The position numbers and the translations under genes were made by a program. The notes beneath the pieces are model-generated. The model saw only the letters and a program-made list of their open reading frames with translations. It ran no database searches and had not been told where the DNA came from. DNA of 64,000 bases from NCBI GenBank assembly GCA_023663135.1, contig JAMPIE010000004.1, positions 1 to 64,000 of the forward strand, given 5' to 3'. Positions 1 through 64,000 of the stretch are shown piece by piece; the first letter of the stretch is position 1, and each line of letters starts with the position of its first letter. The stretch comes from Alloprevotella sp. (GTDB lineage: Bacteria > Bacteroidota > Bacteroidia > Bacteroidales > Muribaculaceae).

Positions 1-54
1 ATAGCGGGTAAAGATAATACATTTTGGGGCGATGGGTATGTAGTAAACCTTTTT

Positions 55-985
55 TTGGGGGTCGCCGGGGGATCCGAGGGGCGTGGGGCAGGCTCGCGGT
101 GGGTGCAACCCCTCCGGGGTTGGCCGGGGGTATCGGGATGTGTCGGTCCGGGGGTAGCGGGGTGCGCCGCCTACGGCATCGCGCCCGCAACCCCCGGTTA
201 TGTCGCAGTGGATGGCCTCCGGCCATCTGTCGCGGTGGGGGTCGGACGGGTCGTGGCGGGGCAGGGTCGCGGTGTGTGCAACCCCTCCGGGGTTGGCCGG
301 GGTAGCGGGGTTGGGCGGGCCGGGGGTAGCGGGGTGCGCCGCCGTTGCGGCTTCCCCACAACCCCCGGCTATGTTGCAGTGGATGGCCTCCGGCCATCTG
401 TCGCGGTGGGGGTCGGACGGGTCGTGGCGGGGCAGGGTCGCGTGGGTGCAACCCCTCCGGGGTTGTGGGTATGGTGGGGTTGGGCGGTCCGGGGGTAGCG
501 GGCTGCGGTGCCTTCGGCATCGCGCCCGCAACCCCCGGTTATGTTGCAGTGGATGGCCTCCGGCCATCTGTCGCGGTGGGGGTCGGATGGGCCGGGGTAG
601 CGGGGTGTGCCGGGCCGGGGGTAGCGGGGTGTGCCGCCGTGGCGGCTTCCCCGCAACCCCCGGTTATGTCGCAGTGGATGGCCTCCGGCCATCTGTCGCG
701 GTGGGGGTCGGATGGGTCGTGGCGGGGCAGGGTCGCCGGGGTGTGCAACCCCGCCGGGGTTGTGGGTATGGTGGGGTTGGGCGGTCCGGGGGTAGCGGGC
801 TGCGGTGCCTTCGGCATCGCGTCCGCACCCCCCGGTTATGTTGCAGTGGATGGCCTCCGGCCATCTGTCGCGGTGGGGGGTGCAGGGTCGGATGGGTCGG
901 ATGGAAAGGATGGGAAGGATGGGGCGCGAGGGCTATATGTATGTCGTAATCCTTCGGGGATGGCCTCCGGCCATCTGTCGCGGTG
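55..985. repeat. Degenerate tandem array of about 170-bp GC-rich units, each with two hairpins
   Basis: Two perfect hairpins alternate. Hairpin A (CAACCCC, 3-nt loop TCC or GCC, GGGGTTG) starts at 106, 279, 449 and 746. Hairpin B (GATGGCC, loop TCC, GGCCATC) starts at 211, 382, 552, 677, 849 and 959, always followed by TGTCGCGG. Unit spacing is 170-173 bp, with shortened units of 125 and 110 bp. Long open frames cross the region in several frames on both strands, as expected when GC-rich DNA lacks stop codons; their translations are low-complexity and share residues between frames. The array touches the left window edge and may extend beyond it. Function is unknown. Confidence 0.85.
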
Positions 986-1001
986 GGGGCGGTTGGGGCT
1001 T

Positions 1002-1127
1002 CGACCGCTGACGCGGTCGGTTTTCGTTTTTGTTGGCTTTCCGTGGGCACGGCCCACGGCTACTGTCTTGGGCCGCTAAAGCGGTCAAGCGGGCCCACGG
1101 CTACAATCTTGGATCGCTACGCGGTCG
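1002..1127. repeat. Cluster of REP-like short hairpins
   Basis: Immediately after the 170-bp array come different short inverted repeats: CGACCGC-TGAC-GCGGTCG at 1002-1019, CCGTGGGC-ACG-GCCCACGG at 1041-1059, and further GGCCGC/GCGGTC and GATCGC/GCGGTC pairs up to about 1127. The first is followed by a T-rich stretch, so it could end transcripts entering from the left. They resemble bacterial REP-type extragenic palindromes. No REP-associated transposase is visible in the window. The remaining 40 bases before the next gene show nothing. Confidence 0.6.
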
Positions 1128-1166
1128 TGTCGCGGTGGGTCGGGGTCGCGGCGGGGTGTCAAATTG

Positions 1167-2444
1167 TCAAGTTGAGGATTTGTCAGATTGATTGGGGCGA
1201 GAAGGGAGGGTGGGGTCCCAGCGGTAGAGTTTGTCGGAGGGGCGGACTTTGCAGGGGACGGAGATTGAGAAGGCATCGCCTTTGACGGCTTTTGCCACGG
1301 GGAGGTTGTCGACGCGAATCTCGCCGATGGTGATGGTTACGGCACCGGTTGTCGGGCCGATGATGATGGCTTCGTCGCCTTGGCAAAGCTCCCCGGCTTC
1401 CATTTTAAACTCGGCGACACCAATCTTTGGGAAGTGGCGCACGCCGCGAGCCACATATTGCTTGATGCGGGTGGCGCTGGAGCCATATTTGGAAGACCAT
1501 TCGCCGAGACGCCGGCCGAGGTAATAGCCATCCCAGAAGCCTCGATTGAAGACTTTAGCGAGCTCGCGGGACTGTTCCTCGGCCCACTCGGGAGAGAAAG
1601 AGCCGTCGGCAATGGCTCGGAGAGCGCGGTCGTAGGCTGTGACGACGGTGGTGACATACTCGGCGCCTCTGGCACGCCCCTCGATTTTGAACACCCTGAC
1701 GCCGGCGTGGGCCATTTTGTCGAGGAAAGAGAGTGTCTTGAGGTCTTTTGGCGACATGATGTATTTATTGTCGATCTCGAGCTGGTCGCCGGTCTCGAGG
1801 TCGGTGACGCGGTAGCCACGACGGCAAATCTGGCCGCATGTGCCTCGATTGGCCGATCGGTTCATCTCATGGAGACTCATGTAGCACTTACCGGAGACAG
1901 CCATGCAGAGCGCGCCGTGGCAAAACATTTCAATCTTGACCGGCTCGCCCTTTGGGCCGAGGATGGGGCGCGATAGGATGGCCTGATGGATGAGGCTGAC
2001 CTGGGATAGAGAGAGCTCTCGGGCGAGGACCACAGTGTCGGCCCATTGGGAGTAGAAGTTTACAGCCTCGACATTGGAGAGATTGAGTTGAGTGGAGATA
2101 TGGACCTCGAGGCCATGAGAGCGTGCACGAATTATGGCAGCCATGTCGGAGGCGATGACAGCCGAGACCTTAGCCAAGGCAGCAGCTCGGAGGATTTCGT
2201 CGAGCCGAGTCATCTCGTCGTCGTAGATGATGGTGTTGACGGTGAGATAGGTCTTAACGCCGGCCTCAGAAGCAATTGCGACAATGTTCCGGAGGTCGTC
2301 GAGGTTGAAGTTAGCGGCAGAGCCGGAGCGCATATTGAGGCCCTCGACGCCGAAGTAAACGGCATCGGTGCCGGCGTTGATGGCAGCGTGGAGCGATTCG
2401 TAGCTTCCAACGGGAGCCATCAGTTCAAAGTCATTGCGTGTCAT
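1167..2444 (-). CDS. Peptidase U32 family protein (TrhP/YegQ-like)
   Basis: This 425-residue protein begins with the U32 N-terminal pattern (ELMAPVGSYESLHAAINAGTDAVYFG in short) and carries the U32 signature around residues 171-190 with Cys175, Cys180 and Cys187, then Cys203 and Cys207 in NRGTCGQICRRGY, and the KIEGR motif near 255. Family members characterised in E. coli act in tRNA or rRNA hydroxylation rather than as proteases, so a tRNA-hydroxylation role is the best family-based guess. A C-terminal beta-barrel-like segment follows the TIM-barrel-like core. It is the last gene of a tightly packed minus-strand set; its ATG abuts the stop of the PAP2 gene upstream. The start is supported by that junction. 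Confidence 0.88.
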   Translation of the reverse strand: MTRNDFELMAPVGSYESLHAAINAGTDAVYFGVEGLNMRSGSAANFNLDDLRNIVAIASEAGVKTYLTVNTIIYDDEMTRLDEILRAAALAKVSAVIASDMAAIIRARSHGLEVHISTQLNLSNVEAVNFYSQWADTVVLARELSLSQVSLIHQAILSRPILGPKGEPVKIEMFCHGALCMAVSGKCYMSLHEMNRSANRGTCGQICRRGYRVTDLETGDQLEIDNKYIMSPKDLKTLSFLDKMAHAGVRVFKIEGRARGAEYVTTVVTAYDRALRAIADGSFSPEWAEEQSRELAKVFNRGFWDGYYLGRRLGEWSSKYGSSATRIKQYVARGVRHFPKIGVAEFKMEAGELCQGDEAIIIGPTTGAVTITIGEIRVDNLPVAKAVKGDAFSISVPCKVRPSDKLYRWDPTLPSRPNQSDKSST

Positions 2445-3200
2445 TTAGAGCGAGATGAGAAGGGAGAGGCCAGAATTGCCATTGACGGAAAAAGAGGGTA
2501 GGAGAGCAATTGAAGAGTCGCCGGGCTTAGGAGAGAGGCCGCGATGGAAGAGCTTTCGCTCCCAAGGGAGGAGCCATGCAGCGAGCCGCGCCGAGAGGAG
2601 GCCGATGCCTGCGCCAGCGAGGCAGTCGGAGAAATAATGCCGGTTGGCGGCAATGCGCAGGATGCCGACAGAAGAGGCAATGAGATAAGCCCCGCATCCG
2701 AGAGCGTCGCCATAGGCCAATCGGCAGAGCTCGGCACCGGCAAAAGCGGTTGCGGTGTGGCCGGAGGGGAAAGAGTGACAGTCGCTTCGGTCGGGGCGCT
2801 CGCGATGAGCGAAGCGCTTGAGGGGCTGAGTGATGGCCTCAAGGATGATGAAAGAGGAGGCAGAGAGGAGCGCACGATCGGCGAGGACGCAGCGAGCTTT
2901 GCCGCCGATATATTCGGCTCCGAGAGAGATGGCATAAGGAGTCCATTGCAGATAGTCGGCCACCCGATAGCGACGGTCGTAGGAGGAAAGAGGGTCGGCC
3001 ACCTCGCGATCGACGCCCCAGTCGGTAGCAGCGCCAACAGCGCCCAGGGCGATGAGCGAAGCCGGGAGAACAAGCGGCTTTATGGCGGGGTGAGAAGCAC
3101 GCTCAAAAGCCACCATGGCGGTAGAATCGGCCTGCGCAGCAGAAAGGCGTGGGAGGAGCAGGCCCAGAAAGAAAAATAGCGAGAAGAGGCGAAGAGTCAT
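2445..3200 (-). CDS. PAP2-superfamily membrane phosphatase
   Basis: The 251-residue product has an N-terminal hydrophobic signal or anchor (residues 1-22) and the three phosphatase motifs of type 2 phosphatidic acid phosphatases: K128-x6-R135-P136, P145-S-G-H148, and R182-x5-H188-x3-D192. Histidine 188 would form the phosphohistidine and His148 would act as the acid. Several hydrophobic segments surround the motifs, placing the active site at the periplasmic face. Family substrates include phosphatidate, phosphatidylglycerophosphate, undecaprenyl pyrophosphate and lipid A phosphates; the sequence alone does not choose among them. It lies 4 bp after an NlpC/P60 hydrolase and just before the U32 gene, so a cell-envelope role fits. 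Confidence 0.88.
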   Translation of the reverse strand: MTLRLFSLFFFLGLLLPRLSAAQADSTAMVAFERASHPAIKPLVLPASLIALGAVGAATDWGVDREVADPLSSYDRRYRVADYLQWTPYAISLGAEYIGGKARCVLADRALLSASSFIILEAITQPLKRFAHRERPDRSDCHSFPSGHTATAFAGAELCRLAYGDALGCGAYLIASSVGILRIAANRHYFSDCLAGAGIGLLSARLAAWLLPWERKLFHRGLSPKPGDSSIALLPSFSVNGNSGLSLLISL

Positions 3201-3204
3201 AGCA

Positions 3205-4191
3205 TTAGAGAGAGAAATACCATGGATGATTTTCGATGCGGACTACGCCGGGAAGCTCGCGGCCTGGGAGAGCTGCGCGTATGACACGCTTAATGGGGCG
3301 GGGGATGAAGCGGATTGACTCAGGGCTGAATGAATTGACACGGACGCGGCCGGAGGAGTGGATGTAGAGGTTTCCACCATCGTAGATGGCCACGTGGGTG
3401 ATGTGGTCAGAGTCGGGGTCGTCTTCAGGAGAGAAGAACAGGAGATCGCCGGGCTCAAAGAGAGAGGGGGAAGAATGGTCGACAGCAATGCCGCAACGAG
3501 CCTGATCAGAAGCATTGCGGGGCAGGATGAGGGCCGACGCAAGGAAGGCAGTCTTGACGAGGCCGGAGCAGTCGACCCCCTTAGTGGTGGTGCCGCCCCA
3601 GAGATAAGGGACACCCATGAGGGAATAAGCCGCCGATAGGATGGCCTGGGGGCTGTAAGAGACCTTGACCCACGAATCGAGAGGCTCCACGGCAGCAGAA
3701 GAGACAAAGCCAGCACGACCGTCGGGGAAGCTCACAGGAGTGAAATGAGCCCCGGGGAGAGGAGGCTCGCCCTCGAGGATGGAGCCTAGGACCAGGTCGG
3801 AGACAATATTGTCGGGGACAAAACCGGCGAGAGAGTCGGCAATGGCCCTTGTCTCAGCCATAGAAGTAACCACCAGACGAGGTGCTTGACGCCATCGCGC
3901 CATCTGGTCGGGGTTGAGGATGGCGAGCGAAGGGCGGTCGACCCACGCTTGATAGCCATCGGGGAGCTCAGCGAAGATCCAAGCGCCTTGGTCGTCAAGG
4001 ATTTTCACAGGAGAGCCAAACGAAGCCTGAGAGGCAAGCTCGGCCGACTGAGCCGGGAGGCTACGAAAATTGGCAGCCGAAAGATTGACAAGCCCGAAGG
4101 CGGGGGCGGCCACGGGCACATCAGCCCGGGCCACACCCGCCGACAGGATAAGAGTCAGAGAAAGAAATAGGAAGCTGAGCCTAATCATCAT
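3205..4191 (-). CDS. C40 (NlpC/P60) peptidoglycan endopeptidase with SH3-like N-terminus
   Basis: A signal peptide (residues 1-23) is followed by SH3-like segments (about 35-175) and a C-terminal NlpC/P60 domain (about 180-310). The catalytic residues are visible: Cys208 in VDCSGL, His266 in HITHVAIYDGG and a third polar position at His278 in YIHSSG. The architecture matches the Bacteroides YkfC-type dipeptidyl-peptidase VI group, which cleaves gamma-D-Glu to diaminopimelate bonds in muropeptides. It would be exported to the periplasm or outer membrane. Its ATG directly follows the glmM stop codon, so it is probably translated from the same mRNA; pairing with glmM links precursor supply and wall turnover. 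Confidence 0.9.
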   Translation of the reverse strand: MMIRLSFLFLSLTLILSAGVARADVPVAAPAFGLVNLSAANFRSLPAQSAELASQASFGSPVKILDDQGAWIFAELPDGYQAWVDRPSLAILNPDQMARWRQAPRLVVTSMAETRAIADSLAGFVPDNIVSDLVLGSILEGEPPLPGAHFTPVSFPDGRAGFVSSAAVEPLDSWVKVSYSPQAILSAAYSLMGVPYLWGGTTTKGVDCSGLVKTAFLASALILPRNASDQARCGIAVDHSSPSLFEPGDLLFFSPEDDPDSDHITHVAIYDGGNLYIHSSGRVRVNSFSPESIRFIPRPIKRVIRAALPGRELPGVVRIENHPWYFSL

Positions 4192-5583
4192 TTACTTGCC
4201 GGAGAGGCGCTTGATGACGGCCTTGATCTTATCGGCGAGCGCATCAGCCTCAGCCATAGTAGCGGCCTCAGAGTAGATGCGGATGATAGGCTCAGTGTTG
4301 GACTTGCGGAGGTGGACCCACGACTGCGGGAAGTCGATCTTCACGCCGTCGATGTCGGTGATTTTTTCGGCCTTAAACTCCTCCTTGACAGCAGCGAGGA
4401 TAGCGTCGACGTCGATGTCGGGTGTGAGCTCAATCTTGTTTTTGGCGATTGAGTAGGCGGGGTATGTAGCCTTGAGCTCGGACATCTTCTTGCCGCTCTT
4501 AGCCAGGAGAGTGAGGAAAAGCGCCACACCCACGAGAGCATCGCGGCCATAGTGGGCGGCGGGATAAATGACACCGCCATTACCTTCGCCGCCAATCACG
4601 GCACCGGTCTTCTTCATGAGAGTAGTGACATTGACCTCACCGACGGCAGAGGCGTTGTATTGGCAGCCGTGGCGCTGGGTGATGTCGCGCAGAGCGCGGG
4701 AAGAGCTGAGGTTGCTGACGGTAGAGCCGGGAGTGTGGGAGAGGATATAGTCGGCGATGGAAACGAGAGTGTATTCCTCGACAAACATCTCGCCATTTTC
4801 CATGACGAGGGCGAGACGGTCAACGTCGGGGTCCACAACAAAGCCCACGTCGGCGCGACCCTCCTTCATGAGGTCGGCAATCTGAGTGAGGTTTTCGGGA
4901 ATGGGCTCTGGGGTGTGGGCAAACTTACCGGTAGCCTCGCAGTTGAGCTCGATGATGTTTTTTACGCCCAAAGCGCGGAGGAGCTGAGGGATGACGATGC
5001 CGCCGACAGAATTGACAGCATCGACGGCCACCGTGAAATTGGCCTTTTTGATGGCCTCAACGTCGACGAGGTCGAGAGCCAGCACTTGGTCGATGTGTCG
5101 GCGATTGTAGGTGGTGTTGACAAACTCATGGCCCAGGGCATCGACCTCGGCGAAAGAATAAGCCTCGTCGGCGGCAATGCGGAGCACCTCCTTGCCCTGG
5201 GCATCGTTGAGGAACTCGCCATGCTCATTAAGGAGCTTGAGAGCGTTCCACTGCTTGGGGTTGTGAGAGGCAGTGATGATGATACCGCCGCAAGCATTCT
5301 CGCCGGTGACGGCAATCTCGGTGGTGGGAGTTGATGCGAGGCCTATGTTAACCACGTCAAAGCCCATTCCGCAGAGGGTAGAGACGACGATGCCGCTTAC
5401 CATCTCGCCGGAGAGGCGGGCGTCGCGACCCACGACGATGACATTGGAAGTCTTTGTGGTGTTTTTGCGGATGAAAGAGGCATAAGCGGCAGTGAATTTC
5501 ACGATGTCGAGAGGGGAGAGGCCATCGCCGGGGACACCGCCGATGGTGCCTCGGATGCCAGAGATAGATTTGATGAGAGACAT
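4192..5583 (-). CDS. glmM: Phosphoglucosamine mutase
   Basis: The 463-residue alpha-D-phosphohexomutase has the four-domain layout of the family: active-site serine loop TASHNP with Ser106, metal loop DPDVDR at 251-256, sugar-binding loop GGEGNGG near 330, and C-terminal phosphate-binding loop (RKSNTEPIIRIY). It is predicted to convert glucosamine-6-phosphate to glucosamine-1-phosphate for UDP-GlcNAc synthesis in the cytoplasm. The sequence is the Bacteroidota form annotated as phosphoglucosamine mutase, although related phosphomannomutase/phosphoglucomutase activity cannot be excluded from sequence. It sits between a DUF4827 lipoprotein gene (54 bp upstream) and the NlpC/P60 gene (0 bp downstream). 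Confidence 0.92.
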   Translation of the reverse strand: MSLIKSISGIRGTIGGVPGDGLSPLDIVKFTAAYASFIRKNTTKTSNVIVVGRDARLSGEMVSGIVVSTLCGMGFDVVNIGLASTPTTEIAVTGENACGGIIITASHNPKQWNALKLLNEHGEFLNDAQGKEVLRIAADEAYSFAEVDALGHEFVNTTYNRRHIDQVLALDLVDVEAIKKANFTVAVDAVNSVGGIVIPQLLRALGVKNIIELNCEATGKFAHTPEPIPENLTQIADLMKEGRADVGFVVDPDVDRLALVMENGEMFVEEYTLVSIADYILSHTPGSTVSNLSSSRALRDITQRHGCQYNASAVGEVNVTTLMKKTGAVIGGEGNGGVIYPAAHYGRDALVGVALFLTLLAKSGKKMSELKATYPAYSIAKNKIELTPDIDVDAILAAVKEEFKAEKITDIDGVKIDFPQSWVHLRKSNTEPIIRIYSEAATMAEADALADKIKAVIKRLSGK

Positions 5584-5637
5584 GGTATAATGAAGGTTAT
5601 GTTAAAAATGCGATGAAGAGAAGGAGTGGAAGATGGA

Positions 5638-6201
5638 TTAGAGCTTAGATGGATAATAGCGAATGTTGAAGAGCATGGGCTGGACGTAAGAGCTCTCGTT
5701 GGTGAGTCCATATTCAGCCTTGACCACGAGATTGACTCGGCAATTGAGGGGGAGGAAACGCATTGGCATCTGGATGCCGGATCCCCACTCGGTGGAAGAG
5801 GGGAGCTGAGAGTCGCCGAATCGGAAGTAGGTGGCTTGATATCCGGTGTTTTCGTTGGAGTCATAAATCTCCATCTCTTGGCCGGTGCGATATGTCGTGA
5901 GGTTGTATCGTGTATATCGGAAATAAACGAGCTGATTTTCATAGGCCTTGGGGCCATAACCGGGGTCAAGCACCTGCATGAAGATCTTTCCCTCGTCGTC
6001 GAGCATATAATAAGGAGCATCTGGGCCGGACTCGAAGACAGAGTCGGCCGGGATGGAGCCAATGACCCTATGGTCGGCCAGGAAATTGTTGACATGCTTG
6101 CTCTCGGTGTTGAGGAGGTCGGTATAAGAAGCGTCGTCGTTGCAGGCGGCGAGGAAGAGAGCCATAGCGGCGGAGAGGAAGATGTAGAAAGAGTTGTTCA
6201 T
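5638..6201 (-). CDS. DUF4827-family lipoprotein
   Basis: The 187-residue product starts with a hydrophobic segment ending in LAAC, a lipobox with Cys20 as the lipidated residue. The rest is a globular domain rich in Tyr and aromatic residues (FRYTRYNLTTYRTG and a C-terminal FNIRYYPSKL), which I recognise as DUF4827, a family I know from Bacteroidales. No function is established; FKBP-like folds have been suggested for related lipoproteins but I see no catalytic motif. The ATG overlaps the stop of the DHH phosphoesterase gene by 4 bp (ATGA), and glmM follows after 54 bp, so it is co-transcribed with both. Confidence 0.85.
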   Translation of the reverse strand: MNNSFYIFLSAAMALFLAACNDDASYTDLLNTESKHVNNFLADHRVIGSIPADSVFESGPDAPYYMLDDEGKIFMQVLDPGYGPKAYENQLVYFRYTRYNLTTYRTGQEMEIYDSNENTGYQATYFRFGDSQLPSSTEWGSGIQMPMRFLPLNCRVNLVVKAEYGLTNESSYVQPMLFNIRYYPSKL

Positions 6202-7265
6202 AAAGTGGAAGGGGAGAGGAGTGAGTCGTAGGAGGGTATGAAGTCGTGGACAATAGCGATAGCCTCAGCGAGAGAACCGTTAAACTCGCCACCGGCAGCA
6301 TTGAGGTGTCCGCCACCGCCAAAATGAGTGGCGCAAAGCTGATTGACAGGGAATGAGCCCTTTGAGCGCATGGAGACCTTGACCATACCGCGCTTATCTT
6401 CGCGCAGGAAGATGGAGTATTGGATGTCAGGGATGGCCAGAGGCTGATTGACGAGGCTCTCAGTGTCGCCACGTTGGTATCCCCGTTGCTCGAGCTCGTC
6501 GAGAGAGAGTGAGATGATTGCGGCACGATGGGTGTATAGCAGCTCCATTTTGTTGGCTAAGGCGTAGCCGCAGATGCGTAATCGGCTTTCGGTGGTCTCG
6601 TTCCAGGCTCGGCGATAGATTTCATCTTTGTCGATGCCGCGTCGAAGGAGGTCGGCTATGATGAGATAGAGGTCGGGCGAGTTGGAATTGTAGCTGAAAT
6701 TGCCGGTGTCGGTCATCATGCCGGTGTAGAGGCAAGTGGCGGCATCCTTATCGATAAAGTCAGCCAGGCCGGAAGCGATGAGGAGATGGTAGAGGAGGGC
6801 ACAGGTAGATGACTGCAAGGGGTCGCTGACGGCAATCTGGGCATCCATTGCAAAGTCGAGATGATGGTCAACCGAGATAATCATGGCCTTAGACATCTTG
6901 ATCATAGGGGCCACTCGGTCGATGCGATGTAGATCGTTGAAGTCGAGGCAGAAGATAGCCTCAGCGGAAGAGAGAGTGCGCTCAGCCACGTCGGGGATCT
7001 GACTGGCGATGATGATATTGTCGGCGCCCGGAAGGAAGAGGAGAGATCGCGGAGGCATGTCGGGGGTGACCACCCTTACACTCTTGCCCAACGCCTCAAG
7101 GACATGGGAAAGGGCGAGCGAAGAGCCGATGGCATCACCGTCGGGGGAGACGTGGCATACGATAGAGCAACGATGGACCGAGTCAATCGCCTTCCTGAAA
7201 CGTCGGCAAATGGCTTGTGAGATGGCCTTAGGCTTGGGGGAAATGTCGTTAATGTATGATTGCAA
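6198..7265 (-). CDS. DHH/DHHA1 family phosphoesterase (NrnA-like)
   Basis: The 355-residue protein carries the DHH motifs in order: HVSPDGDAIGSSLA near 38, LDFND near 110, the DHH-type VDHH near 133, and GMMTDTG near 186. A C-terminal DHHA1 domain has the glycine-rich GGGGHLNAAGG motif near 316. Such proteins are Mn2+-dependent cytosolic enzymes that degrade oligoribonucleotides (nanoRNase), pAp or cyclic dinucleotide products. Which of these applies here is not decided by sequence. It is the first gene of the six-gene minus-strand set, overlapping the DUF4827 gene by 4 bp. Confidence 0.9.
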   Translation of the reverse strand: MQSYINDISPKPKAISQAICRRFRKAIDSVHRCSIVCHVSPDGDAIGSSLALSHVLEALGKSVRVVTPDMPPRSLLFLPGADNIIIASQIPDVAERTLSSAEAIFCLDFNDLHRIDRVAPMIKMSKAMIISVDHHLDFAMDAQIAVSDPLQSSTCALLYHLLIASGLADFIDKDAATCLYTGMMTDTGNFSYNSNSPDLYLIIADLLRRGIDKDEIYRRAWNETTESRLRICGYALANKMELLYTHRAAIISLSLDELEQRGYQRGDTESLVNQPLAIPDIQYSIFLREDKRGMVKVSMRSKGSFPVNQLCATHFGGGGHLNAAGGEFNGSLAEAIAIVHDFIPSYDSLLSPSTL

Positions 7266-7321
7266 GAGAGTTAGCGTTATTGAAAGTCAAAGGCCGAAAG
7301 GGAGAAGCGGGCCTATGAGCG

Positions 7322-7355
7322 CAAAGATACGCAAAAAAAATGAGAAGGAGTCAAA
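7322..7355 (-). promoter_or_regulatory. Candidate promoter for the DHH phosphoesterase gene set
   Basis: On the minus strand TATCTTTG occupies 7329-7322 and matches the Bacteroidota -7 consensus TAnnTTTG. A TTTG lies at 7355-7352, 22 bases further upstream, slightly longer than the usual 19-21. The ATG of the phosphoesterase is 57 bases downstream. Confidence 0.5.
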
Positions 7356-7372
7356 TATGGGAGAAAGCGAAG

Positions 7373-8500
7373 TCAGCGAGTAGCAGAAGAGAGCTCCTTG
7401 ATTGCGCCGGTGGAGGGGTAGAAAGAGACAGCCGCCGGAGCTTTTTTATCGGAGAAAGCTGAGGGGTCGAGTCCAAAGACAATGCCGAGCTGGGCCATCT
7501 CCATCTCCTCGCAGAAGAGCGTCTTGCCCTGATAAGAAGCCGAGACGCGGGCACGGCCGGGGATGTTGTAAGCCACGCCGTTTTTTGGGAAACGGAGCGC
7601 TTCGCCTTTATCGTTGACGGGATATTCGCCACGTTCGAGGATGTCGACAGAGATGACGATGGGGTCGCCCGAGAGATTGTCGGGCGCCACGATGCCGTCG
7701 ACCGGCGAGAGACGGGTCACAGTCTTGGAGATAGAGGGGGCGTCGGAGTTGCCGTCGGGAATCCAGGGTATGGTGCGGACAATGGTGGATCGAGTCTCAG
7801 TGCCGGTAAACATGGCCGTGAGGGCGGCCTCTTGGCGGGCGAGATTGTCGAGAGCGAGCTGCATGGCCTTTCCGTCGGCGGGCATATTGTCGGCCTGCCC
7901 GGAGATGATGTCGCTGCGGTTTTGGCGTATCTCCATGATGCGAGCCGCGGCCAGCTCGGCCTTCTTGGCCTTGGACTGAGCCTGGAGCATTTCGGCGGTC
8001 ATGGCCTGGCGAGCCTCGGGGCTCGAGAGGATAGAAGGCTCAGGCTGCTTGGCTGAGGGGACAGGGAAAGGGAGGGGCTCGGGAGCGTAAGCCCCCTCAG
8101 CGTTGATGCTAAGGGGGAGCCCTTCGGGAGATAGGATGATGAAAGGCGCCGAGCCGCTCTTAAATTTCACAACGTAGCGAGCATCATTGTCGGCCGGAGC
8201 CTCACCGCGGGGGTTGATGGTGACGCTCTTGAGAGAATAGTCAGTAGAGGGCGCCATGATAGGGTCGAGACCCAGATATTTGCGGGAGTAGTTGAAGAAC
8301 TCGCCGGGAGAGAGGTCCACCCTCTCGGCCTCGATGGTGATGTCGAGGGCCGTCACCGGGAGCGAATAGGTCAGGCCATAGTCGCCGGCCTTAGTGGCGG
8401 TGATTTTCTGAGTCTGCTGAGCAGAAGCCGTTGTGGCGGCGAGGGCAATAGCAGCGGCGGCGAGAGCGGCGGAGAAAAAAGAGCGCGTTGAAATGGTCAT
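7373..8500 (-). CDS. DUF4831-family exported protein
   Basis: The 375-residue protein has a signal peptide ending near residue 27 (TTASAQQ) and the body of DUF4831, including the conserved C-terminal NGVAYNIPGRARVSASYQGK segment and final DKKAPAAVSFYPSTGAIKEL. A central Ala/Glu/Lys-rich stretch (about 165-185) is probably helical. The family has no assigned function; in my knowledge it is restricted largely to Bacteroidales and is exported. It follows the NAD(P)HX repair gene by 31 bp on the same strand, so co-transcription is likely, but that pairing does not suggest an obvious role. Confidence 0.85.
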   Translation of the reverse strand: MTISTRSFFSAALAAAAIALAATTASAQQTQKITATKAGDYGLTYSLPVTALDITIEAERVDLSPGEFFNYSRKYLGLDPIMAPSTDYSLKSVTINPRGEAPADNDARYVVKFKSGSAPFIILSPEGLPLSINAEGAYAPEPLPFPVPSAKQPEPSILSSPEARQAMTAEMLQAQSKAKKAELAAARIMEIRQNRSDIISGQADNMPADGKAMQLALDNLARQEAALTAMFTGTETRSTIVRTIPWIPDGNSDAPSISKTVTRLSPVDGIVAPDNLSGDPIVISVDILERGEYPVNDKGEALRFPKNGVAYNIPGRARVSASYQGKTLFCEEMEMAQLGIVFGLDPSAFSDKKAPAAVSFYPSTGAIKELSSATR

Positions 8501-8531
8501 GGTAGGGGGGGGCGGGGGGAAGGAGGATGGA

Positions 8532-10046
8532 TTATTCGCCGGAGAGTCTCAGGATGGCTCGGCCCACGCAGTCGGCAATGTCGGAGGCGGTGGTGCCATA
8601 GATGCCGTGTCGCTCGGCGGCGATGTGACCTGCGAGGCCGTGGATGTATGCGCCGGTGAGGGCAGCGATGTCGGGCTTATAACCCTGGGCCATAAGGGAC
8701 AGTATGATGCCAGTGAGGACATCGCCGCTGCCGGCGGTGGCGAGGGCAGGAGTGCCGGAAGAGTTGAAATAGACCTGGCCGTCGGGCCTGACGAGAGCCG
8801 AGTATCTGCCTTTGAGGAGAATGATGATATTATAGTCTTCGGCGGCCTTAATGGCGCGTAGGAGACGCTCCTCATCGGAAGGCTGAGAGCCGAAGATGCG
8901 GTCAAACTCGCCGGCGTGGGGAGTGATGACCGAGTGGTCGGGGACGAGGTCGAGGAGCTGTCGACGCTGAGCAATGCAGTTGAGCGCGTCGGCATCGAGA
9001 ACTAAAGGCTCAGTGGCCGATTTCAGGAGATGCTCGAGGGCAGCGATGGTTGGTTCGGAGGTGCCAATGCCGGGGCCAACGGCGATGGCGTTGTAGTGGT
9101 GCCCCATGGGGATTGCAGTGATTGCGTTGTCGTTGTGGTCGGCCGAGAAAAGTGCCTCGGGGACGGTCGACTGCAACACCTCATATCCCCAAGAGGCAGA
9201 GTGGACAGAGAGCTTTCCGACGCCAGATCGGATAGCGCCCTTAGCGGCAAAGATGGCCGCGCCCATCATGCCGTAGCTACCGGCCACGAGGAGCGCATGA
9301 CCGAAGTCGGCCTTGCTGCAAAACTGCCGACGATGCTTGATGAGCTTACGTATGCCGCCTTGGTCGACGAGCTGGAAATTGGCACGAGTGTGCCTGATAG
9401 CGTCGGGGTCAAGGCCAATGTCGATGGTTTTCCATTCGCCGACGAGCTCTTGATTTTCCTTCATGAGGAAAGCGAGGCGCGGGAACTGGATGGCGATAGT
9501 GAGCTGAGCGTGGATGATGTTGCGATTGATGGCGCCTCTGTTCCAGTCGCTAAACATCCCGGAGGGTACATCGATAGAGACCACGGCAGCGCCGCTGTCG
9601 TTGATAAATTGGACGAGGGTTTTGAAACCACCGGTGAGCCCCTCACGCAGGCCGGATCCGAAGAGTCCGTCGATGATTAGGAATGATCGGTCGACCTCTG
9701 GGAGAGTGAAAGCGCCGGTGACCTCCATTAGCCTGATGCCCGGGATGGACTTGACGATGTCGCGGTAGAAGCGACACTCCTCCGAGAGCTTGTCGCCACC
9801 TATATTAAAAAGGTATATATCGGGGAAGAATCCTTGACCTGCAAGGCGGGCGGCCACGGCGAGAGCATCGGCGCCGTTGTTTCCCGGGCCGGCAAAGATG
9901 GCCGTCGGACGGGATGCCGGATATCGAGCCACGATTTCATCGGTGACACCCTCGGCCACACGCTCAATGAGGTCGGTGGCAGAGACCCCACGCTCGATAG
10001 TGAGGCGGTCAATGGCCTTGATGTCATCGTTGGTAAAGATTTTCAT
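8532..10046 (-). CDS. nnrDE: Bifunctional NAD(P)H-hydrate epimerase / ADP-dependent NAD(P)H-hydrate dehydratase
   Basis: The 504-residue protein is a fusion of an N-terminal YjeF_N epimerase domain (residues 1 to about 215, with FAGPGNNGADALAVAARL and IDGLFGSGLREGLTG) and a C-terminal carbohydrate-kinase-like dehydratase domain (about 225-500, with LVAGSYGMMGAAIFAAKGAIRSG and the ATP-site TAGSGDVLTGII). Together they repair hydrated NADH and NADPH. An upstream in-frame ATG at 10160 would give 38 extra residues, but it lies upstream of the minus-strand -7 element at 10082-10089 and inside the divergent hpt leader; MKIFTND at 10046 matches the family start. DUF4831 follows 31 bp downstream. Confidence 0.93.
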   Translation of the reverse strand: MKIFTNDDIKAIDRLTIERGVSATDLIERVAEGVTDEIVARYPASRPTAIFAGPGNNGADALAVAARLAGQGFFPDIYLFNIGGDKLSEECRFYRDIVKSIPGIRLMEVTGAFTLPEVDRSFLIIDGLFGSGLREGLTGGFKTLVQFINDSGAAVVSIDVPSGMFSDWNRGAINRNIIHAQLTIAIQFPRLAFLMKENQELVGEWKTIDIGLDPDAIRHTRANFQLVDQGGIRKLIKHRRQFCSKADFGHALLVAGSYGMMGAAIFAAKGAIRSGVGKLSVHSASWGYEVLQSTVPEALFSADHNDNAITAIPMGHHYNAIAVGPGIGTSEPTIAALEHLLKSATEPLVLDADALNCIAQRRQLLDLVPDHSVITPHAGEFDRIFGSQPSDEERLLRAIKAAEDYNIIILLKGRYSALVRPDGQVYFNSSGTPALATAGSGDVLTGIILSLMAQGYKPDIAALTGAYIHGLAGHIAAERHGIYGTTASDIADCVGRAILRLSGE

Positions 10047-10081
10047 TATAGGGAAAAGGGAGTGAAAAATGGTTGAGGTCA

Positions 10082-10089
10082 CAAAATTA
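10082..10089 (-). promoter_or_regulatory. Candidate -7 element for nnrDE
   Basis: TAATTTTG on the minus strand matches TAnnTTTG and lies 36 bases upstream of the chosen ATG at 10046. I see no clear -33 TTTG at the expected distance. It supports rejecting the longer reading frame. Confidence 0.5.
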
Positions 10090-10096
10090 CAAATTC

Positions 10097-10131
10097 TTTT
10101 TTCGTCAGGCGGGGGAAAAATAGTATTTTTG
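10097..10131 (+). promoter_or_regulatory. Candidate promoter for the hpt-pyrK-pyrD-murB-murA operon
   Basis: TATTTTTG at 10124-10131 fits the Bacteroidota -7 consensus. A T-rich -33-like segment lies at 10097-10104. The start codon of hpt follows 20 bases later at 10152. Confidence 0.55.
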
Positions 10132-10151
10132 CACATCTTTACCATTAAATC

Positions 10152-10736
10152 ATGATGCAAGAAGCTCCAGCATGCCCAAAGACAGGGCCTAAGCCCACCG
10201 TGACCTACAACGGGCTTCAGTTTGTGCCATATATACAGCGCGACGTAATAGCCAATCGAGTGAGAGAGATAGCGGCCGACATCAGCCGACGGTTTGACGG
10301 GCGAGTGCCGCTCATAGTGTGTGTGCTCAACGGCGCGTTTCCCTTCGCGTCAGACCTCTTCAGGTCGCTCGACATCGATGCCGAGATCACCTTTATAAGA
10401 TATAAGAGCTATGAGGGGATGGAGTCGACAGGCGAGTTGCGTCAGGTGCAAGGTCTTGCCGAGGATATTGCGGATCGGGACGTGATAATCGTGGAGGATA
10501 TCATAGACACGGGGCGGACCATGAAGTCGCTCATAGAGGATATGCAGAAGCGCAATCCGCGGACGCTGAGCGTGGCCACCCTACTGTTTAAGCCCGATGC
10601 GCTCACCACCGACGTGAAGCCCGACTATATAGGCTTCTCAATTCCCTCAAAGTTTATCCTCGGGTATGGGCTCGACCTGGACGGGCTTGCCCGTAACCTG
10701 CCCGACATATGGGTGCTTGACAGCCAGTCGGAATAA
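10152..10736 (+). CDS. hpt: Hypoxanthine phosphoribosyltransferase
   Basis: The 194-residue protein contains the PRPP-binding signature VIIVEDIIDTGRTM (about residues 113-126), the upstream LIVCVLNGAFPFASDL loop and the C-terminal FILGYGLDLDG purine-contact segment, all typical of type I phosphoribosyltransferases for hypoxanthine and guanine. It would salvage purine bases to IMP and GMP in the cytoplasm. Two consecutive ATGs (10152 and 10155) are both possible starts. pyrK begins 15 bp downstream, making this the head of a mixed salvage, pyrimidine and peptidoglycan operon. Ten of its 18 isoleucine codons are ATA. Confidence 0.93.
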   Translation: MMQEAPACPKTGPKPTVTYNGLQFVPYIQRDVIANRVREIAADISRRFDGRVPLIVCVLNGAFPFASDLFRSLDIDAEITFIRYKSYEGMESTGELRQVQGLAEDIADRDVIIVEDIIDTGRTMKSLIEDMQKRNPRTLSVATLLFKPDALTTDVKPDYIGFSIPSKFILGYGLDLDGLARNLPDIWVLDSQSE

Positions 10737-10751
10737 CACCAAGCCATCGAT

Positions 10752-11534
10752 ATGAAGAAAATAATGGACTTAGGAGTAGCGAGGGCAGAGACCACCCATC
10801 CGCAATATACGCTTCTCACTCTTTGTGCGCCGTTGTGTGATGATAAGCTCCCCGAGATGAAGCCGGGGCAGTTTGTACAAGTGGCCGTACCCGACGCTCC
10901 CCACACCTTCCTGCGCCGCCCGATCTCAATCAACAGTGTCAACCCCGAAGCGGAAGAGCTGACCCTGCTCATACGTCGCGCCGGCGAGGGGACCTCGCGA
11001 CTATGCGACCTCAATGCCGGGGATATAGTCAACCTTATCCTCCCCTTGGGCAACGGCTTCAGCATCCCCGCGAGCCAGGATGGACGTCTCATCCTGGCCG
11101 GAGGCGGAGTGGGAATTGCACCCATGTGTTACCTCGGGTCAGAGCTGAAGGCACGTGGAATGAAGCCCGAGTTTATCGTAGGCGCCCGCTCGAAGGAAGA
11201 CCTCCTTGAGATAGATACCCTCAGAGAGATGGGCGAAGTGTATATCACTACCGACGACGGCACGGCCGGCGAGCATGGCCTCATCACCGGCCACTCGACC
11301 TGGAATCAGGGGGATATAAGCATGGTGTATTGCTGCGGTCCGGCCCCGATGATGAAAGCAGTGGCGCGGCTGGCGCGCGACAAAGGCGCCGAGTGTGAAG
11401 TGAGCCTTGAGAATATGATGGCATGTGGCTTGGGCGCCTGCCTCTGCTGCGTAGAGAAAACAGTCAAGGGCAATGTGTGTGTGTGCACCGAAGGCCCCGT
11501 CTTTAACACCCGAACATTGACATGGCTCGATTAA
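10752..11534 (+). CDS. pyrK: Dihydroorotate dehydrogenase B, electron-transfer subunit
   Basis: The 260-residue protein has an FAD-binding ferredoxin-reductase-type N-domain with RRPISI (55-60), an NAD-binding region with [10 protein letters not shown] (115-124), and a C-terminal [2Fe-2S] site with Cys225, Cys230, Cys233 and Cys245. It passes electrons from the PyrD flavin to NAD+. It overlaps pyrD by 13 bp, consistent with obligate complex formation in a heterotetramer. The complete cysteine set indicates a functional subunit. Confidence 0.95.
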
Positions 11535-12436
11535 ACGTCAACATAGGCCGCGGCCTCACGATAAAAAATCCGGTGATGACCGCCTCCGGCACCTTTGGCT
11601 ATGGCGAAGAGTTTGCCGACTTTATAGACCTCTCGCGCTTAGGCGCATATATTATCAAAGGGACCACCCTCAACCCCCGTCAAGGCAACGACTATCCCCG
11701 CATGGCCGAGACCCCGTCGGGGATGCTCAATGCCGTAGGGCTCCAGAATAAGGGTGTAGACTACTTCATAGAGCATATCTATCCACGAATCAAAGATATA
11801 GACAGTGAGCTGATAGTCAACGTGAGCGGAGCCAATGTCGACGACTATGCCGAGACATCACGTCGCCTGGCCGCCCGCACCGAGATACGTGCCATAGAGG
11901 TGAACATATCTTGCCCCAACGTAAAGGAAGGGGGGATGGCCTTTGGCACCACATGCAACGGAGCTGCTTCCGTGACCCGCGCCATACGCGATGCCTTCCC
12001 CGGCACAGTGATAGTCAAGCTGTCGCCCAATGTGACCGACATATCCGAGATAGCCCGCGCCGTGGAGGCAGAGGGCGCCGATGCCGTGAGCCTCATCAAC
12101 ACACTCATGGGGATGGCCGTCGACGTGGAGCGTCGCCGGCCGAAGCTCTCCACCATCACCGGAGGCTTGTCGGGTCCGGCAGTGAGGCCCGTTGCAGTCC
12201 GTATGGTGTGGCAGGTGGCCAAGGCAGTGAACATCCCCGTGATAGGTCTCGGTGGCATCATGGACGGGCGCGACGCCATGGAGTTTATTCTGGCGGGAGC
12301 GACGGCCATAGAGGTTGGTACAGCCAACTTTATCGATCCGGCCGTGACAGTGAAAATCGCACGATGGATTGACAACTATTGCGAGCGCCACGGCGTTAAG
12401 GATATAAACGAACTAATTGGAGCCATCAACCAATGA
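11522..12436 (+). CDS. pyrD: Dihydroorotate dehydrogenase B, catalytic subunit
   Basis: This 304-residue FMN-dependent TIM-barrel enzyme is a class 1B dihydroorotate dehydrogenase: the catalytic base is Cys131 in [12 protein letters not shown], as in class 1 enzymes, and it is partnered with pyrK. FMN-binding segments include TASGTFGYG (20-28) and the C-terminal [20 protein letters not shown]. It oxidises dihydroorotate to orotate in the cytosol during pyrimidine synthesis. The start overlaps pyrK by 13 bp and the stop overlaps murB by 4 bp (ATGA). Confidence 0.95.
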
Positions 12437-13494
12437 TAACCGTCGCCAACGATTTCGACCTCACTCCGCGCAACACCTTTCGCATCCGCTCGGAGGCGGC
12501 TACGTGGATAGAGTTCACACATTGCGACGACATCCCCCGTGTGGCGGAGATGCTCCATGGCATCTCCGCCTCCTCGCCGGGCATCGTCATCGGGGAGGGG
12601 AGCGACCTACTCTTCACCAGCAGCCGGATAGACAGCCCTATTGCCCATAGCAGCATACTCTCCATAGAGATGACCCCGGTGGGGAGCGGGCGAGTGAGGG
12701 TTACAGCCGGATCGGGCCTAAGGATGGACACCTTAGTGGAGCACACAGCCTCGTCCGGGCTATGGGGCATGGAAAACCTCTCGCTCATTCCCGGCGAAGT
12801 GGGTGCCTCGGCCGTCCAGAATGTTGGCGCTTACGGATGCGAGGCCTCCGACATAATAGAGCGGGTATATGCCTATGATATCGTTGAGCGTCGCCACGTG
12901 AAGCTCCGGGGCTCGGAATGCCGGTTTGCCTACCGCCACTCCCTCTTCAAGACTTCCGAGGCCAAGGGACGCTATATAATTTCGGCCGTGACCTTTATGC
13001 TCAGCTCTGAGGCTCGACCTCGGTTGGAGTATGGCAACCTTGCTGAGAAGCTTGGCGACACGTCTCGGCTCACCCCCATGGATGTTAGGCGAGCAGTGGC
13101 CGAAATACGCCGCGCCAAGCTACCCGACCCCGTCGAGACCGGAAGTGCCGGGAGCTATTTCACCAATCCCATCGTTGACCGGGAGACATATGCCATGGTA
13201 GAGAGGCGGACGAGGGAGATGCATGGCGCAGAGGCTACAGTGCCCTGCTATACCATGGAGGATGGCAGAGTGAAGATACCGGCTGCGTGGCTCATCGACA
13301 AAGCCGGCCTCAAAGGGTCGGCCGTGGGAGACGCGGCCCTATGGCCCGGCCAGCCGCTTGTGATAGCCAACATGAGTGGGAGCTGCACCGCCTCTGAAGT
13401 GCTTGCATTAGAGAGACATGTGGTCAACACAGTAAAGAAACATTTTGGCATCACCCTCACCCCCGAGGTGGAGAAGATGCCCCCCATCATATAA
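12433..13494 (+). CDS. murB: UDP-N-acetylenolpyruvoylglucosamine reductase
   Basis: The 353-residue flavoenzyme has the FAD-binding region around IGEGSDLLF (54-62), the NVGAYGCE motif (132-139), the substrate-contact FAYRHSLFK segment, the proton-donor serine in [10 protein letters not shown], and the C-terminal TPEVEKM glutamate region. Length and the YRxS segment indicate type I MurB, as in E. coli. It reduces the MurA product to UDP-MurNAc. It begins in the stop codon of pyrD (ATGA overlap) and is followed by murA 12 bp later, so the two committed peptidoglycan steps are adjacent, in reverse pathway order. Confidence 0.94.
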
Positions 13495-13506
13495 AACCGA
13501 TATACC

Positions 13507-14826
13507 ATGAGCACATTCATCATCGAAGGAGGCCATCGACTTCAAGGCAGCATCTATCCCCAAGGAGCCAAAAACGAGGCATTGGAGGTAATTTCGGCCA
13601 CACTCTTGACCACAGAAGAGGTGACCATCACCAATGTGCCAGAGATTTTGGATGTCCACAACCTGATAGGATTGCTCAGAGGACTTGGCGTAAAAGTGTC
13701 ACACCCCGCGCCGGGTCATTACTCATTCCGGGCTGATGAGGTAGACCTGGAGTATGCGGAATCGGCAGAGTTTGTCAATCGCAGTGCTCGTCTCCGCGGA
13801 AGTGTTCTTTTGGCCGGGCCTATGCTCGCCCGATTTGGAAGAGCCATGTTTGCCAAGCCCGGGGGCGACAAGATAGGACGACGAAAAGTAGACACCCACA
13901 TAGGCGGCTTCCTTAGCCTCGGAGCCACCATGACCTACGACGAGCGGCGCCATGCCTACGTCATTACCGCCCCCGACGGAGGTCTCCGTGGCTCATATAT
14001 GCTCCTTGACGAAGCCTCAGTGACCGGCACCGCCAATATAATAATGGCGGCCACCATGGCTCATGGCCTCACCACCATATATAATGCCGCTTGCGAGCCA
14101 TATATCCAGCAGCTCTGTCGCCTGCTGGTGGCAATGGGAGTGGAGATAGAGGGCTTGGGCTCCAACCTACTGCGCATTCATGGCACGGAGGGCGCGCCCC
14201 TCGGGGGCGCCACGGCCCGGATACTCCCCGACATGATTGAAGTGGGCAGCTTTATAGGCATGGCAGCCATAACTCGCTCAGCCATCACCATAAGAGATAC
14301 AGCCTACGATAAGCTTGGTGTCATCCCCGATGCCTTCCGACGCCTCGGCATAGCCCTTGAGCGTCGAGGCGACGACATCTTCATCCCCGAGCAAGAACAT
14401 TATGAGATAGACAGCCACCTTGATGGCTCCATCCTCCAGATAGCCGATGCCCCATGGCCCGGTCTCACCCCCGACCTCCTGAGTGTGATGCTCGTCACCG
14501 CCACCCAATGCCAAGGATCGGTGCTCATCCACCAGAAGATGTTTGAGAGCCGTCTGTTCTTCGTAGACAACCTCATCGATATGGGGGCGCAGATAATGCT
14601 GTGTGACCCCCATCGCGCCGTGGTGATAGGGCTCGACAATCGTATCCCTCTTAGGGCCAACAATATGCTCAGCCCGGACATCCGCGCCGGCATAGCCATG
14701 CTCCTTGCTGCCATGTCGGCCAAAGGGACCAGCCGGATAGGAAACATCAATCAGATAGACCGCGGATATCAAAACATTGACGGGCGTCTTAACGCCCTTG
14801 GAGCGTCAATCCACCGCGAAGACTGA
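13507..14826 (+). CDS. murA: UDP-N-acetylglucosamine 1-carboxyvinyltransferase with Asp at the fosfomycin-target position
   Basis: The 439-residue EPSP-synthase-fold enzyme carries Lys22-Asn23 in GAKNEAL and the active-site loop KPGGDKIGRRKVDTH. At the position normally occupied by the fosfomycin-alkylated cysteine (Cys115 in E. coli) the residue is Asp121, encoded by GAC at 13867-13869. It transfers enolpyruvate from PEP to UDP-GlcNAc. Asp-type MurA enzymes in mycobacteria and chlamydiae are active and fosfomycin-insensitive, so intrinsic resistance is expected here by analogy. It is the last gene of the hpt operon, and a compact hairpin with seven Ts overlaps and follows its stop. Confidence 0.94.
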   Translation: MSTFIIEGGHRLQGSIYPQGAKNEALEVISATLLTTEEVTITNVPEILDVHNLIGLLRGLGVKVSHPAPGHYSFRADEVDLEYAESAEFVNRSARLRGSVLLAGPMLARFGRAMFAKPGGDKIGRRKVDTHIGGFLSLGATMTYDERRHAYVITAPDGGLRGSYMLLDEASVTGTANIIMAATMAHGLTTIYNAACEPYIQQLCRLLVAMGVEIEGLGSNLLRIHGTEGAPLGGATARILPDMIEVGSFIGMAAITRSAITIRDTAYDKLGVIPDAFRRLGIALERRGDDIFIPEQEHYEIDSHLDGSILQIADAPWPGLTPDLLSVMLVTATQCQGSVLIHQKMFESRLFFVDNLIDMGAQIMLCDPHRAVVIGLDNRIPLRANNMLSPDIRAGIAMLLAAMSAKGTSRIGNINQIDRGYQNIDGRLNALGASIHRED

Positions 14827-14844
14827 CCCTGGGACAGTTTTTTT
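14823..14844 (+). terminator. Probable terminator of the hpt-murA operon
   Basis: CTGACCC and GGGACAG pair with one mismatch around a very small loop and are followed directly by seven Ts. The stem includes the murA stop codon. The next promoter begins ten bases downstream. Confidence 0.5.
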
Positions 14845-14853
14845 GAGGAAATA

Positions 14854-14885
14854 TTTGGAGGGGAGAGGAGAAAGCGTTACTTTTG
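14854..14885 (+). promoter_or_regulatory. Promoter for the ABC exporter genes
   Basis: TTTG at 14854-14857, a 20-base spacer, and TACTTTTG at 14878-14885 form a complete Bacteroidota promoter. The GTG start of the ATPase gene lies 66 bases downstream of the -7 element. Confidence 0.75.
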
Positions 14886-14915
14886 CGGTGTTGTACATCA
14901 CTACAACACCGCAAA
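14882..14915 (+). promoter_or_regulatory. Perfect 14-bp inverted repeat overlapping the -7 element and transcription start
   Basis: TTTGCGGTGTTGTA at 14882-14895 and its exact reverse complement at 14902-14915 are separated by six bases. The left arm starts inside the -7 box and the palindrome covers the expected start site. It may be an operator for a dimeric repressor, or a hairpin at the very 5' end of the mRNA. No regulator gene is adjacent. Confidence 0.65.
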
Positions 14916-14951
14916 TAAGTTTTAACCCCCTAATATATCAGCCACATTACG

Positions 14952-15896
14952 GTGAATAACATCATAGAAGCGAGTCATGTGAGCAAGCAATATTCAGGTC
15001 ACAAGGCTCTCGACGACGTGAGCATCTCCATTCCTCAAGGGTCGGTCTATGGGCTGTTGGGTCCCAACGGCGCCGGTAAGACCACTCTCATACGCATCAT
15101 CAACCATATCACGGCCCCCGACACAGGGACAGTGGCCTTTGACGGACATCCGCTCTGCGAGGCCGACATGGCTCACATAGGCTACCTGCCAGAGGAGCGC
15201 GGCCTCTATAAGAAGATGAAGGTTGGGGAGCAGGCAGTTTTTTTTGCGAGGCTCAAAGGGATGAGCCGCGCCGATGCCACGAGGGAGCTCCGGCAATGGT
15301 TTGACCGCTTTGGCATATCTGACTGGTGGGACCGCAAGGTGGAGGAGCTGTCGAAGGGTATGGCGCAGAAGGTGCAATTTATCGTAACGGTGCTCCATCG
15401 ACCCAAGCTGCTTATCTTTGACGAGCCGTTCTCGGGGTTTGATCCGATTAACGCCAACCTCCTTCGCGACGAAATCTTGAGGCTTCGCGAAGAAGGCTCG
15501 ACCGTCATATTCTCCACGCATAACATGGCCTCCGTAGAGGAGATATGCGACCATATCACGCTCATCAATCGCTCGCGCGACATCCTGTCGGGGCGAGTTG
15601 ACGACATCCGTCGTCGCTGGAGCGAGGGGCATTATGTGATAACCTACACAGAGCTTGAGCCCACCTCCATGATGGAGCAGCTTCAGCCGATGGCCGGGAG
15701 CTTCACTCCCGCCAAAGATAGCCGTGGGCGCCACACCCTCGACCTTCGCCTCAAACCTGGGGCCACCCTGCGCGAGGTCATAAATGTAGCCAACAGAGCC
15801 TCTACCCTCGTGGGCATCAATGAGGCCGTGGCCTCGATGAACGACATCTTTATCTCAGCCGTCAACTCAGCCACACAGGGAGTGGACCGGGACTGA
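14952..15896 (+). CDS. ABC transporter ATP-binding protein (NatA-like)
   Basis: The 314-residue protein starts at a GTG. It has Walker [10 protein letters not shown] (near 35-43), a Q-loop region (YLPEERGLYKKM), a divergent signature LSKGM near 134, Walker B LLIFDEP near 157 and the H-loop histidine in STHN. The C-terminal third resembles the DUF4162-type extension of drug and sodium exporters. It would energise the permease encoded 36 bp downstream. Substrate is unknown; NatA/YhaQ relatives handle Na+ or small molecules. Expression is probably controlled through the palindromic promoter upstream. Confidence 0.9.
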   Translation: MNNIIEASHVSKQYSGHKALDDVSISIPQGSVYGLLGPNGAGKTTLIRIINHITAPDTGTVAFDGHPLCEADMAHIGYLPEERGLYKKMKVGEQAVFFARLKGMSRADATRELRQWFDRFGISDWWDRKVEELSKGMAQKVQFIVTVLHRPKLLIFDEPFSGFDPINANLLRDEILRLREEGSTVIFSTHNMASVEEICDHITLINRSRDILSGRVDDIRRRWSEGHYVITYTELEPTSMMEQLQPMAGSFTPAKDSRGRHTLDLRLKPGATLREVINVANRASTLVGINEAVASMNDIFISAVNSATQGVDRD

Positions 15897-15932
15897 CTAT
15901 AGCAATACCATCAACCGCAAAGACGCAATCTT

Positions 15933-17225
15933 ATGTCAAAGACCTTTATTATAATAGGGCGCGAATATGCCGAGCGCGTAAAGAAAAAGAGCTTTATCTT
16001 CACCACTATTCTCATGCCGCTGTTTATGGTGGCGCTGATGGCAGTCCCGGCAATCATAGCCTCGATGGGGGGCACAGACACCCGTCAGATAACCGTGGTG
16101 GATCCCGATGGAATTGTTGCGCCACGGCTTGAAAATACTAATGCCGTGAAGTTTAGCATCTCTACCGACACCACCATTATGTCCAATCCTGACGCCGACG
16201 CAACCATCCTCGTGATTCCCTCAGGCTTGATAGAAAAAGACCAGTCGCTGCGCCTAATGGCCGGCGAGGCCGCCTCCATGATGCTTGAAAATGAGATAGC
16301 CTCGCAAGTGGAGAGTATAGTAGAGGCAGAGCGCATGAAGGCATATGATATTGACGTAGAGAGCATCATGAGCTACGTAGAGTCCAACCTCGACGTAGAC
16401 ACAGTGCGCACCGACCGCGACAGCTCCACCTCATCGGCCATTAGCTATATCTTAGGCTTTGTCCTCACCTTTCTTCTCTATATGATACTCCTGCTTTATG
16501 GGCAGATGGTGATGACCTCAATAATAGAGGAGAAGAACAATCGAGTGTTGGAGATTGTAGTGTCGTCGGTGAAGCCCACAGGGCTGATGATGGGGAAGAT
16601 ACTCGGCATAGGGCTTGTGGCCGTGACCCAGATAGCCATATGGTGTATACTCCTTGTGGGGCTCTCCTCGCTTCTCATGCCCGCCCTCTTGCCGGCAGAG
16701 GTCAACGCCGACATAGCTGCCATCAACGCCGGGGCATCAACACCGATGCAGAGCGCCCTCGACAGCGAGCTTCTCTCAGCCCTTGCCATAGTGGCATCGC
16801 CGGGCTATCTGATAGAGCTTTTTGCCATCATGCTTCTCTTCCTCATAGGGGGCTTCTTGCTCTACTCAGCCATCTTTGCTGCCATCGGGTCTGCCGTCGA
16901 TAACATACAAGATGCCTCGCAGCTCCAGACAGTGGCCGTGCTTCCCATCATTCTTGGCATAGTGTTTGGCATGATGGCGGCCAGTGACCCCGTGTCGGGC
17001 TTGTCGGTGTGGACTTCGATGGTGCCCTTCACCTCTCCCATGGTGATGATGGCGCGCATCCCCTATGGCATCCCTTCGTGGCAGATCATCCTCTCGCTGG
17101 TGATACTCTATGCATCGTTTGTGGCCATGGTGTGGCTTGCCGCCAAGATATATCGAGTGGGTATCTTCATGTATGGCAAGAAGCCTACGGTGAAAGAGCT
17201 CATACGCTGGGCGCGATATAAGTGA
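15933..17225 (+). CDS. ABC-2 type permease (NatB-like)
   Basis: The 430-residue membrane protein has one N-terminal transmembrane segment (about 22-45), a large extracytoplasmic domain (about 50-175) and a C-terminal block of five or so membrane segments from residue 175 on. The cytoplasmic motif EEKNNRVLEIVVSSVKP (near 194-210) is typical of NatB/YhaP permeases that pair with NatA ATPases. It is the membrane partner of the preceding gene, and the two form an exporter of unknown substrate in the inner membrane. Confidence 0.9.
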   Translation: MSKTFIIIGREYAERVKKKSFIFTTILMPLFMVALMAVPAIIASMGGTDTRQITVVDPDGIVAPRLENTNAVKFSISTDTTIMSNPDADATILVIPSGLIEKDQSLRLMAGEAASMMLENEIASQVESIVEAERMKAYDIDVESIMSYVESNLDVDTVRTDRDSSTSSAISYILGFVLTFLLYMILLLYGQMVMTSIIEEKNNRVLEIVVSSVKPTGLMMGKILGIGLVAVTQIAIWCILLVGLSSLLMPALLPAEVNADIAAINAGASTPMQSALDSELLSALAIVASPGYLIELFAIMLLFLIGGFLLYSAIFAAIGSAVDNIQDASQLQTVAVLPIILGIVFGMMAASDPVSGLSVWTSMVPFTSPMVMMARIPYGIPSWQIILSLVILYASFVAMVWLAAKIYRVGIFMYGKKPTVKELIRWARYK

Positions 17226-17246
17226 ATGGAGTAGGATTAAAAAACA

Positions 17247-17293
17247 AGGAGGAGGCGCGGGGTCCATCACGTGGACCATATGCGTCTCCTCCT
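17247..17293. other. Long imperfect inverted repeat in a 300-bp intergenic region
   Basis: An outer 12-bp stem (AGGAGGAGGCGC with GCGTCTCCTCCT, one G-T wobble) encloses a perfect inner stem GGTCCA-TCACG-TGGACC at 17261-17277. It lies 21 bases after the permease stop. No T-tract follows on the plus strand, so it may be an mRNA 3'-end structure rather than a simple terminator. The rest of 17226-17525 holds only the hairpin at 17457. Confidence 0.55.
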
Positions 17294-17456
17294 CTCACGT
17301 TTCAACTATTTATTTATGAGCCTCCGGAAACTAACACTCACTGTCCGTCTGCCGGAGTTGGGAAAATAAAAAAACTGCCTATAAACATATCGGGCACGGA
17401 GCCCGACAGCTATTAATGAAGCCATGTATTCAACTCTAATAGAGAAACAAAAAGAC

Positions 17457-17481
17457 ACCCCGAAAGTCGCGCTTCCGGGGT
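17457..17481. terminator. Hairpin between convergent genes
   Basis: ACCCCGAAAG and CTTCCGGGGT pair with one mismatch around a five-base loop. It lies 45 bases downstream of the Crp-type gene on the minus strand and 230 bases past the permease. It can serve as a terminator for the minus strand, where only short T-runs follow. Confidence 0.5.
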
Positions 17482-17525
17482 ATAAAATAGCTTAAAAAAG
17501 ATGAAATAGGATAATGCTCGCCTGA

Positions 17526-18224
17526 TTATCCAAACTTTGATATCTTTCTCAGGGCAGGCTCGTCGAGTATTTTGATCTTGCGGCCATCGACGATAATCAC
17601 CTTCTCGGAGACGAAAGCGGTGAGAGTGCGAATGGCGTTGGAGGTGGTCATGTTTGACAGGTTGGCCAGGTCCTCGCGGCCCATGTATACTCGGAGGGTC
17701 ATGCCGTCGTCTTCGACTCCATAGCTTTCGAGGAGCACGATAAGGCTCTCGGCCAGGCGCCCGCGGATATGTTTCTGAGTGAGGTTGACCGTTCGGGTAT
17801 CGGCGCTGCCGAGGTTGCGGCTCAGTTCATGGATAAAAAACCATGCCACCTTGGGGTTTGTGTCGATGAGCTCGGAGACGACGCTCATAGGCAAAGAGCC
17901 GAGCATCGAAGGCTCCATAGTGGCCGCTGTGTGGACATAATGCTCGCCGGCAAAGTAAGCCCGATAGCCAAAATATTGCACCGGGCGGAGCAGACGGAGA
18001 GTCTGTTGGCGTCCGCCGATGCCATCTTTATACATCTTGGCCTTTCCCTCAAAGAGACACCAAAGCGCCTCGGGCTCGTCGCGCTCGGCATAGATGATTT
18101 GATTTTTCTTAAACCGGTGGATAGTAATGGCATCGGTAATTCGTCGCTTCTCCTCGGGGGTGAGAACCGACCAAATTTCTGACATGTCTTCGCTTATTAC
18201 TTGCTCGAGAGCCGCTCGTATCAT
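17526..18224 (-). CDS. Crp/Fnr family transcriptional regulator
   Basis: This 232-residue protein has an N-terminal cyclic-nucleotide-binding-fold domain (about 10-125) and a C-terminal winged helix with recognition region GREDLANLSNMTTSNAIRTL. There is no Fnr-type cysteine set, and the phosphate-binding cassette of true CRP is not evident, so the ligand is unknown. An in-frame ATG at 18284 is rejected because it lies within the -7 element at 18282-18289; ATGs at 18224 and 18185 remain possible, and 18224 is chosen because it keeps the N-terminal helix. It is transcribed divergently from a nitroreductase gene. Confidence 0.88.
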   Translation of the reverse strand: MIRAALEQVISEDMSEIWSVLTPEEKRRITDAITIHRFKKNQIIYAERDEPEALWCLFEGKAKMYKDGIGGRQQTLRLLRPVQYFGYRAYFAGEHYVHTAATMEPSMLGSLPMSVVSELIDTNPKVAWFFIHELSRNLGSADTRTVNLTQKHIRGRLAESLIVLLESYGVEDDGMTLRVYMGREDLANLSNMTTSNAIRTLTAFVSEKVIIVDGRKIKILDEPALRKISKFG

Positions 18225-18281
18225 AATTACTGAAATTGTGCTAATGGAGATGCTTAAAAAATGTGCCGTAAAGCAATGCTG

Positions 18282-18313
18282 CAAAATTACAATTTTTATT
18301 TCATATACACAAA
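18282..18313 (-). promoter_or_regulatory. Promoter for the Crp-type regulator gene
   Basis: On the minus strand TTTG (18313-18310), a 20-base spacer and TAATTTTG (18289-18282) match the Bacteroidota consensus. The leader to the ATG at 18224 is about 50 bases. Confidence 0.7.
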
Positions 18314-18411
18314 TATTTGAGTGATAAGTAACTAAAAGAAAGAGAAAAATGTCATTGGAGCGAACTTTTATTGGGAATAGCGTGTTTGGAAAAAGACAAG
18401 AGGATGGGTTA

Positions 18412-18443
18412 TTTGTGACCCACCACCACTCACCTTATCTTTA
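18412..18443 (+). promoter_or_regulatory. Candidate promoter for the nitroreductase gene
   Basis: TTTG at 18412-18415, a 20-base spacer and TATCTTTA at 18436-18443 differ from consensus only in the last base. The ATG is 15 bases downstream, giving a very short leader. Confidence 0.55.
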
Positions 18444-18458
18444 TCCACGCAAGTAACT

Positions 18459-19208
18459 ATGAAGACAGTAAAGTCAACTCTCCTTGAGCGACGGTCGGTG
18501 CGGCGCTATGAGCGCGAGGAGATCAGTGACGAGACGCTTGAATTTATCTATCAGGCGATACGCAACACACCTACGAGCTATAACGGGCAGCAGTTTTCGG
18601 TGATAGACGTCTCCGACCCTGCCGTCAAGGAGCAGCTATATGAGCTGATAGGGCAGAAGCAGGTGAAGACCTGTGCTCACTTTTTGCTTTTCTTAGCCGA
18701 CTTCCACAAGATAGCCATCGCAGCCCGCGCCAAAGATATTGAACTGCCGGGCTTTGCAGAGACGGCCGACGGAGTGATAGTGGGAGTGGTGGATGCAGCC
18801 TTGGCCATGATGAGCGCCTTGGCCGCAGCCGAGGCCTCGGGCTTAGGCGCCTGTTGCATAGGCTATGCCCGCACAGCCGCGCCAGAGGCTATAGCTAAAG
18901 TGTTGGGGCTCCCGCCGCTCACATTTGTTGTCTGCGGATTGGCCATTGGAGTTCCTCGCGAGAAGCCCGACATGAAGCCCAAGCAGCCCATGAGCCTCGT
19001 GATCCATGCCAATCGATATGGGAGCGACGAAGCCCTCCTGCCGGCCCTTGAGGCATATGACGACGAGATATCACACTACAACCAGACCCGTAGCGGCACC
19101 ACCACCGGCAATGACTGGACCGGCCATATCATCGGCTATTACCGTGAAGCGATGAGCTATCGCATCCTCAACGCCCTTCGGCGACAAGGATTTGACGTAA
19201 GGACATAA
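18459..19208 (+). CDS. Nitroreductase family FMN oxidoreductase (NfsA-like)
   Basis: The 249-residue protein opens with the nitroreductase FMN-contact pattern ERRSVRRYEREEI (10-22) and contains TPTSYNGQQFSV (37-48), the GLGACCIGYAR segment (127-137) and the NfsA-group C-terminal region. It probably uses NAD(P)H to reduce flavin-accessible nitro compounds or quinones in the cytosol. The physiological substrate is not known. It stands alone, divergent from the Crp-type gene, which may or may not regulate it. Confidence 0.85.
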   Translation: MKTVKSTLLERRSVRRYEREEISDETLEFIYQAIRNTPTSYNGQQFSVIDVSDPAVKEQLYELIGQKQVKTCAHFLLFLADFHKIAIAARAKDIELPGFAETADGVIVGVVDAALAMMSALAAAEASGLGACCIGYARTAAPEAIAKVLGLPPLTFVVCGLAIGVPREKPDMKPKQPMSLVIHANRYGSDEALLPALEAYDDEISHYNQTRSGTTTGNDWTGHIIGYYREAMSYRILNALRRQGFDVRT

Positions 19209-19268
19209 GAACGGCCGTAACATATAAGACCCATAAGTAAACTTCAAAAAAAATTTACGATTACTAAA

Positions 19269-19308
19269 GGGGCAAGGAAGTCATATTTTGGCCTCCATGC
19301 CCCATTTT
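19269..19308 (+). terminator. Candidate terminator after the nitroreductase gene
   Basis: GGGGCAAGGAAG at 19269-19280 pairs with CCTCCATGCCCC at 19292-19303 with two mismatches, followed by ATTTTAT. It separates the nitroreductase from the carAB promoter. Confidence 0.45.
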
Positions 19309-19344
19309 ATATGTCAAGGTAGGGGAGATAACGCCGAAAATGCT

Positions 19345-19352
19345 TACCTTTG
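19345..19352 (+). promoter_or_regulatory. Candidate -7 element for carAB
   Basis: TACCTTTG matches TAnnTTTG. It lies downstream of an in-frame upstream ATG at 19340, so the longer CarA reading is unlikely. The leader to the ATG at 19418 is about 60 bases. No clear -33 TTTG is seen. Confidence 0.55.
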
Positions 19353-19417
19353 TAAGGTTTTTCGGTCAATTGTCCGCAAGGCCTTGTCTATCATATATCA
19401 AGCTTAACGCATCACCC

Positions 19418-20500
19418 ATGAGAGAACCTAAGCGCGCCACTCTTGTTCTGGAGGACGGCACCCGCTATGAGGGAAAGTCATTTGGCTACCCAGAATCGAC
19501 CTCCGGAGAGGTTGTGTTCAACACAGCGATGACCGGCTATCCTGAGAGCCTCACAGACCCTTCGTATGAGGGGCAGATACTTGTCACAACCTATCCTATC
19601 CTCGGTAACTATGGCGTGCCGCCTCGGACACGCCATGACGATGGAGTCAGTGAATATCTTGAGAGCGACCGCATTCACCCTCGTGCAATAGTGGCTCAAG
19701 ATTACTCCTACGACCACTCCCACTGGCAGGCAGAGCGCTCGCTGGCCCAGTGGCTGGAGGAAGAGAAAATCCCGGGCATCTATGGCATTGATACTCGCGC
19801 CTTGACCAAACACCTTAGAGAAAAGGGCTCCATGCTCGGAAAGATCATCATCGAGGGCTCGACCTCCGAGGCTGATACTCCGGTGTATGATCCCAATGTG
19901 GAAAATCTTGTGGCAAAGGTGTCAACGCGCGAAGTGAAGGAATATGGGCAGGGCGAGAAGACCGTGGTGCTGGTTGACTGTGGCGTGAAACACAATATTA
20001 TACGCTGCCTTGCGAGCCGCGGCGTGAAAGTGATCCTCGTGCCTTGGGACTATGACTTCAACACCCTCGAGTGGGATGGACTCTTCATCTCCAATGGCCC
20101 CGGTAACCCCGACATGGCCCAAGCAACCGTTGAAAACATACGCAAGGCCATGAAGGCCGGCAAGCCCATCTGTGGCATATGCATGGGCAATCAGCTGCTC
20201 TCGCTTGCCGCCGGAGCCAAGACCTTTAAGCTTAAGTATGGCCACAGGAGTCACAACCAGCCGGTGCGCCGCGTGGGCACCGACCAGTGTTTTGTCACCT
20301 CTCAAAACCATGGCTTTGCCGTAGACCAATCCACTTTGCCGGCCGACTGGGAGCCCCTTTTTGTCAACATGAACGACGGCACCAACGAAGGTATCCGCCA
20401 TAAGTCGAAGCCATGGTTTTCGGCACAGTTTCACCCCGAAGCATCTTCGGGCCCCAAGGACACTGAATTTCTTTTCGATGAATTTATCAACCTTCTCTAA
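19418..20500 (+). CDS. carA: Carbamoyl-phosphate synthase, small (glutaminase) subunit
   Basis: The 360-residue protein has the CarA N-domain and a C-terminal class I glutamine amidotransferase domain with catalytic Cys255 (GICMGNQLL), His339 and Glu341 (QFHPEASSG). It supplies ammonia to CarB for carbamoyl phosphate, feeding pyrimidine and arginine synthesis. An upstream ATG at 19340 would add 26 residues with no family match and overlaps the promoter -7 element, so 19418 (MREPKRATLVLEDG) is taken as the start. carB follows after 12 bp. Confidence 0.95.
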   Translation: MREPKRATLVLEDGTRYEGKSFGYPESTSGEVVFNTAMTGYPESLTDPSYEGQILVTTYPILGNYGVPPRTRHDDGVSEYLESDRIHPRAIVAQDYSYDHSHWQAERSLAQWLEEEKIPGIYGIDTRALTKHLREKGSMLGKIIIEGSTSEADTPVYDPNVENLVAKVSTREVKEYGQGEKTVVLVDCGVKHNIIRCLASRGVKVILVPWDYDFNTLEWDGLFISNGPGNPDMAQATVENIRKAMKAGKPICGICMGNQLLSLAAGAKTFKLKYGHRSHNQPVRRVGTDQCFVTSQNHGFAVDQSTLPADWEPLFVNMNDGTNEGIRHKSKPWFSAQFHPEASSGPKDTEFLFDEFINLL

Positions 20501-20512
20501 CTCCCATGCCCA

Positions 20513-23500
20513 ATGAAATCACCCAATATAGATCCCGCAATAAAGAAAGTATTGATCTTAGGCAGCGGAGCCCTCAAGATAGGCGAGGCCGGCGAATTTG
20601 ATTACTCCGGCTCGCAAGCCATCAAGGCTATGAAAGAGGAGGGTATCACCACAGTGCTTATCAACCCCAACATAGCCACAGTCCAGACCTCCGAAGGGTT
20701 TGCCGACAAGATATACTTCCTTCCGGTAACGGCTCGCTTCGTAGAGAAGGTGATGGAAAAGGAGCGCCCCGATGGCATCCTGCTCGCCTTTGGCGGCCAG
20801 ACCGCTCTCAACTGCGGCGTGGAGCTGTATCGTGAGGGAATACTTGATAAATATGGAGTGAAAGTGCTTGGCACCCCCGTGCAGGCCATCATGGACACAG
20901 AAGATCGCGAGCTCTTCGTCAAGAAACTCGACGAGATAGAAGTCAAGACCATCAAGAGTCAGGCCGTAGACAGCGTAGAGGAGGCTTGTAAGGCAGCCGA
21001 AGAGCTCGGCTATCCCGTGATAGTCCGCGCCGCATATGCCCTTGGCGGCCTCGGCTCAGGCTTCTGCGACAATCGCGAAGAGCTTGTGGCCCTGACAGAG
21101 AAAGCCCTGTCGTTTTCGCCCCAGGTGCTCGTGGAGAAGAGCCTCAAGGGGTGGAAAGAGGTGGAGTATGAAGTGGTCCGCGACCGTTTTGACAATTGCA
21201 TCACGGTGTGTAATATGGAAAACTTCGATCCTCTGGGCATACACACCGGCGAGAGTATCGTAGTGGCCCCGTCGCAGACCCTCACCAACGAGGATTATCA
21301 TTACCTGCGCTCCCTCGCCATAAAGATTATCCGTCATATAGGTATCGTCGGCGAGTGTAACGTGCAGTATGCCTTTGACCCTCAGTCGATGGACTATCGC
21401 GTCATCGAGGTCAACGCGCGCCTGTCGCGCTCCTCGGCCCTTGCCTCCAAGGCCACCGGCTATCCCCTTGCATTCGTGGCCGCCAAGCTCGGCCTTGGCT
21501 ATGGCCTCTTTGAGCTGGCCAATTCAGTGACCAAAGACACCTCGGCCTTCTTTGAGCCAGCCCTTGATTATATAGTATGCAAGATACCGCGGTGGGACCT
21601 CGGTAAATTCCACGGAGTCCGTCGTGAGATAGGCTCATCGATGAAATCGGTGGGCGAGGTGATGGCCATAGGTCGCACCTTTGAAGAGGTGATACAAAAA
21701 GGGCTGCGCATGATAGGGCAGGGGATGCACGGCTTTGTCGGCAACCGCCCGGTGCCTGTCGACAACCTCGACAAGGCCCTTTCCGAGCCCACTGACAAGC
21801 GTATATTTGCCATAGCTACAGCCATGCAGCAGGGCTACACCGTAGACCGCATCCATGAGCTGACAAAGATAGACAAGTGGTTTCTCTACAGGCTTCAAAA
21901 TATCATCAATACCTATGGCGAGCTGACATCGATAGAGACCATCGATAATCTCCCCGCCACGCTTATGCGTCAGGCCAAAGAGCAGGGCTTCAGCGACTTC
22001 CAGATTGCCAGGGCAATTGAGGGCGAGGGCAAAGCCACACAGGCCTCGATGGAGGCAGTAAGGAATCGGCGTAAGGGCATGGGGATCCTTCCTGCGGTGA
22101 AGCAGATTGACACTCTCGCTGCCGAATATCCGGCTCAGACCAACTACCTCTACCTTACATATAACGGAACAGAGCATGATATAAACTATCTTCACGATCA
22201 TCGCTCGATAGTTGTTCTTGGCTCGGGTGCCTACCGCATAGGGTCGTCGGTGGAGTTTGACTGGTGTTCGGTCAACGCACTGATGACCGTCAAGCAGCAG
22301 GGCTGGCGCTCGGTGATGATCAACTATAATCCCGAGACCGTCTCGACCGACTATGACATGTGTGACCGCCTCTACTTCGACGAACTCACATATGAGAGGG
22401 TGATGGATATCCTTGAACTGGAGCAACCCCATGGGACCATCCTCTCGGTGGGTGGCCAGATACCCAACAACTTAGCCACCAAGCTCGATGCTGCCGGGAT
22501 AAACATACTCGGCACATCGGCTCGCTCCATTGACAATGCCGAAGACCGCAACCAGTTCTCGGCCATGCTTGACCGCTTAGGCATCGACCAGCCTCGCTGG
22601 CGCGAGCTCACCTCGCTCGATGACATCAATCGCTTTATCGACGAAGTGGGATTCCCGGTGCTGGTCCGCCCCTCCTACGTCCTCTCAGGAGCGGCGATGA
22701 ACGTGTGCTCCAATCCCGAAGAGCTTGAGCGATTCCTGCGCTTGGCCGCCAATGTGTCAAAGGATCATCCCGTGGTGGTGTCTGAGTTTATCCAAAACGC
22801 CAAGGAGATAGAGATGGATGCCGTGGCACAGGGAGGAGAGATCAAGGTCTATGCCATCTCGGAGCATATAGAATTTGCCGGCGTCCATTCGGGCGATGCC
22901 ACCATTCAGTTTCCCCCGCAGAAGCTGTATGTGGAGACCATGAGACGCATTAAGAAGGTGTCGCAGCAGATTGCCCGCGCGCTCAACATCACCGGGCCGT
23001 TTAATATACAGTTTTTGGCTAAGAACAACGACATCAAGGTGATAGAATGCAATCTCCGTGCGTCTCGTTCCTTCCCCTTCGTAAGCAAGGTGCTTAAGAT
23101 CAATTTCATCGACTTAGCCACCAAGGCAATGCTCGGCCTCCCGGTAGAGAAGCCGGGCAAGAATGCCTTTGATCTCGACTATGTAGGCATCAAAGCCTCG
23201 CAATTTTCCTTCTCGCGCCTTCAGGGAGCCGACCCGGTATTAGGCGTAGATATGAGCTCCACCGGCGAGGTGGGCTGCATAGGAGAGACCAGTTCCGAGG
23301 CAATCCTTAAGGCCATGCTCTCGGTGGGAATGCGAGTTCCGGCAAAGGACAAGGGAGTGCTTCTCTCCACCGGCACCGCCAAGCAGAAAGCCGACTTGCT
23401 CGACTCGGCTCATATGCTCCACAACGCCGGCTATCGCATCTACGCCACGGGGGGCACACACCGATTCCTCAACGACAACGGTATCCCCGCCATCCATGTC

Positions 23501-23752
23501 TATTGGCCCTCGCAGCCCGATATGCAGCCACAGGCACTACAGCTTCTTCATGAGCATGAGATAGCCCTTGTGGTCAACGTGCCCAAAAACCTCACCCCCG
23601 TGGAGCTCTCCAACGGCCGCAAGATACGCCGCGCCGCTATCGACCTCAACATACCCCTGCTGACCAACGCGCGCCTGGCCGGGGCTTTCATCGAGGCCTT
23701 CACCACCCTGAGCTTCGATGATATCGAGATACGCTCATGGGATGAATATTGA
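20513..23752 (+). CDS. carB: Carbamoyl-phosphate synthase, large subunit
   Basis: At 1079 residues this has the full CarB length and its duplicated structure: two ATP-grasp halves (about 1-400 and 550-935, each with the VLGSGxxxIGxxxEFD-type N-terminal motif, here at about 15 and 564), an oligomerisation region between, and a C-terminal MGS-like allosteric domain (about 936-1079, starting near KAMLSVGMRVPAKDKGVLLS). It makes carbamoyl phosphate from bicarbonate, ammonia and two ATP. It forms an operon with carA. Two hairpins follow the stop. Confidence 0.96.
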   Translation: MKSPNIDPAIKKVLILGSGALKIGEAGEFDYSGSQAIKAMKEEGITTVLINPNIATVQTSEGFADKIYFLPVTARFVEKVMEKERPDGILLAFGGQTALNCGVELYREGILDKYGVKVLGTPVQAIMDTEDRELFVKKLDEIEVKTIKSQAVDSVEEACKAAEELGYPVIVRAAYALGGLGSGFCDNREELVALTEKALSFSPQVLVEKSLKGWKEVEYEVVRDRFDNCITVCNMENFDPLGIHTGESIVVAPSQTLTNEDYHYLRSLAIKIIRHIGIVGECNVQYAFDPQSMDYRVIEVNARLSRSSALASKATGYPLAFVAAKLGLGYGLFELANSVTKDTSAFFEPALDYIVCKIPRWDLGKFHGVRREIGSSMKSVGEVMAIGRTFEEVIQKGLRMIGQGMHGFVGNRPVPVDNLDKALSEPTDKRIFAIATAMQQGYTVDRIHELTKIDKWFLYRLQNIINTYGELTSIETIDNLPATLMRQAKEQGFSDFQIARAIEGEGKATQASMEAVRNRRKGMGILPAVKQIDTLAAEYPAQTNYLYLTYNGTEHDINYLHDHRSIVVLGSGAYRIGSSVEFDWCSVNALMTVKQQGWRSVMINYNPETVSTDYDMCDRLYFDELTYERVMDILELEQPHGTILSVGGQIPNNLATKLDAAGINILGTSARSIDNAEDRNQFSAMLDRLGIDQPRWRELTSLDDINRFIDEVGFPVLVRPSYVLSGAAMNVCSNPEELERFLRLAANVSKDHPVVVSEFIQNAKEIEMDAVAQGGEIKVYAISEHIEFAGVHSGDATIQFPPQKLYVETMRRIKKVSQQIARALNITGPFNIQFLAKNNDIKVIECNLRASRSFPFVSKVLKINFIDLATKAMLGLPVEKPGKNAFDLDYVGIKASQFSFSRLQGADPVLGVDMSSTGEVGCIGETSSEAILKAMLSVGMRVPAKDKGVLLSTGTAKQKADLLDSAHMLHNAGYRIYATGGTHRFLNDNGIPAIHVYWPSQPDMQPQALQLLHEHEIALVVNVPKNLTPVELSNGRKIRRAAIDLNIPLLTNARLAGAFIEAFTTLSFDDIEIRSWDEY

Positions 23753-23762
23753 TTGAGCCATA

Positions 23763-23842
23763 GCCGCCGGGCCTTTGGAGCCGGCGGCATTACATACCAA
23801 CAACATCGCCTGCACTCTCTATCAACAGAGAATGCAGGCGAT
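23763..23842. terminator. Double hairpin between convergent carB and gdhA
   Basis: The first hairpin pairs GCCGCCGG at 23763-23770 with CCGGCGGC at 23781-23788. The second pairs a 16-base arm at 23805-23820 with 23827-23842 with one mismatch around a six-base loop. The pair lies between two converging transcription units and probably terminates both. Confidence 0.6.
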
Positions 23843-23905
23843 GGCACTTATGAATAGTAAATAAGATTCTTTAGGGGTGGCGCGGAAGAGGAGATGCTTA
23901 AGGCG

Positions 23906-25249
23906 TCAGAGGATACCTTGCGACATCATGGCACGGGCCACTTTCATGAAGCCGGCCGTGTTGGCTCCCTTTACATAGTTGATGAAGCCGTCGGGCTCTT
24001 TGCCAAAGAGCTCACACTGGTGGTGGATGTCGGCCATAATGCTCTTGAGCTTGGCATCAACCTCCTGGGCAGTCCATGACATCTTTTGGGAGTTTTGAGC
24101 CATCTCCAGACCAGAGACAGACACGCCGCCGGCATTGGCGGCTTTGCCGGGTGCATAGAGGATGCGGGCAGCGAGGAATTCTTTGATGGCCTCCGGGGTT
24201 GAGGGCATATTGGCACCCTCGCTCACGGCAATCACGCCGGCTTTTAGGAGAGCGCGGGCATCGTCGCCGTCAATCTCATTTTGAGTGGCAGAGGGCATGG
24301 CAATGTCGGCCTTGACGTGATGCCAGGGTCGCTCGCCGGGATAGTATTTAGCAGCGTCGGGATACTGGTCTACAAACTCACGTATCCTCCCTCGATAGAT
24401 GTTTTTGAGTTCAAGGATATATTCGAGCTGCTCGTGAGTAAGCCCATCGGGGATTATGATGGAGCCATCGGAGTCGCTCATTGACACCACCTTGGCACCG
24501 AGTTCAAGGAGCTTCACGGCAGTGTAGGTGGCCACATTGCCCGAGCCGGATATGGCCACACGTTTTCCCTTGATGTCGATGCCACGAGTGGCGAGCATAT
24601 TGAGCAGGAAGTATACATTGCCAAAGCCGGTGGCTTCGGGGCGGATGAGCGATCCGCCAAACTCGAGTCCCTTGCCGGTGAATGTACCGGTAAACTCGCG
24701 GGCGAGCTTTTTGTACATGCCATACATATATCCCACCTCACGGCCACCGACACCTATGTCTCCGGCGGGCACGTCGGTATCGGGGCCTATCTGACGCCAG
24801 AGCTCGGTGATGAATGCCTGGCAGAAGCGCATCACTTCCATGTCGCTCTTCCCGCGAGGCGAGAAGTCGCTGCCGCCCTTTGCGCCGCCCATTGCGAGGG
24901 TAGTCAGAGAGTTTTTGAAAGTCTGCTCAAAGGCCAGGAACTTGAGGATTGACTGGTTGACCGACGAATGGAAGCGGATGCCTCCCTTGTAAGGGCCAAT
25001 GGCATTGTTGTGCTGGATGCGATAGCCCATGTTGTTGCGGATTCGGCCTTGGTCGTCGACCCACGACACGCGGAAAGAGAAGATGCGATCGGGGATGCAT
25101 AGACGCTCTATGAGATTGTAACGTTCAAATTCGGGATGAGCGTTGTAGACTTCTTCGATGGAAGAGACCACCTCCTCGACGGCCTGGATATACTCAGGCT
25201 CGTTTGGAAACCGCCGACGGAGGTCGTCAATCACTTCTGATGCTTTCAT
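23906..25249 (-). CDS. gdhA: Glutamate dehydrogenase, hexameric NADP-type
   Basis: The 447-residue protein has the N-terminal substrate domain with PYKGGIRFHSSV and the catalytic lysine region GGAKGGSDFSPRGKSD, and a Rossmann domain with VAISGSGNVATYTAVKLLE. Length and motifs fit the small hexameric class used for ammonium assimilation with NADPH. It interconverts 2-oxoglutarate plus ammonium and glutamate in the cytosol. It is a single-gene unit with its own promoter at 25290-25320. Confidence 0.95.
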   Translation of the reverse strand: MKASEVIDDLRRRFPNEPEYIQAVEEVVSSIEEVYNAHPEFERYNLIERLCIPDRIFSFRVSWVDDQGRIRNNMGYRIQHNNAIGPYKGGIRFHSSVNQSILKFLAFEQTFKNSLTTLAMGGAKGGSDFSPRGKSDMEVMRFCQAFITELWRQIGPDTDVPAGDIGVGGREVGYMYGMYKKLAREFTGTFTGKGLEFGGSLIRPEATGFGNVYFLLNMLATRGIDIKGKRVAISGSGNVATYTAVKLLELGAKVVSMSDSDGSIIIPDGLTHEQLEYILELKNIYRGRIREFVDQYPDAAKYYPGERPWHHVKADIAMPSATQNEIDGDDARALLKAGVIAVSEGANMPSTPEAIKEFLAARILYAPGKAANAGGVSVSGLEMAQNSQKMSWTAQEVDAKLKSIMADIHHQCELFGKEPDGFINYVKGANTAGFMKVARAMMSQGIL

Positions 25250-25289
25250 CTTGTAGCTATTGGAAGGTGTTGGTGTTTAAGTTTGGTTG

Positions 25290-25320
25290 CAAAGATAAAG
25301 CAAAAAGGTCAGAATGCAAA
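25290..25320 (-). promoter_or_regulatory. Promoter for gdhA
   Basis: On the minus strand TTTG (25320-25317), a 19-base spacer and TATCTTTG (25297-25290) give a full consensus promoter. The leader to the ATG is about 35 bases. Confidence 0.8.
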
Positions 25321-25381
25321 CAAAATGGCGCAAAAAGCGACAATATGCTTACAAATTCCTATCTGAGGCCTGCGATGACGC

Positions 25382-25418
25382 AAAAAAAAGAGAGGGGGCC
25401 TCACGGCTGCCTCTCTCT
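25382..25418 (-). terminator. Rho-independent terminator of the superoxide dismutase gene
   Basis: Read on the minus strand, 25417-25390 forms an 8-bp stem plus a 3-bp upper stem with a two-base bulge and a four-base loop, followed by eight Ts (25389-25382). It lies about 95 bases after the stop codon. Confidence 0.8.
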
Positions 25419-25512
25419 CCATTCATCACATTATGCTTATTCAGTTGACTTGCATGATAGCGTATTTAAGAATATATTGTCATGTCGGTTGACAGACACA
25501 TATGTCGTTGGA

Positions 25513-26088
25513 TTAATATCTGCTTTCTACGACATCCCAGTCGATGATGTTCCATAGTGCGTTGAGGGCATCGGCTCGACGGTTTTGGAAGTCAAGATAG
25601 TAGGCGTGCTCCCAGACATCGAATGTAAGCAGAGGCACGAGACCGTCGCGCAGGGGGTTTTCGGCATTGCGCCCTTGCGTGATGAAGAGCTTGCCGTTGT
25701 CGTCCTTAGAGAGCCACACCCAACCGGAGCCGAAGATGCCGGTGCCGGCCTCAACAAACTGGCGTTTAAACTCGTCGAAGGAACCAAACTGGGAGTCGAT
25801 GACGCGACGAAGTTCGCCAGAGGGTTCACCGCCGCCGTCGGGGGAGAAGGAGAAGAAGTAGAAGATATGGTTCCAGGCTTGCGAGGCGTTGTTGAACAGG
25901 GCGCCGTCGGCTTGTCGGATTATCTCCTCAAGGGGCATATCGGAGTAGATGGTGCCCTCGATGAGTCGGTTGAGATTGTCGATATAAGCCTTCTCGTGAC
26001 GGCCATAGTGGAAATCGACGGTGCGAGCTGATATTGCGGGCTCCAAGGCGTCGTTGTCATATGGAAGCTGTGGCTGGGTGTATTTCAT
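25513..26088 (-). CDS. sodB: Superoxide dismutase, Fe/Mn family
   Basis: The 191-residue enzyme shows all four metal ligands: His27 (FHYGRHEKAY), His74 (WNHIFYF), Asp157 and His161 (DVWEHAYYLDF). Gln70 in FNNASQAWNH is the outer-sphere glutamine position typical of Fe-type enzymes; Bacteroidales homologues are known to work with iron or manganese. It detoxifies superoxide in the cytoplasm. No signal peptide is present. It is a single-gene unit with a strong terminator. Confidence 0.93.
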   Translation of the reverse strand: MKYTQPQLPYDNDALEPAISARTVDFHYGRHEKAYIDNLNRLIEGTIYSDMPLEEIIRQADGALFNNASQAWNHIFYFFSFSPDGGGEPSGELRRVIDSQFGSFDEFKRQFVEAGTGIFGSGWVWLSKDDNGKLFITQGRNAENPLRDGLVPLLTFDVWEHAYYLDFQNRRADALNALWNIIDWDVVESRY

Positions 26089-26220
26089 AATTTTATATAA
26101 AGTATCAGTTAAGAATAAAAGGTTGAAGCGTCGATGGTGAGAGGCTCTTTGTCTCTCTCATTGACATATGGAAAACGGATGGGGAGAGAGGATGGTTCAG
26201 CCGTTTGAGGCTGTTAACAT

Positions 26221-27252
26221 TTACTCAAATTTTTTTAACATGGACTCGGATTGTTGCAAAGCGAGCCATTTGAAGATGTAGGCATAGAGTGGGGTGGTGA
26301 CGCTTGGCGAGGATAGAAAGAGGTCGTGGAGTCCTCCGGGGACTATGACGTTCCAGCATCCCTCGGCGGGGAGGGTTACACCTATCTTGCGTATGGCCGG
26401 GGGATTGAGGACGGCATCGGCCGAGTCGGCAGCGGGGGTCCAGGAGGCGCCGTCATAGGCATTCTGAGAGGTGAGCAGGAGGGTTGGAACAGAGATGCAG
26501 CGAGGATGATCCTTGAGGTAGTTCTGGGCTTTGGTGATAGAGCGAATCCATCCGGCCGACACGTCGGGGGAGTGGATGAGCTTCCAGTCGGTGCGATAGC
26601 TCCAGCGGCCATGATGGGAAGCAAGGACAGATGAGGCATAGGTGTCGCTGTCGCCTTGGCTAAACATTATGCCGGGGAAGATGCCGCCTATGAAGCACAC
26701 CAGGGGGATGAGCCGATTGAGCTTGCCGAGGTTCCAGGCCAGGAAGGGTGAATTGAGAATGAGGTTGTCGACGGGTGCATCGGGGTTCTTGGCCATGTAG
26801 AAAGAGGCGATAAGGCCGCCGGTGGAGTGGCCCATGAGGGTGATGTCGGCAATGCTGTCATATCTCATCACGGCGAGGGCTGAGTCGATGGCCGGAAAAT
26901 ATTCGCCCAGGCCGTGGCGGGCATCGCAGTGTATCTGGCCGGGGCGGATTGAACGGCCATAGCGTTGCAGGTCAATGGCATAGAAATCATATCCATGGGC
27001 GACAAAGGAGTCGGCCATCTCGGCCTGAAAGAAATAGTCGTTGAAGCCGTGGATGTAGAGGATGCCGCGCGTAGAGCGGGGATTGTCAGCGGGCCGGATG
27101 ATGGTGAAAGGGTCACTGTCGTTGCTGCCCGGGGAGATGGTCAACGTCATGAAGCTGTTGCCTAAGGCGGCAGTGTCGGGTGTCCATTCATATCGGGCGT
27201 GGAGTGAGGCTGCCGAGAGGGCTATGAGGATTAGTATCGCAAAGAGTCTCAT
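26221..27252 (-). CDS. Exported alpha/beta hydrolase (S33/lysophospholipase-like)
   Basis: The 343-residue protein has a short signal peptide (residues 1-19), the oxyanion-region motif IHGFNDYF (68-74), the nucleophile elbow GHSTGG with Ser143, and a likely catalytic histidine in PGGLHDLFLSS near 314. It belongs to the serine aminopeptidase S33/monoacylglycerol-lipase-like group of alpha/beta hydrolases. The substrate is unknown. It follows the DegT aminotransferase gene by 15 bp, at the end of the rsmG set. Confidence 0.83.
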   Translation of the reverse strand: MRLFAILILIALSAASLHARYEWTPDTAALGNSFMTLTISPGSNDSDPFTIIRPADNPRSTRGILYIHGFNDYFFQAEMADSFVAHGYDFYAIDLQRYGRSIRPGQIHCDARHGLGEYFPAIDSALAVMRYDSIADITLMGHSTGGLIASFYMAKNPDAPVDNLILNSPFLAWNLGKLNRLIPLVCFIGGIFPGIMFSQGDSDTYASSVLASHHGRWSYRTDWKLIHSPDVSAGWIRSITKAQNYLKDHPRCISVPTLLLTSQNAYDGASWTPAADSADAVLNPPAIRKIGVTLPAEGCWNVIVPGGLHDLFLSSPSVTTPLYAYIFKWLALQQSESMLKKFE

Positions 27253-27267
27253 GTCGACATTAACGCC

Positions 27268-28398
27268 TTAGGAGTGGAAAGAGTTGACGGCATCGATAAC
27301 GGCGCGTATCTGCTCCTTGGTCATGGCCGGGGAGATGGGGAGCGAGAGCTCGTGCGAGTGGATGAGGTCGGTCACCGGGAGGCATCGCCGGGCCCAGGGC
27401 TCGGCGGCATAACACACTTGTCGGTGTGGAGGAATGGGGTAGTGGATGAGAGACTCCACGCCCCGGCTTGCCATATGGGCCATCAGGCCGTCGCGCTTCT
27501 CGGCAAGGATGGGGAAGATGTGCCACACATTCTCATGTTGCTCTGCCGGAGGGGCCGGGAGGGTGACGAGCGGATTGTTAATCTCGGCGTGATATTGAGC
27601 GGCAATGAGGCGCCGACGAGCGTTGTCGTCGTCAAGATGGGGCAGCTTGACCGACAAGAAGGCAGCCTGGAGCTCGTCGAGGCGCGAGTTGCGTCCACGG
27701 TATGGGCACACATATTTGCGTGAGGAGCCGTAGTTGGCTAATGCTCTGACGGTGGAGGCCAGGAGAGGGTCGGAGGTGGTGACAATGCCGCCGTCACCGA
27801 GAGCGCCGAGGTTTTTGCCGGGGTAGAAGCTATGTCCGGCAGCATCGCCGAGTGAGCCGGTGAGTCTATGGCCGTAGCGACATCCGTGAGCTTGGGCATT
27901 GTCTTCGATGAGCTTCAGGCCGTGGCGGGAGCATATGGCGGCAATCTCGGGGGTAAAAGAGAGGCGCCCGTAGAGATGGACCGTCATCACGGCTCGGGTC
28001 TTTTCGGTCAGGGCTTCCTCTATCTTAGATGGGTCGATCTGGAAGGTGTCGAGACGTGGCTCCACGAGCACCGGAGTGAGGCCATTGTCGGTGATGGCCA
28101 GGATGGAGGCTATGTAGGTGTTGGCCGGGACAATCACCTCGTCGCCATCGCTCATAATCCCCATCTCCTTGTAGGCTCGGAGGATAAGGGAGAGGGCATC
28201 GAGGCCGTTGGCGCAGCCTATGGCGTGGTCGGTGCCAATATATCTTGCATAGCGCTCCTCAAAGGCGGCCACTTCACGGCCGTTGAGAAACCAACCCGAG
28301 GCAATAACGCGGCGAGCTGCTTCGTCGAGAGCGGCGCGGCAAGGGGCATTGACGGCGCTAAGGTCGTAATATCTCACATTGAAGTCCATCTCTTGCAT
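27268..28398 (-). CDS. DegT/DnrJ/EryC1 sugar aminotransferase (FdtB/QdtB-like)
   Basis: The 376-residue PLP enzyme has the family's N-terminal [11 protein letters not shown] motif, [11 protein letters not shown] (61-71), the aspartate stacking region EDNAQAHG (165-172) and the PLP lysine Lys195 in [15 protein letters not shown]. Its neighbour is a 3,4-ketoisomerase-like double cupin, so it likely aminates a dTDP-3-keto-6-deoxyhexose to give a 3-amino-3,6-dideoxy sugar (Fuc3N or Qui3N type) for surface glycans. No acetyltransferase or rmlAB genes are nearby. It overlaps the cupin gene by 25 bp; the ATG three codons in is an alternative start. Confidence 0.88.
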
Positions 28399-29264
28399 CG
28401 GAGGAGAAAAGAATCGTAGTCGCGTATATAGTCACCGTCGTCGAAGGGGTCGGAGGCTAAGACGAGGCATATTGAGCCGGAGGAGAAGCTCTGCTCGGCC
28501 GACCAAATCCCGGGCGGAATGTGCAGCCCCATGTATGGACGATTGAGCGTCACCGTTCGTCGGGTCGACCCATCGTCGACCACCACGTCAAAGCTCCCTG
28601 ATGCCGCTACGATAAACTCGTGGAGGGTCTCATGAGCATGTCCTCCGCGCGACACACCGGCCGGGATGTCGTAAGTGTAAAACACTCTTCTCAGCTCAAA
28701 GGGGATGTTGACTGAGGGGTGGACGGGGGTGATGTTGCCGGCGCGGTCGGTGATGCGCGGGAGGGTTACAAGTGAGCAGTCAAAGACCGTCGGAGGCTCG
28801 GCAGGAATGGGGCATACTGAGCCTCGTGTCTCGGGCGACGAGATTATCGGCAAAGACTCCCCTGCGGCGGATAGGGCAGAGAATTCATCGTGTGAGCGGA
28901 TATAGTCGGTCTCGTCATAGGGAGTTGACGACAATATGAGGGCCAGGGAGTTTGTGGAGAAATTGGAGAGCTCGCGCCATGAGCGGGGCGGGACGTATAG
29001 GCCGTAATGTGACCTGTTGAGCGAAAAGCGCTCAGTCGTCCCTCCGGGAGTCTCCACCGTCACGTCAAAGCTCCCCGAGAGGGCCACTATCAGCTCCTGG
29101 CCGCGGCGATAGGCATGGCCGCCTCGACATTCGCCTCCGGGCACGTCATAGATCCAGTAGGCCCGTTGGATATTAAAGGGTATGGTGTCACATTCCTCGA
29201 TGGACGACAGGTTGCCGCGATGGTCAAGAAATCGGGGCAGGTCAATGAGGCGCGGGCTGTTCAT
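28374..29264 (-). CDS. Tandem double FdtA/QdtA-type cupin (WxcM-like) protein
   Basis: The 296-residue protein contains two complete sugar 3,4-ketoisomerase-like cupin domains, residues 1-127 and about 160-290, joined by a Ser/Pro/Glu-rich linker. The active-site HxH pair is His209-Ala-His211 in domain 2, but His50-Ala-Tyr52 in domain 1. FdtA/QdtA enzymes convert dTDP-4-keto-6-deoxyglucose to the 3-keto isomer, which the adjacent DegT enzyme would aminate. Domain 1 may be inactive, structural or altered in specificity. The gene overlaps rsmG by 4 bp and the aminotransferase gene by 25 bp. Confidence 0.85.
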
Positions 29265-29896
29265 AGGGGGAGGTAGAGGAGATGCTTGGTGTCAAAGAAA
29301 GGGATGGATGGGAAATAGTCGCACAGGGGCACGTCGACCACTTCGCGGCGTCGCCCCGCGGCGGCAATCTCGTCGGTCAGGTTGCCCCCCTTGAGTACCA
29401 CGAGCCCCGTCGGAAGAGTATTGCCCGGCATCGGATGTCGGCTGATGTTTTTAGCCACGAGCGGAATCATCTCGCCGAGCGTCATCACCGCCCGGCTCAC
29501 CACATAATCAAACTTTTGTCGACACTCGCCAATGTCGCCATGCTGGAAGGAGACATTCTTAAGCCCGACAGCCTCGGCTATTGCGTTGGCCACCCTTATC
29601 TTCTTCCCGATGCGGTCGATGAGATGGAAGCGACATTGAGGCCACAAGATGGCCAGGGGGATGCCGGGGAAGCCGCCTCCCGTTCCTAAGTCGAGGATGT
29701 CCGACCCTTCACATGGCGTCATAAATTTGCCTATGGCGAGCGAGTGGAGGATATGGTGGGGGTAGATATTGTCTATATCCTTGCGCGACACCACATTGAT
29801 GCGCGCATTCCACTCAGCATAGAGCGGTCCGAGAGCCATGAGCTGTGAGCGCTGGCTCTCAGTCAAAAAGGGGAATGCTTTGATGATTTCGTCCAT
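29261..29896 (-). CDS. rsmG: 16S rRNA (guanine-527-N7) methyltransferase
   Basis: The 211-residue SAM-dependent methyltransferase shows the RsmG motifs: WNARINVVSRKD (33-44), HHILHSLAI, SAM loop LDLGTGGGFPGIPLAI (near 70-85) and RAVMTLGEM. It methylates G527 in the 530 loop of 16S rRNA; loss of such enzymes gives low-level streptomycin resistance in other bacteria. It is the first gene of a unit that continues into deoxyamino-sugar genes, with a 4-bp overlap, an unusual partner for rsmG. Confidence 0.93.
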   Translation of the reverse strand: MDEIIKAFPFLTESQRSQLMALGPLYAEWNARINVVSRKDIDNIYPHHILHSLAIGKFMTPCEGSDILDLGTGGGFPGIPLAILWPQCRFHLIDRIGKKIRVANAIAEAVGLKNVSFQHGDIGECRQKFDYVVSRAVMTLGEMIPLVAKNISRHPMPGNTLPTGLVVLKGGNLTDEIAAAGRRREVVDVPLCDYFPSIPFFDTKHLLYLPL

Positions 29897-29903
29897 GATG
29901 GGG

Positions 29904-29911
29904 CAAAGATA
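29904..29911 (-). promoter_or_regulatory. Candidate -7 element for rsmG
   Basis: TATCTTTG on the minus strand matches TAnnTTTG and lies 7 bases upstream of the rsmG ATG, implying a leaderless or nearly leaderless transcript. No -33 element is clear. Confidence 0.5.
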
Positions 29912-29924
29912 GTGAAAAATTGCG

Positions 29925-29932
29925 TAATTTTG
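29925..29932 (+). promoter_or_regulatory. Candidate -7 element for the AspT-family transporter
   Basis: TAATTTTG matches TAnnTTTG and is 39 bases before the transporter start. It lies 13 bases from the divergent rsmG -7 element, so the two promoters must share upstream DNA. Confidence 0.5.
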
Positions 29933-29971
29933 CGGCTCTGAATGTGAATAGACCTTATTATATCATAAGCT

Positions 29972-31636
29972 GTGAACTGGATTGAGAGCCTGTTTGTCGA
30001 CCACACCCCACTGCAGGCAGTCGTGGTGCTCGCGATCATCATTGCCTCCGGCCTTGGGCTGGGCAAGCTGCGCGTGAGCGGAGTGAGTCTCGGGGTTACC
30101 TTTGTGTTTTTCATGGGCATCCTTGCGGGCCACCTCGGGCTGAGCATCGACCATGAGATGCTCCTCTATGCAGAAAACTTTGGCTTGGTGCTCTTTGTCT
30201 ACGAGCTGGGCCTTAAGGTGGGCCCCGGCTTTTTCTCTTCGTTCCGTTCCGGGGGAATCGGGCTCAATATGCTTGGCCTGGGCGTGATTATCTTGGGCAC
30301 TCTGATGGCGATAGGGCTGTCGTTTTGGGCCGGTGTGCCTATGAGCGATATGATAGGAGTGCTCTGCGGAGCCACCACAAACACACCGGCTCTCGGCGCG
30401 GCCCAGCAGGCGCTGGAGCAGATGGGGGTGTCGGCCCAAGGGGCGGCTCTCGGCTGCGCCGTGACTTATCCTCTTGGAGTGGTGGGTGTTATTCTTGCCA
30501 TGGTGGTCATACGCTATCTGTGGGTGCGCCCTGCCGACCTGTCCGGTGCTGACGGGCACGATGAGCCCGACCATACCTTTGTGGCGGCCTTTACTATCGA
30601 TAATCCGGGGATTGACGGTCTGACAATACGCGAGGTTGCCTCAGCGGCCAAAGGCAACTTTGTCATCTCTCGCCTGTGGCGTAATGGAGTGGTGTCTATC
30701 CCGGCCGGAGACACAGTGCTGAGCTCCGGCGACAAGCTGCTGGTGACCACCAACGACGGAGAGCTTCCCGAGCTGCGCATCATCTTTGGCCATCAGGATG
30801 ATACAGACTATAACGCGGCCGATGTGGATTGGAACGCTATCGACTCGTCGCTCGTGAGCCGTCATGTGGTGGTGAGCCGCCCCGAGATCAACGGCAAGCG
30901 ACTTGGCTCGCTTCGTCTGCGCTCCTCTTATGATATCAACATCACCCGAGTGACTCGCGCCGGGGTGAGACTACTGGCCACACCCGGCCTCATCCTTCAG
31001 CTTGGCGACCGCTTGACCATCGTGGGCGAGCAGAAGGCCATAGATGCCGTGGCTAAGAAGTTGGGCAATGCTGAGACAAAGCTCCGTGACCCCAATCTTG
31101 CTGCCATCTTTATTGGAATGGTGGCCGGTCTGGTCCTTGGCTCCATACCCATTGCTATCCCCGGCATGTCGATGCCTGTGAAGCTCGGCATGGCGGGCGG
31201 CCCGATGATTATGGGCATCATCTTAGGCCGTTTTGGCCCCAGGCTACATCTCGTGACATACACCACCACCTCGGCCAATCTAATGCTCCGGGGGATAGGG
31301 CTTAGCCTTTACCTCGCGTGCTTAGGGCTCGATGCCGGCTCGGGCTTCTTTGACACCATTATGAAAGCTGATGGGCTCACATGGATAGCGCTCGGCTTTG
31401 CCATCACCCTGATCCCCACGATGGTGATGGGGTTGGTGGCCATGCGCCGTTTTGGGCTCGACTTCGGCTCATCGTGTGGCATGATGTGTGGATCAATGGC
31501 CAATCCTATGGCGCTCAATTATGCCAATGATACACTGCCGGGTGATAACGCTGCCGTGGCATATGCCACTGTATATCCGCTTGGCATGTTTGCTCGAGTA
31601 GTCCTCGCTCAGGTGATGGTAATCTTATTTGTATAG
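29972..31636 (+). CDS. AspT/YidE-family transporter with two TrkA-C domains
   Basis: The 554-residue membrane protein has two homologous hydrophobic halves (about 10-180 and 375-554), with AspT-repeat motifs GVLCGATTNTPALGAAQQAL (129-148) and MCGSMANPMALNYAND near 505. Between them are two regulatory TrkA-C (RCK_C) domains, about 200-275 and 290-360. The family includes the aspartate:alanine exchanger and many putative transporters. The substrate is not evident. It is a single-gene unit converging on the solute-binding protein gene 6 bp away. The first codon is GTG. Confidence 0.85.
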   Translation: MNWIESLFVDHTPLQAVVVLAIIIASGLGLGKLRVSGVSLGVTFVFFMGILAGHLGLSIDHEMLLYAENFGLVLFVYELGLKVGPGFFSSFRSGGIGLNMLGLGVIILGTLMAIGLSFWAGVPMSDMIGVLCGATTNTPALGAAQQALEQMGVSAQGAALGCAVTYPLGVVGVILAMVVIRYLWVRPADLSGADGHDEPDHTFVAAFTIDNPGIDGLTIREVASAAKGNFVISRLWRNGVVSIPAGDTVLSSGDKLLVTTNDGELPELRIIFGHQDDTDYNAADVDWNAIDSSLVSRHVVVSRPEINGKRLGSLRLRSSYDINITRVTRAGVRLLATPGLILQLGDRLTIVGEQKAIDAVAKKLGNAETKLRDPNLAAIFIGMVAGLVLGSIPIAIPGMSMPVKLGMAGGPMIMGIILGRFGPRLHLVTYTTTSANLMLRGIGLSLYLACLGLDAGSGFFDTIMKADGLTWIALGFAITLIPTMVMGLVAMRRFGLDFGSSCGMMCGSMANPMALNYANDTLPGDNAAVAYATVYPLGMFARVVLAQVMVILFV

Positions 31637-31642
31637 AGGGTT

Positions 31643-32479
31643 TTAGTCTTCTCCGAAGTAGCGGAGGTGGAGCATCGAGTAGGCCGGAGTGGCTTTATAT
31701 CGCACAAGGAGCGTGTCTATCCGGGCGGCGAGCTTCTTGTCGTTGCGGCGCATGAGCCACGACTGGAATTGGGTGAAAGACACGGCAGTGGAGATGTCTA
31801 CGTCGGGATATTCGGCGGCCATTGCACGTGCTATGCGTTCGTTGACCACTGCGCGGTCAATCTCGCCCGTGGCAGTGAGGATAAAGAGCTGTTCTGAGCC
31901 ATAGAGAGAGTCGGTCACGACGATGATTGTGTCGCCTATCTCCTCGCTGAGCGAACGCAGTCGCGCGGCGGCGGGGCTTCTCTGTGGCACCCACACTTTC
32001 TTGCCGGCCAGACCGAGGGGTGAGGCGATGAGCGTGGCCGTATCGGCACGCTGTACCAGCACTTGTCGGTCAAGGTAGGCAGGTTCGCTCACGGCATAGT
32101 CGTTGCGCTCATCGGCGGTGGTTGGCGCATCGGCCACTACGAGGTCAAAAAGGCCGTCGCGGAGCCCGTCAAGGGCGGAAGATATGGATGAGAAGGGGTG
32201 GAACTTGAGCTTGAGGTCTCCCTCAGAGGCCAGGGCGCGCAGCAAGTCGTAGTCAAAGCCGCCGATGGTGTCGGCGCGTTGGTAAAAGGTCAGTGGGGAA
32301 TATTCGATGGCAACGTCAATGGTGTCGGCGCCGGAGGGTGAGATAGACGTTGAGCCGTCGGAGTGAGGATGAGAGCAGGCTTTGATGAGCCACATGGCTC
32401 CCAAGGCTATTATTAGCAAGGCGATTAGGAGGCCGGCCATGCGGCGGCTTTTGGGGCGAAGTGGGGAGGAGTCTTTCAT
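31643..32479 (-). CDS. Membrane-anchored solute-binding family 3 protein (MltF N-domain-like)
   Basis: The 278-residue protein has an N-terminal hydrophobic anchor (about 14-33, ending at Cys35, a weak lipobox) and a bacterial family 3 solute-binding domain (about 52-270), including the GGFDYDLLRALA motif and the central DLVVADAPTTADERNDYAVSEP segment (shown in part). Such domains bind amino acids or muropeptides. No ABC permease or transglycosylase domain accompanies it. It lies 1 bp downstream of the porin gene on the same strand, so they are probably co-transcribed and act in the envelope. Confidence 0.78.
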   Translation of the reverse strand: MKDSSPLRPKSRRMAGLLIALLIIALGAMWLIKACSHPHSDGSTSISPSGADTIDVAIEYSPLTFYQRADTIGGFDYDLLRALASEGDLKLKFHPFSSISSALDGLRDGLFDLVVADAPTTADERNDYAVSEPAYLDRQVLVQRADTATLIASPLGLAGKKVWVPQRSPAAARLRSLSEEIGDTIIVVTDSLYGSEQLFILTATGEIDRAVVNERIARAMAAEYPDVDISTAVSFTQFQSWLMRRNDKKLAARIDTLLVRYKATPAYSMLHLRYFGED

Positions 32480-32480
32480 A

Positions 32481-34523
32481 TCAGTTGGTGAAGTCTACCG
32501 AGACGCCGAGCATGAGCCGTCGAGGGTTCATGGGGTAGTGGGGGAGGGCAAAGTAGTTGTCGCCCCCGATGGAGCCTTGGTTGATATGAGAGAATAACAA
32601 ATAAAATCGAGCTTTGCTCAATTTCATATTGATATAAGCGTTCATGAAGGGGTAGTTTCCCACCTTCACCTTGTCTTGGACATGGAATGTGGTGGTGGCG
32701 GGCTGGTAGTCGTAGGCATAATATTTGGAATACCAGTCGCAGTCAACTCCCATTTGGACCTGTAGAGTGGCTACTCGGAAGAGAATGTAGAGATTGGAGT
32801 ATAGGGCGAGCGAGGGGAGTGGGAGCACGTTAGAGTCGGAGCTCTTTTGCCATACGAGCTTGTTTTCCCAGTTGAGGATGCCCAGGCGGAAGTCTTGTCT
32901 GAGAGAGGCGCTAATGACCTGGACGTTGCTGCCGTGCTGGACGGGGCATGAGAGGGAGTCGAAATAGACGAGGTTTTGGACATTCCGGAGGTCAAATCCC
33001 AGGCGGGTCTTGGTCTTGGGGAAAGAGAGGGAGGCGCCTATGGAGACACGTCGCGTCTTGCCAAAATCGTTGTGCCAGATGAAATGGTTGCTCACATAGT
33101 TGTTGAGTAGATAGGGGGCGGCCTCGTTGCTGAAGCCGCCGTGGGCTTCGAGGCTGAGGGTGTCGCCGGCCAAAGGGATGCGAGTGGAGGCGTTACCGGA
33201 GATCTCCACCTCGCCTATGGCTCTCCCCAGGAGACCGAAGCGGGCCATGGCGTCGTAGCGAATCAGAGAACCGCGGGTTTTAGACAGGCGACCGCCCACC
33301 CAGAGGAAGTTTTCATTGGCCTTTTCCGCAAGCTGCTCAGGCAGAGGATAGGGAGTGAGCGAGGGGTCGATGGCGGCCGGGTCGCGAGGGTGGGTCACCG
33401 AGTCGGGGTTCTGGGTGTAGCTTCGGAGTTCGTGGGTGACAAAAGCAGAGAGTCCAAACTTGGCATACTTATGAAAGCCCTCGATGAGTGACAGCGCCAG
33501 GGTGTTGGTGATGGAGTGGAAGCGGGTCACGTCGTTGGTCATTTGGCGGCTGAGGTAGGCGTTCTCCCAGAAGTCGCGTGCCTCGGAGGGGTTTTGGTTG
33601 CGAAACATATGTCGCCCTTTCTGGTAGTTGAAAGTCCAGGTTACGGCGCTTACGGGAACAAACTCGCTCCTCTCAATAGTGTCGGGCACGAGCTTACCCT
33701 CTGGCGACATGATGCTGTCGGGGGGGAGGGCGCGCCAAAAGCCCATCTTATACTTATTGTTGAGCATCAGTTCGGCGCCCGTGACGCGAGTATGGGCGGC
33801 GGAGAGGCGGGTGGGAATGGAGTGAGACTCTATGGTTGAGATGCCTCCTTGGAGCTCGGCGGGGTCGGTGATATAGAGGTCGTCGGTGATGCCGCCGTTT
33901 TCCTTATTGAGAGAGTTCCAGGCATTGAAAAAGGCTTGGAGCTCATACTTGTCGCCCATATAAGAGCCAAAGGCGCCCCAGCTGATGGCTTTAACCGACT
34001 GATTGGCATATGAGCCTTTAGAGTAGATATAGTCAATGTCGGCGCCTACTTGTATACTTTTATTGACATTGCCGGAGAATACCCCTTTGAGACGGTCTTG
34101 GGCGCTCTCCTTGCCGCCGCCGGTGTTGTAGCTCAGGAGGGTGAAGGGTATGCGCGAGTTATAAAACTTATGCTTACCTAAAGCGGGCAGCCAGTGGGCG
34201 AGGGCGTCGCGGAAGAAGAATGGCGAAGTCCGAGGACGCTCGAAATAGATCATATTGATTCCTTCGGCGCCATAGTTGCCCGTGGAGGCCCAGGCGAGCG
34301 ACGCATCGGAGGGCACGGCCTGGAGGTAATAATTGTGGAGGAGCGTGTCGACCGAAGCGGGGCTGATGGAGCCGAGCGGGCCGGTCATCTCCCAGGCATA
34401 GATGCTTTGAGGGGGCAGTTTATGTGATTGCTGTCCTGCGCCGTCGCTCTGCTGTGCAATGGCGGGGAGGCCGAGAAGGAAGTAGATGAAAAATATGATG
34501 GCTTTTTGCAAAGGGAGCTTCAT
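32481..34523 (-). CDS. Putative porin (Porin_10 family)
   Basis: From the ATG at 34523 the 680-residue product has a clean signal peptide (MKLPLQKAIIFFIYFLLGLP then AIAQQ); the longer in-frame start at 34559 would disrupt it. The remainder alternates short amphipathic strands and turns with many aromatic residues, ending in a strand that closes with SVDFTN, as expected for an outer-membrane beta barrel. It matches the Bacteroidota putative porin family. Transported solute is unknown. A -7-like element lies at 34564-34571. Confidence 0.82.
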   Translation of the reverse strand: MKLPLQKAIIFFIYFLLGLPAIAQQSDGAGQQSHKLPPQSIYAWEMTGPLGSISPASVDTLLHNYYLQAVPSDASLAWASTGNYGAEGINMIYFERPRTSPFFFRDALAHWLPALGKHKFYNSRIPFTLLSYNTGGGKESAQDRLKGVFSGNVNKSIQVGADIDYIYSKGSYANQSVKAISWGAFGSYMGDKYELQAFFNAWNSLNKENGGITDDLYITDPAELQGGISTIESHSIPTRLSAAHTRVTGAELMLNNKYKMGFWRALPPDSIMSPEGKLVPDTIERSEFVPVSAVTWTFNYQKGRHMFRNQNPSEARDFWENAYLSRQMTNDVTRFHSITNTLALSLIEGFHKYAKFGLSAFVTHELRSYTQNPDSVTHPRDPAAIDPSLTPYPLPEQLAEKANENFLWVGGRLSKTRGSLIRYDAMARFGLLGRAIGEVEISGNASTRIPLAGDTLSLEAHGGFSNEAAPYLLNNYVSNHFIWHNDFGKTRRVSIGASLSFPKTKTRLGFDLRNVQNLVYFDSLSCPVQHGSNVQVISASLRQDFRLGILNWENKLVWQKSSDSNVLPLPSLALYSNLYILFRVATLQVQMGVDCDWYSKYYAYDYQPATTTFHVQDKVKVGNYPFMNAYINMKLSKARFYLLFSHINQGSIGGDNYFALPHYPMNPRRLMLGVSVDFTN

Positions 34524-34563
34524 TTTTGCTGGGGGATGAATGGCTAAGGGCATTATCACGCGG

Positions 34564-34571
34564 CAAAGGTA
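34564..34571 (-). promoter_or_regulatory. Candidate -7 element for the porin gene
   Basis: TACCTTTG on the minus strand fits TAnnTTTG and lies about 40 bases upstream of the chosen ATG at 34523. It lies downstream (in the transcribed sense) of no coding sequence and supports the shorter start. Confidence 0.5.
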
Positions 34572-34601
34572 TCAAATATTTTGTAAAAAAGAGGCTAAAT
34601 A

Positions 34602-34632
34602 TTGCACGTTGATAGAAAAAACACTACCTTTG
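34602..34632 (+). promoter_or_regulatory. Promoter for rpsP
   Basis: A TTGC -33-like element at 34602-34605, a 19-base spacer and TACCTTTG at 34625-34632 form a near-consensus promoter. The leader to the rpsP ATG is about 67 bases. Confidence 0.6.
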
Positions 34633-34705
34633 CAGCCGCAAACCGAGCCAAAGGCCAATAGCCGCGGTTCGGGGCGCAAGCAATACAAATCCAACTAATT
34701 CACTA

Positions 34706-35248
34706 ATGGCAACAAAAATCAGACTGCAACGCCATGGTCGTAAGAACTATGCGTTCTATCCTATTGTTATCGCCGACAGCAGGGCACCACGAGATGGTAA
34801 GTATATTGAAAGGATAGGTTCCTACAACCCGAACACTAATCCTGCTACAATAACACTGAATTTCGAAAGGGCTTTGTATTGGCTCAACTGTGGCGCACAG
34901 CCCACCGATACCGCTCGCACCATCCTCTCCAATGAGGGCGTGCTCTTGATGAAGCACCTCCAGGGTGGCGTAAAGAAAGGCGCCTTTGATGAGGCAGAGG
35001 CACAGCGTCGCTTCGAGGCCTGGAAGCAGAAAAAGCAGGCAGCCGTAGACTCCCTCCGTGCTTCCGTAGCCGACAAGAAGGAGCTAGCCGCAAAGGCTCG
35101 CTTTGAGGCTGAGCAGGCCACCAACAAGACCATAGCTGAGGCTGTGGCCAAGAAGAAGGCCGAGGCTGCTGCCAAGGCTGCTGAGGAGGCTGCTGCCGCC
35201 GCTCCTGCCGAGGAGGCTCCCGCCGAGGAGGCTCCCGCAGCAGAATAA
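34706..35248 (+). CDS. rpsP: 30S ribosomal protein S16 with long C-terminal extension
   Basis: Residues 1-85 or so are a canonical S16 core ([39 protein letters not shown]). The total of 180 residues is about twice the E. coli length because of a charged helical segment (about 100-155) and an Ala/Glu/Pro-rich tail ending in repeated APAEE motifs. Extended S16 proteins are usual in Bacteroidales. It is a single-gene unit here, without the rimM-trmD neighbours found in many other phyla. A terminator hairpin follows. Confidence 0.96.
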
Positions 35249-35291
35249 GCGGGCATATCCTCTACCCGTCTATATCCTGTCGCAACAGACT

Positions 35292-35325
35292 AAGGGCTTG
35301 ATGTCATCATGGCATCAGGCCCTTT
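35292..35325 (+). terminator. Terminator of rpsP
   Basis: AAGGGCTTGATG at 35292-35303 pairs with CATCAGGCCCTT at 35313-35324 with one mismatch around a nine-base loop, followed by T and C. It lies 43 bases after the stop codon. Confidence 0.7.
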
Positions 35326-36070
35326 CGCTGTTAGAGTGCCAATTTGTTCTTGCCGTCGCCGGGTATTGTCGGAAAAACGAAAAGTACAATTTGTAAAAAC
35401 GAAAAGTACAATTTTTGCGGTTTTTTCGCGATGCCGGGATGGGTGTCTTGGCCTTGCCGTCCTCGTCATAGAAATTGTCAGCCGAGATGTAGAGATTTGA
35501 GAAATCAAGAGGTTCCTGGATACCGGTGGATGTGTTGAGGTGGGTAGTGGAGCATTTGAGGGAGTAACGGTTTAGGGCAGTTGCCGACAGAGCCTCGGCG
35601 ATGATTTGGTCGAAGGTGACACGCCCCGACAGATTGAACTCCCGGCTCTCCATCGGCCCGAGGTCGGAGAACGACAGCTCCACCACATAGCCGTCCTTCG
35701 TCGAGTAAGGCTCCTCATACAGCTCCGGCTCAATCGACCCGCGCCACACTACATCGTTCCCGGTCTTCACCTCCAACACAATGCTCAGTGGGTCGATGGC
35801 ATAGAGGTCTGTGAACGTTCGGTCGCCCGGCGAAATGAGCCGCAGCGTGGCCGTCGAGCCCTCCACGACATCCTCCGGCGCAACCTCGCTCCACTCCATC
35901 GACAACGGCGTGTCAGCGTCAAACATCAGATCCTCCACCACCGGGAACGCCCCGGCAGCCTCCTGATAGATCGTGACCTCCCACAGCCTTTCGACCGTGG
36001 CATAGTTATCCCCCTGTTGGTAGAACGGCCACAGCCCGTAAAATCTCCCATAATATCGCGGAAAAAGCAT
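35315..36070 (-). pseudogene. Remnant of a phage-like structural protein gene
   Basis: The open frame encodes 251 residues. Residues from about 28 (ERLWEVTIYQEA) to about 215 read as a coherent folded protein resembling tail-region proteins of Bacteroidota prophages (PLSMEWSEVAPEDVVEGSTA, GRVTFDQIIAEALS). The last 38 residues are basic, low-quality sequence that starts exactly where a 20-bp direct repeat begins, so the natural C-terminus has been lost. A phage proteins label rests on my recognition of the family and is not proven. It lies downstream of a second broken phage-like gene on the same strand, between rpsP and lptB. Confidence 0.6.
35373..35414. repeat. Two direct copies of a 20-bp AT-rich repeat
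   Basis: Identical 20-base copies at 35373-35392 and 35395-35414 (AAAAACGAAAAGTACAATTT) are separated by two bases, giving a 22-bp period. They fall at the point where the phage-like reading frame loses its normal C-terminal sequence. The composition is far more AT-rich than the flanks. They may mark an insertion or recombination junction, or be protein-binding iterons. Confidence 0.75.
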
Positions 36071-36087
36071 AAATGTTGTCTGAAAAT

Positions 36088-36118
36088 TTTGTGGTTGATG
36101 GATTTGTTGTTACCTTTG
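36088..36118 (+). promoter_or_regulatory. Full-consensus promoter facing away from the phage remnant
   Basis: TTTG at 36088-36091, a 19-base spacer and TACCTTTG at 36111-36118 match the Bacteroidota consensus. The predicted start site (about 36123-36125) coincides with the first base of an 11-bp stem. There is no open reading frame downstream on this strand. Confidence 0.75.
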
Positions 36119-36122
36119 CGGA

Positions 36123-36200
36123 AAGGATTAGCCGATGATTCTCACATGTCGGTCCGTAAGGATGCAGACTTCGGGTGTTGGGGCTAATCCTTACTTTTTT
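36123..36200 (+). ncRNA. Candidate small structured RNA
   Basis: An exact 11-bp stem closes the element: AAGGATTAGCC at 36123-36133 pairs with GGCTAATCCTT at 36182-36192, followed by AC and six Ts. Inside the 48-base loop are a hairpin GTCC-GTAA-GGAT (36152-36163, a GNRA-type tetraloop) and a bulged hairpin at 36165-36180 around TTCG, plus a weak three-pair hairpin at 36136-36144. With the promoter just upstream, this looks like a complete transcription unit of about 78 nucleotides. It does not fold as a tRNA. It lies between, and opposite to, two broken phage-like genes. I do not recognise an RNA family. Confidence 0.6.
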
Positions 36201-36763
36201 ATACGCAAATTGTATAAGCGTAGACCTTGAGTCATTTTCGCTTTAAATTGAATCGTTTTACCATTGTACTCAGTTTCATATACCTTAAACGAGAAGCTAT
36301 GATGTATACCCGGCTCATTGGGATTCACACAAATTGCTTTGGGAAGCCACTCATGGACTCTTGTGGCTAAATCCATTGTTTCTGCAACCCAGGGCTTGCC
36401 CTTGTTATTTGAATATGTTTCTTATATAAACTCTTGTCCTACAATAATGGTATCGTTGTTATTAATGACTGAGATTTCATCCAAATAAGCTGTGTCACCA
36501 TTCGGAAGCATAACTTTAGGCAAATGTCTTTTCGCCCACTCAAGGGCCTTTTCCTTAGCCTCTCGCTGTTCAATCTTTTGAAGTCGCTTCTTGGATTCCT
36601 TCTCTACAAGTTCACGTAAGCGTTGGCAGGCTTGGCAGAGGGAGGAGTCGGGGGGAGTGGCGCGGGCGAGGGTAGCGGAGCCTTTGGGGATGGAGCAGTC
36701 GCGGCAGCGGGAGATTGTGTAGGGGTTGTAGTCGGGGAAGCTTTTTTTGGCATCTTTTTCAAC
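36191..36763 (-). pseudogene. Broken 3' fragment of a phage minor-capsid/head-morphogenesis-like gene
   Basis: One continuous frame reads from just after a TGA (36766-36764) to a stop at 36193-36191 but contains an in-frame TAA at 36424-36422. Translation starts VEKDAKKSFPDYNPYTIS, then shows a zinc-ribbon-like CRDC...CQAC pattern, a charged helical stretch, and after the internal stop a C-terminal domain beginning NNKGKPWVAETMDLATRV (in part) and ending LRLYNLRIKK. I associate this C-terminal arrangement with Bacteroidota phage head proteins fused to small nuclease or toxin-like domains; that is inference. There is no start codon in frame, the 5' end is missing, and no other phage genes remain. 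Confidence 0.65.
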
Positions 36764-36877
36764 TCAGTTTAGCCATGTAGCTCGCTACAATCCTGCACTT
36801 TCGATAAAAAAATCTTCACAAAAAATCCTGAGGAATTTTTTACCAACTTATTTTTTTACGATTACTTATGGTGTATG

Positions 36878-37663
36878 TCAGTCGAATTTTTTGCGATTGA
36901 AGATGAAGTTTCGGCCGAGATATTTTTCTCTTACGATTTGGTTGACGGCGAGCTCTTCGGAGGTTCCCTGGAAGAGAATGCGACCGTCGAAGAGGAGGTA
37001 GGCACGGTCGGTGATAGAGAGGGTCTCAGGCGCGTTATGGTCGGTTATGAGGATGCCGATGTTTTTTTCTTTGAGTTTGTAGACGATATATTGGATGTCT
37101 TCAACGGCAATGGGGTCAACACCGGCAAAGGGCTCGTCAAGCATGATAAATTTGGGGTCGATGGCGAGGCAACGGGCAATTTCGGTGCGACGACGTTCGC
37201 CGCCCGAGAGCTGGTCGCCGAGGTTTTTGCGTACTTTCTCGAGGCGAAACTCTTCGATGAGGCTCTCGAGCTTGTCTCGCTGATATTCCTTGGAAGTGGG
37301 TGTCATCTCGAGGACGGAGCGGATGTTGTTTTCGACCGTCATCTTTCGAAAGACAGATGCCTCTTGGGCCAGGTAGCCAATGCCGAGTCGGGCGCGTTTG
37401 TAGACGGGAAACTTGGTGATGTCCATGTCGTTGAGGAAGATGCGCCCCTCGTTTGGGGTAATCAGTCCGACGGTCATGTAGAAGGTGGTGGTCTTTCCGG
37501 CTCCGTTTGGGCCTAAGAGGCCCACGATCTCCCCTTGCTTAACATCGATTGAGACGTGATTGGCCACGGTGCGCTTGCCATATTTCTTGACAAGATTGTC
37601 GGTGCGGAGCACCATTCGGTCAGCAGTCATAGGACTCTCGGCGGGTGAAATCTTCTCCTCCAT
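36878..37663 (-). CDS. lptB: LPS export ABC transporter ATPase
   Basis: The 261-residue ATPase has Walker [10 protein letters not shown] (near 55), the LptB-typical [22 protein letters not shown]-loop region, signature LSGGERRR, Walker [14 protein letters not shown] and H-loop DHN. A C-terminal [12 protein letters not shown] segment is also LptB-like. It powers lipopolysaccharide extraction from the inner membrane with LptFG, which are not in this window. The first 16 residues look non-conserved, so ATGs at residues 12 or 17 are alternative starts. It follows udk by 14 bp. Confidence 0.93.
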
Positions 37664-37677
37664 GGCGTATGGTAGTA

Positions 37678-38304
37678 TTAGTGACGGTTGGTGGCATTGT
37701 GAAGGCGCGACTCGATATAGTCGGTGATGAGCTTGATGGCCACCGAGTTGGAGCCGCCTTGGGGGATGATAAGGTCGGCAAATCGCTTGGAAGGCTCGAT
37801 GTACATCTGATGCATGGGCTTGAGGACATCCTGGTAGCGGTCGATGACCATCTGAGGAGTGCGACCGCGCTCGATGCAGTCGCGAGCAATGACGCGGATG
37901 AGCCTTTCGTCGGCATCAGCATCGACAAAGACTTTTACATCCATCATGCTGCGGAGGATGGGGTCGTTGAGGACGAGGATGCCTTCGACTATGACCACGT
38001 CGCGCGGATTGAGATGGACCGTCTCAGGCTGGCGTGTGCAGGTGAGGTAGCTATAAGTGGGCATCTCCACCTGGCGGCCTTCTTTGAGGGTCTTGAGCTG
38101 GTCAACGAGGAGCGACCATTCGATGGCATCGGGCTCGTCAAAGTTAACCTTAGCCCTCTCTTTGGGGGGTATGTGGCTAAGGTCTTTGTAGTAAGAATCT
38201 TGCGGAATGACAGTCACCTCGCCGGCAGGGAGCGATGAGATGATTTTGTTGACCACGGTGGTCTTGCCCGAGCCGGTGCCACCGGCGATGCCTATGATAA
38301 GCAT
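37678..38304 (-). CDS. udk: Uridine kinase
   Basis: The 208-residue kinase starts with the P-loop [13 protein letters not shown] (residues 3-15) and contains the uridine-binding [11 protein letters not shown] and [10 protein letters not shown] segments and [10 protein letters not shown]. It phosphorylates uridine and cytidine for pyrimidine salvage in the cytosol. It is transcribed with lptB, a pairing that has no evident functional logic. Confidence 0.95.
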
Positions 38305-38488
38305 AGATCTTGAAAGGAATTGGGGATTAATATCGAGCGCGAAATTAGCAAAATTTTTTTGAATGTAGGCAAAACGGAAGGAGTGGGGGGAGTGGGAGGT
38401 GTTGGTAAAAATGGCTGTATAATTATCTTTTCAGGGTGAGAAGATGAACTTGAAAAATAAAAAAGAGGGGGAGTTGCAGAAAAAAGCT

Positions 38489-38496
38489 TAACTTTG
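38489..38496 (+). promoter_or_regulatory. Candidate -7 element for the mlaE operon
   Basis: TAACTTTG matches TAnnTTTG and is 32 bases before the mlaE ATG. No TTTG is seen at -33. The remainder of 38305-38528 shows nothing else recognisable. Confidence 0.5.
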
Positions 38497-38528
38497 CAGC
38501 TGAGTATACCATTGATTCGTCAAACCAT

Positions 38529-39278
38529 ATGATACTAACCTCTGCCGTGGCCTCATTTGGCCGGTATTGGCTCTTTATGAAGCGCGTGTTCACGCTACCC
38601 GACAAGGGGAGAGTGTTTTTTTCGCGCACCGTGGCCGAGATCTCTAAGCTCGGCATAGACTCTATCCCGTTGGTGATAATCATCTCAGTGTTTATAGGAG
38701 CTGTCTGTTGCATACAGATGGAGTTGAACACGAGCTCGCCGTTGCTCCCGGCCTACTCGGTGGGCCTGGCCACGCGAGACATCGTGTTGCTTGAATTTTC
38801 TAACTCTATCTTGTGCCTAATCTTGGCGGGCAAGGTGGGGAGTAACATAGCGTCGGAGATAGGCACTATGCGAGTCACCGAGCAGATAGACGCGCTTGAC
38901 ATCATGGGAGTCAACTCGGCCAACTACCTTGTGCTCCCCAAGGTGATAGGCTTCGTGCTGTTTATGCCGGTGTTGGTGGCTCTATGCATAGCCACGGCGC
39001 TCTTTGGCGGCTACCTTGTGGCAGTGTTTACCGACCTCATCCCGGTGAGCCGCTATGTCTATGGCATTCAGGCCATGTTTAACGAATGGTATGTATGGTA
39101 TGGCATCATCAAGTCGGTGGTGTTTGCCTACATAATAGCTTCCGTATCGGCTTTTTGCGGCTATTATGTCCGCGGGGGTGCGCTTGAGGTGGGCAAAGCC
39201 TCAACCAATGCCGTGGTGTCATCCTCAATCCTTATCCTGCTGATGGACGTAGTGCTCACCAAGATATTGCTGCAATGA
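38529..39278 (+). CDS. mlaE: MlaE-family lipid ABC permease
   Basis: The 249-residue inner-membrane protein has five or so hydrophobic segments and the MlaE signature EIGTMRVTEQIDALDIMG (near 117-134). The family moves phospholipids between inner and outer membranes to maintain outer-membrane asymmetry. It overlaps the ATPase gene by 4 bp. The MlaD substrate-binding partner is not present in the window, so it must be encoded elsewhere. Confidence 0.9.
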   Translation: MILTSAVASFGRYWLFMKRVFTLPDKGRVFFSRTVAEISKLGIDSIPLVIIISVFIGAVCCIQMELNTSSPLLPAYSVGLATRDIVLLEFSNSILCLILAGKVGSNIASEIGTMRVTEQIDALDIMGVNSANYLVLPKVIGFVLFMPVLVALCIATALFGGYLVAVFTDLIPVSRYVYGIQAMFNEWYVWYGIIKSVVFAYIIASVSAFCGYYVRGGALEVGKASTNAVVSSSILILLMDVVLTKILLQ

Positions 39279-40045
39279 TAGAAGTAAAAAACATATCCAA
39301 GACCTTTGATGACGGGAAGACAGTGCTCCACGATATCAGCGCCACATTTTATACCGGCAAGACCAACCTGATTATAGGGCAGAGCGGCTCGGGCAAGACA
39401 GTGATGGTGAAGTCGATAATAGGACTTGTGAAGCCCGACAGCGGCGAGGTGCTCTATGACGGGCGCAACTTCCTGACAATGGACTCGGAAAAAGTCAAGA
39501 GCCTGCGCAAGGAGATAGGGATGTTGTTTCAGGGCTCAGCCTTGTTTGATAGCGAGACAGTGATGGGCAATGTGCTCTTCCCCCTGATGATGTTCAGCGA
39601 TCTGACTGCAGTCGAGCAGAGAGAGCGCGCCGAGTTTTGCCTTGCCCGTGTAAACCTTCATGGTGCCGGCCATAAATATCCGGCCGAGATTTCGGGCGGC
39701 ATGCAGAAGCGTGTGGCCATAGCCCGCGCCATAGCTCTTAACCCCAAATATCTCTTCTGCGATGAGCCCAACTCCGGCCTCGACCCCAGGACATCGCTCG
39801 TGATAGATGAACTATTGAGTGACATCACCCATGAGTATGGCATCACCACAATCATCAACACCCACGACATGAATTCCGTGATGGGCATTGGCGAAAACAT
39901 AGTGTTTATCAAAGAAGGACGAGCCGAGTGGATCGGCAACTCTTGCGAACTCTTCCACAGCGACAACCAGGCTCTCAACGACTTTGTCTTTGCCACCCAA
40001 CTCTTCCGCGACGCCCGCTCATATATCCGCGAACATTCAAAATAA
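39275..40045 (+). CDS. mlaF: MlaF-family lipid ABC transporter ATPase
   Basis: The 256-residue ATPase has Walker A GQSGSGKTV (near 34-42), a Q-loop in GMLFQGSALFDSETV, signature ISGGMQKRVAIARAIA, Walker B YLFCDEPNSGLDP and H-loop NTHDM. GSALFDS-type Q-loop sequence is typical of MlaF. It energises MlaE. It starts within the mlaE stop (ATGA) and is followed by rlmH after 24 bp. Confidence 0.9.
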   Translation: MIEVKNISKTFDDGKTVLHDISATFYTGKTNLIIGQSGSGKTVMVKSIIGLVKPDSGEVLYDGRNFLTMDSEKVKSLRKEIGMLFQGSALFDSETVMGNVLFPLMMFSDLTAVEQRERAEFCLARVNLHGAGHKYPAEISGGMQKRVAIARAIALNPKYLFCDEPNSGLDPRTSLVIDELLSDITHEYGITTIINTHDMNSVMGIGENIVFIKEGRAEWIGNSCELFHSDNQALNDFVFATQLFRDARSYIREHSK

Positions 40046-40069
40046 CACCTTCTTACACATGGGGATGAG

Positions 40070-40546
40070 ATGAAGATAAGCCTTCTCACGGTGGGACGCA
40101 CCACCGATAGCGCCATAGCCCGCGCCATAGAGCACTATGCCCTGAGAGCCAAGCGATATATCGACTTTGAGATAACCTCAGTGGCCGACGTCAAGGCATC
40201 GCGAGCCATGACAGAGGAGCGCCAAAAAGAGCTTGAGGGGCAGTCGCTTCTTGGTGCTCTGAAGCCGGGCGACTATGTGTGGCTCCTTGACGAGCATGGA
40301 CACGAATATACCTCTCGCGAGCTGGCAGCAGAGTTGCAGCGTAAGATGGCCGCCGGACTGACCAAGCGGATAGTCTTTATTGTCGGAGGTCCCTATGGCT
40401 TCTCTCCCGAGGTGAAGCAACGAGCCGATGCCCATCTCTCGCTCTCGCGGCTCACCTTTCCCCATGAGCTCGTCCGCCTCTTCTTTACCGAGCAGATCTA
40501 TCGCGCCATGACCATTCTCCGCGGCGAGCCCTATCATCACGACTGA
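40070..40546 (+). CDS. rlmH: 23S rRNA (pseudouridine-1915-N3) methyltransferase
   Basis: The 158-residue SPOUT-fold enzyme has the conserved LDEHGHEYTSRELA, the knot region FIVGGPYGFSPEV (near 105-117) and the C-terminal RLTFPHELVRLFFTEQIYRA, YHHD segments. It methylates pseudouridine 1915 in helix 69 of 23S rRNA on the assembled ribosome. It lies between mlaF and metF in the long plus-strand unit. Confidence 0.95.
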   Translation: MKISLLTVGRTTDSAIARAIEHYALRAKRYIDFEITSVADVKASRAMTEERQKELEGQSLLGALKPGDYVWLLDEHGHEYTSRELAAELQRKMAAGLTKRIVFIVGGPYGFSPEVKQRADAHLSLSRLTFPHELVRLFFTEQIYRAMTILRGEPYHHD

Positions 40547-40557
40547 CAACACCCACC

Positions 40558-41523
40558 ATGACAATACCAGAGATCATATCAGGCCCGGAAAAAGGCTTTT
40601 CCATAGAGGTGCTCCCGCCGCTGAAAGGGCGTGGGATAGGCCAGCTATTTACCAACATAGACCGCCTCCTTGAATATGGGCCAAGATATGTCAACATCAC
40701 CACCCATCGGTCAGAGCAGATCTATAAGCCGTCGGCCGACGGCCTATATCAGCGAGTGAGCGAGCGTTCGCGGCCCGGGACAGTGGCCGTGGCCGCCGCC
40801 ATCCAGCAGCGTTACAGCATCCCCGCCGTTCCCCATATCATATGCTCAGGCTATACCCGGCTTGAGACCGAATATGCCCTTATAGACCTCAACTTCCTCG
40901 GAATCACCAACCTGCTGCTCTTGCGTGGCGACAAAGCACGCCACGAGAGCCGCTTTATGCCGACCGTCGGCGGACATAGCCACGCCAGCGACCTCCAAGG
41001 GCAAGTCAACGACTTCAACAAAGGGCTGTTTATCGACGGCACAGAGATGGATATCGTAGGCGACAACAGGCCAGTCTTCAGCTACGGCGTGGCCGGCTAC
41101 CCGGAGAAGCATGAAGAGTCACCCAACGGAGAGATAGACCTTGAGTGGCTCAAGCGGAAGGTTGATTTAGGCGCCGAATATATCGTGACACAGATGTGCT
41201 TTGATAACGACAAGCTGCTGAGCTTTATCGAGCGATGTCGCCGAGTGGGTATCTCGGTGCCCATCATTCCGGGACTGAAGCCCATTTGCAACGCCAGCCA
41301 GCTCACCATACTTCCCAGGGTGTTTCATTGCGACCTGCCCACCGACTTGGTGAGAGCCGTCGAAGAGTGTCGGGGCGACAATACCAAGGTGAAAGAAGTG
41401 GGTGTGGAGTGGCTGACGGCACAAATGAGAGAGCTATATGAAGCCGGGCTACCCTCGGTGCACCTCTACTCGCTTAATGCCACCGAGAGCGTAGGTCGCG
41501 CCTTGAAAAACATATTTGGATGA
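40558..41523 (+). CDS. metF: 5,10-methylenetetrahydrofolate reductase
   Basis: The 321-residue flavoprotein is a TIM-barrel enzyme with FSIEVLPPLKGRG near the N-terminus (the catalytic glutamate position), NITTHRS, LLLRGD (near 120) and VTQMCFDNDKLLSF (near 209). It reduces methylene-THF to methyl-THF for methionine synthesis, using a flavin. Spacing is 11 bp from rlmH and 28 bp to holB. Confidence 0.94.
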   Translation: MTIPEIISGPEKGFSIEVLPPLKGRGIGQLFTNIDRLLEYGPRYVNITTHRSEQIYKPSADGLYQRVSERSRPGTVAVAAAIQQRYSIPAVPHIICSGYTRLETEYALIDLNFLGITNLLLLRGDKARHESRFMPTVGGHSHASDLQGQVNDFNKGLFIDGTEMDIVGDNRPVFSYGVAGYPEKHEESPNGEIDLEWLKRKVDLGAEYIVTQMCFDNDKLLSFIERCRRVGISVPIIPGLKPICNASQLTILPRVFHCDLPTDLVRAVEECRGDNTKVKEVGVEWLTAQMRELYEAGLPSVHLYSLNATESVGRALKNIFG

Positions 41524-41551
41524 CTAATACACCCTGACTTTCCTGACGTAA

Positions 41552-42721
41552 ATGAGATTTTCAGACATCCCCGGCCATGAGGCAGTGAAGACACGCCTAA
41601 GAGAGATGGTAGACAGCGGGCGTCTGCCCCACGCCATCCTTCTTGAAGGCCCCACCGGCATAGGCAAGCTCTCGCTTGCCCGCGCTTTGGCCCAGTACAT
41701 ACATTGTACCGGTCGGCGCGCCGGCGACACTGACAGCTGTGGCCAGTGCCCTGCCTGCCGCCAAAGCACATCGCTCAATCATATCGACACCTTTCATGTC
41801 TATCCGGTGACACGCCTGGAGAAGATGGATCACCCCCCGGTGTCGGAAGAGTTTGCTCAGGAATGGCGCGAATATCTTGGCATAGAGGCCCCGCGCCAAC
41901 GCCTCTTCCAGGACATCGACGCATGGACCGACAGCTTTGGCAAGAAAGGCGCTACGCTCATTACCTATGCCTCAGAGAGCAACGACCTCATACGCAAACT
42001 CTCCACCACGAGCCATGCCTCGCGATATAAGACCGTCGTGTGGTGGCTGCCGGAGAGGATGAACCCCGAATGTTCCAACAAGCTGCTTAAGATGATAGAA
42101 GAGCCCTATGAAGGCACCTGCATCATAATGGCGAGCGACGACCCACAGCGGCTGCTGCCCACAGTCTATTCTCGCCTACAGCGAGTGGCGGTGGACCGCT
42201 ACACCGACGCCGAAGTGGCCACCCAGCTTGAAGAGCGGATGGGCATAGAGGCCGAAGCAGCCCGCGAAGCCGCCAGAAACGCCCGAGGGTCGATGAAGCG
42301 GGCGATGACCGCTGTGAGCGCCAATACCTGGACGCGCGTAATGCTCCCGCGCTTCATAGAGCTGATGAGACTCGCCTATCAGCGCAACGTAGGTGAGTTG
42401 CGCCGCTGGAGCGCCGACCTTGCCTCAGACGGACGCGACCGCGCCGCCGCCTTCTTTGACTACGCCTCGGCGCAAGTGAGAGAAAACTTCATGGCAAGGA
42501 TAGGGGGGCTGACATCGCAGCTCGTGTACCTCAACACCGACGAAGCCGCCTTTGCCAGAAACTTCAGCCGCTTCATTACCGAGGCCAATGCCGAGAAACT
42601 GTGTCAAGAATTTGCCGAAGCACGCCGCGACATCCAGGGCAACGCCAACGTAAAGATAGTGGCCTTTGACCTGGCCCTAAAGGTGATAATGCTACTCATC
42701 CCGCCCAAGAAACAGACATGA
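41552..42721 (+). CDS. holB: DNA polymerase III delta-prime-like clamp-loader subunit
   Basis: The 389-residue AAA+ protein has a P-loop-like GPTGIGK followed by Leu rather than Ser/Thr (near 32-39), and a zinc-binding module with four cysteines in CTGRRAGDTDSCGQCPAC (near 52-69). The WWLPERMNPECSNKLLKMIEEP region corresponds to the sensor/SRC-like part. It would hold the sliding-clamp loader together. Length is greater than E. coli HolB, as in other Bacteroidota. The stop overlaps the next gene by 4 bp. Confidence 0.88.
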   Translation: MRFSDIPGHEAVKTRLREMVDSGRLPHAILLEGPTGIGKLSLARALAQYIHCTGRRAGDTDSCGQCPACRQSTSLNHIDTFHVYPVTRLEKMDHPPVSEEFAQEWREYLGIEAPRQRLFQDIDAWTDSFGKKGATLITYASESNDLIRKLSTTSHASRYKTVVWWLPERMNPECSNKLLKMIEEPYEGTCIIMASDDPQRLLPTVYSRLQRVAVDRYTDAEVATQLEERMGIEAEAAREAARNARGSMKRAMTAVSANTWTRVMLPRFIELMRLAYQRNVGELRRWSADLASDGRDRAAAFFDYASAQVRENFMARIGGLTSQLVYLNTDEAAFARNFSRFITEANAEKLCQEFAEARRDIQGNANVKIVAFDLALKVIMLLIPPKKQT

Positions 42722-45700
42722 CACCGATGCTGAGACAGGTGGCTCGAGCATACCTGGAAAATCATAGCGACGATGAGCTGTCGAGATATTGCTTTGTCTT
42801 CCCCAACAAGCGCTCAGCAACCTTCTTTCTGCGCTACCTTGACCTCGAGGCCTCGCGCCCCCATATAGAGCCCGAAGTGACTGCCATAGCCGACTTTGTG
42901 GCCACTTTCTCGCCCCTGTCAGAGGCCCCTCACTTCATGCAGATAGCCACCCTCTATGATGCCTATCGGAAAGAGAGCGCCAAAGAAGTGGAGCCCTTTG
43001 ACCGTTTCCTCTTCTGGGGCGAGACCCTCCTGACCGATTTTGCCGAAGTGGACCGCTACTTGGTGGACCCCGACAGCCTCTTCACCAACATACGCGAGCT
43101 GAGAGAGATCAACTCCACCTATCTGACCGACGTCCAGCGCGACATCATCCGCCGCTTCTGGGGCATCGACGACCAAGCCCTCAACCTCAGAGCCAGAGCC
43201 GCCGAGAGCGACGATGGTGAGAGCGAGCGCTTCTGGACCCACCTCGATGAGCACGGAAACCCCCTGACCACCGGCTATACAGCCCTGTGGCAACTCCTGC
43301 TTAAGGTCTACCGCCGATTCAACAAACAGCTTGCCGGCGAGGGATATTGCACCTCAGGCCATCACTATCGCAACGCCGCCGAGCGGCTCCACGCCGAAGA
43401 CCTCGACACCCTCCCCCTGCAGGCCGACCGCTATATCTTCGTGGGCTTTAACCTCTTGTCCACCGCCGAGATGGAGATCTTTGACCAGCTCAACCATATG
43501 GGTCTGGCCGATTTTTATTGGGACATATCCTCGCCGGTGTTTAGCCTGCCGGGCAATCGCACAGGCGAGATGGCCTTGAGAGGCGCCAAGATGTTTCCCT
43601 CGCGCTATGAACTCGAAGAAGACAGCAGCGCCGGGGCCATGCCCGAGATAGAGATAATAGGAGTGGCGTCGGGTATAGGGCAGGTCAAGGTGGCCTCGTC
43701 GCGCTTGCAACAATGGACCGAGGCCGGCCTCGTAGGGCAAGGGCCCGAAGATGCCACCGGCACTGACACCGCCATAGTACTTGCCGACGAAACCATGTTG
43801 ATGCCGCTCTTATGTCATCTGCCATCATCGCTCCCCGCGGTGAATGTCACCATGGGCTTCCCGATAAAGCTCACCCCCATAGCCGCAGTGATGCACACCG
43901 CCGCACTCCTTCAGAGCCGAATGCGCCATATAGGAGGAAGCCCGGCTTACTTCTATGAAGATGTCGTCGGGCTGCTGTCACAGCCGGTAGTAAGAGCCAT
44001 AGCCCCCAAAGCAGTGGATGATCTGATGAACGACATAAGGCAAAGCCATCGGGTGACCATCGAAGTGGCGTGGGTGCGGTCGGCTTATCCGGCTTTGAGT
44101 CCCCTCTTTGCCCTACTCGAGCATAGAAAAGGGGAGACGCCCCTTGAAGGATGTCGCGAATACTTCATAGGGCTAATAGACCTCTTCAGCCGATATGCCG
44201 ACGAAGAGAGCCGGCCGGTGGAGCGGCGATTTCTCGAAGCCTATCGCATGGCCCTTGACGACCTTATCGAAGCCTTCAGCCATCGAGGCATTACCATGGA
44301 TGCCATCACTATGGCCACTATCATAGAGCGAGCCTTGGCCACTGCCACAGTGTCGTTTACAGGTGAGCCGCTCGAGGGAGTGCAAGTGATGGGAGTGTTG
44401 GAGACACGCTCGCTCGACTTTGATAACATCATCATGCTGTCGATGAACGAAGATATATTCCCGAAGCGTCATTCACGCCCCTCCTTCATCTTAGAGACAC
44501 TCAGGCCGGCCTTTGGCCTTCCGAGCCGAGAGATAGATGAGAGTGTCATGGGATATTACTTTTTCAGACTGCTCACACGCGCGCGCCGAGTGACACTGCT
44601 CTATGACGCGCGGACAGTGGGAATGGAAAAGGTAGGAGAGATGTCGCGCTACCTATCTCAGCTCCTCTACCTCTTCCCGGAAGCCAAGATAGTCCACCGC
44701 ACCTCACAGTTTAGCATCCCGGCAGAGATGAGAGAGCGATTGCTCACCGTGCCCAAGACCGGCGAGGTGCGTCGGCTCCTTGAACAATTTAAAGATCCCA
44801 AGAGCCACAAGCGCCTCTCAGCCTCATCGCTAAACAACTATATCAACTGCCAGCTTAACTTTTATCTGACCAACGTCTGCGGCCTGGAATTTCCCACCGA
44901 GACCGAGGGCGCCGACTATATGGACTGGGCCGTCTTTGGCTCAGTGGTGCATGACGTGGCCGAGAAGCTCTATAAAGATATGGCCTCGGCGTCGGTCGGC
45001 GGAGTGATATCGCGCGACACCCTCAGCGCCATGGCTGCCAATCACCCCAAAGTGAGCCGATATGTCACGGCCGCAATCAATCGCAAGTATCTTCACAAAG
45101 TGACCTATAAGGACCCCGAAGAGTGTTATGACCCACTCCGAGGCAGCGAGGAGCTGATGGGTCGAGTGATCACCGAGCTGATATGCCGTATGCTCCATCT
45201 TGAAGCTGAGACCTTTGGCGAGATACCCTTTGTTGGTGCCGAAGTGACAGTAGACGGACAGGTAGAATTTGCTCCGGGGCTTAATCTCAACGTCAGGTTG
45301 GTGATAGACCGCGCCGACCGCGCCGGCGCAAATGGTGCCTTGCGCTTCATCGACTTCAAGACAGGCGCTGACAAGATAGAATTTAGCTCCGTGGCCGATG
45401 CCTTTGACAACAAACAGAAAGAGCGTCCAAAAGTGCTCTTCCAGCTCCTTTTTTACTGCTATTGCTATATGAAGCTTAGAAAATATGATGGGCCCATCCA
45501 GCCCTTTGTCTACCTCACGCGCAAGCTCTTCACGGATCCGCTCAATGCGCCCTGCTTCAAGATTGACAGGCAGAGAGTCCCTATCATCGACCATCGCGAG
45601 CATATGGAAGAATTTGAGCCGCTCCTTCAAGGACTGATAGAAGAAATCTTTGATTATGACCGTCCCTTTGTGGCTGCCATCAACGACCCCGAATATGATG

Positions 45701-45756
45701 GTCACTCATGCAAGTATTGCAGATTTAAGTCGATATGTGAGCCACCGGAGAAATGA
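42718..45756 (+). CDS. addB: AddB-like helicase-nuclease subunit (PD-(D/E)XK family)
   Basis: The 1012-residue protein starts with a UvrD-like but degenerate N-terminal domain (FVFPNKRSATFFLRYLDLE near 27-45). Its C-terminal PD-(D/E)XK nuclease domain (about 700-1010) has RFIDFKTGADK and an iron-sulfur staple made of an early cysteine (INCQLNFYL) and a terminal C-x2-C-x5-C (CKYCRFKSIC). This is the AddB arrangement of the AddAB recombination-repair nuclease. AddA is not in the window. It overlaps holB and hemW by 4 bp each. Confidence 0.85.
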   Translation: MTPMLRQVARAYLENHSDDELSRYCFVFPNKRSATFFLRYLDLEASRPHIEPEVTAIADFVATFSPLSEAPHFMQIATLYDAYRKESAKEVEPFDRFLFWGETLLTDFAEVDRYLVDPDSLFTNIRELREINSTYLTDVQRDIIRRFWGIDDQALNLRARAAESDDGESERFWTHLDEHGNPLTTGYTALWQLLLKVYRRFNKQLAGEGYCTSGHHYRNAAERLHAEDLDTLPLQADRYIFVGFNLLSTAEMEIFDQLNHMGLADFYWDISSPVFSLPGNRTGEMALRGAKMFPSRYELEEDSSAGAMPEIEIIGVASGIGQVKVASSRLQQWTEAGLVGQGPEDATGTDTAIVLADETMLMPLLCHLPSSLPAVNVTMGFPIKLTPIAAVMHTAALLQSRMRHIGGSPAYFYEDVVGLLSQPVVRAIAPKAVDDLMNDIRQSHRVTIEVAWVRSAYPALSPLFALLEHRKGETPLEGCREYFIGLIDLFSRYADEESRPVERRFLEAYRMALDDLIEAFSHRGITMDAITMATIIERALATATVSFTGEPLEGVQVMGVLETRSLDFDNIIMLSMNEDIFPKRHSRPSFILETLRPAFGLPSREIDESVMGYYFFRLLTRARRVTLLYDARTVGMEKVGEMSRYLSQLLYLFPEAKIVHRTSQFSIPAEMRERLLTVPKTGEVRRLLEQFKDPKSHKRLSASSLNNYINCQLNFYLTNVCGLEFPTETEGADYMDWAVFGSVVHDVAEKLYKDMASASVGGVISRDTLSAMAANHPKVSRYVTAAINRKYLHKVTYKDPEECYDPLRGSEELMGRVITELICRMLHLEAETFGEIPFVGAEVTVDGQVEFAPGLNLNVRLVIDRADRAGANGALRFIDFKTGADKIEFSSVADAFDNKQKERPKVLFQLLFYCYCYMKLRKYDGPIQPFVYLTRKLFTDPLNAPCFKIDRQRVPIIDHREHMEEFEPLLQGLIEEIFDYDRPFVAAINDPEYDGHSCKYCRFKSICEPPEK

Positions 45757-46865
45757 GCGGACTGTATATACATATCCCCTTTTGCCGGTCGCGGTGTAGC
45801 TACTGCGATTTCTACTCCGTGGCATCGCGCTCCATGGATGCCAGAGGCTATGTGGATGCGCTGCTCGCGGAGCTTGATGCGAGAAAAGGGGATTATCCCG
45901 TCCCATTTGACACTATATATATAGGAGGGGGGACACCTACGATGCTCCCTCCCGAAGAGCTCACACGCCTCATAAGGGCGACAGTAGCGGAGGCACGCGA
46001 GGGGGCTGAAGTGACAGTGGAGGCCAATCCCGACGACATCACCGACGAGATAGCTCGGAGCCTGATAGAGGCTGGAGCCAACAGAGTGAGCATGGGAGTG
46101 CAGTCGCTGGTAGACAGTGAGCTTAAAGCCATATCGCGCCGTCACGACGCAGCGGGTGCCGTCAGGGCCGTCGAACATCTCCGCGAGGCGGGTATAGACA
46201 ACATAAGCCTCGACCTCATGTATGGACTGCCGGGGCAGACCATAGAGACGTTTGCGCAATCAGTTGAGGGTATCATAGCCTTAAACCCTGAGCATATCTC
46301 GGCCTATTTGCTCAGTTATGAGCCCGGGACTAGGCTCACTAAAGACTTAGAGGCCGGGAAGATAGAGGAGTATGACGACAAAGAGGCCGAAAAATACTAT
46401 CGCCACCTATGTAGAGCAATGGACGAGGCCGGATATGAGCATTATGAGATAAGCAACTTTGCACGGCCAGGCTATTGGTCGCGTCACAACTCCTCTTATT
46501 GGGATCCCGCCTTGCCTTATCTGGGTCTCGGAGCCGGGGCGCATAGCTATGACGGACGTTCACGCCGACGCGCCAACCGCGCATCAGTGTCGCGCTATAT
46601 GGCCAACCCATGTAACGCAGCGGATCCCAATCTGTGTGAGCAGCTCAGCCCCGAAGAGATCTTTGAAGAAAAAATAATGCTTGCACTTCGCACCCGCCAT
46701 GGGGTCAACCTCGCTACGCTTGAAGAAGGGGAGCGAGATAGATTGCTCAGACAAGCCGCCCATTTGCTTAATTCGGGCAGGCTGATATTGTCATCCGATA
46801 CTCTTACTATTCCAGAAACATACTGGTTAATAGCAGACTATATAATATCAGACCTATTTTTGTAA
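45753..46865 (+). CDS. hemW: Radical SAM haem chaperone HemW
   Basis: The 370-residue protein has the radical-SAM cluster motif C11-x3-C15-x2-C18 (HIPFCRSRCSYCDFYS), GGGTPTMLPPEEL, and a HemN_C-like C-terminal domain. The absence of an N-terminal extension and the IPFC context fit HemW, a haem-binding chaperone, rather than the coproporphyrinogen oxidase HemN. It starts inside the addB stop codon and is followed by a hydrolase gene 6 bp later. Confidence 0.92.
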   Translation: MSGLYIHIPFCRSRCSYCDFYSVASRSMDARGYVDALLAELDARKGDYPVPFDTIYIGGGTPTMLPPEELTRLIRATVAEAREGAEVTVEANPDDITDEIARSLIEAGANRVSMGVQSLVDSELKAISRRHDAAGAVRAVEHLREAGIDNISLDLMYGLPGQTIETFAQSVEGIIALNPEHISAYLLSYEPGTRLTKDLEAGKIEEYDDKEAEKYYRHLCRAMDEAGYEHYEISNFARPGYWSRHNSSYWDPALPYLGLGAGAHSYDGRSRRRANRASVSRYMANPCNAADPNLCEQLSPEEIFEEKIMLALRTRHGVNLATLEEGERDRLLRQAAHLLNSGRLILSSDTLTIPETYWLIADYIISDLFL

Positions 46866-46871
46866 TACAAA

Positions 46872-48071
46872 ATGATAAGACCAATCCTCACACTTATTGC
46901 ATCACTGCTAATGATAATGCCAATGTCGACTATGGCTGAATCGACACGCTCAGCAGTTGACAATTTGATGCGCCGCCACGAGCCACGTCTTCAGTATGAT
47001 CCCGCTATTGACCCCGACAGCTTCCCGACCTGGCAGGGGAAGATGAGCGAAGCCATGGCACGCTTGATGAAGCATGATGTCTTTGGGTGGAAAGAGATGC
47101 CGACTCCGGTGAAGACCGCCTCATCACGTCGCGACGGCTATACTATAGAGCGCTGGGAGGCCCAGCCGCTTGAGGGATATACCGTCGGCTTTTACGTCCT
47201 TACCCCCGATACACTCCGCTATGGTGACCCAGCGCCCGCCATCCTCTGCATCCCCGGCTTTGGACAGACCAAAGAGCTTCTGGCCGGAGAGATTGCCGGC
47301 GACTTTCAACTTGCAAAGGGGGGCAACCCCGACGCGGGGAAGAGCGCCATGGCTCGCCAATATGCCAAGCAGGGAGTGATAGCCGTGGCGGTTGACAATC
47401 CATCGTGTGGCGAGCTGAGCGATGACGGATATGCCGATTACGTCACCTCATCGCGCTTCTTGCTTGAAATGGGATGGAGCTACCTGGGCCTCGCCTCATG
47501 GCAAGACCGAGTGATACTCGACTGGATGAAGACGCATCCCAACATGGACCCTGAACGGCTCATCGTGAGCGGATTTTCGCTGGGCACAGAGCCGCTGATG
47601 GCTCTCGGACTTCTCGATTCCACAATATATGCCTTTGTCTATAACGATTTCATGTGTCGCACCCGCGAGCGCATCTTGGTGATGAACAAGCCAGAGGCCA
47701 ACGGCGCGCGCCCCTTCCCCAACAATATAGAGCACCTGATACCGGAGTTTCTTGCTGAATTTGACTTTCCCGACATAGTTAGTGCGTTGGCACCACGCCC
47801 GGTGATATGCACCGAGGGTGGGCTTGACCGCGACTTTGACATCATAAGCGGAGCCTATGCCAAGGCCGGAGCCCCGGGCGCATTTGAGCGCTACCACTAC
47901 GCCATGTATGCCGATTCCTCGAAGAGAGTGGATGTAGACAGATTGCCCGAGGGGATAGACCGCGACGAATTCTTCAGGCTATGTAACGTAGACCCTCCCC
48001 ATCATTACTTCAAGACCGAGCATATCATCCCCTGGCTCCATCGGTTACTTGGAGGCCGGAGCGGTGAATAA
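46872..48071 (+). CDS. Exported alpha/beta hydrolase (acetyl-esterase-like)
   Basis: The 399-residue protein has a signal peptide (about 1-22, MSTMAES) and an alpha/beta hydrolase fold with the oxyanion region CIPGFGQTKE, nucleophile elbow GFSLGTE (near 231-237) and a likely acid/base pair in the C-terminal half (GGLDRDFD, PPHHYFKTEH). The insertion after the first motif and overall length resemble bacterial acetyl-xylan-esterase-like hydrolases often found with polysaccharide metabolism. Substrate is unknown. It closes the long plus-strand unit and converges on the next gene 1 bp away. Confidence 0.8.
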   Translation: MIRPILTLIASLLMIMPMSTMAESTRSAVDNLMRRHEPRLQYDPAIDPDSFPTWQGKMSEAMARLMKHDVFGWKEMPTPVKTASSRRDGYTIERWEAQPLEGYTVGFYVLTPDTLRYGDPAPAILCIPGFGQTKELLAGEIAGDFQLAKGGNPDAGKSAMARQYAKQGVIAVAVDNPSCGELSDDGYADYVTSSRFLLEMGWSYLGLASWQDRVILDWMKTHPNMDPERLIVSGFSLGTEPLMALGLLDSTIYAFVYNDFMCRTRERILVMNKPEANGARPFPNNIEHLIPEFLAEFDFPDIVSALAPRPVICTEGGLDRDFDIISGAYAKAGAPGAFERYHYAMYADSSKRVDVDRLPEGIDRDEFFRLCNVDPPHHYFKTEHIIPWLHRLLGGRSGE

Positions 48072-48072
48072 A

Positions 48073-48858
48073 TCAGCGGCAATATGATGCCACGTAGCGG
48101 AGCCCCTCAGGCAAAAGAGGCGGCTCCGCTTCAATTGAGAAGGAGCCCATATGGCCATCATAGCGTTCAGCCAAGGCGAAATGGCATAGGCCGATGCCCA
48201 TATCGATGAGAGAGAGCGGCCCCTTGCCGGCAGAGCAGAAGGTGACCTTGCCATCAGAGACGAAAGCACGCCAAGGCTGTGAGTTGACCGACGAGGGAGC
48301 GAGCCTCATCATCATAAGCGACCGTGTAAGCTCCGACGAGGAGGGGAGCGGAGAGGTCATGCCCTTACTGAAGAAGAGAGTGTCAAAAGGCTTGCGTCGG
48401 TTGCTTCGGACCACGGATCTCATCATCCTCTCCATCAGTCTTGGCTTGGCCGGAGGATCGATTGGAGATATGATGCGGAGAGACTCCCCTTGAGGCCAAG
48501 CCTCAGCGTCAAAGCTTGAGCCGCGGAAAGTGCCGCCAATCCAGCATGTGCCGAGGCCGAGCCGCGTGGCCTCAAGCACCACTTGCTCCATCAAGAAGCC
48601 GGCCGAGAGGAGCGAGGCATCGTCGGGGCCTGTGGCCATGAGGAGATAGTCGGTTGCCCCCTTGATGACACCGTAGGTGCCCGGGCGAGACTCGCTGATG
48701 TCGCCATAATGACGGAGCCTAATCGTCACACATCCGCCAAAGGGCGACGAGGCAGCCTTAATATTATCAATAATAGCCTGGCTCTGGCAATTGTCGAGGC
48801 TTGTAGAGGCATAGGTTCTTACCGAGCGGCGAGTCTTAATTGCATCAATAATGTCCAT
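48073..48858 (-). CDS. TM1586-type nitroreductase family protein
   Basis: The 261-residue protein begins with the nitroreductase-like AIKTRRSVRTYAS and contains two related half-domains (LGLGTCWIGGTFRGS near 103-117 and MRLAPSSVNSQPWRAF near 193-208), the pattern of putative TM nitroreductases. It probably binds FMN, but substrate and reaction are unknown. Its ATG overlaps the stop of the FAD/Fe-S oxidoreductase gene by one base (TAATG), so both are probably translated from one mRNA. Confidence 0.82.
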   Translation of the reverse strand: MDIIDAIKTRRSVRTYASTSLDNCQSQAIIDNIKAASSPFGGCVTIRLRHYGDISESRPGTYGVIKGATDYLLMATGPDDASLLSAGFLMEQVVLEATRLGLGTCWIGGTFRGSSFDAEAWPQGESLRIISPIDPPAKPRLMERMMRSVVRSNRRKPFDTLFFSKGMTSPLPSSSELTRSLMMMRLAPSSVNSQPWRAFVSDGKVTFCSAGKGPLSLIDMGIGLCHFALAERYDGHMGSFSIEAEPPLLPEGLRYVASYCR

Positions 48859-51665
48859 TATTCAGAGGTGGTTTCGTCAATAAGATAAGCGATTGACTCA
48901 TAAGGGCGACCAATGGTGGCCATCATGGAGATCTCGCAAGTGCGGGCCAGAGAGTAGCAGCCGTCGAAGTGCAGTCCGGCAGTTTCATCGCGCTCATAGT
49001 GGGTTGCCGAAGCCGCTACCTTAGGGAAGAGGAAACCGCGGTCGCCGGCGCCCCCGCAGCAGAAGCTGTCGCGAGGGGTGACCACCTCGTCGGCGCATTG
49101 GGTGGCTAAGGATGCCATGGCGGAGTCGAGATGGAGCAGGCGAGAGGCGCAAGTGGGGTGGAGCAGCACTCTTCCCTTCTTGTGTGTCACCTTAAGCCTC
49201 GGTAGGGCGTGCATACCCAGCCAGTCAACGATGTCGATAATAGTCAGGCGGGAATAATGCTCTTGGTTTTCGGGGGTGAGAATGTTGTGCACGCTGGTGA
49301 GGAGGGTGTGGGTGCATGAGGTAGTGTCGCAGAAGATAGGAATCTTACCCTCTTGGCTTAAGGTCCAAAACTGCTCAATGGCCTTATTTGCAGTAATCTT
49401 GCGTCCCTCCTCGTCGCCCTTGTGTTCCCATATCTGAGAGCAGCAGAGGGAGTTGACATTGCGTGGGAGCGACACCTTGATGCCGGCACGGGATGCAATG
49501 CGCAGGATGACGGTGATTAGGTCGTCCTTGCCTATCGAGGAGGCACCGAAGATTCTTGTGACGCATGCCGGGAAGTAGATAAAGTCGGGCGCGGGCTCCT
49601 CATGAAAGTGAAGCGAGGAGGGCATCGGGAAAAATTTACTCCAGTGAGGCACTTGGCTATAGAGCTTGTGCATTAGGTCGGTGGCCCAAATAAGCGGATA
49701 GGGGGAGATGGCTTTCTCGGCGAGCACGGCCCCCTTGAGCATGCCGCGAATGGCTGTCTGGACCCCCTCGAAGTGGCGAGCACCGGCGGTGAGAGCCCCC
49801 TTGAACAAGGCTCCATTGGACTTGGCACGGAGCGCGTCGGTGACCACAGCCGTGGAGATGCCCAGCGGGCAGGGCATCTGGCAGGACGCATCGCTACAGC
49901 AGCTGTCCATCCCGTCAAAGCGATATTGTCGCTCGAGGCGGGTAGCCTCGTCGGGCTGCGAGGCCATATGGGCAATGACGCGTCGAGCCTGGAGACGCTG
50001 ACGAGGAGTGAGAGTGATGTCTCGCGAGGGGCAGACATGTTCGCAGTAGCCACACTCGATGCACTTGTCGGCACGGTCATACCCCAGGTCTTTGCCGAAG
50101 ATGTCGAGGCTCTTCATGGGCTTGATGAAGCACTCGGGGTCGTCGTTGATGATCACCCCCGGATTGAGGATACCTTGCGGGTCGGCAAGCTGCTTGACAG
50201 TCTTCATCATCGAATAAATCTCGTCGCCCCATTCTCGCGCCACGAATGGAGCTATGGCTCTTCCTGTGCCATGCTCGCCCTTGAGTGAGCCGTTGAGGCT
50301 GAGTACATGATCGACAAATCCGGCCATAAATGCGCTGAAATTGCGCAGGTTGCTCTCCTGATCGATGGAAGAAGTGAGGAGAGGATGGACGTTGCCGTCG
50401 CGAGCATGGCCAAAGATCGAGCCCTGGTAGCCGTGGCGCTTGAAGAGAGCCTGGATGCCGTCGACGAGGCGATCAAGCGACTCCACGGGTGCGCAGACAT
50501 CTTCGAGAATCACCGTAGCGCCGGGCACACGAGCGCCGGCTACGCAGGGGAAGATGCCGTCGCGCATCTGCCATAGCTGTTGGCGCTGCGCCACGGTGGT
50601 GGTGAAGGGGTCTTGATGAGTAATGCCTCTGAGACGGGTAATCCCCGGAGTGATGTCGCTTATCATAGATGCCAACTCCTCAGAAGAAGAGCCGCCATAG
50701 TCGATGAGCATGGCTGTGGTCCCTTCGGGCATATCTGAACTTTTGCCCATATAAGACACCAAGGAAGCATAGTCCATCATCTCTACGGCCAGAGCACCGC
50801 TTTGACCGAGCCAAGGAGCGGCGGCAGCAGCCGAGGTCACATCTTTGAAATAGAGGAGCGAAGAAGAGTAGACCGAGAAAGAGGGGAGGGTATTGAGCTC
50901 GGCCGAAGAGATGAAGCCGAGAGTTCCCTCTGAGCCGATTAGGAGATGGGTGAAGATGTCCATGGGATTGTCGAAGTCGACAAAGGAGTTCATCCCATAG
51001 CCGGTGACATTTTTTATCTTATACTTAGTGACGATTTTATCATAAATCTCAGGGCTTGCCAAGATGCGTTGGCGAAGCTCCATGAGGCCGTTGCACAGCT
51101 CGCGCTCTTGCTCTTCAAATCGACGTCGGTCGTTGGACGATGCGCTGTCGTAGCAGTGACCATTGGCGAGCATAAACTGCATTGAGCTGAGGGTATGATA
51201 AGAGTTGTGGGACACGCCGGCCTGCATGCCGCTGCTGTTGTTGGCTAATATGCCTCCCATCATAGCCGCCTGAGACGAGGCGGGATCAGGGCCAATGTGA
51301 TGATGGTGAGGCCTGAGAATAGCATTGACCTGCGAGGCAGTGAGTCCCGGCTCAAACCATATCTTCTTGCCTGAGTCGGAGACGCGAGCACGCTTCCAGG
51401 CAGTTCGCAGCTCGCAAATTATGCCGTTGTTGACGCTCTGGCCGGAGAGAGAAGTGCCGCCGGTGCGGAAAGTGATGCCAATGCCGTGGCGCGAAGCCAA
51501 TGCGAGGAGGCGCGCCACCTGCTCGGGCGTGTCGGGCCTGGCCACAGCCAAAGGTTTAATATTGAAATAAGAAGCGTCGCGAGAGTAAATGTCAAGCAAC
51601 AGGTCGGAGTCGAGAATCTGTGCGGGGCTTAAGAAGGCCCTCATCTCATTCAGGAAGGGAGGCAT
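48858..51665 (-). CDS. FAD-binding and (Fe-S)-binding oxidoreductase (D-lactate/D-2-hydroxyacid dehydrogenase type)
   Basis: From the ATG at 51665 the 935-residue protein fuses a PCMH-type FAD domain (GITFRTGGTSLSGQSVN near 63-79), a GlcD-like C-terminal oxidase domain, a ferredoxin segment (CIECGYCEHVCP and a CCSDASCQMPCP motif) and a GlpC-type CCG domain (NSLCCSQIWEHKGD and DSFCCGGAGDRGF). This is the YdiJ/Dld-II arrangement that oxidises D-lactate or related 2-hydroxyacids and passes electrons to the quinone pool. A longer start at 51770 adds 35 residues without family match. Substrate cannot be fixed from sequence. Confidence 0.85.
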   Translation of the reverse strand: MPPFLNEMRAFLSPAQILDSDLLLDIYSRDASYFNIKPLAVARPDTPEQVARLLALASRHGIGITFRTGGTSLSGQSVNNGIICELRTAWKRARVSDSGKKIWFEPGLTASQVNAILRPHHHHIGPDPASSQAAMMGGILANNSSGMQAGVSHNSYHTLSSMQFMLANGHCYDSASSNDRRRFEEQERELCNGLMELRQRILASPEIYDKIVTKYKIKNVTGYGMNSFVDFDNPMDIFTHLLIGSEGTLGFISSAELNTLPSFSVYSSSLLYFKDVTSAAAAAPWLGQSGALAVEMMDYASLVSYMGKSSDMPEGTTAMLIDYGGSSSEELASMISDITPGITRLRGITHQDPFTTTVAQRQQLWQMRDGIFPCVAGARVPGATVILEDVCAPVESLDRLVDGIQALFKRHGYQGSIFGHARDGNVHPLLTSSIDQESNLRNFSAFMAGFVDHVLSLNGSLKGEHGTGRAIAPFVAREWGDEIYSMMKTVKQLADPQGILNPGVIINDDPECFIKPMKSLDIFGKDLGYDRADKCIECGYCEHVCPSRDITLTPRQRLQARRVIAHMASQPDEATRLERQYRFDGMDSCCSDASCQMPCPLGISTAVVTDALRAKSNGALFKGALTAGARHFEGVQTAIRGMLKGAVLAEKAISPYPLIWATDLMHKLYSQVPHWSKFFPMPSSLHFHEEPAPDFIYFPACVTRIFGASSIGKDDLITVILRIASRAGIKVSLPRNVNSLCCSQIWEHKGDEEGRKITANKAIEQFWTLSQEGKIPIFCDTTSCTHTLLTSVHNILTPENQEHYSRLTIIDIVDWLGMHALPRLKVTHKKGRVLLHPTCASRLLHLDSAMASLATQCADEVVTPRDSFCCGGAGDRGFLFPKVAASATHYERDETAGLHFDGCYSLARTCEISMMATIGRPYESIAYLIDETTSE

Positions 51666-51895
51666 AAGCAATGAATAAAGGTATAGCAATATAATGCGAA
51701 ACGAGGCCTGTAGGTTCGGTAAGCATAAAAAAGAGGCCTCCATCTCAACGTCGGTTGAAGCGGAGGCCACGGAGAAGGTGTCTAAAAATCTGAATAAAGA
51801 CTTTTATAAAGAAGTCAGAAAATTCCTTCTCTTTGATGATGAAACGCCCGGGGAGCGCTGAAAGTTCAGCGAAGGCGAAAAAATCTTATGCAGAT

Positions 51896-52438
51896 TTAGA
51901 ATTCGGTGTCGTCGGAGAGATTTTCGAGGTCTTCTTCGTCGTAGTCGTCGGGGAGTTCATCGCCAAGGTCGAGGTCATCTATCTCATCCTGAGCATTTTT
52001 GGCATCGATTTGCTGCTCAAAGATGTTGAGGTCGACAAACTGGGGGGGAGGAGTGCCGAGGGCGATGGTGCAGACAGGATCGCTGAGGCTCTTGAGCGGC
52101 TCAATTTTTTTGAGCTCCATGAAGAACGAGCGCTCGGTCATGTAGTCAAACATAAAGATGAGTCGCTGGCCCTCCTCCTCGATGAGGTTAATGAGGGGAG
52201 TCTCATCCATGAGGAAAACATCTTCGTCTGGTTCGGTGCCCATATCCTCGAGGGTTATCTCGCTTTGCTTCTCCCAATTGTTGTCGCAGAGGAAGAAGGA
52301 GTTCATCTGACCCTTGTCATAACCGACAGAGTCGCATATGGCGTTGCGAAGCTGCAGAAAGGATGAGTCGGAGTCGATGCTGATTTCGCGCTTGAAGTTG
52401 TTGACTTCATCAGAGACGATGCGAAAGTTATATATCAT
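51896..52438 (-). CDS. pRiA4b ORF-3-like (IS1096 TnpR-type) protein
   Basis: The 180-residue protein has the family's YNFRIVSDEVNNFKREISIDSD opening (in part), CDSVGYDKGQMNSFFLCDNNW and a YDYM-like central segment, followed by a highly acidic tail rich in Asp and Glu (about 145-178). Database names for this family mention resolvase or IS passenger, but nothing here resembles a recombinase catalytic site. It is probably an ordinary conserved chromosomal gene of unknown function. A near-consensus promoter lies at 52521-52553. No insertion-sequence ends are nearby. Confidence 0.8.
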   Translation of the reverse strand: MIYNFRIVSDEVNNFKREISIDSDSSFLQLRNAICDSVGYDKGQMNSFFLCDNNWEKQSEITLEDMGTEPDEDVFLMDETPLINLIEEEGQRLIFMFDYMTERSFFMELKKIEPLKSLSDPVCTIALGTPPPQFVDLNIFEQQIDAKNAQDEIDDLDLGDELPDDYDEEDLENLSDDTEF

Positions 52439-52520
52439 AGGAGGTTATGGGGATGGGGGTTATAGGGGGGAAAGGAGTGGTGGCAGGTGGAGAGGCGTGA
52501 TGCCGCTCTCAATGCAGATG

Positions 52521-52553
52521 CGAAGTTAGTAATCAAACATTCATAGAGCCAAA
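52521..52553 (-). promoter_or_regulatory. Candidate promoter for the pRiA4b-like gene
   Basis: On the minus strand TTTG (52553-52550), a 21-base spacer and TAACTTCG (52528-52521) differ from consensus at one base. The leader would be about 75 bases. Confidence 0.4.
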
Positions 52554-52623
52554 AAATTTCAGTGTTTTTTTTATTTTAGCTTAAATTTACTGTTGTCGGA
52601 GGGGCTCCGCCAATAATTTTGAC

Positions 52624-52631
52624 TACCTTTG
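52624..52631 (+). promoter_or_regulatory. Candidate -7 element for the 737-residue exported protein gene
   Basis: TACCTTTG matches TAnnTTTG. An in-frame ATG at 52619 lies before it and is rejected. The next ATG at 52643 is only 11 bases past the box, so the transcript would be almost leaderless. No -33 TTTG is present. Confidence 0.5.
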
Positions 52632-52642
52632 AGGCTGTGAAA

Positions 52643-54856
52643 ATGAGAGCAAGGATATATATAGTCGTAGTGGCGGCGGTTGCGGCTCTTTTGGCCATGT
52701 CGCAGCTGACAGACGACTTTCCGCGACGCTACGGAGGGCGGTGGCAGCCCGACGAGGGAGACACCCAGGGCTACATAGTGCAGCTCACGGCTGACAGCCT
52801 GCTCACTGTACCGGGGCATGGGCGCTCCCTGATGCTTGTCACAGCCGACTCTCTTGAGCGTCGGATGAATAGCGTGGCTATCAAGGCTGCGAGGCTCAAG
52901 ACTTCATCGCCTCTTTTTGATGCTGTGTGGGATTATGCCTGGAATCGCCTATCCGCGTGCCCGCCCACACTGTCATCGCTTTATCTCACGCTGCCGATCA
53001 TGGCACATAGTGGAGATGAGGTGGCCGAATATCTTCGCAAGGGATATCCTGGGCTCTCCGAGGCGAGTGATGACTCCTGGCCGTTGGCCGATGAGAGAGG
53101 CCTGATGTGGATAGAAGTGGCGGGAGAATATCTCCTTGCATCGGGCAATGACTCATTTGGCTCATTTGCCGCTGTAGGAGCTACGGATATCCTTATGGCG
53201 GACTCATGTCGATATTACGATGTGCAGACGGGGCTCTGGCGCGGCGGCGGCGATGGCAAACTCTCGGGAGGGCTCCCGGAGTGGATGACTGTAGCCGATC
53301 GATTTAACGTTGTGGGGCTGGCTCATAACGTGATGGCGGCCGAGGCTTACCGATCGGCGGCCGTATTATATGCTCAAAGCGGCGACTTCCTTCGTGCTAC
53401 TCGGATGATGAACGAGGCCCGCGGCATGGCCTCGAGGATATCAGAGGCCATGTGGCTACCGGTAGAGGGCCGCTATAGCCAATACCTATACGGGCGGCTA
53501 TATCGGGTGGCCTCGCCCGCCTCCTCAGGGAGAGGCAATGCACTCGCGGCCCTGTCGGAGATTGTGAGCGACTACATGACGGCAAGCCGAGTAGTGACCC
53601 GCCTGCCACGTACCCCCTATGGACTCATGACCACCTATCCGCCTACAGATGACTTAGAGTCAGAGGCCGATGCCCTTACGCAGGGGCTGTGGGCTATGGC
53701 TTGTGGAAGAGTAGCTGACGGGCGAGCATTGTGGAACGCCATGTCAATCTTGGTGAGGCTGGTGTGTCTTGACGCAATGGCAGGGGATTCGCAAGACGTG
53801 GATTGTAACGCCGCCTTTATCGGGGCAGTGGCCAAATCACTCTTTGGCATACGCGCTGAGCCCGAAGGCCTTAGATTTATCCCCTGTGTAGCTCCGGAGC
53901 TTGGCAACGAAGTGAGGCTCACCGGAGTGGCCTATCGCGATGCAACACTTGACATCACCGTTTCAGGCACCGGGGAGCGCATAGCCTCATTTAGCATTGA
54001 CGGATTTGCGCAAGAGAGTCCTATCTTCCCTGTTGGGATGGATGGTCACCACACAGTAAGAATCGAGATGGTGGCTGCCACAAGCCAGGAAGGTGAGAGG
54101 ATCTCCGATGCCGAGCTTCCTGTGATATTGCCCCAGGCAATGCCTGAGATGGAAGAGCCGGAGTGGATAAGCTCAGCATCGGCCGCGTTGGCGACGACAG
54201 CCCACGGTTATGCAGTGATAGTCAATGGAGAGCGCGTCGAAGATATAAGCGCCGGCACCTTTACTCTCGACGCCGGGAGAGCCTATCGCGAGACACTCAT
54301 TGCTCCGCTTGGCGAGAAGGGGCGCCCCGCGGGATATATGGCTGAGCCTCATGTGGACTGTCCGGATCGGTCGTCGGTAATAATCCAGGCCGAGTGGTAT
54401 GCCGCCAGAGAGTTGGCGCGCGACATCTACCGGCGAATGTATAGGCATTGGAGTCGACAGAAAGCCCGAGGGAGAGCCGATAGTTCAACTCGCCCCAACC
54501 GCCGACTGACACAGATTGTGGCTCTACCATCAGATAAAAGCTTGACATTTACCCTTGAGGCCACTGATACATCGACCTGCGTGGTGGAGATAGGGTATGC
54601 CCAGGGGCGAGATGCCGGCCGTCGCGCCACACCGCTGCGAGCACTTGATGTCAATGGGGCGACGGCAGCCATCTTGGCTCTTCCCCGCCAGATAGATGGG
54701 GGCGACACTACTATCACCGTGACAAGCCTTCCGGTGGCCGTAAAGCTCATGCCCGGGCATAATCGGCTCACACTCCATTCCGAGAGCCCTAAACTCAGGC
54801 GAGGAGGGAAGAATGACACAGTGATGATAGATTTTTTACGAATCACTTCATTATAA
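52643..54856 (+). CDS. Exported protein with six-hairpin glycosidase-like core, function unassigned
   Basis: The 737-residue product has an N-terminal signal or anchor (MRARIYIVVVAAVAAL, then AMSQLTDD). Residues about 90-430 are alpha-helical with repeated patterns reminiscent of an (alpha/alpha)6 toroid of MGH1/trehalase-like glycoside hydrolases (WPLADERGLMWIEVAGEYLL, YGLMTTYPPTDDLESEA in part). The C-terminal half is beta-rich and would be accessory domains. I do not see a clearly conserved catalytic acid pair, so it may be an inactive or divergent enzyme. It starts a unit with the metallophosphoesterase gene 4 bp downstream. Confidence 0.65.
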   Translation: MRARIYIVVVAAVAALLAMSQLTDDFPRRYGGRWQPDEGDTQGYIVQLTADSLLTVPGHGRSLMLVTADSLERRMNSVAIKAARLKTSSPLFDAVWDYAWNRLSACPPTLSSLYLTLPIMAHSGDEVAEYLRKGYPGLSEASDDSWPLADERGLMWIEVAGEYLLASGNDSFGSFAAVGATDILMADSCRYYDVQTGLWRGGGDGKLSGGLPEWMTVADRFNVVGLAHNVMAAEAYRSAAVLYAQSGDFLRATRMMNEARGMASRISEAMWLPVEGRYSQYLYGRLYRVASPASSGRGNALAALSEIVSDYMTASRVVTRLPRTPYGLMTTYPPTDDLESEADALTQGLWAMACGRVADGRALWNAMSILVRLVCLDAMAGDSQDVDCNAAFIGAVAKSLFGIRAEPEGLRFIPCVAPELGNEVRLTGVAYRDATLDITVSGTGERIASFSIDGFAQESPIFPVGMDGHHTVRIEMVAATSQEGERISDAELPVILPQAMPEMEEPEWISSASAALATTAHGYAVIVNGERVEDISAGTFTLDAGRAYRETLIAPLGEKGRPAGYMAEPHVDCPDRSSVIIQAEWYAARELARDIYRRMYRHWSRQKARGRADSSTRPNRRLTQIVALPSDKSLTFTLEATDTSTCVVEIGYAQGRDAGRRATPLRALDVNGATAAILALPRQIDGGDTTITVTSLPVAVKLMPGHNRLTLHSESPKLRRGGKNDTVMIDFLRITSL

Positions 54857-54860
54857 CGGT

Positions 54861-55385
54861 ATGATAACCAAGATAGGGATAATGTCAGACACCCACTCAT
54901 GTTGGGACGGCCGATATGTGAAACATTTCTCAGACTGCGACGAGATATGGCATGCCGGCGACTTGGGCGATATGTCGATGCTTGAAAACTTGAGATCGTC
55001 GTTTCCTTATGCGGTGGTGAGGGCGGTTGCAGGCAACATAGATCCGCCCCCATTGCGTCGTGAGATAGGTGAAGTGGCCGAGTTTGAGGTAGATGGGCTG
55101 AGGGTGTGGATGACCCATATCGGAGGCTATCCGGGGCGATATGCTCCCGGAGTGATGAAGCTTCTTTCAGAGAAAAAGATTAACATCTTTGTCAGCGGCC
55201 ACAGCCATATTCTAAAAGTGATGTCTGATAAGTATTTGGGGCTGCTGCACATCAATCCCGGCGCAGCCGGCACCCACGGGTGGCAGCGCGAACGCACCCT
55301 CGTCAGGCTCACCATCAAGGATGGGAAGCCGTCGCAGGTAGAAATAATCACCCTTTCAAAAAAACAAGATGAAGAAGAGAAATAA
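54861..55385 (+). CDS. YfcE-type metallophosphoesterase
   Basis: The 174-residue protein has the calcineurin-like motifs in order: IGIMSDTHS (D-x-H, residues 5-13), HAGDLGD (GDxxD-type, near 36-42), AGNID (GNxD-type, near 57-61) and FVSGHSH (GHxH, near 111-117). YfcE-like enzymes are small cytosolic Mn2+-dependent phosphodiesterases of uncertain physiological substrate. It overlaps the SPOR protein gene by 17 bp. Confidence 0.9.
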   Translation: MITKIGIMSDTHSCWDGRYVKHFSDCDEIWHAGDLGDMSMLENLRSSFPYAVVRAVAGNIDPPPLRREIGEVAEFEVDGLRVWMTHIGGYPGRYAPGVMKLLSEKKINIFVSGHSHILKVMSDKYLGLLHINPGAAGTHGWQRERTLVRLTIKDGKPSQVEIITLSKKQDEEEK

Positions 55386-55905
55386 CAGACTGACAGCTGC
55401 AATGGCAGTGGTGCTTACCATGATAATGGCATCGTCGTGTAAGACCAATGAGTCAAACTATCGCGCGGCTTATGATACGGTCGTGGCTCATCAAAAGCAG
55501 ATGCAGGGCGACCTTGACACCCCAGGGCTCCAGGCTACGGGGACAGCAGCTCCCAAGCCCACCGAAGTTTCAAACGGCGTTGTTCTCCCTTTGGCCACGG
55601 AGTGGCTGGGCTCAGCCACCAAAGAAGCCGACGTGACCAAGCCGGGGGAGTATAAGCGATATAATGTGGCTGTGGCTCGATTTCGCCAAGTGTTTAATGC
55701 TCGTCAGATGAAGGGGCGACTCGTAGCAGGGGGTTATCCCGGAGCCACCATCCTTAAGAGCAAAGACGCTTATTATGTCTCTGCCTTCTCTACTAATATG
55801 CCCGACAGTGCCCTGACGGAGCTCAATCGAGTGAAGGCCGATACATCCTTAAGTCTAAAGACACCGTTTCCTTACGTGATACGCCCCGGCCATATGGCCC
55901 GCTAA
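55369..55905 (+). CDS. SPOR-domain lipoprotein
   Basis: The 178-residue protein has a lipoprotein signal with lipobox ASSC near residue 24, a spacer rich in Thr, Pro and Ala, and a C-terminal SPOR-like domain (about 97-178: RYNVAVARFRQVFNARQM, SKDAYYVSAFS). SPOR domains bind denuded peptidoglycan glycan strands, often at the division site. It would sit at the periplasmic face of a membrane. It overlaps the preceding phosphoesterase gene. Confidence 0.78.
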   Translation: MKKRNNRLTAAMAVVLTMIMASSCKTNESNYRAAYDTVVAHQKQMQGDLDTPGLQATGTAAPKPTEVSNGVVLPLATEWLGSATKEADVTKPGEYKRYNVAVARFRQVFNARQMKGRLVAGGYPGATILKSKDAYYVSAFSTNMPDSALTELNRVKADTSLSLKTPFPYVIRPGHMAR

Positions 55906-55926
55906 ATGTGAGGACGAAATAGATAG

Positions 55927-55961
55927 TTAGGGCCGCCTGCCATTACGGCAAGCGGCCCTAA
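55927..55961. terminator. Bidirectional hairpin between the SPOR and glgP genes
   Basis: TTAGGGCCGC at 55927-55936 pairs perfectly with GCGGCCCTAA at 55952-55961. An inner TGCC/GGCA stem continues after one mismatch. It lies 21 bases after one stop and 23 before the other of two converging genes. Confidence 0.75.
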
Positions 55962-55983
55962 AAGTATCTTGGAAAGCCCGAGG

Positions 55984-58548
55984 TTAAATCCAACGCACGT
56001 AGGCGAAGTCTTGACGGTGGGGCAGATTGGGGTTCTTGGGATAGATGCGATAGGCATAGCGGAAGACACCGGCCTCGCGCAGACGGTCGTGGAGGGTGTA
56101 GGTGACGATATTGCCATCCTTCTTGGTGACCTCAAACTGTCGTGAGCCCTCGAGGTGCTCGACACCATCTTCGATGCGGTATGCAACACCCTCAACGCCG
56201 AGATCGCCGGCAGAGAGGCCGTTGGTGTCGAGAGTGATCTCAATGGAGAATTTCTCACCGGTGGATGCGGGAGTCTGAGTGCCCCAGTTTTCGTTGACAG
56301 AGAGCACCTTGATGCCATCCCAAGCGGCCACTACCTTTTCTTTCCATGCAACGATCTCCTTGGCCAGGCTATAATCCTTGGCGGCGAGGGCGCGGAAGCG
56401 CTTGTCTTCGGGGAGATAGAAGCGCTCGATGTAGTCCTCGATCATGCGCTGCATGGTGAAGTGAGGAGCGATATGGCCAATGGAACGCTTGATATACTGC
56501 ACCCACTCTGGGGAGTAGCCCTTGGAATTCTTGGCGAAGTAGAGAGGGATGATCTCGTTTTCGAGCATCGAGTAGATGGTAGCAGCGTCGAGCTTGTCTT
56601 GCTGGCTCTGGTCGGTGAAGGTGCGCTTGTCGGTGAGGGCCCATCCGGCCTTCTCGTCAAACTTGTATCCCTCATACCACCAACCGTCGAGGACAGAGAA
56701 ATTGAGGACGCCGTTCATCTCGGCCTTCTCGCCTGAAGTGCCGGAGGCCTCGAGGGGACGGGTGGGAGTGTTGAGCCAGATGTCAACGCCGGTGACAAGA
56801 CGCTTGGCGACGATCATGTTGTAGTCTTCGAGGAAGATGATCTTGCCAAGGAATTGTGGCATGCGGCTGATCTCCATGATACGCTTTATAAGGCCCTGAC
56901 CGGCACCGTCGGCGGGGTGGGCCTTGCCGGAGAATACAAACTGCACGGGGAACTGCTCATTGTTGACAATCTTGTCGAGACGGTCGAGGTCGGTGAAGAG
57001 CAGGTGGGCGCGCTTGTAGGTGGCAAAGCGGCGAGCGAAGCCGATGATGAGAGCGTTTGGGTTGATCTTGTCAACGATCTTCATCACGGCAGAGGGATCG
57101 CCTTGGTTGGCAAGCCATTTCTGCTTGAAATCTCGCTTAACAAAGTTTATAAACTTGTTTTTGAGCTGACAGCGCATATCCCAGATGGCCTCGTCAGACA
57201 CCTTGAAGATGCCGGCCCATGCCTCGGGGTCGCTTTGGTGGGCGAAGACTTGCTCGCCAAGATGGTCGGTGTAGAAAGCCTTCCATTCAGAGGCAGCCCA
57301 AGTGGGCATGTGGACACCGTTGGTGACATATCCAACATGGCTTTCTTCCCAAGAATATCCCTTCCAAATGCCGGCAAACATCTTCTTGGAAACCTCGCCG
57401 TGGAGCCAGCTGACACCGTTGGCCTCCTGGCAGGTGTTAAGGGCGAAGACGCTCATTGAGAAGCGCTCATGGCTATCGGGGTTTTCGCGGCCCATGTTCA
57501 TGAGATCGTTCCAAGAGATGCCGAGCTTTGCGGGGAACTCGCCCATGTATTTGCCGAAGAGGCTCTCGTCAAAGTAGTCGTGGCCGGCGGGCACGGGAGT
57601 GTGAACGGTGTAGAGGCCGGAGGCGCGGACGAGTTCGAGGGCGGTGTTGAAGTCGAGGTGTTGCTCCTGGACATAGTCAACAAGACGCTGGAGATTGAGC
57701 AGGGCAGCATGACCCTCGTTGCAGTGGTATAGCTCGGCCTTGACTCCGAGAGCCTTGAGCATGAGCACACCGCCGATGCCGAGGAGATATTCCTGCTTGA
57801 TGCGGTTTTCCCAGTCGCCGCCATAGAGCTGATGTGTGATGGAACGGTCATACTCTGAGTTCATGTCAAAGTCGGTGTCCATCAGATAGAGATTCATCCG
57901 GCCCACATTGACGCGCCATACGTGGCTGTAGACGATTCGACCGGGGTAGGGGACTTCGAGGATGAAGGGCTGGCCTTCAGAGTCGGTTACCTGCTCGATG
58001 GGGAGCTGATTGAAGTTTTGGGGCTCATAGTTGGCTATCTGCTGACCGTCGACAGAGAGCGTTTGAGTGAAATAGCCATAGCGATAGAGGAAACCGACAG
58101 CGGTCATGTCAACGCAGCTGTCGGAAGCCTCTTTGATATAGTCGCCGGCGAGCACGCCGAGGCCGCCGGAATAAATCTTAAGGCAGTTGCAGAGGCCATA
58201 TTCCATTGAGAAATATGCCACGGAGGGGATGTCGGAGCGCATTGGCTTGGCCATGTAGGCCTGGAAGTCGGCATAGACTTTGTTGATGCGATACATCATC
58301 TCCTTGTCTTTGGTGATCTCCACGAGACGCTCGGCAGAGAGGTTCTGGAGCAGCATCACGGGGTTTTCGCCGGTTGACCTCCAGAGGTCGGGGTTGAGGT
58401 CCTTGAAGAGGTTCTTGGCTTCGCTGTTCCACACCCACCAAAGGTTTTTGGCGAGGGCCGAGAGTGGGGCCAGGGAATGGGGCAGCTCTGCATTGACGGT
58501 GACGTCGCGCCAAGAGGGAGAGTTGGTGTTGCTTACCTGAATTTTCAT
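55984..58548 (-). CDS. glgP: Alpha-glucan phosphorylase (GT35, with DUF3417 N-domain)
   Basis: The 854-residue enzyme begins with a DUF3417 domain ([20 protein letters not shown]) and continues as a GT35 phosphorylase. The PLP-lysine loop is [14 protein letters not shown] near residue 605, followed by [12 protein letters not shown]. It releases glucose-1-phosphate from alpha-1,4-glucans. Compared with E. coli GlgP it belongs to the shorter archaeal/thermophile-like subfamily. It lies 32 bp downstream of the GT3 glycogen synthase on the same strand, so synthesis and breakdown enzymes share a transcript. Confidence 0.92.
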
Positions 58549-58580
58549 AAGCAGGGGTTGGGAAATATAATGTCTGTGAG

Positions 58581-60311
58581 TTACTTAATCGATTTGGAGC
58601 CGGAGGCTTGGAGCGCATTCATACGTTTGTCGCGGTGATGCTCAGCAATGGAGTAGGCCTCGGTGTAATATTTAATGAAACGAGACCAAGAGGCGCGGTC
58701 GCTGGTGGCCATAGCGGCGGAGGCTATCTCCTTACGGGAGGCCTCGTCGGTGTTGACCAGGAAACGGAGGGAGCGGCTGATGGAGTCAACTACGGCGGGA
58801 TAGTTGCTGTCGCCGCGGCCTGCTACGTTGACACCTGTCTCCTCAAAGGTGGAGTCGGCAGAGGTGAGAATCCACTGACCGAAGCCAGAGAGGGAAGTGG
58901 TGACTGTTGGGACGCCGAAGGCGATGCTCTCCAAGGGGGTGTATCCCCAGGGCTCGTAGTAGGAAGGGAAGACGGTGGCGTCCATGCCTATGAGCAGGTC
59001 GTAATAGGTGAACCCGTTGAAGATGCCATCGTGACCATCGAGGTAGCAGGGAACGTAGATAACCATCAGAGAGGGGTCGATCTGCTGGAAGGTGAGGCCA
59101 TGGATGCGACCAATGATGGGGTCGGAGTCCATGTTGTGGAGCGAGTGGGTGATGACGGGGTCGGGGAGGGTGACACACGCCTGTTCGTCAATGGCAGTGC
59201 GTAGGTCTTGGCGCGGGGCGTTGACCCAAGCGGGCACCATGACAAAAGCCACGACTTGACGCTCAAGCTCGCCCTTGCGTGAGCGGAGAGTGGCCATCAC
59301 GTCAAGGAAGAGGTCTATGCCCTTGTTGCGATATTCACATCGGCCCGAGGTGGCAATAAGGAAAGGATTGCCGACGATTTTACATCCGGTGAGGCTCTGA
59401 GCTACATCGATAAGAGCCTGGCGGGCACGCTTACGAGCGGCAGCAAAACGAGTCTTAGCCGGTACAAACCCCTTCTCGAAGCCGTTGGGGGTGACGATGT
59501 CGGGGCGTCGCTGGAGGAGCTGCTCACATTCCATGGCGGTGATTTCGCTTACGGTGGTGAAGCAGTCGGCCTGGTGGGCAGCGGTCTTTTCGAGAGAGTG
59601 TTTGCTCTCCATATTAAGCTCGCGAGCCATCTGGTCGCCGTCATAACCCTTGAGGTAGTCATAGAGGGGCTTGCCGTTGCCGCAGATGGAGCGGCCGATA
59701 GATGTGGCGTGGGTGGTGAAGAGAGTGGCGATAGCCGGGCAAGCGTCTTTTATATAAAGGAGACCCATTCCGGTGGTCCACTCATGGAAGTGAGCGGCGG
59801 CGTTGATGGGACCCTTCTTGGCACCGCGCCCCTTGAGGTTGGAGAAATGGTCGTAGAGGCTCTCCACCACGATCCCTGCGGCGTGGCTGAAGGCACAGGC
59901 TTCGTCGTAGTCGCCATAAGCGTGGAGGGAGTCAACGCCATAGAGCTGCCACATCTTGCCGTAAAACTGATCTTTGACGGCATACATAGAGCCGAAATTG
60001 ACCAGAATGGCAATAGGGTGGCCGGGGATGTCCCATCGGCCGACACGGACACTGATGCCAAAGGGGAGCTCCTTTCGGCCGGCCCATGTCTTGAGCACAG
60101 AATCGTCGGCTTTGAAATAAGGGGAGTCGGGGCCGCCATCGCGGAGCCAAACATCCGGGCCAACATAGATTACCCTGTCTTTATAGATCTTCTGGAGGGT
60201 GTCGGCCTGGGTGGACAGCACGGCATAAATGCCACCTATCTTGTTGCAGACCTCCCAGCTCGTGTTGACGAGCAGGTCGAGAGCCTTCTCCGGTTGATTA
60301 TCTTGCTTCAT
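58581..60311 (-). CDS. Glycogen synthase, eukaryotic-type GT3 family
   Basis: The 576-residue glycosyltransferase shows the GT3 N-terminal pattern [19 protein letters not shown] (near 15-33), [20 protein letters not shown] (near 170) and the donor-site ExxxxxxxE pattern in [21 protein letters not shown] (in part). GT3 enzymes use UDP-glucose, unlike GlgA (GT5), which uses ADP-glucose. This makes glycogen synthesis independent of GlgC, which is not in the window. Branching enzyme and debranching genes are also absent here. It is the first gene of the glycogen pair. Confidence 0.92.
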
Positions 60312-60385
60312 AAAGTGTTATGAGGATTATGCGCTTATGGCAGAGGGAGAGGGCCGTCAGAGACGGCTATGCCAAAAAACGAGTG

Positions 60386-60393
60386 CAAAGGTA
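60386..60393 (-). promoter_or_regulatory. Candidate -7 element for the glycogen genes
   Basis: TACCTTTG on the minus strand matches TAnnTTTG, 74 bases upstream of the glycogen synthase ATG. It diverges from the queD promoter at 60458. Confidence 0.5.
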
Positions 60394-60457
60394 AGGAAAA
60401 TTCGCCAATTATCCTATTATTTGCTGCTTAAATCGATGGAGTAACGATAAAATTGCC

Positions 60458-60465
60458 TAATTTTG
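60458..60465 (+). promoter_or_regulatory. Candidate -7 element for queD-queE-folE
   Basis: TAATTTTG matches TAnnTTTG, 43 bases before the queD ATG. No preQ1-riboswitch-like pseudoknot is evident in the short leader. Confidence 0.5.
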
Positions 60466-60508
60466 CCCATGTATTATAGATTTTGTTAACAGTCAAGGAG
60501 CAAATTGA

Positions 60509-60844
60509 ATGTATTACGTGACCAAACGCATGGAAATAGCGGGCTCACACCGGCTGAGCCTTTCATATGGGAGCAAGTGTGGCAATTTGCACGGCCACAA
60601 TTGGATAGTGACAGTCTATTGCCGTGCCCGCGAGCTTAATGCCGACGGCATGGTGTGTGACTTCTCCATGATAAAGGAGAGCATTCATGGCTATCTCGAC
60701 CATGGCAATTTTAACGAGCTGCTCCCGTTTAACCCCACGGCTGAGAATATAGCGAGATGGATAGTAGACCGTATCCCGGGGTGTTACAAAGCCTCGGTGC
60801 AGGAATCGGACGGCAATGTGGCCACATATGTCATTGACGAATGA
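60509..60844 (+). CDS. queD: 6-carboxy-5,6,7,8-tetrahydropterin synthase
   Basis: The 111-residue protein has the PTPS-fold zinc ligands His14, His28 and His30 (SHRL and NLHGHNW) and the catalytic cysteine Cys24 in SKCGN. The later DHGNFNELL and PTAENIARWI motifs match QueD. It converts dihydroneopterin triphosphate to carboxytetrahydropterin in queuosine biosynthesis. It is followed by queE with a 4-bp ATGA overlap. Confidence 0.93.
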   Translation: MYYVTKRMEIAGSHRLSLSYGSKCGNLHGHNWIVTVYCRARELNADGMVCDFSMIKESIHGYLDHGNFNELLPFNPTAENIARWIVDRIPGCYKASVQESDGNVATYVIDE

Positions 60845-61437
60845 GTGCCATGAGGGTCAACGAGATATTTTATTCCCTTCAGGGCGAGGGACGCTGGACC
60901 GGCAGCCCGGCTGTCTTTATCCGCCTGTCGGGCTGTAACTTGACATGCTCCTTTTGCGACACAGAGCATGAGCCTTTCACAGAGATGACCGAAGAGGAGA
61001 TAGCCGACGAAGCCGCTGCCTTCGCGGGTCGCCACGTCGTGATTACCGGGGGCGAGCCATCGCTCCAGCTCACCGTTAGCCTCCTTGAAGCACTTAAGGC
61101 CCGTGGATTTTTTATCCAAATAGAGACCAATGGAACGAAGGCTCTTCCACCTGCGGTGATGGAGAGAATAGACTGGGTGACCTGCTCGCCCAAGCTCGCG
61201 GCGCATCCGAAGATAGGACGTATAGATGAACTCAAAGCATTGTATGGCGACGGGAGCGACATGACTCCACTGCTTGAAATAGGCTTGACCCATCCCGAAT
61301 GTCGCTACCTTCAGCCCCTTGACACTGGCCTTCCCGGCCCTAACGCCCATAACGTAGCCTCAGCCATTGGCTACATCAAGACACATCCACAATGGAAACT
61401 TTCACTTCAGACCCACAAGCTATTAAACATAAGATGA
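60841..61437 (+). CDS. queE: 7-carboxy-7-deazaguanine synthase
   Basis: The 198-residue radical SAM protein has the cluster motif C32-x3-C36-x2-C39 (GCNLTCSFCD) after the substrate-binding YSLQGEGRWTG loop, and the GGEPSLQ SAM-contact motif near 79-85. It rearranges carboxytetrahydropterin to 7-carboxy-7-deazaguanine. The start overlaps the queD stop (ATGA); Met4 at 60850 is an alternative. The stop overlaps folE in the same way. QueC, the next enzyme, is not in the window. Confidence 0.93.
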   Translation: MSAMRVNEIFYSLQGEGRWTGSPAVFIRLSGCNLTCSFCDTEHEPFTEMTEEEIADEAAAFAGRHVVITGGEPSLQLTVSLLEALKARGFFIQIETNGTKALPPAVMERIDWVTCSPKLAAHPKIGRIDELKALYGDGSDMTPLLEIGLTHPECRYLQPLDTGLPGPNAHNVASAIGYIKTHPQWKLSLQTHKLLNIR

Positions 61438-62003
61438 TAACCCACGAAAAGGCCTTGGACCATATACGTGAACTTATAGAATATATAGGAGAAGACCCTA
61501 CGCGCGAGGGGCTGGCCGGCACGCCAGAGCGCATCCTCAGGATGTGGGGCGAGATATTTCGCGGCTATGACACGAAGGCCAAGCCGACAATCACCACGTT
61601 TAGCAACGACTCGTCGACAACCGACATGGTGTTTGACACAGGCGACTATTACTCAATGTGTGAGCACCATATCTTGCCCTTCTTTGGCAAATATTACTTT
61701 GCCTACATCCCGTCGCAGACAGGGCGCATCTTGGGCATATCAAAGGTAGCGCGCGTAGTGGGTTACTGCGCCGCCCGGATGCAGCTCCAGGAGCGATTGG
61801 TGCGCGATATAGTAGAGATGCTCTCCGATGCTCTCGGTGGCGACCATCAGGGCATGGCACTCATGATGCGTGGCACACATATGTGTAAGTCGATGCGCGG
61901 CGTAAGAAACCAAGGCCAGATGACCACCGTCTATCTCTCCGGCCTCTTTGAGCATCCTGAGGTAAAGCAAGAGTTTTACCAGCTCGTCAAATGTCAAGAA
62001 TAG
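61434..62003 (+). CDS. folE: GTP cyclohydrolase I
   Basis: The 189-residue enzyme carries the zinc site Cys76, His79 and Cys151 (SMCEHHILPF and HMCKSMRG) of type IA GTP cyclohydrolase. It makes dihydroneopterin triphosphate, the substrate of QueD and also of folate synthesis. An in-frame ATG at 61392 would overlap queE by 46 bp; the ATG at 61434 gives the 4-bp ATGA overlap seen between the other genes of this unit and is preferred. Confidence 0.94.
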   Translation: MITHEKALDHIRELIEYIGEDPTREGLAGTPERILRMWGEIFRGYDTKAKPTITTFSNDSSTTDMVFDTGDYYSMCEHHILPFFGKYYFAYIPSQTGRILGISKVARVVGYCAARMQLQERLVRDIVEMLSDALGGDHQGMALMMRGTHMCKSMRGVRNQGQMTTVYLSGLFEHPEVKQEFYQLVKCQE

Positions 62004-62014
62004 TATGATTGAGT

Positions 62015-62173
62015 ATGGATTATGATCGGAATGATGTCAGTGATTGGAGCCCCGAGCCCATCGTGGGCGACGACGGCACTTCCCGAGTGAGATTTTGCAA
62101 CAATGCCACGTCGCGCAGCTTTATGGTCACTGCAGCCGGAGTGAGCCGCGACGGGCACATAGTCTCCCTTTAA
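62015..62173 (+). CDS. Small hypothetical protein of 52 residues
   Basis: A 52-codon frame opens with MDYDRNDVSDWSPEP and ends in GVSRDGHIVSL. It lies 11 bp after folE on the same strand and 28 bp before the Nim-like gene. Its third codon positions are GC-rich like those of the neighbouring genes. The product is hydrophilic and acidic at the N-terminus, with no signal peptide, membrane segment or known motif. I do not recognise a family. It could be a real small protein or a chance frame. Confidence 0.45.
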   Translation: MDYDRNDVSDWSPEPIVGDDGTSRVRFCNNATSRSFMVTAAGVSRDGHIVSL

Positions 62174-62201
62174 TCCTCGTTAAACTTTTATTGATCACAC
62201 C

Positions 62202-62684
62202 ATGAGACAGATGAGAAAAGCCAAGCGTCAGCGCGATGCTCGATGGGCTCTTGACGTTATGGATAAAGCCCCCTATATAACCCTGAGCATGACCCGCCCC
62301 GACGGCATCCCCTACGGCCTGCCGCTCAACATAGTGCGCAGAGATGACACAACATTTTATTTCCATTGTGCCCATGAGGGAGAGAAGATAGATTGCTTGC
62401 GACACAACCCGATAGTGAGCCTCTCAGCCGTGAGCCGCTGTCAGTCAGTCTACGAAGAAGAGGATGGCAACTTTACCGAACACTTTCGCTCAGCCATAGC
62501 CTTGGGGCGAGCCGAGATGGTGAGGGACACTGAAGAGAAAGCCGAGGCTCTCAGGCTCATATCCCAGCGTTTTCTGCCCGCCCACATGGCCCACTTTGAC
62601 ACAGCCCTTGCTCGCAGCATAGACAACACAGCCGTGGTGAAGATAACGCTCCTCGAGCCCCCCGTAGGCAAATCCAAGGGCTAA
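62202..62684 (+). CDS. Pyridoxamine-5'-phosphate-oxidase-like FMN-binding protein (Nim-related group)
   Basis: The 160-residue protein has the split-barrel pattern of the Pyridox_ox_2 group: a start helix (MDKAPYITLSMTRPDGIPYGLPLNIV in part), FYFHCAHEGEKIDCLRHNP (near 57-75) and a C-terminal IDNTAVVKITLLE strand. This group includes the Bacteroides Nim nitroimidazole-resistance proteins, but also many others without that activity, so no resistance phenotype is claimed. It follows the queuosine genes and may be co-transcribed with them. Confidence 0.82.
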   Translation: MRQMRKAKRQRDARWALDVMDKAPYITLSMTRPDGIPYGLPLNIVRRDDTTFYFHCAHEGEKIDCLRHNPIVSLSAVSRCQSVYEEEDGNFTEHFRSAIALGRAEMVRDTEEKAEALRLISQRFLPAHMAHFDTALARSIDNTAVVKITLLEPPVGKSKG

Positions 62685-62794
62685 GGCCCTCGATAGAAAA
62701 ACAGGGGCGTGGCCGGGGGGAGAACTGTTGGAATGGTTATGGGATACCTTTATCATTGATATCTATGATATGATAGAGGATAGCATAGATGGCC

Positions 62795-64000
62795 TCATAA
62801 AGGATGCTGAATGAATGTTGACCCTACTTTAACGCTTGCTATACGGGAAGTGACTGTTAGTTTATCTATGGTTGTGAAATATGGGGTGAAGCGTTGTTGG
62901 CCTTTGCGCTCCAGTTCGTAGGCGTTGGGGTCAATGCCGCGAACCGGGGTGAGACTTGCTATCTCAAAAGCGAGATAGAAGTCGCCGGAGGGAGCGAACC
63001 CCATTGCTTCGAGTGCGGTCTTGGGGAAGAACTTGGGGCCATCGCCTTTCAGACGCAGGAGCAGTCGCTCCGAGTCGTGATGAAGCAACAAGTATTTGGT
63101 CTTCTCAAAGCCGCTGACGAGATTGATTGAGCCTTTGCCGAGTGCAGCCGGCACATAGTACAACTTCTGTTCTTTGATGAGAGGAAGTTGTTCGGTCTTA
63201 TAGTAGCCTACAAGCACAAGGTCTTGGGCAGTAGGCTCAAAGGCGCTTTCATACTGCAAGCCTTTCTGCGGTATCGCATCTTTGATGTGGTCGTAGGCTT
63301 GCTCCGTTTTGAGTATCTTGGTAAGAAACTCATATAGCAGCGTACCCTCGGAACGAGGGTCGCGAGCATCCGGCAACAATGGGAATGCACCGATGTTGAC
63401 GGTCTCGATGCTCTGATAGAAATAGCGGCGGCGCACTGAGGCGTTGTCTCCACGACCGGGAAACAGTATGTAGCCGCCAATGATTTCTTTGGCTGAGTGA
63501 TGAGTCTTGTCGCTGCCGTAATAAATCGCATCGCGGTAGCGGTGCATCTGATTTATTGCGTCAGAGGGTGGCGTGTCAGCCCCCTTTGCAGCGTCAAGTT
63601 CCTCGCGGTCTTCTTGATTGAGTTTGTTATCGTCATTGAGACGATACTTCGCATCAAATAGATATGTGAGTTCAAAACCGTCAGGCTTGACGATAGTCAG
63701 GACTATGTCGGGGCGGTTTTCGGTCGTAGCGGTGTGTATCTCGCCGGTGCGACGGCTGTAGGTATGCTGATAATGCAGTCGAGCCTTTGAGCCATCTGCA
63801 CAATGATACACAACGGTATGCTCCTGGTTGTTGTCCTCAAACGGCTTGACCATCGGCATTGGCGATTCGGTGATTTCTGCCGGATTGGCGAAGTCAAGAC
63901 CGAGAATGTCGGCAACCATCTGCCGCATTTTCAGGAAGCACCACAGTTCGTAGAGTTCCCAAATGGGTCGGACTCCGATAGCGTTAGCTCCCTCAAAGAG
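62795..64000 (-). CDS. DUF2357-type PD-(D/E)XK nuclease, 5' end beyond the window
   Basis: The frame is open to the last base of the window: 24 further codons precede the first internal ATG at 63928 and include RPIWELYELWCFLKMRQM, which looks like family sequence, so the gene starts outside. The visible part (about 401 residues) holds a nuclease core RPDIVLTI...YLFDAKYR, with the Asp near 63709 and Asp-Ala-Lys near 63655-63647. Proteins of this type often pair with an McrB-like AAA+ GTPase in restriction or defence loci. That partner would be right of the window. Base composition looks less GC-rich than in the neighbouring genes. Confidence 0.7.
   Translation of the reverse strand, partial: LFEGANAIGVRPIWELYELWCFLKMRQMVADILGLDFANPAEITESPMPMVKPFEDNNQEHTVVYHCADGSKARLHYQHTYSRRTGEIHTATTENRPDIVLTIVKPDGFELTYLFDAKYRLNDDNKLNQEDREELDAAKGADTPPSDAINQMHRYRDAIYYGSDKTHHSAKEIIGGYILFPGRGDNASVRRRYFYQSIETVNIGAFPLLPDARDPRSEGTLLYEFLTKILKTEQAYDHIKDAIPQKGLQYESAFEPTAQDLVLVGYYKTEQLPLIKEQKLYYVPAALGKGSINLVSGFEKTKYLLLHHDSERLLLRLKGDGPKFFPKTALEAMGFAPSGDFYLAFEIASLTPVRGIDPNAYELERKGQQRFTPYFTTIDKLTVTSRIASVKVGSTFIQHPL

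Follow-up and report, generated by a model that had tools for sequence, protein, structure and literature searches.

Palindromic repeats that keep company with Y1 transposases have been described under several names. TIRtrons, named by Di Nocera et al. (2013, PMC3733652), consist of a Y1 gene lying between long inverted repeats (TIRs), some of them self-complementary, and in some genomes the TIRs also form repeat families elsewhere, frequently in dimeric or clustered form. Further marks of the kind are a GGGGWSAS motif and a subclass 2.1 protein with an HTH tail; 20 of the 26 published transposases of this kind (TIRYTs) have been placed in subclass 2.1 (PMC6006769). In the same classification (Quentin et al. 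2018, PMC6006769), subclass 1.2 of TnpA_Y1 is defined by the signature Y---Q--HH, possesses a specific C-terminal domain and has Bacteroidetes among its hosts; its entry for REP in the table is 'no' and, according to the text, IS properties are not shared. Subclass 2.6 (TnpA_REP), also from Bacteroidetes, bears the Y motif YIH[QN]NP, and 'atypical secondary structures' with no GT[AG]G lie beside its Y1 genes and recur elsewhere in the genome (PMC6006769). REP, BIME and REPIN sequences are palindromes occurring in inverted pairs and clusters, with an HUH transposase (RAYT) as partner, and the REPs of S. maltophilia have 3-nt loops (PMC3733652, PMC8266576, PMC3116915).

Here we describe a hairpin array of an Alloprevotella genome. 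Our main reading, to which we give a probability of about 0.7, is that it represents a tandemly amplified REP/TIR-like cluster of three-hairpin (A-C-B) units, and that elements built on this plan constitute the inverted, outward-directed ends of subclass 1.2 Y1 genes in related Bacteroidota. TIRtrons are the closest known kind. The published ones belong mostly to subclass 2.1 (PMC6006769), whereas the proteins found here carry the signature of subclass 1.2; moreover, the ends described here are a fixed set of three hairpins, which in the genome under study are present without the gene. As far as the open-licence literature goes, the kind of system is already known, while the three-hairpin arrangement, how widely it occurs and the subclass of its partner appear to be new, no published account of them having been found there.

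Results

Anatomy of the array

The window, i.e. the whole stretch of 64,000 nucleotides analysed, opens with a repeat array at about 85-990 (Table 1). The first-pass annotation had reported six copies of one hairpin and four of another, with perfect stems and trinucleotide loops, and in this it was exact. Hairpin B (GATGGCC-TCC-GGCCATC, GATGGCCTCCGGCCATC) occurs in six exact copies (starting at 211, 382, 552, 677, 849 and 959), and hairpin A (CAACCCC-TCC/GCC-GGGGTTG) in four (106, 279 and 449 with a TCC loop, 746 with GCC); all have perfect 7-bp stems and 3-nt loops, and for each pattern 0.01 copies are expected in shuffled windows (B with two mismatches permitted). What had been overlooked is a third palindrome (C), larger than the other two and situated between them, so that the unit is not a pair but three hairpins in the fixed order A-C-B. 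Palindrome C, composed of CCGGGGGT, an inner hairpin and ACCCCCGG, was recognised by eye in five units; it folds in a DNA fold of unit 446-568 (z -6.6), where longer pairing replaces the small A hairpin, and again in a second, separate folding analysis. The reported period of 170-173 bp applies to complete units, but not to all B-to-B spacings (171, 170, 125, 172 and 110), and along the array the two hairpins follow one another as A B A B A B B A B B. As stated previously, no gene explaining the array was seen, although long frames over it exist, and the longer low-complexity gene that had been considered as a refutation was not seen either; the nearest family-matched gene encodes a U32 peptidase.

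The coordinates of all these features are given in Table 1, together with the scores of R1, a covariance model of A-C-B built from 21 units chosen by sequence pattern.

Table 1. Features of the hairpin array and its surroundings (positions in the window; R1, covariance model score)
Feature	Position	Strand	Details
Leader	1-103	+	Common with the contig C13 copy, 84% across window 1-274; true left end beyond the contig start
Unit 1	104-227	+	A 106-122, C 148-197, B 211-227; R1 61.6 bits
Unit 2	277-398	+	A 279-295, C 320-368, B 382-398; R1 60.1 bits
Tandem duplication, 295 bp	290-879		290-582 repeated as 585-879; 278/295 aligned positions identical
Unit 3	447-568	+	A 449-465, C 489-538, B 552-568; R1 72.8 bits; among the 21 source units of R1
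Short unit 4	588-693	+	Without A; C 615-663, B 677-693; R1 24 bits; product of the 290-582 duplication
Unit 5	744-865	+	A (GCC loop) 746-762, C 786-835, B 849-865; R1 60.9 bits
Solitary B hairpin	959-975	+	Exact pattern match and perfect stem
Second, different unit	1000-1127	+	Same plan, other stems; R1 27 bits
Second unit, A-like hairpin	1002-1019	+	CGACCGC-TGAC-GCGGTCG; hairpin scan
Second unit, C-like hairpin	1041-1059	+	CCGTGGGC-ACG-GCCCACGG; hairpin scan; followed by CTAC at 1060-1063
Second unit, B-like hairpin	about 1071-1086	+	GGCCGCTAAAGCGGTC; by eye
Peptidase U32 family gene	1167-2444	-	Nearest family-matched gene; array on its 3' side

Two terminator-like signals were found against 1.2 expected; within window 1-1300 they are confined to 1001-1021, where the second unit's A-like hairpin precedes a T-run and doubles as a terminator-like structure. 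The same 1300 nucleotides hold no sigma-70-like promoter according to a scan directed at promoters of that type. Far from the array, at 35159-35414, the window contains low-complexity GCC/GCT/GAG repeats and a 22-bp direct repeat (AAAAACGAAAAGTACAATTTGT).

Array growth and the contig end

Part of the array arose by tandem duplication of a 295-bp segment. Its breakpoint falls within the A hairpin of unit 2, which is why short unit 4 has no A, and the event looks like an ordinary tandem duplication that followed once the units already stood in place. The units are 62-89% identical to one another, with many substitutions and indels, and a simple duplication made in assembly is therefore disfavoured. 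Such growth is not peculiar to this window, since another tandem array of A-C-B units, with a period of 432 bp, is present in genome G107 (L402, 439-1419). On a public Muribaculaceae MAG contig (L093, 4954-6124), hairpin A occurs three times in one orientation at intervals of 576 bp.

Homology with the copy on contig C13 extends to base 1 of the window, the first base of its contig (C40), so the left end of the array has been lost to assembly; as the contig starts inside the repeat, the array may be longer than it appears. Copies at or near contig ends were noted on C1, C3, C17, C26, C32, C36, C37, C38 and C40 of the same genome. It is therefore probable that the hairpin family breaks the assembly and that copy numbers are underestimates.

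Copies in the genome and the genus

The window's genome (2.28 Mb in 45 contigs, 99.7% complete) was searched for the hairpins, as had been proposed at the outset. They turned out to be dispersed, in ordered sets and partly in tandem, and the earlier suggestion of an amplified extragenic palindrome array was thus right in kind. Hairpin B is present in 25 exact copies and a further three with one mismatch (a reversed-pattern control gave 0), while a longer B pattern had no match among the genome contigs searched. The array gives 24 DNA matches across 13 contigs, itself included, and at least 23 R1 matches were obtained at E<=0.1, at least 19 of them at E<1e-5, when the best 150 of 776 candidates were scored; three units of this genome are among the 21 that built R1. 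As in REPs, these are short palindromes in many copies, intergenic in the window and at a few sites inspected by eye.

The copies adopt two arrangements, head-to-tail (C40, i.e. the window array itself, and C14) and head-to-head, B'C'A'-ACB (C36 and C11), the latter being inverted pairs without a gene, as in REPINs and MITEs. An exact CTAC follows C in some copies (C36, C11). By eye, the copies on C11 and C36 lie on the gene-start sides as well as at 3' ends of genes. The sequence shared by the copies stops at differing points, often at contig ends, and similar units are also found inside contigs C11, C13 and C14.

Among 34 genomes of the genus, exact B is confined to the window's own genome (0/33 others). 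An orthologue of the U32 gene was found in 30 of the 34, the own one counted, and R1 matches beside it only at the own locus (0/29 others; one of these loci has no downstream sequence and the others have up to about 1.5 kb). The sequence 3' of the orthologue differs among relatives and offers no strict empty site, and our claim is therefore confined to the absence of the element in them.

The A-C-B plan across Bacteroidota

When compared with 397 genomes of the family (best two candidates per genome), the array unit gave weak matches in at least nine others; several of these show the A-C-B order with other stems, and some are chance matches in coding-like sequence. The pattern of hairpin A (TGCAACCSCTCCGSGGTTG) was found in 107 stretches of public genomes. 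Names were listed for 80 of them: 66 carry a Bacteroidota label, and the remaining 14 include one 'Akkermansia' MAG, Verrucomicrobiales and Planctomycetes. Contigs assigned by label to Akkermansia muciniphila and Verrucomicrobiales (L082, L095, L106, L142) show the A-C-B plan, possibly through MAG contamination. Many of the A-pattern loci come from one Candidatus Symbiothrix MAG, and a reduced form, A followed by TGCTACAATAATGCAATCGC-TCC-GCGATT without a clear C, was observed at L078, L086, L092 and L134 of that taxon. A viral origin was considered and rejected: B has two matches in viruses (L178, L179) that look like chance and are accompanied by neither A nor C, and A has two (L180, L181) where, by eye, neither C nor B is present.

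Flanks of the full 140 nt were available for 111 of 119 A sites. Downstream of A, a hairpin with a 3-nt loop and a stem of at least 6 is present at 65 of the 111 sites (2.9 in mononucleotide shuffles), its loop being TCC in 51 of the 65, and both B-like and C-like stems are found at 53 of 111 (1.3 in shuffles). Unexpectedly, the upstream flanks are equally rich in hairpins (66 and 61 in the two counts), mostly of the inverted form; this fits inverted units, with GGA loops in 40 of 66.

A mechanical scan yielded 66 distinct A-C-B units, some of which, e.g. those of Symbiothrix, have a weak C. In the 21 units chosen for R1 the stems have undergone compensating changes: covariation reaches 0.382, compared with 0.103 after shuffling (0/500 as high) and 0.025-0.139 in slid controls. 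In this alignment 94.4% of stem cells pair, in part by construction, because the units were chosen for perfect stems; the C helix is 85% paired, because several alignment rows are off register. Taking the best ten candidates per genome, R1 matches at least 110 of the 397 family genomes, in at least 19 of 30 genera, and at least 25 of 375 sampled genomes of the phylum, in at least ten families including the own one.

In one genome (G280, L383-L392), A-C-B lies within a repeat that is bounded by the inverted repeats TAATGTCACTAAAATAAGC/GCTTATTTTAGTGACATTA, with small variations, and is surrounded by unrelated sequence, as judged by eye in nine of ten regions (the tenth lacks a right end). This repeat looks like a MITE of some other transposon that carries the hairpins as a passenger; since it has terminal inverted repeats of its own, another transposase may move A-C-B in this genome.

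Association with Y1 transposase genes

Of the 397 family genomes, 261 contain the Y1 transposase family PF01797; within the genus it is present in 18 of 34, the window's genome not being among them. We analysed 80 Y1 loci, the best of the PF01797 matches by E-value and not a random sample, with up to 5 kb per side; none of the 21 source units of R1 shares its locus sequence with a Y1 ORF. R1 matches crowd around these genes. There are 78 matches in all, 62 of them no farther than 600 nt from the Y1 core: 46 closer than 300 nt, 16 at 300-600, five at 600-1000, and farther out two at 1-2 kb, two at 2-3 kb and seven at 3-5 kb, which corresponds to densities of 0.977, 0.366, 0.088, 0.014, 0.015 and 0.029 per kb. 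Of the 46 matches closer than 300 nt, 37 point outwards, in the arrangement B'C'A'-[tnpA]-ACB (left/minus 21, left/plus 4, right/plus 16, right/minus 5). A match within 600 nt was found at 25 of the 80 loci and none at the other 55. However, a model-free comparison of each left flank with the reverse complement of the right one, made at the 68 loci that offered sufficient sequence, detected inverted flanks at 58 of them (10 without) against four of 68 in a mismatched-locus control (where four control partners came with less than 350 nt of right flank). Hence many Y1 genes without an R1 match still lie between inverted repeats. As in TIRtrons, then, the Y1 genes of these relatives are placed between long inverted repeats, which is not the case in the window's genome, and the inverted repeats form families elsewhere, R1 matches lying away from Y1 in several genomes. 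The label for an R1 flank requires 15 changes on a quick Y1 tree, compared with 21.3 after shuffling (0/300 as low). An additional case comes from a distant family, where a Y1-motif ORF is situated, to judge from coordinates, inside an inverted pair of R1 matches (L405).

Viewed from the repeats, the association is weaker. A Y1-motif ORF is present within about 1.5 kb at five of 38 loci around R1 matches of the family and phylum searches (U32 control loci, 0/29) and at five of the 107 A-pattern loci, as would be expected if copies far outnumber genes. At the level of genomes, 89 have both R1 and Y1, 21 R1 alone, 172 Y1 alone and 115 neither; Y1 is thus found in 89 of 110 genomes with R1 and in 172 of 287 without (Fisher P 4e-5, uncorrected for relatedness), where absences of R1 are weak, each resting on the best ten candidates of a genome. 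Two observations fit the main reading less well. Only 14 of 22 dispersed copies had a Y1 flank of their own genome as best match, and comparison of the window's unit with 67 Y1-flanking elements gave no identity above 0.66. The second and third bases after C are TA in 29 of the 52 scorable cases among 67 Y1-flank R1 matches, where composition predicts a frequency of 0.037; this is suggestive only, because the training units of R1 carried these letters. On the other strand, the TA suggestively resembles that of GTAG.

As for the proteins themselves, 76 of the 80 contain, anywhere in the open frame, the motif Y[IV]--Q--[HS]H (four do not), and their placement in subclass 1.2 rests on this Y---Q--HH signature, S being permitted for the first H. 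Y113, Q117 and H121 are invariant in an alignment of 18 proteins chosen from the 80. Four Y1 proteins scanned against NCBIfam scored above the cut-off of NF033573 (IS200/IS605 transposase) and below that of NF047646 (REP-associated transposase, RAYT). One compared with the PDB matched 2f4f, a putative transposase (3.5e-7), and the ISHp608 TnpA structures 2a6m/2vhg (about 1.5e-6). Subclass 2.6 was our first guess for the partner and was dropped once Q--HH emerged as the Y motif. A RAYT partner was sought as well: none of the 80 proteins was classed NP, and the window's genome has no match to NF047646. No Y1 gene was found in that genome by PF01797 or NF047646, both of which detected positive control genomes, or by a profile of the 18 proteins, run without such a control. 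A direct link to Y1 within the window's genome is missing for this reason.

Discussion

The array of the window is probably an orphan cluster of transposase-associated palindromic ends, similar to REPINs or MITEs, which was probably once mobile. We call the copies of this genome an orphan population because no transposase of the type encoded by its relatives was found in it.

The relationship to described systems is not a simple one. Although the proteins share the signature of subclass 1.2, inverted hairpin ends flank their genes, unlike the published 'no' for REP (PMC6006769). With REP, BIME and REPIN sequences the elements have in common the palindromes, the inverted pairs, the clusters and the HUH partner, and with the REPs of S. 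maltophilia also the 3-nt loops; they differ in having three different hairpins per unit, in the four partner proteins falling short of the RAYT cut-off, and perhaps in the tag after C, which appears to be mostly [CT]TA and not a strict GTAG (PMC3733652, PMC8266576, PMC3116915). The structures accompanying subclass 2.6 resemble them in lying beside a Y1 gene, in having copies elsewhere and perhaps in missing GT[AG]G, a comparison made by description only, but the Y motif is another (PMC6006769). Rfam, finally, gave no match at the gathering threshold in 11 sources.

The ends of IS200/IS605 elements are single subterminal hairpins. The transposases are of the same family, as seen from the four proteins above the NF033573 cut-off and the likeness to ISHp608 TnpA, whereas the ends described here are symmetrical, inverted and composed of several hairpins, and there are many copies without a gene.

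It may be envisaged that the Y1 transposase reads the hairpins as single-stranded DNA, recognising the loop and flanking bases and not the stem sequence, and that it cuts and rejoins them. Such cutting and rejoining would spread both half-elements (A-C-B) and inverted pairs without a gene (B'C'A'-ACB, REPIN/MITE-like). The enzyme would now be missing from the window's genome, and recombination or slippage would afterwards have lengthened the array at this site. What the enzyme of a REP system recognises is the palindrome in single-stranded form, together with a tetranucleotide beside it and, in group 3, particular bases of the loop; in one case, stem blocks could be changed without drastic effect, while a mismatch in the middle of the stem nearly abolished cutting (PMC8266576). 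A recognition rule of this type would explain why TCC loops are constant while the stems drift and yet remain paired.

Other readings have to be weighed against the same observations. The hairpin triplets could be targets or safe harbours for Y1 insertion, spread by something else, rather than the ends of an element. There is a published precedent in REPs that serve as targets of ISs (PMC1525189), 21 of the 110 genomes with R1 have no Y1 match, most copies lie away from a Y1 gene, and in G280 A-C-B is carried inside a repeat with inverted ends of its own. However, a Y1 element that entered an array already in place would not as a rule produce an outward inverted pair such as that seen in 37 of 46 matches within 300 nt and, as inverted flanks, at 58 of 68 loci, and loci with the same type of flank group together on the Y1 tree; we therefore regard this explanation as unlikely, if worth keeping in mind. 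It is considerably less probable that the unit is a selected structured RNA or transcript-end element, which ends transcripts or stabilises or attenuates mRNAs and whose dispersal is a by-product. Stable folds, compensating stem changes, the position of the array downstream of the U32 gene and the existence of populations without a Y1 match would all suit such a role, but Rfam has no match, the beginning of the window (1-1300) offers terminator-like signals at 1001-1021 alone and no sigma-70-like promoter, the sites judged by eye on C11 and C36 include gene-start sides and not 3' ends alone, and exact B occurs in one of 34 genomes of the genus.

Binding of gyrase or of a nucleoid protein has been proposed for the BIMEs of E. 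coli. The mosaic of palindromes in clusters, partly in alternating orientation (C36), is reminiscent of these, but an array of binding sites leaves the link to Y1 genes unexplained; the evidence points to transposase-associated ends instead, and we consider the binding-site explanation very improbable. Hardly any weight can be given to an assembly artefact at the contig end, a possibility raised by the first-pass annotation. The array does start at base 1 of its contig, which truncates its left end, and other copies lie at or near several contig ends, but units so divergent in substitutions and indels are unlike an assembly duplicate, and similar units are internal to other contigs.

Beyond the array itself, we consider it an even chance that HUH proteins of subclass 1.2 transpose a three-hairpin family throughout Bacteroidota, in which the stems drift while order, loops and flanks are kept, and whose elements outlive their transposase as orphans, perhaps with a role in the host. 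If the transposase-associated reading is true, HUH proteins that were published without a DNA partner would gain a specific, testable substrate, and a conspicuous class of repeats in Bacteroidota would be supplied with an origin. The covarying stems and constant loops suggest a recognition rule based on shape, loop and flank rather than on stem sequence. Moreover, genomes with and without the transposase would provide natural material on whether repeats are retained once mobility has been lost.
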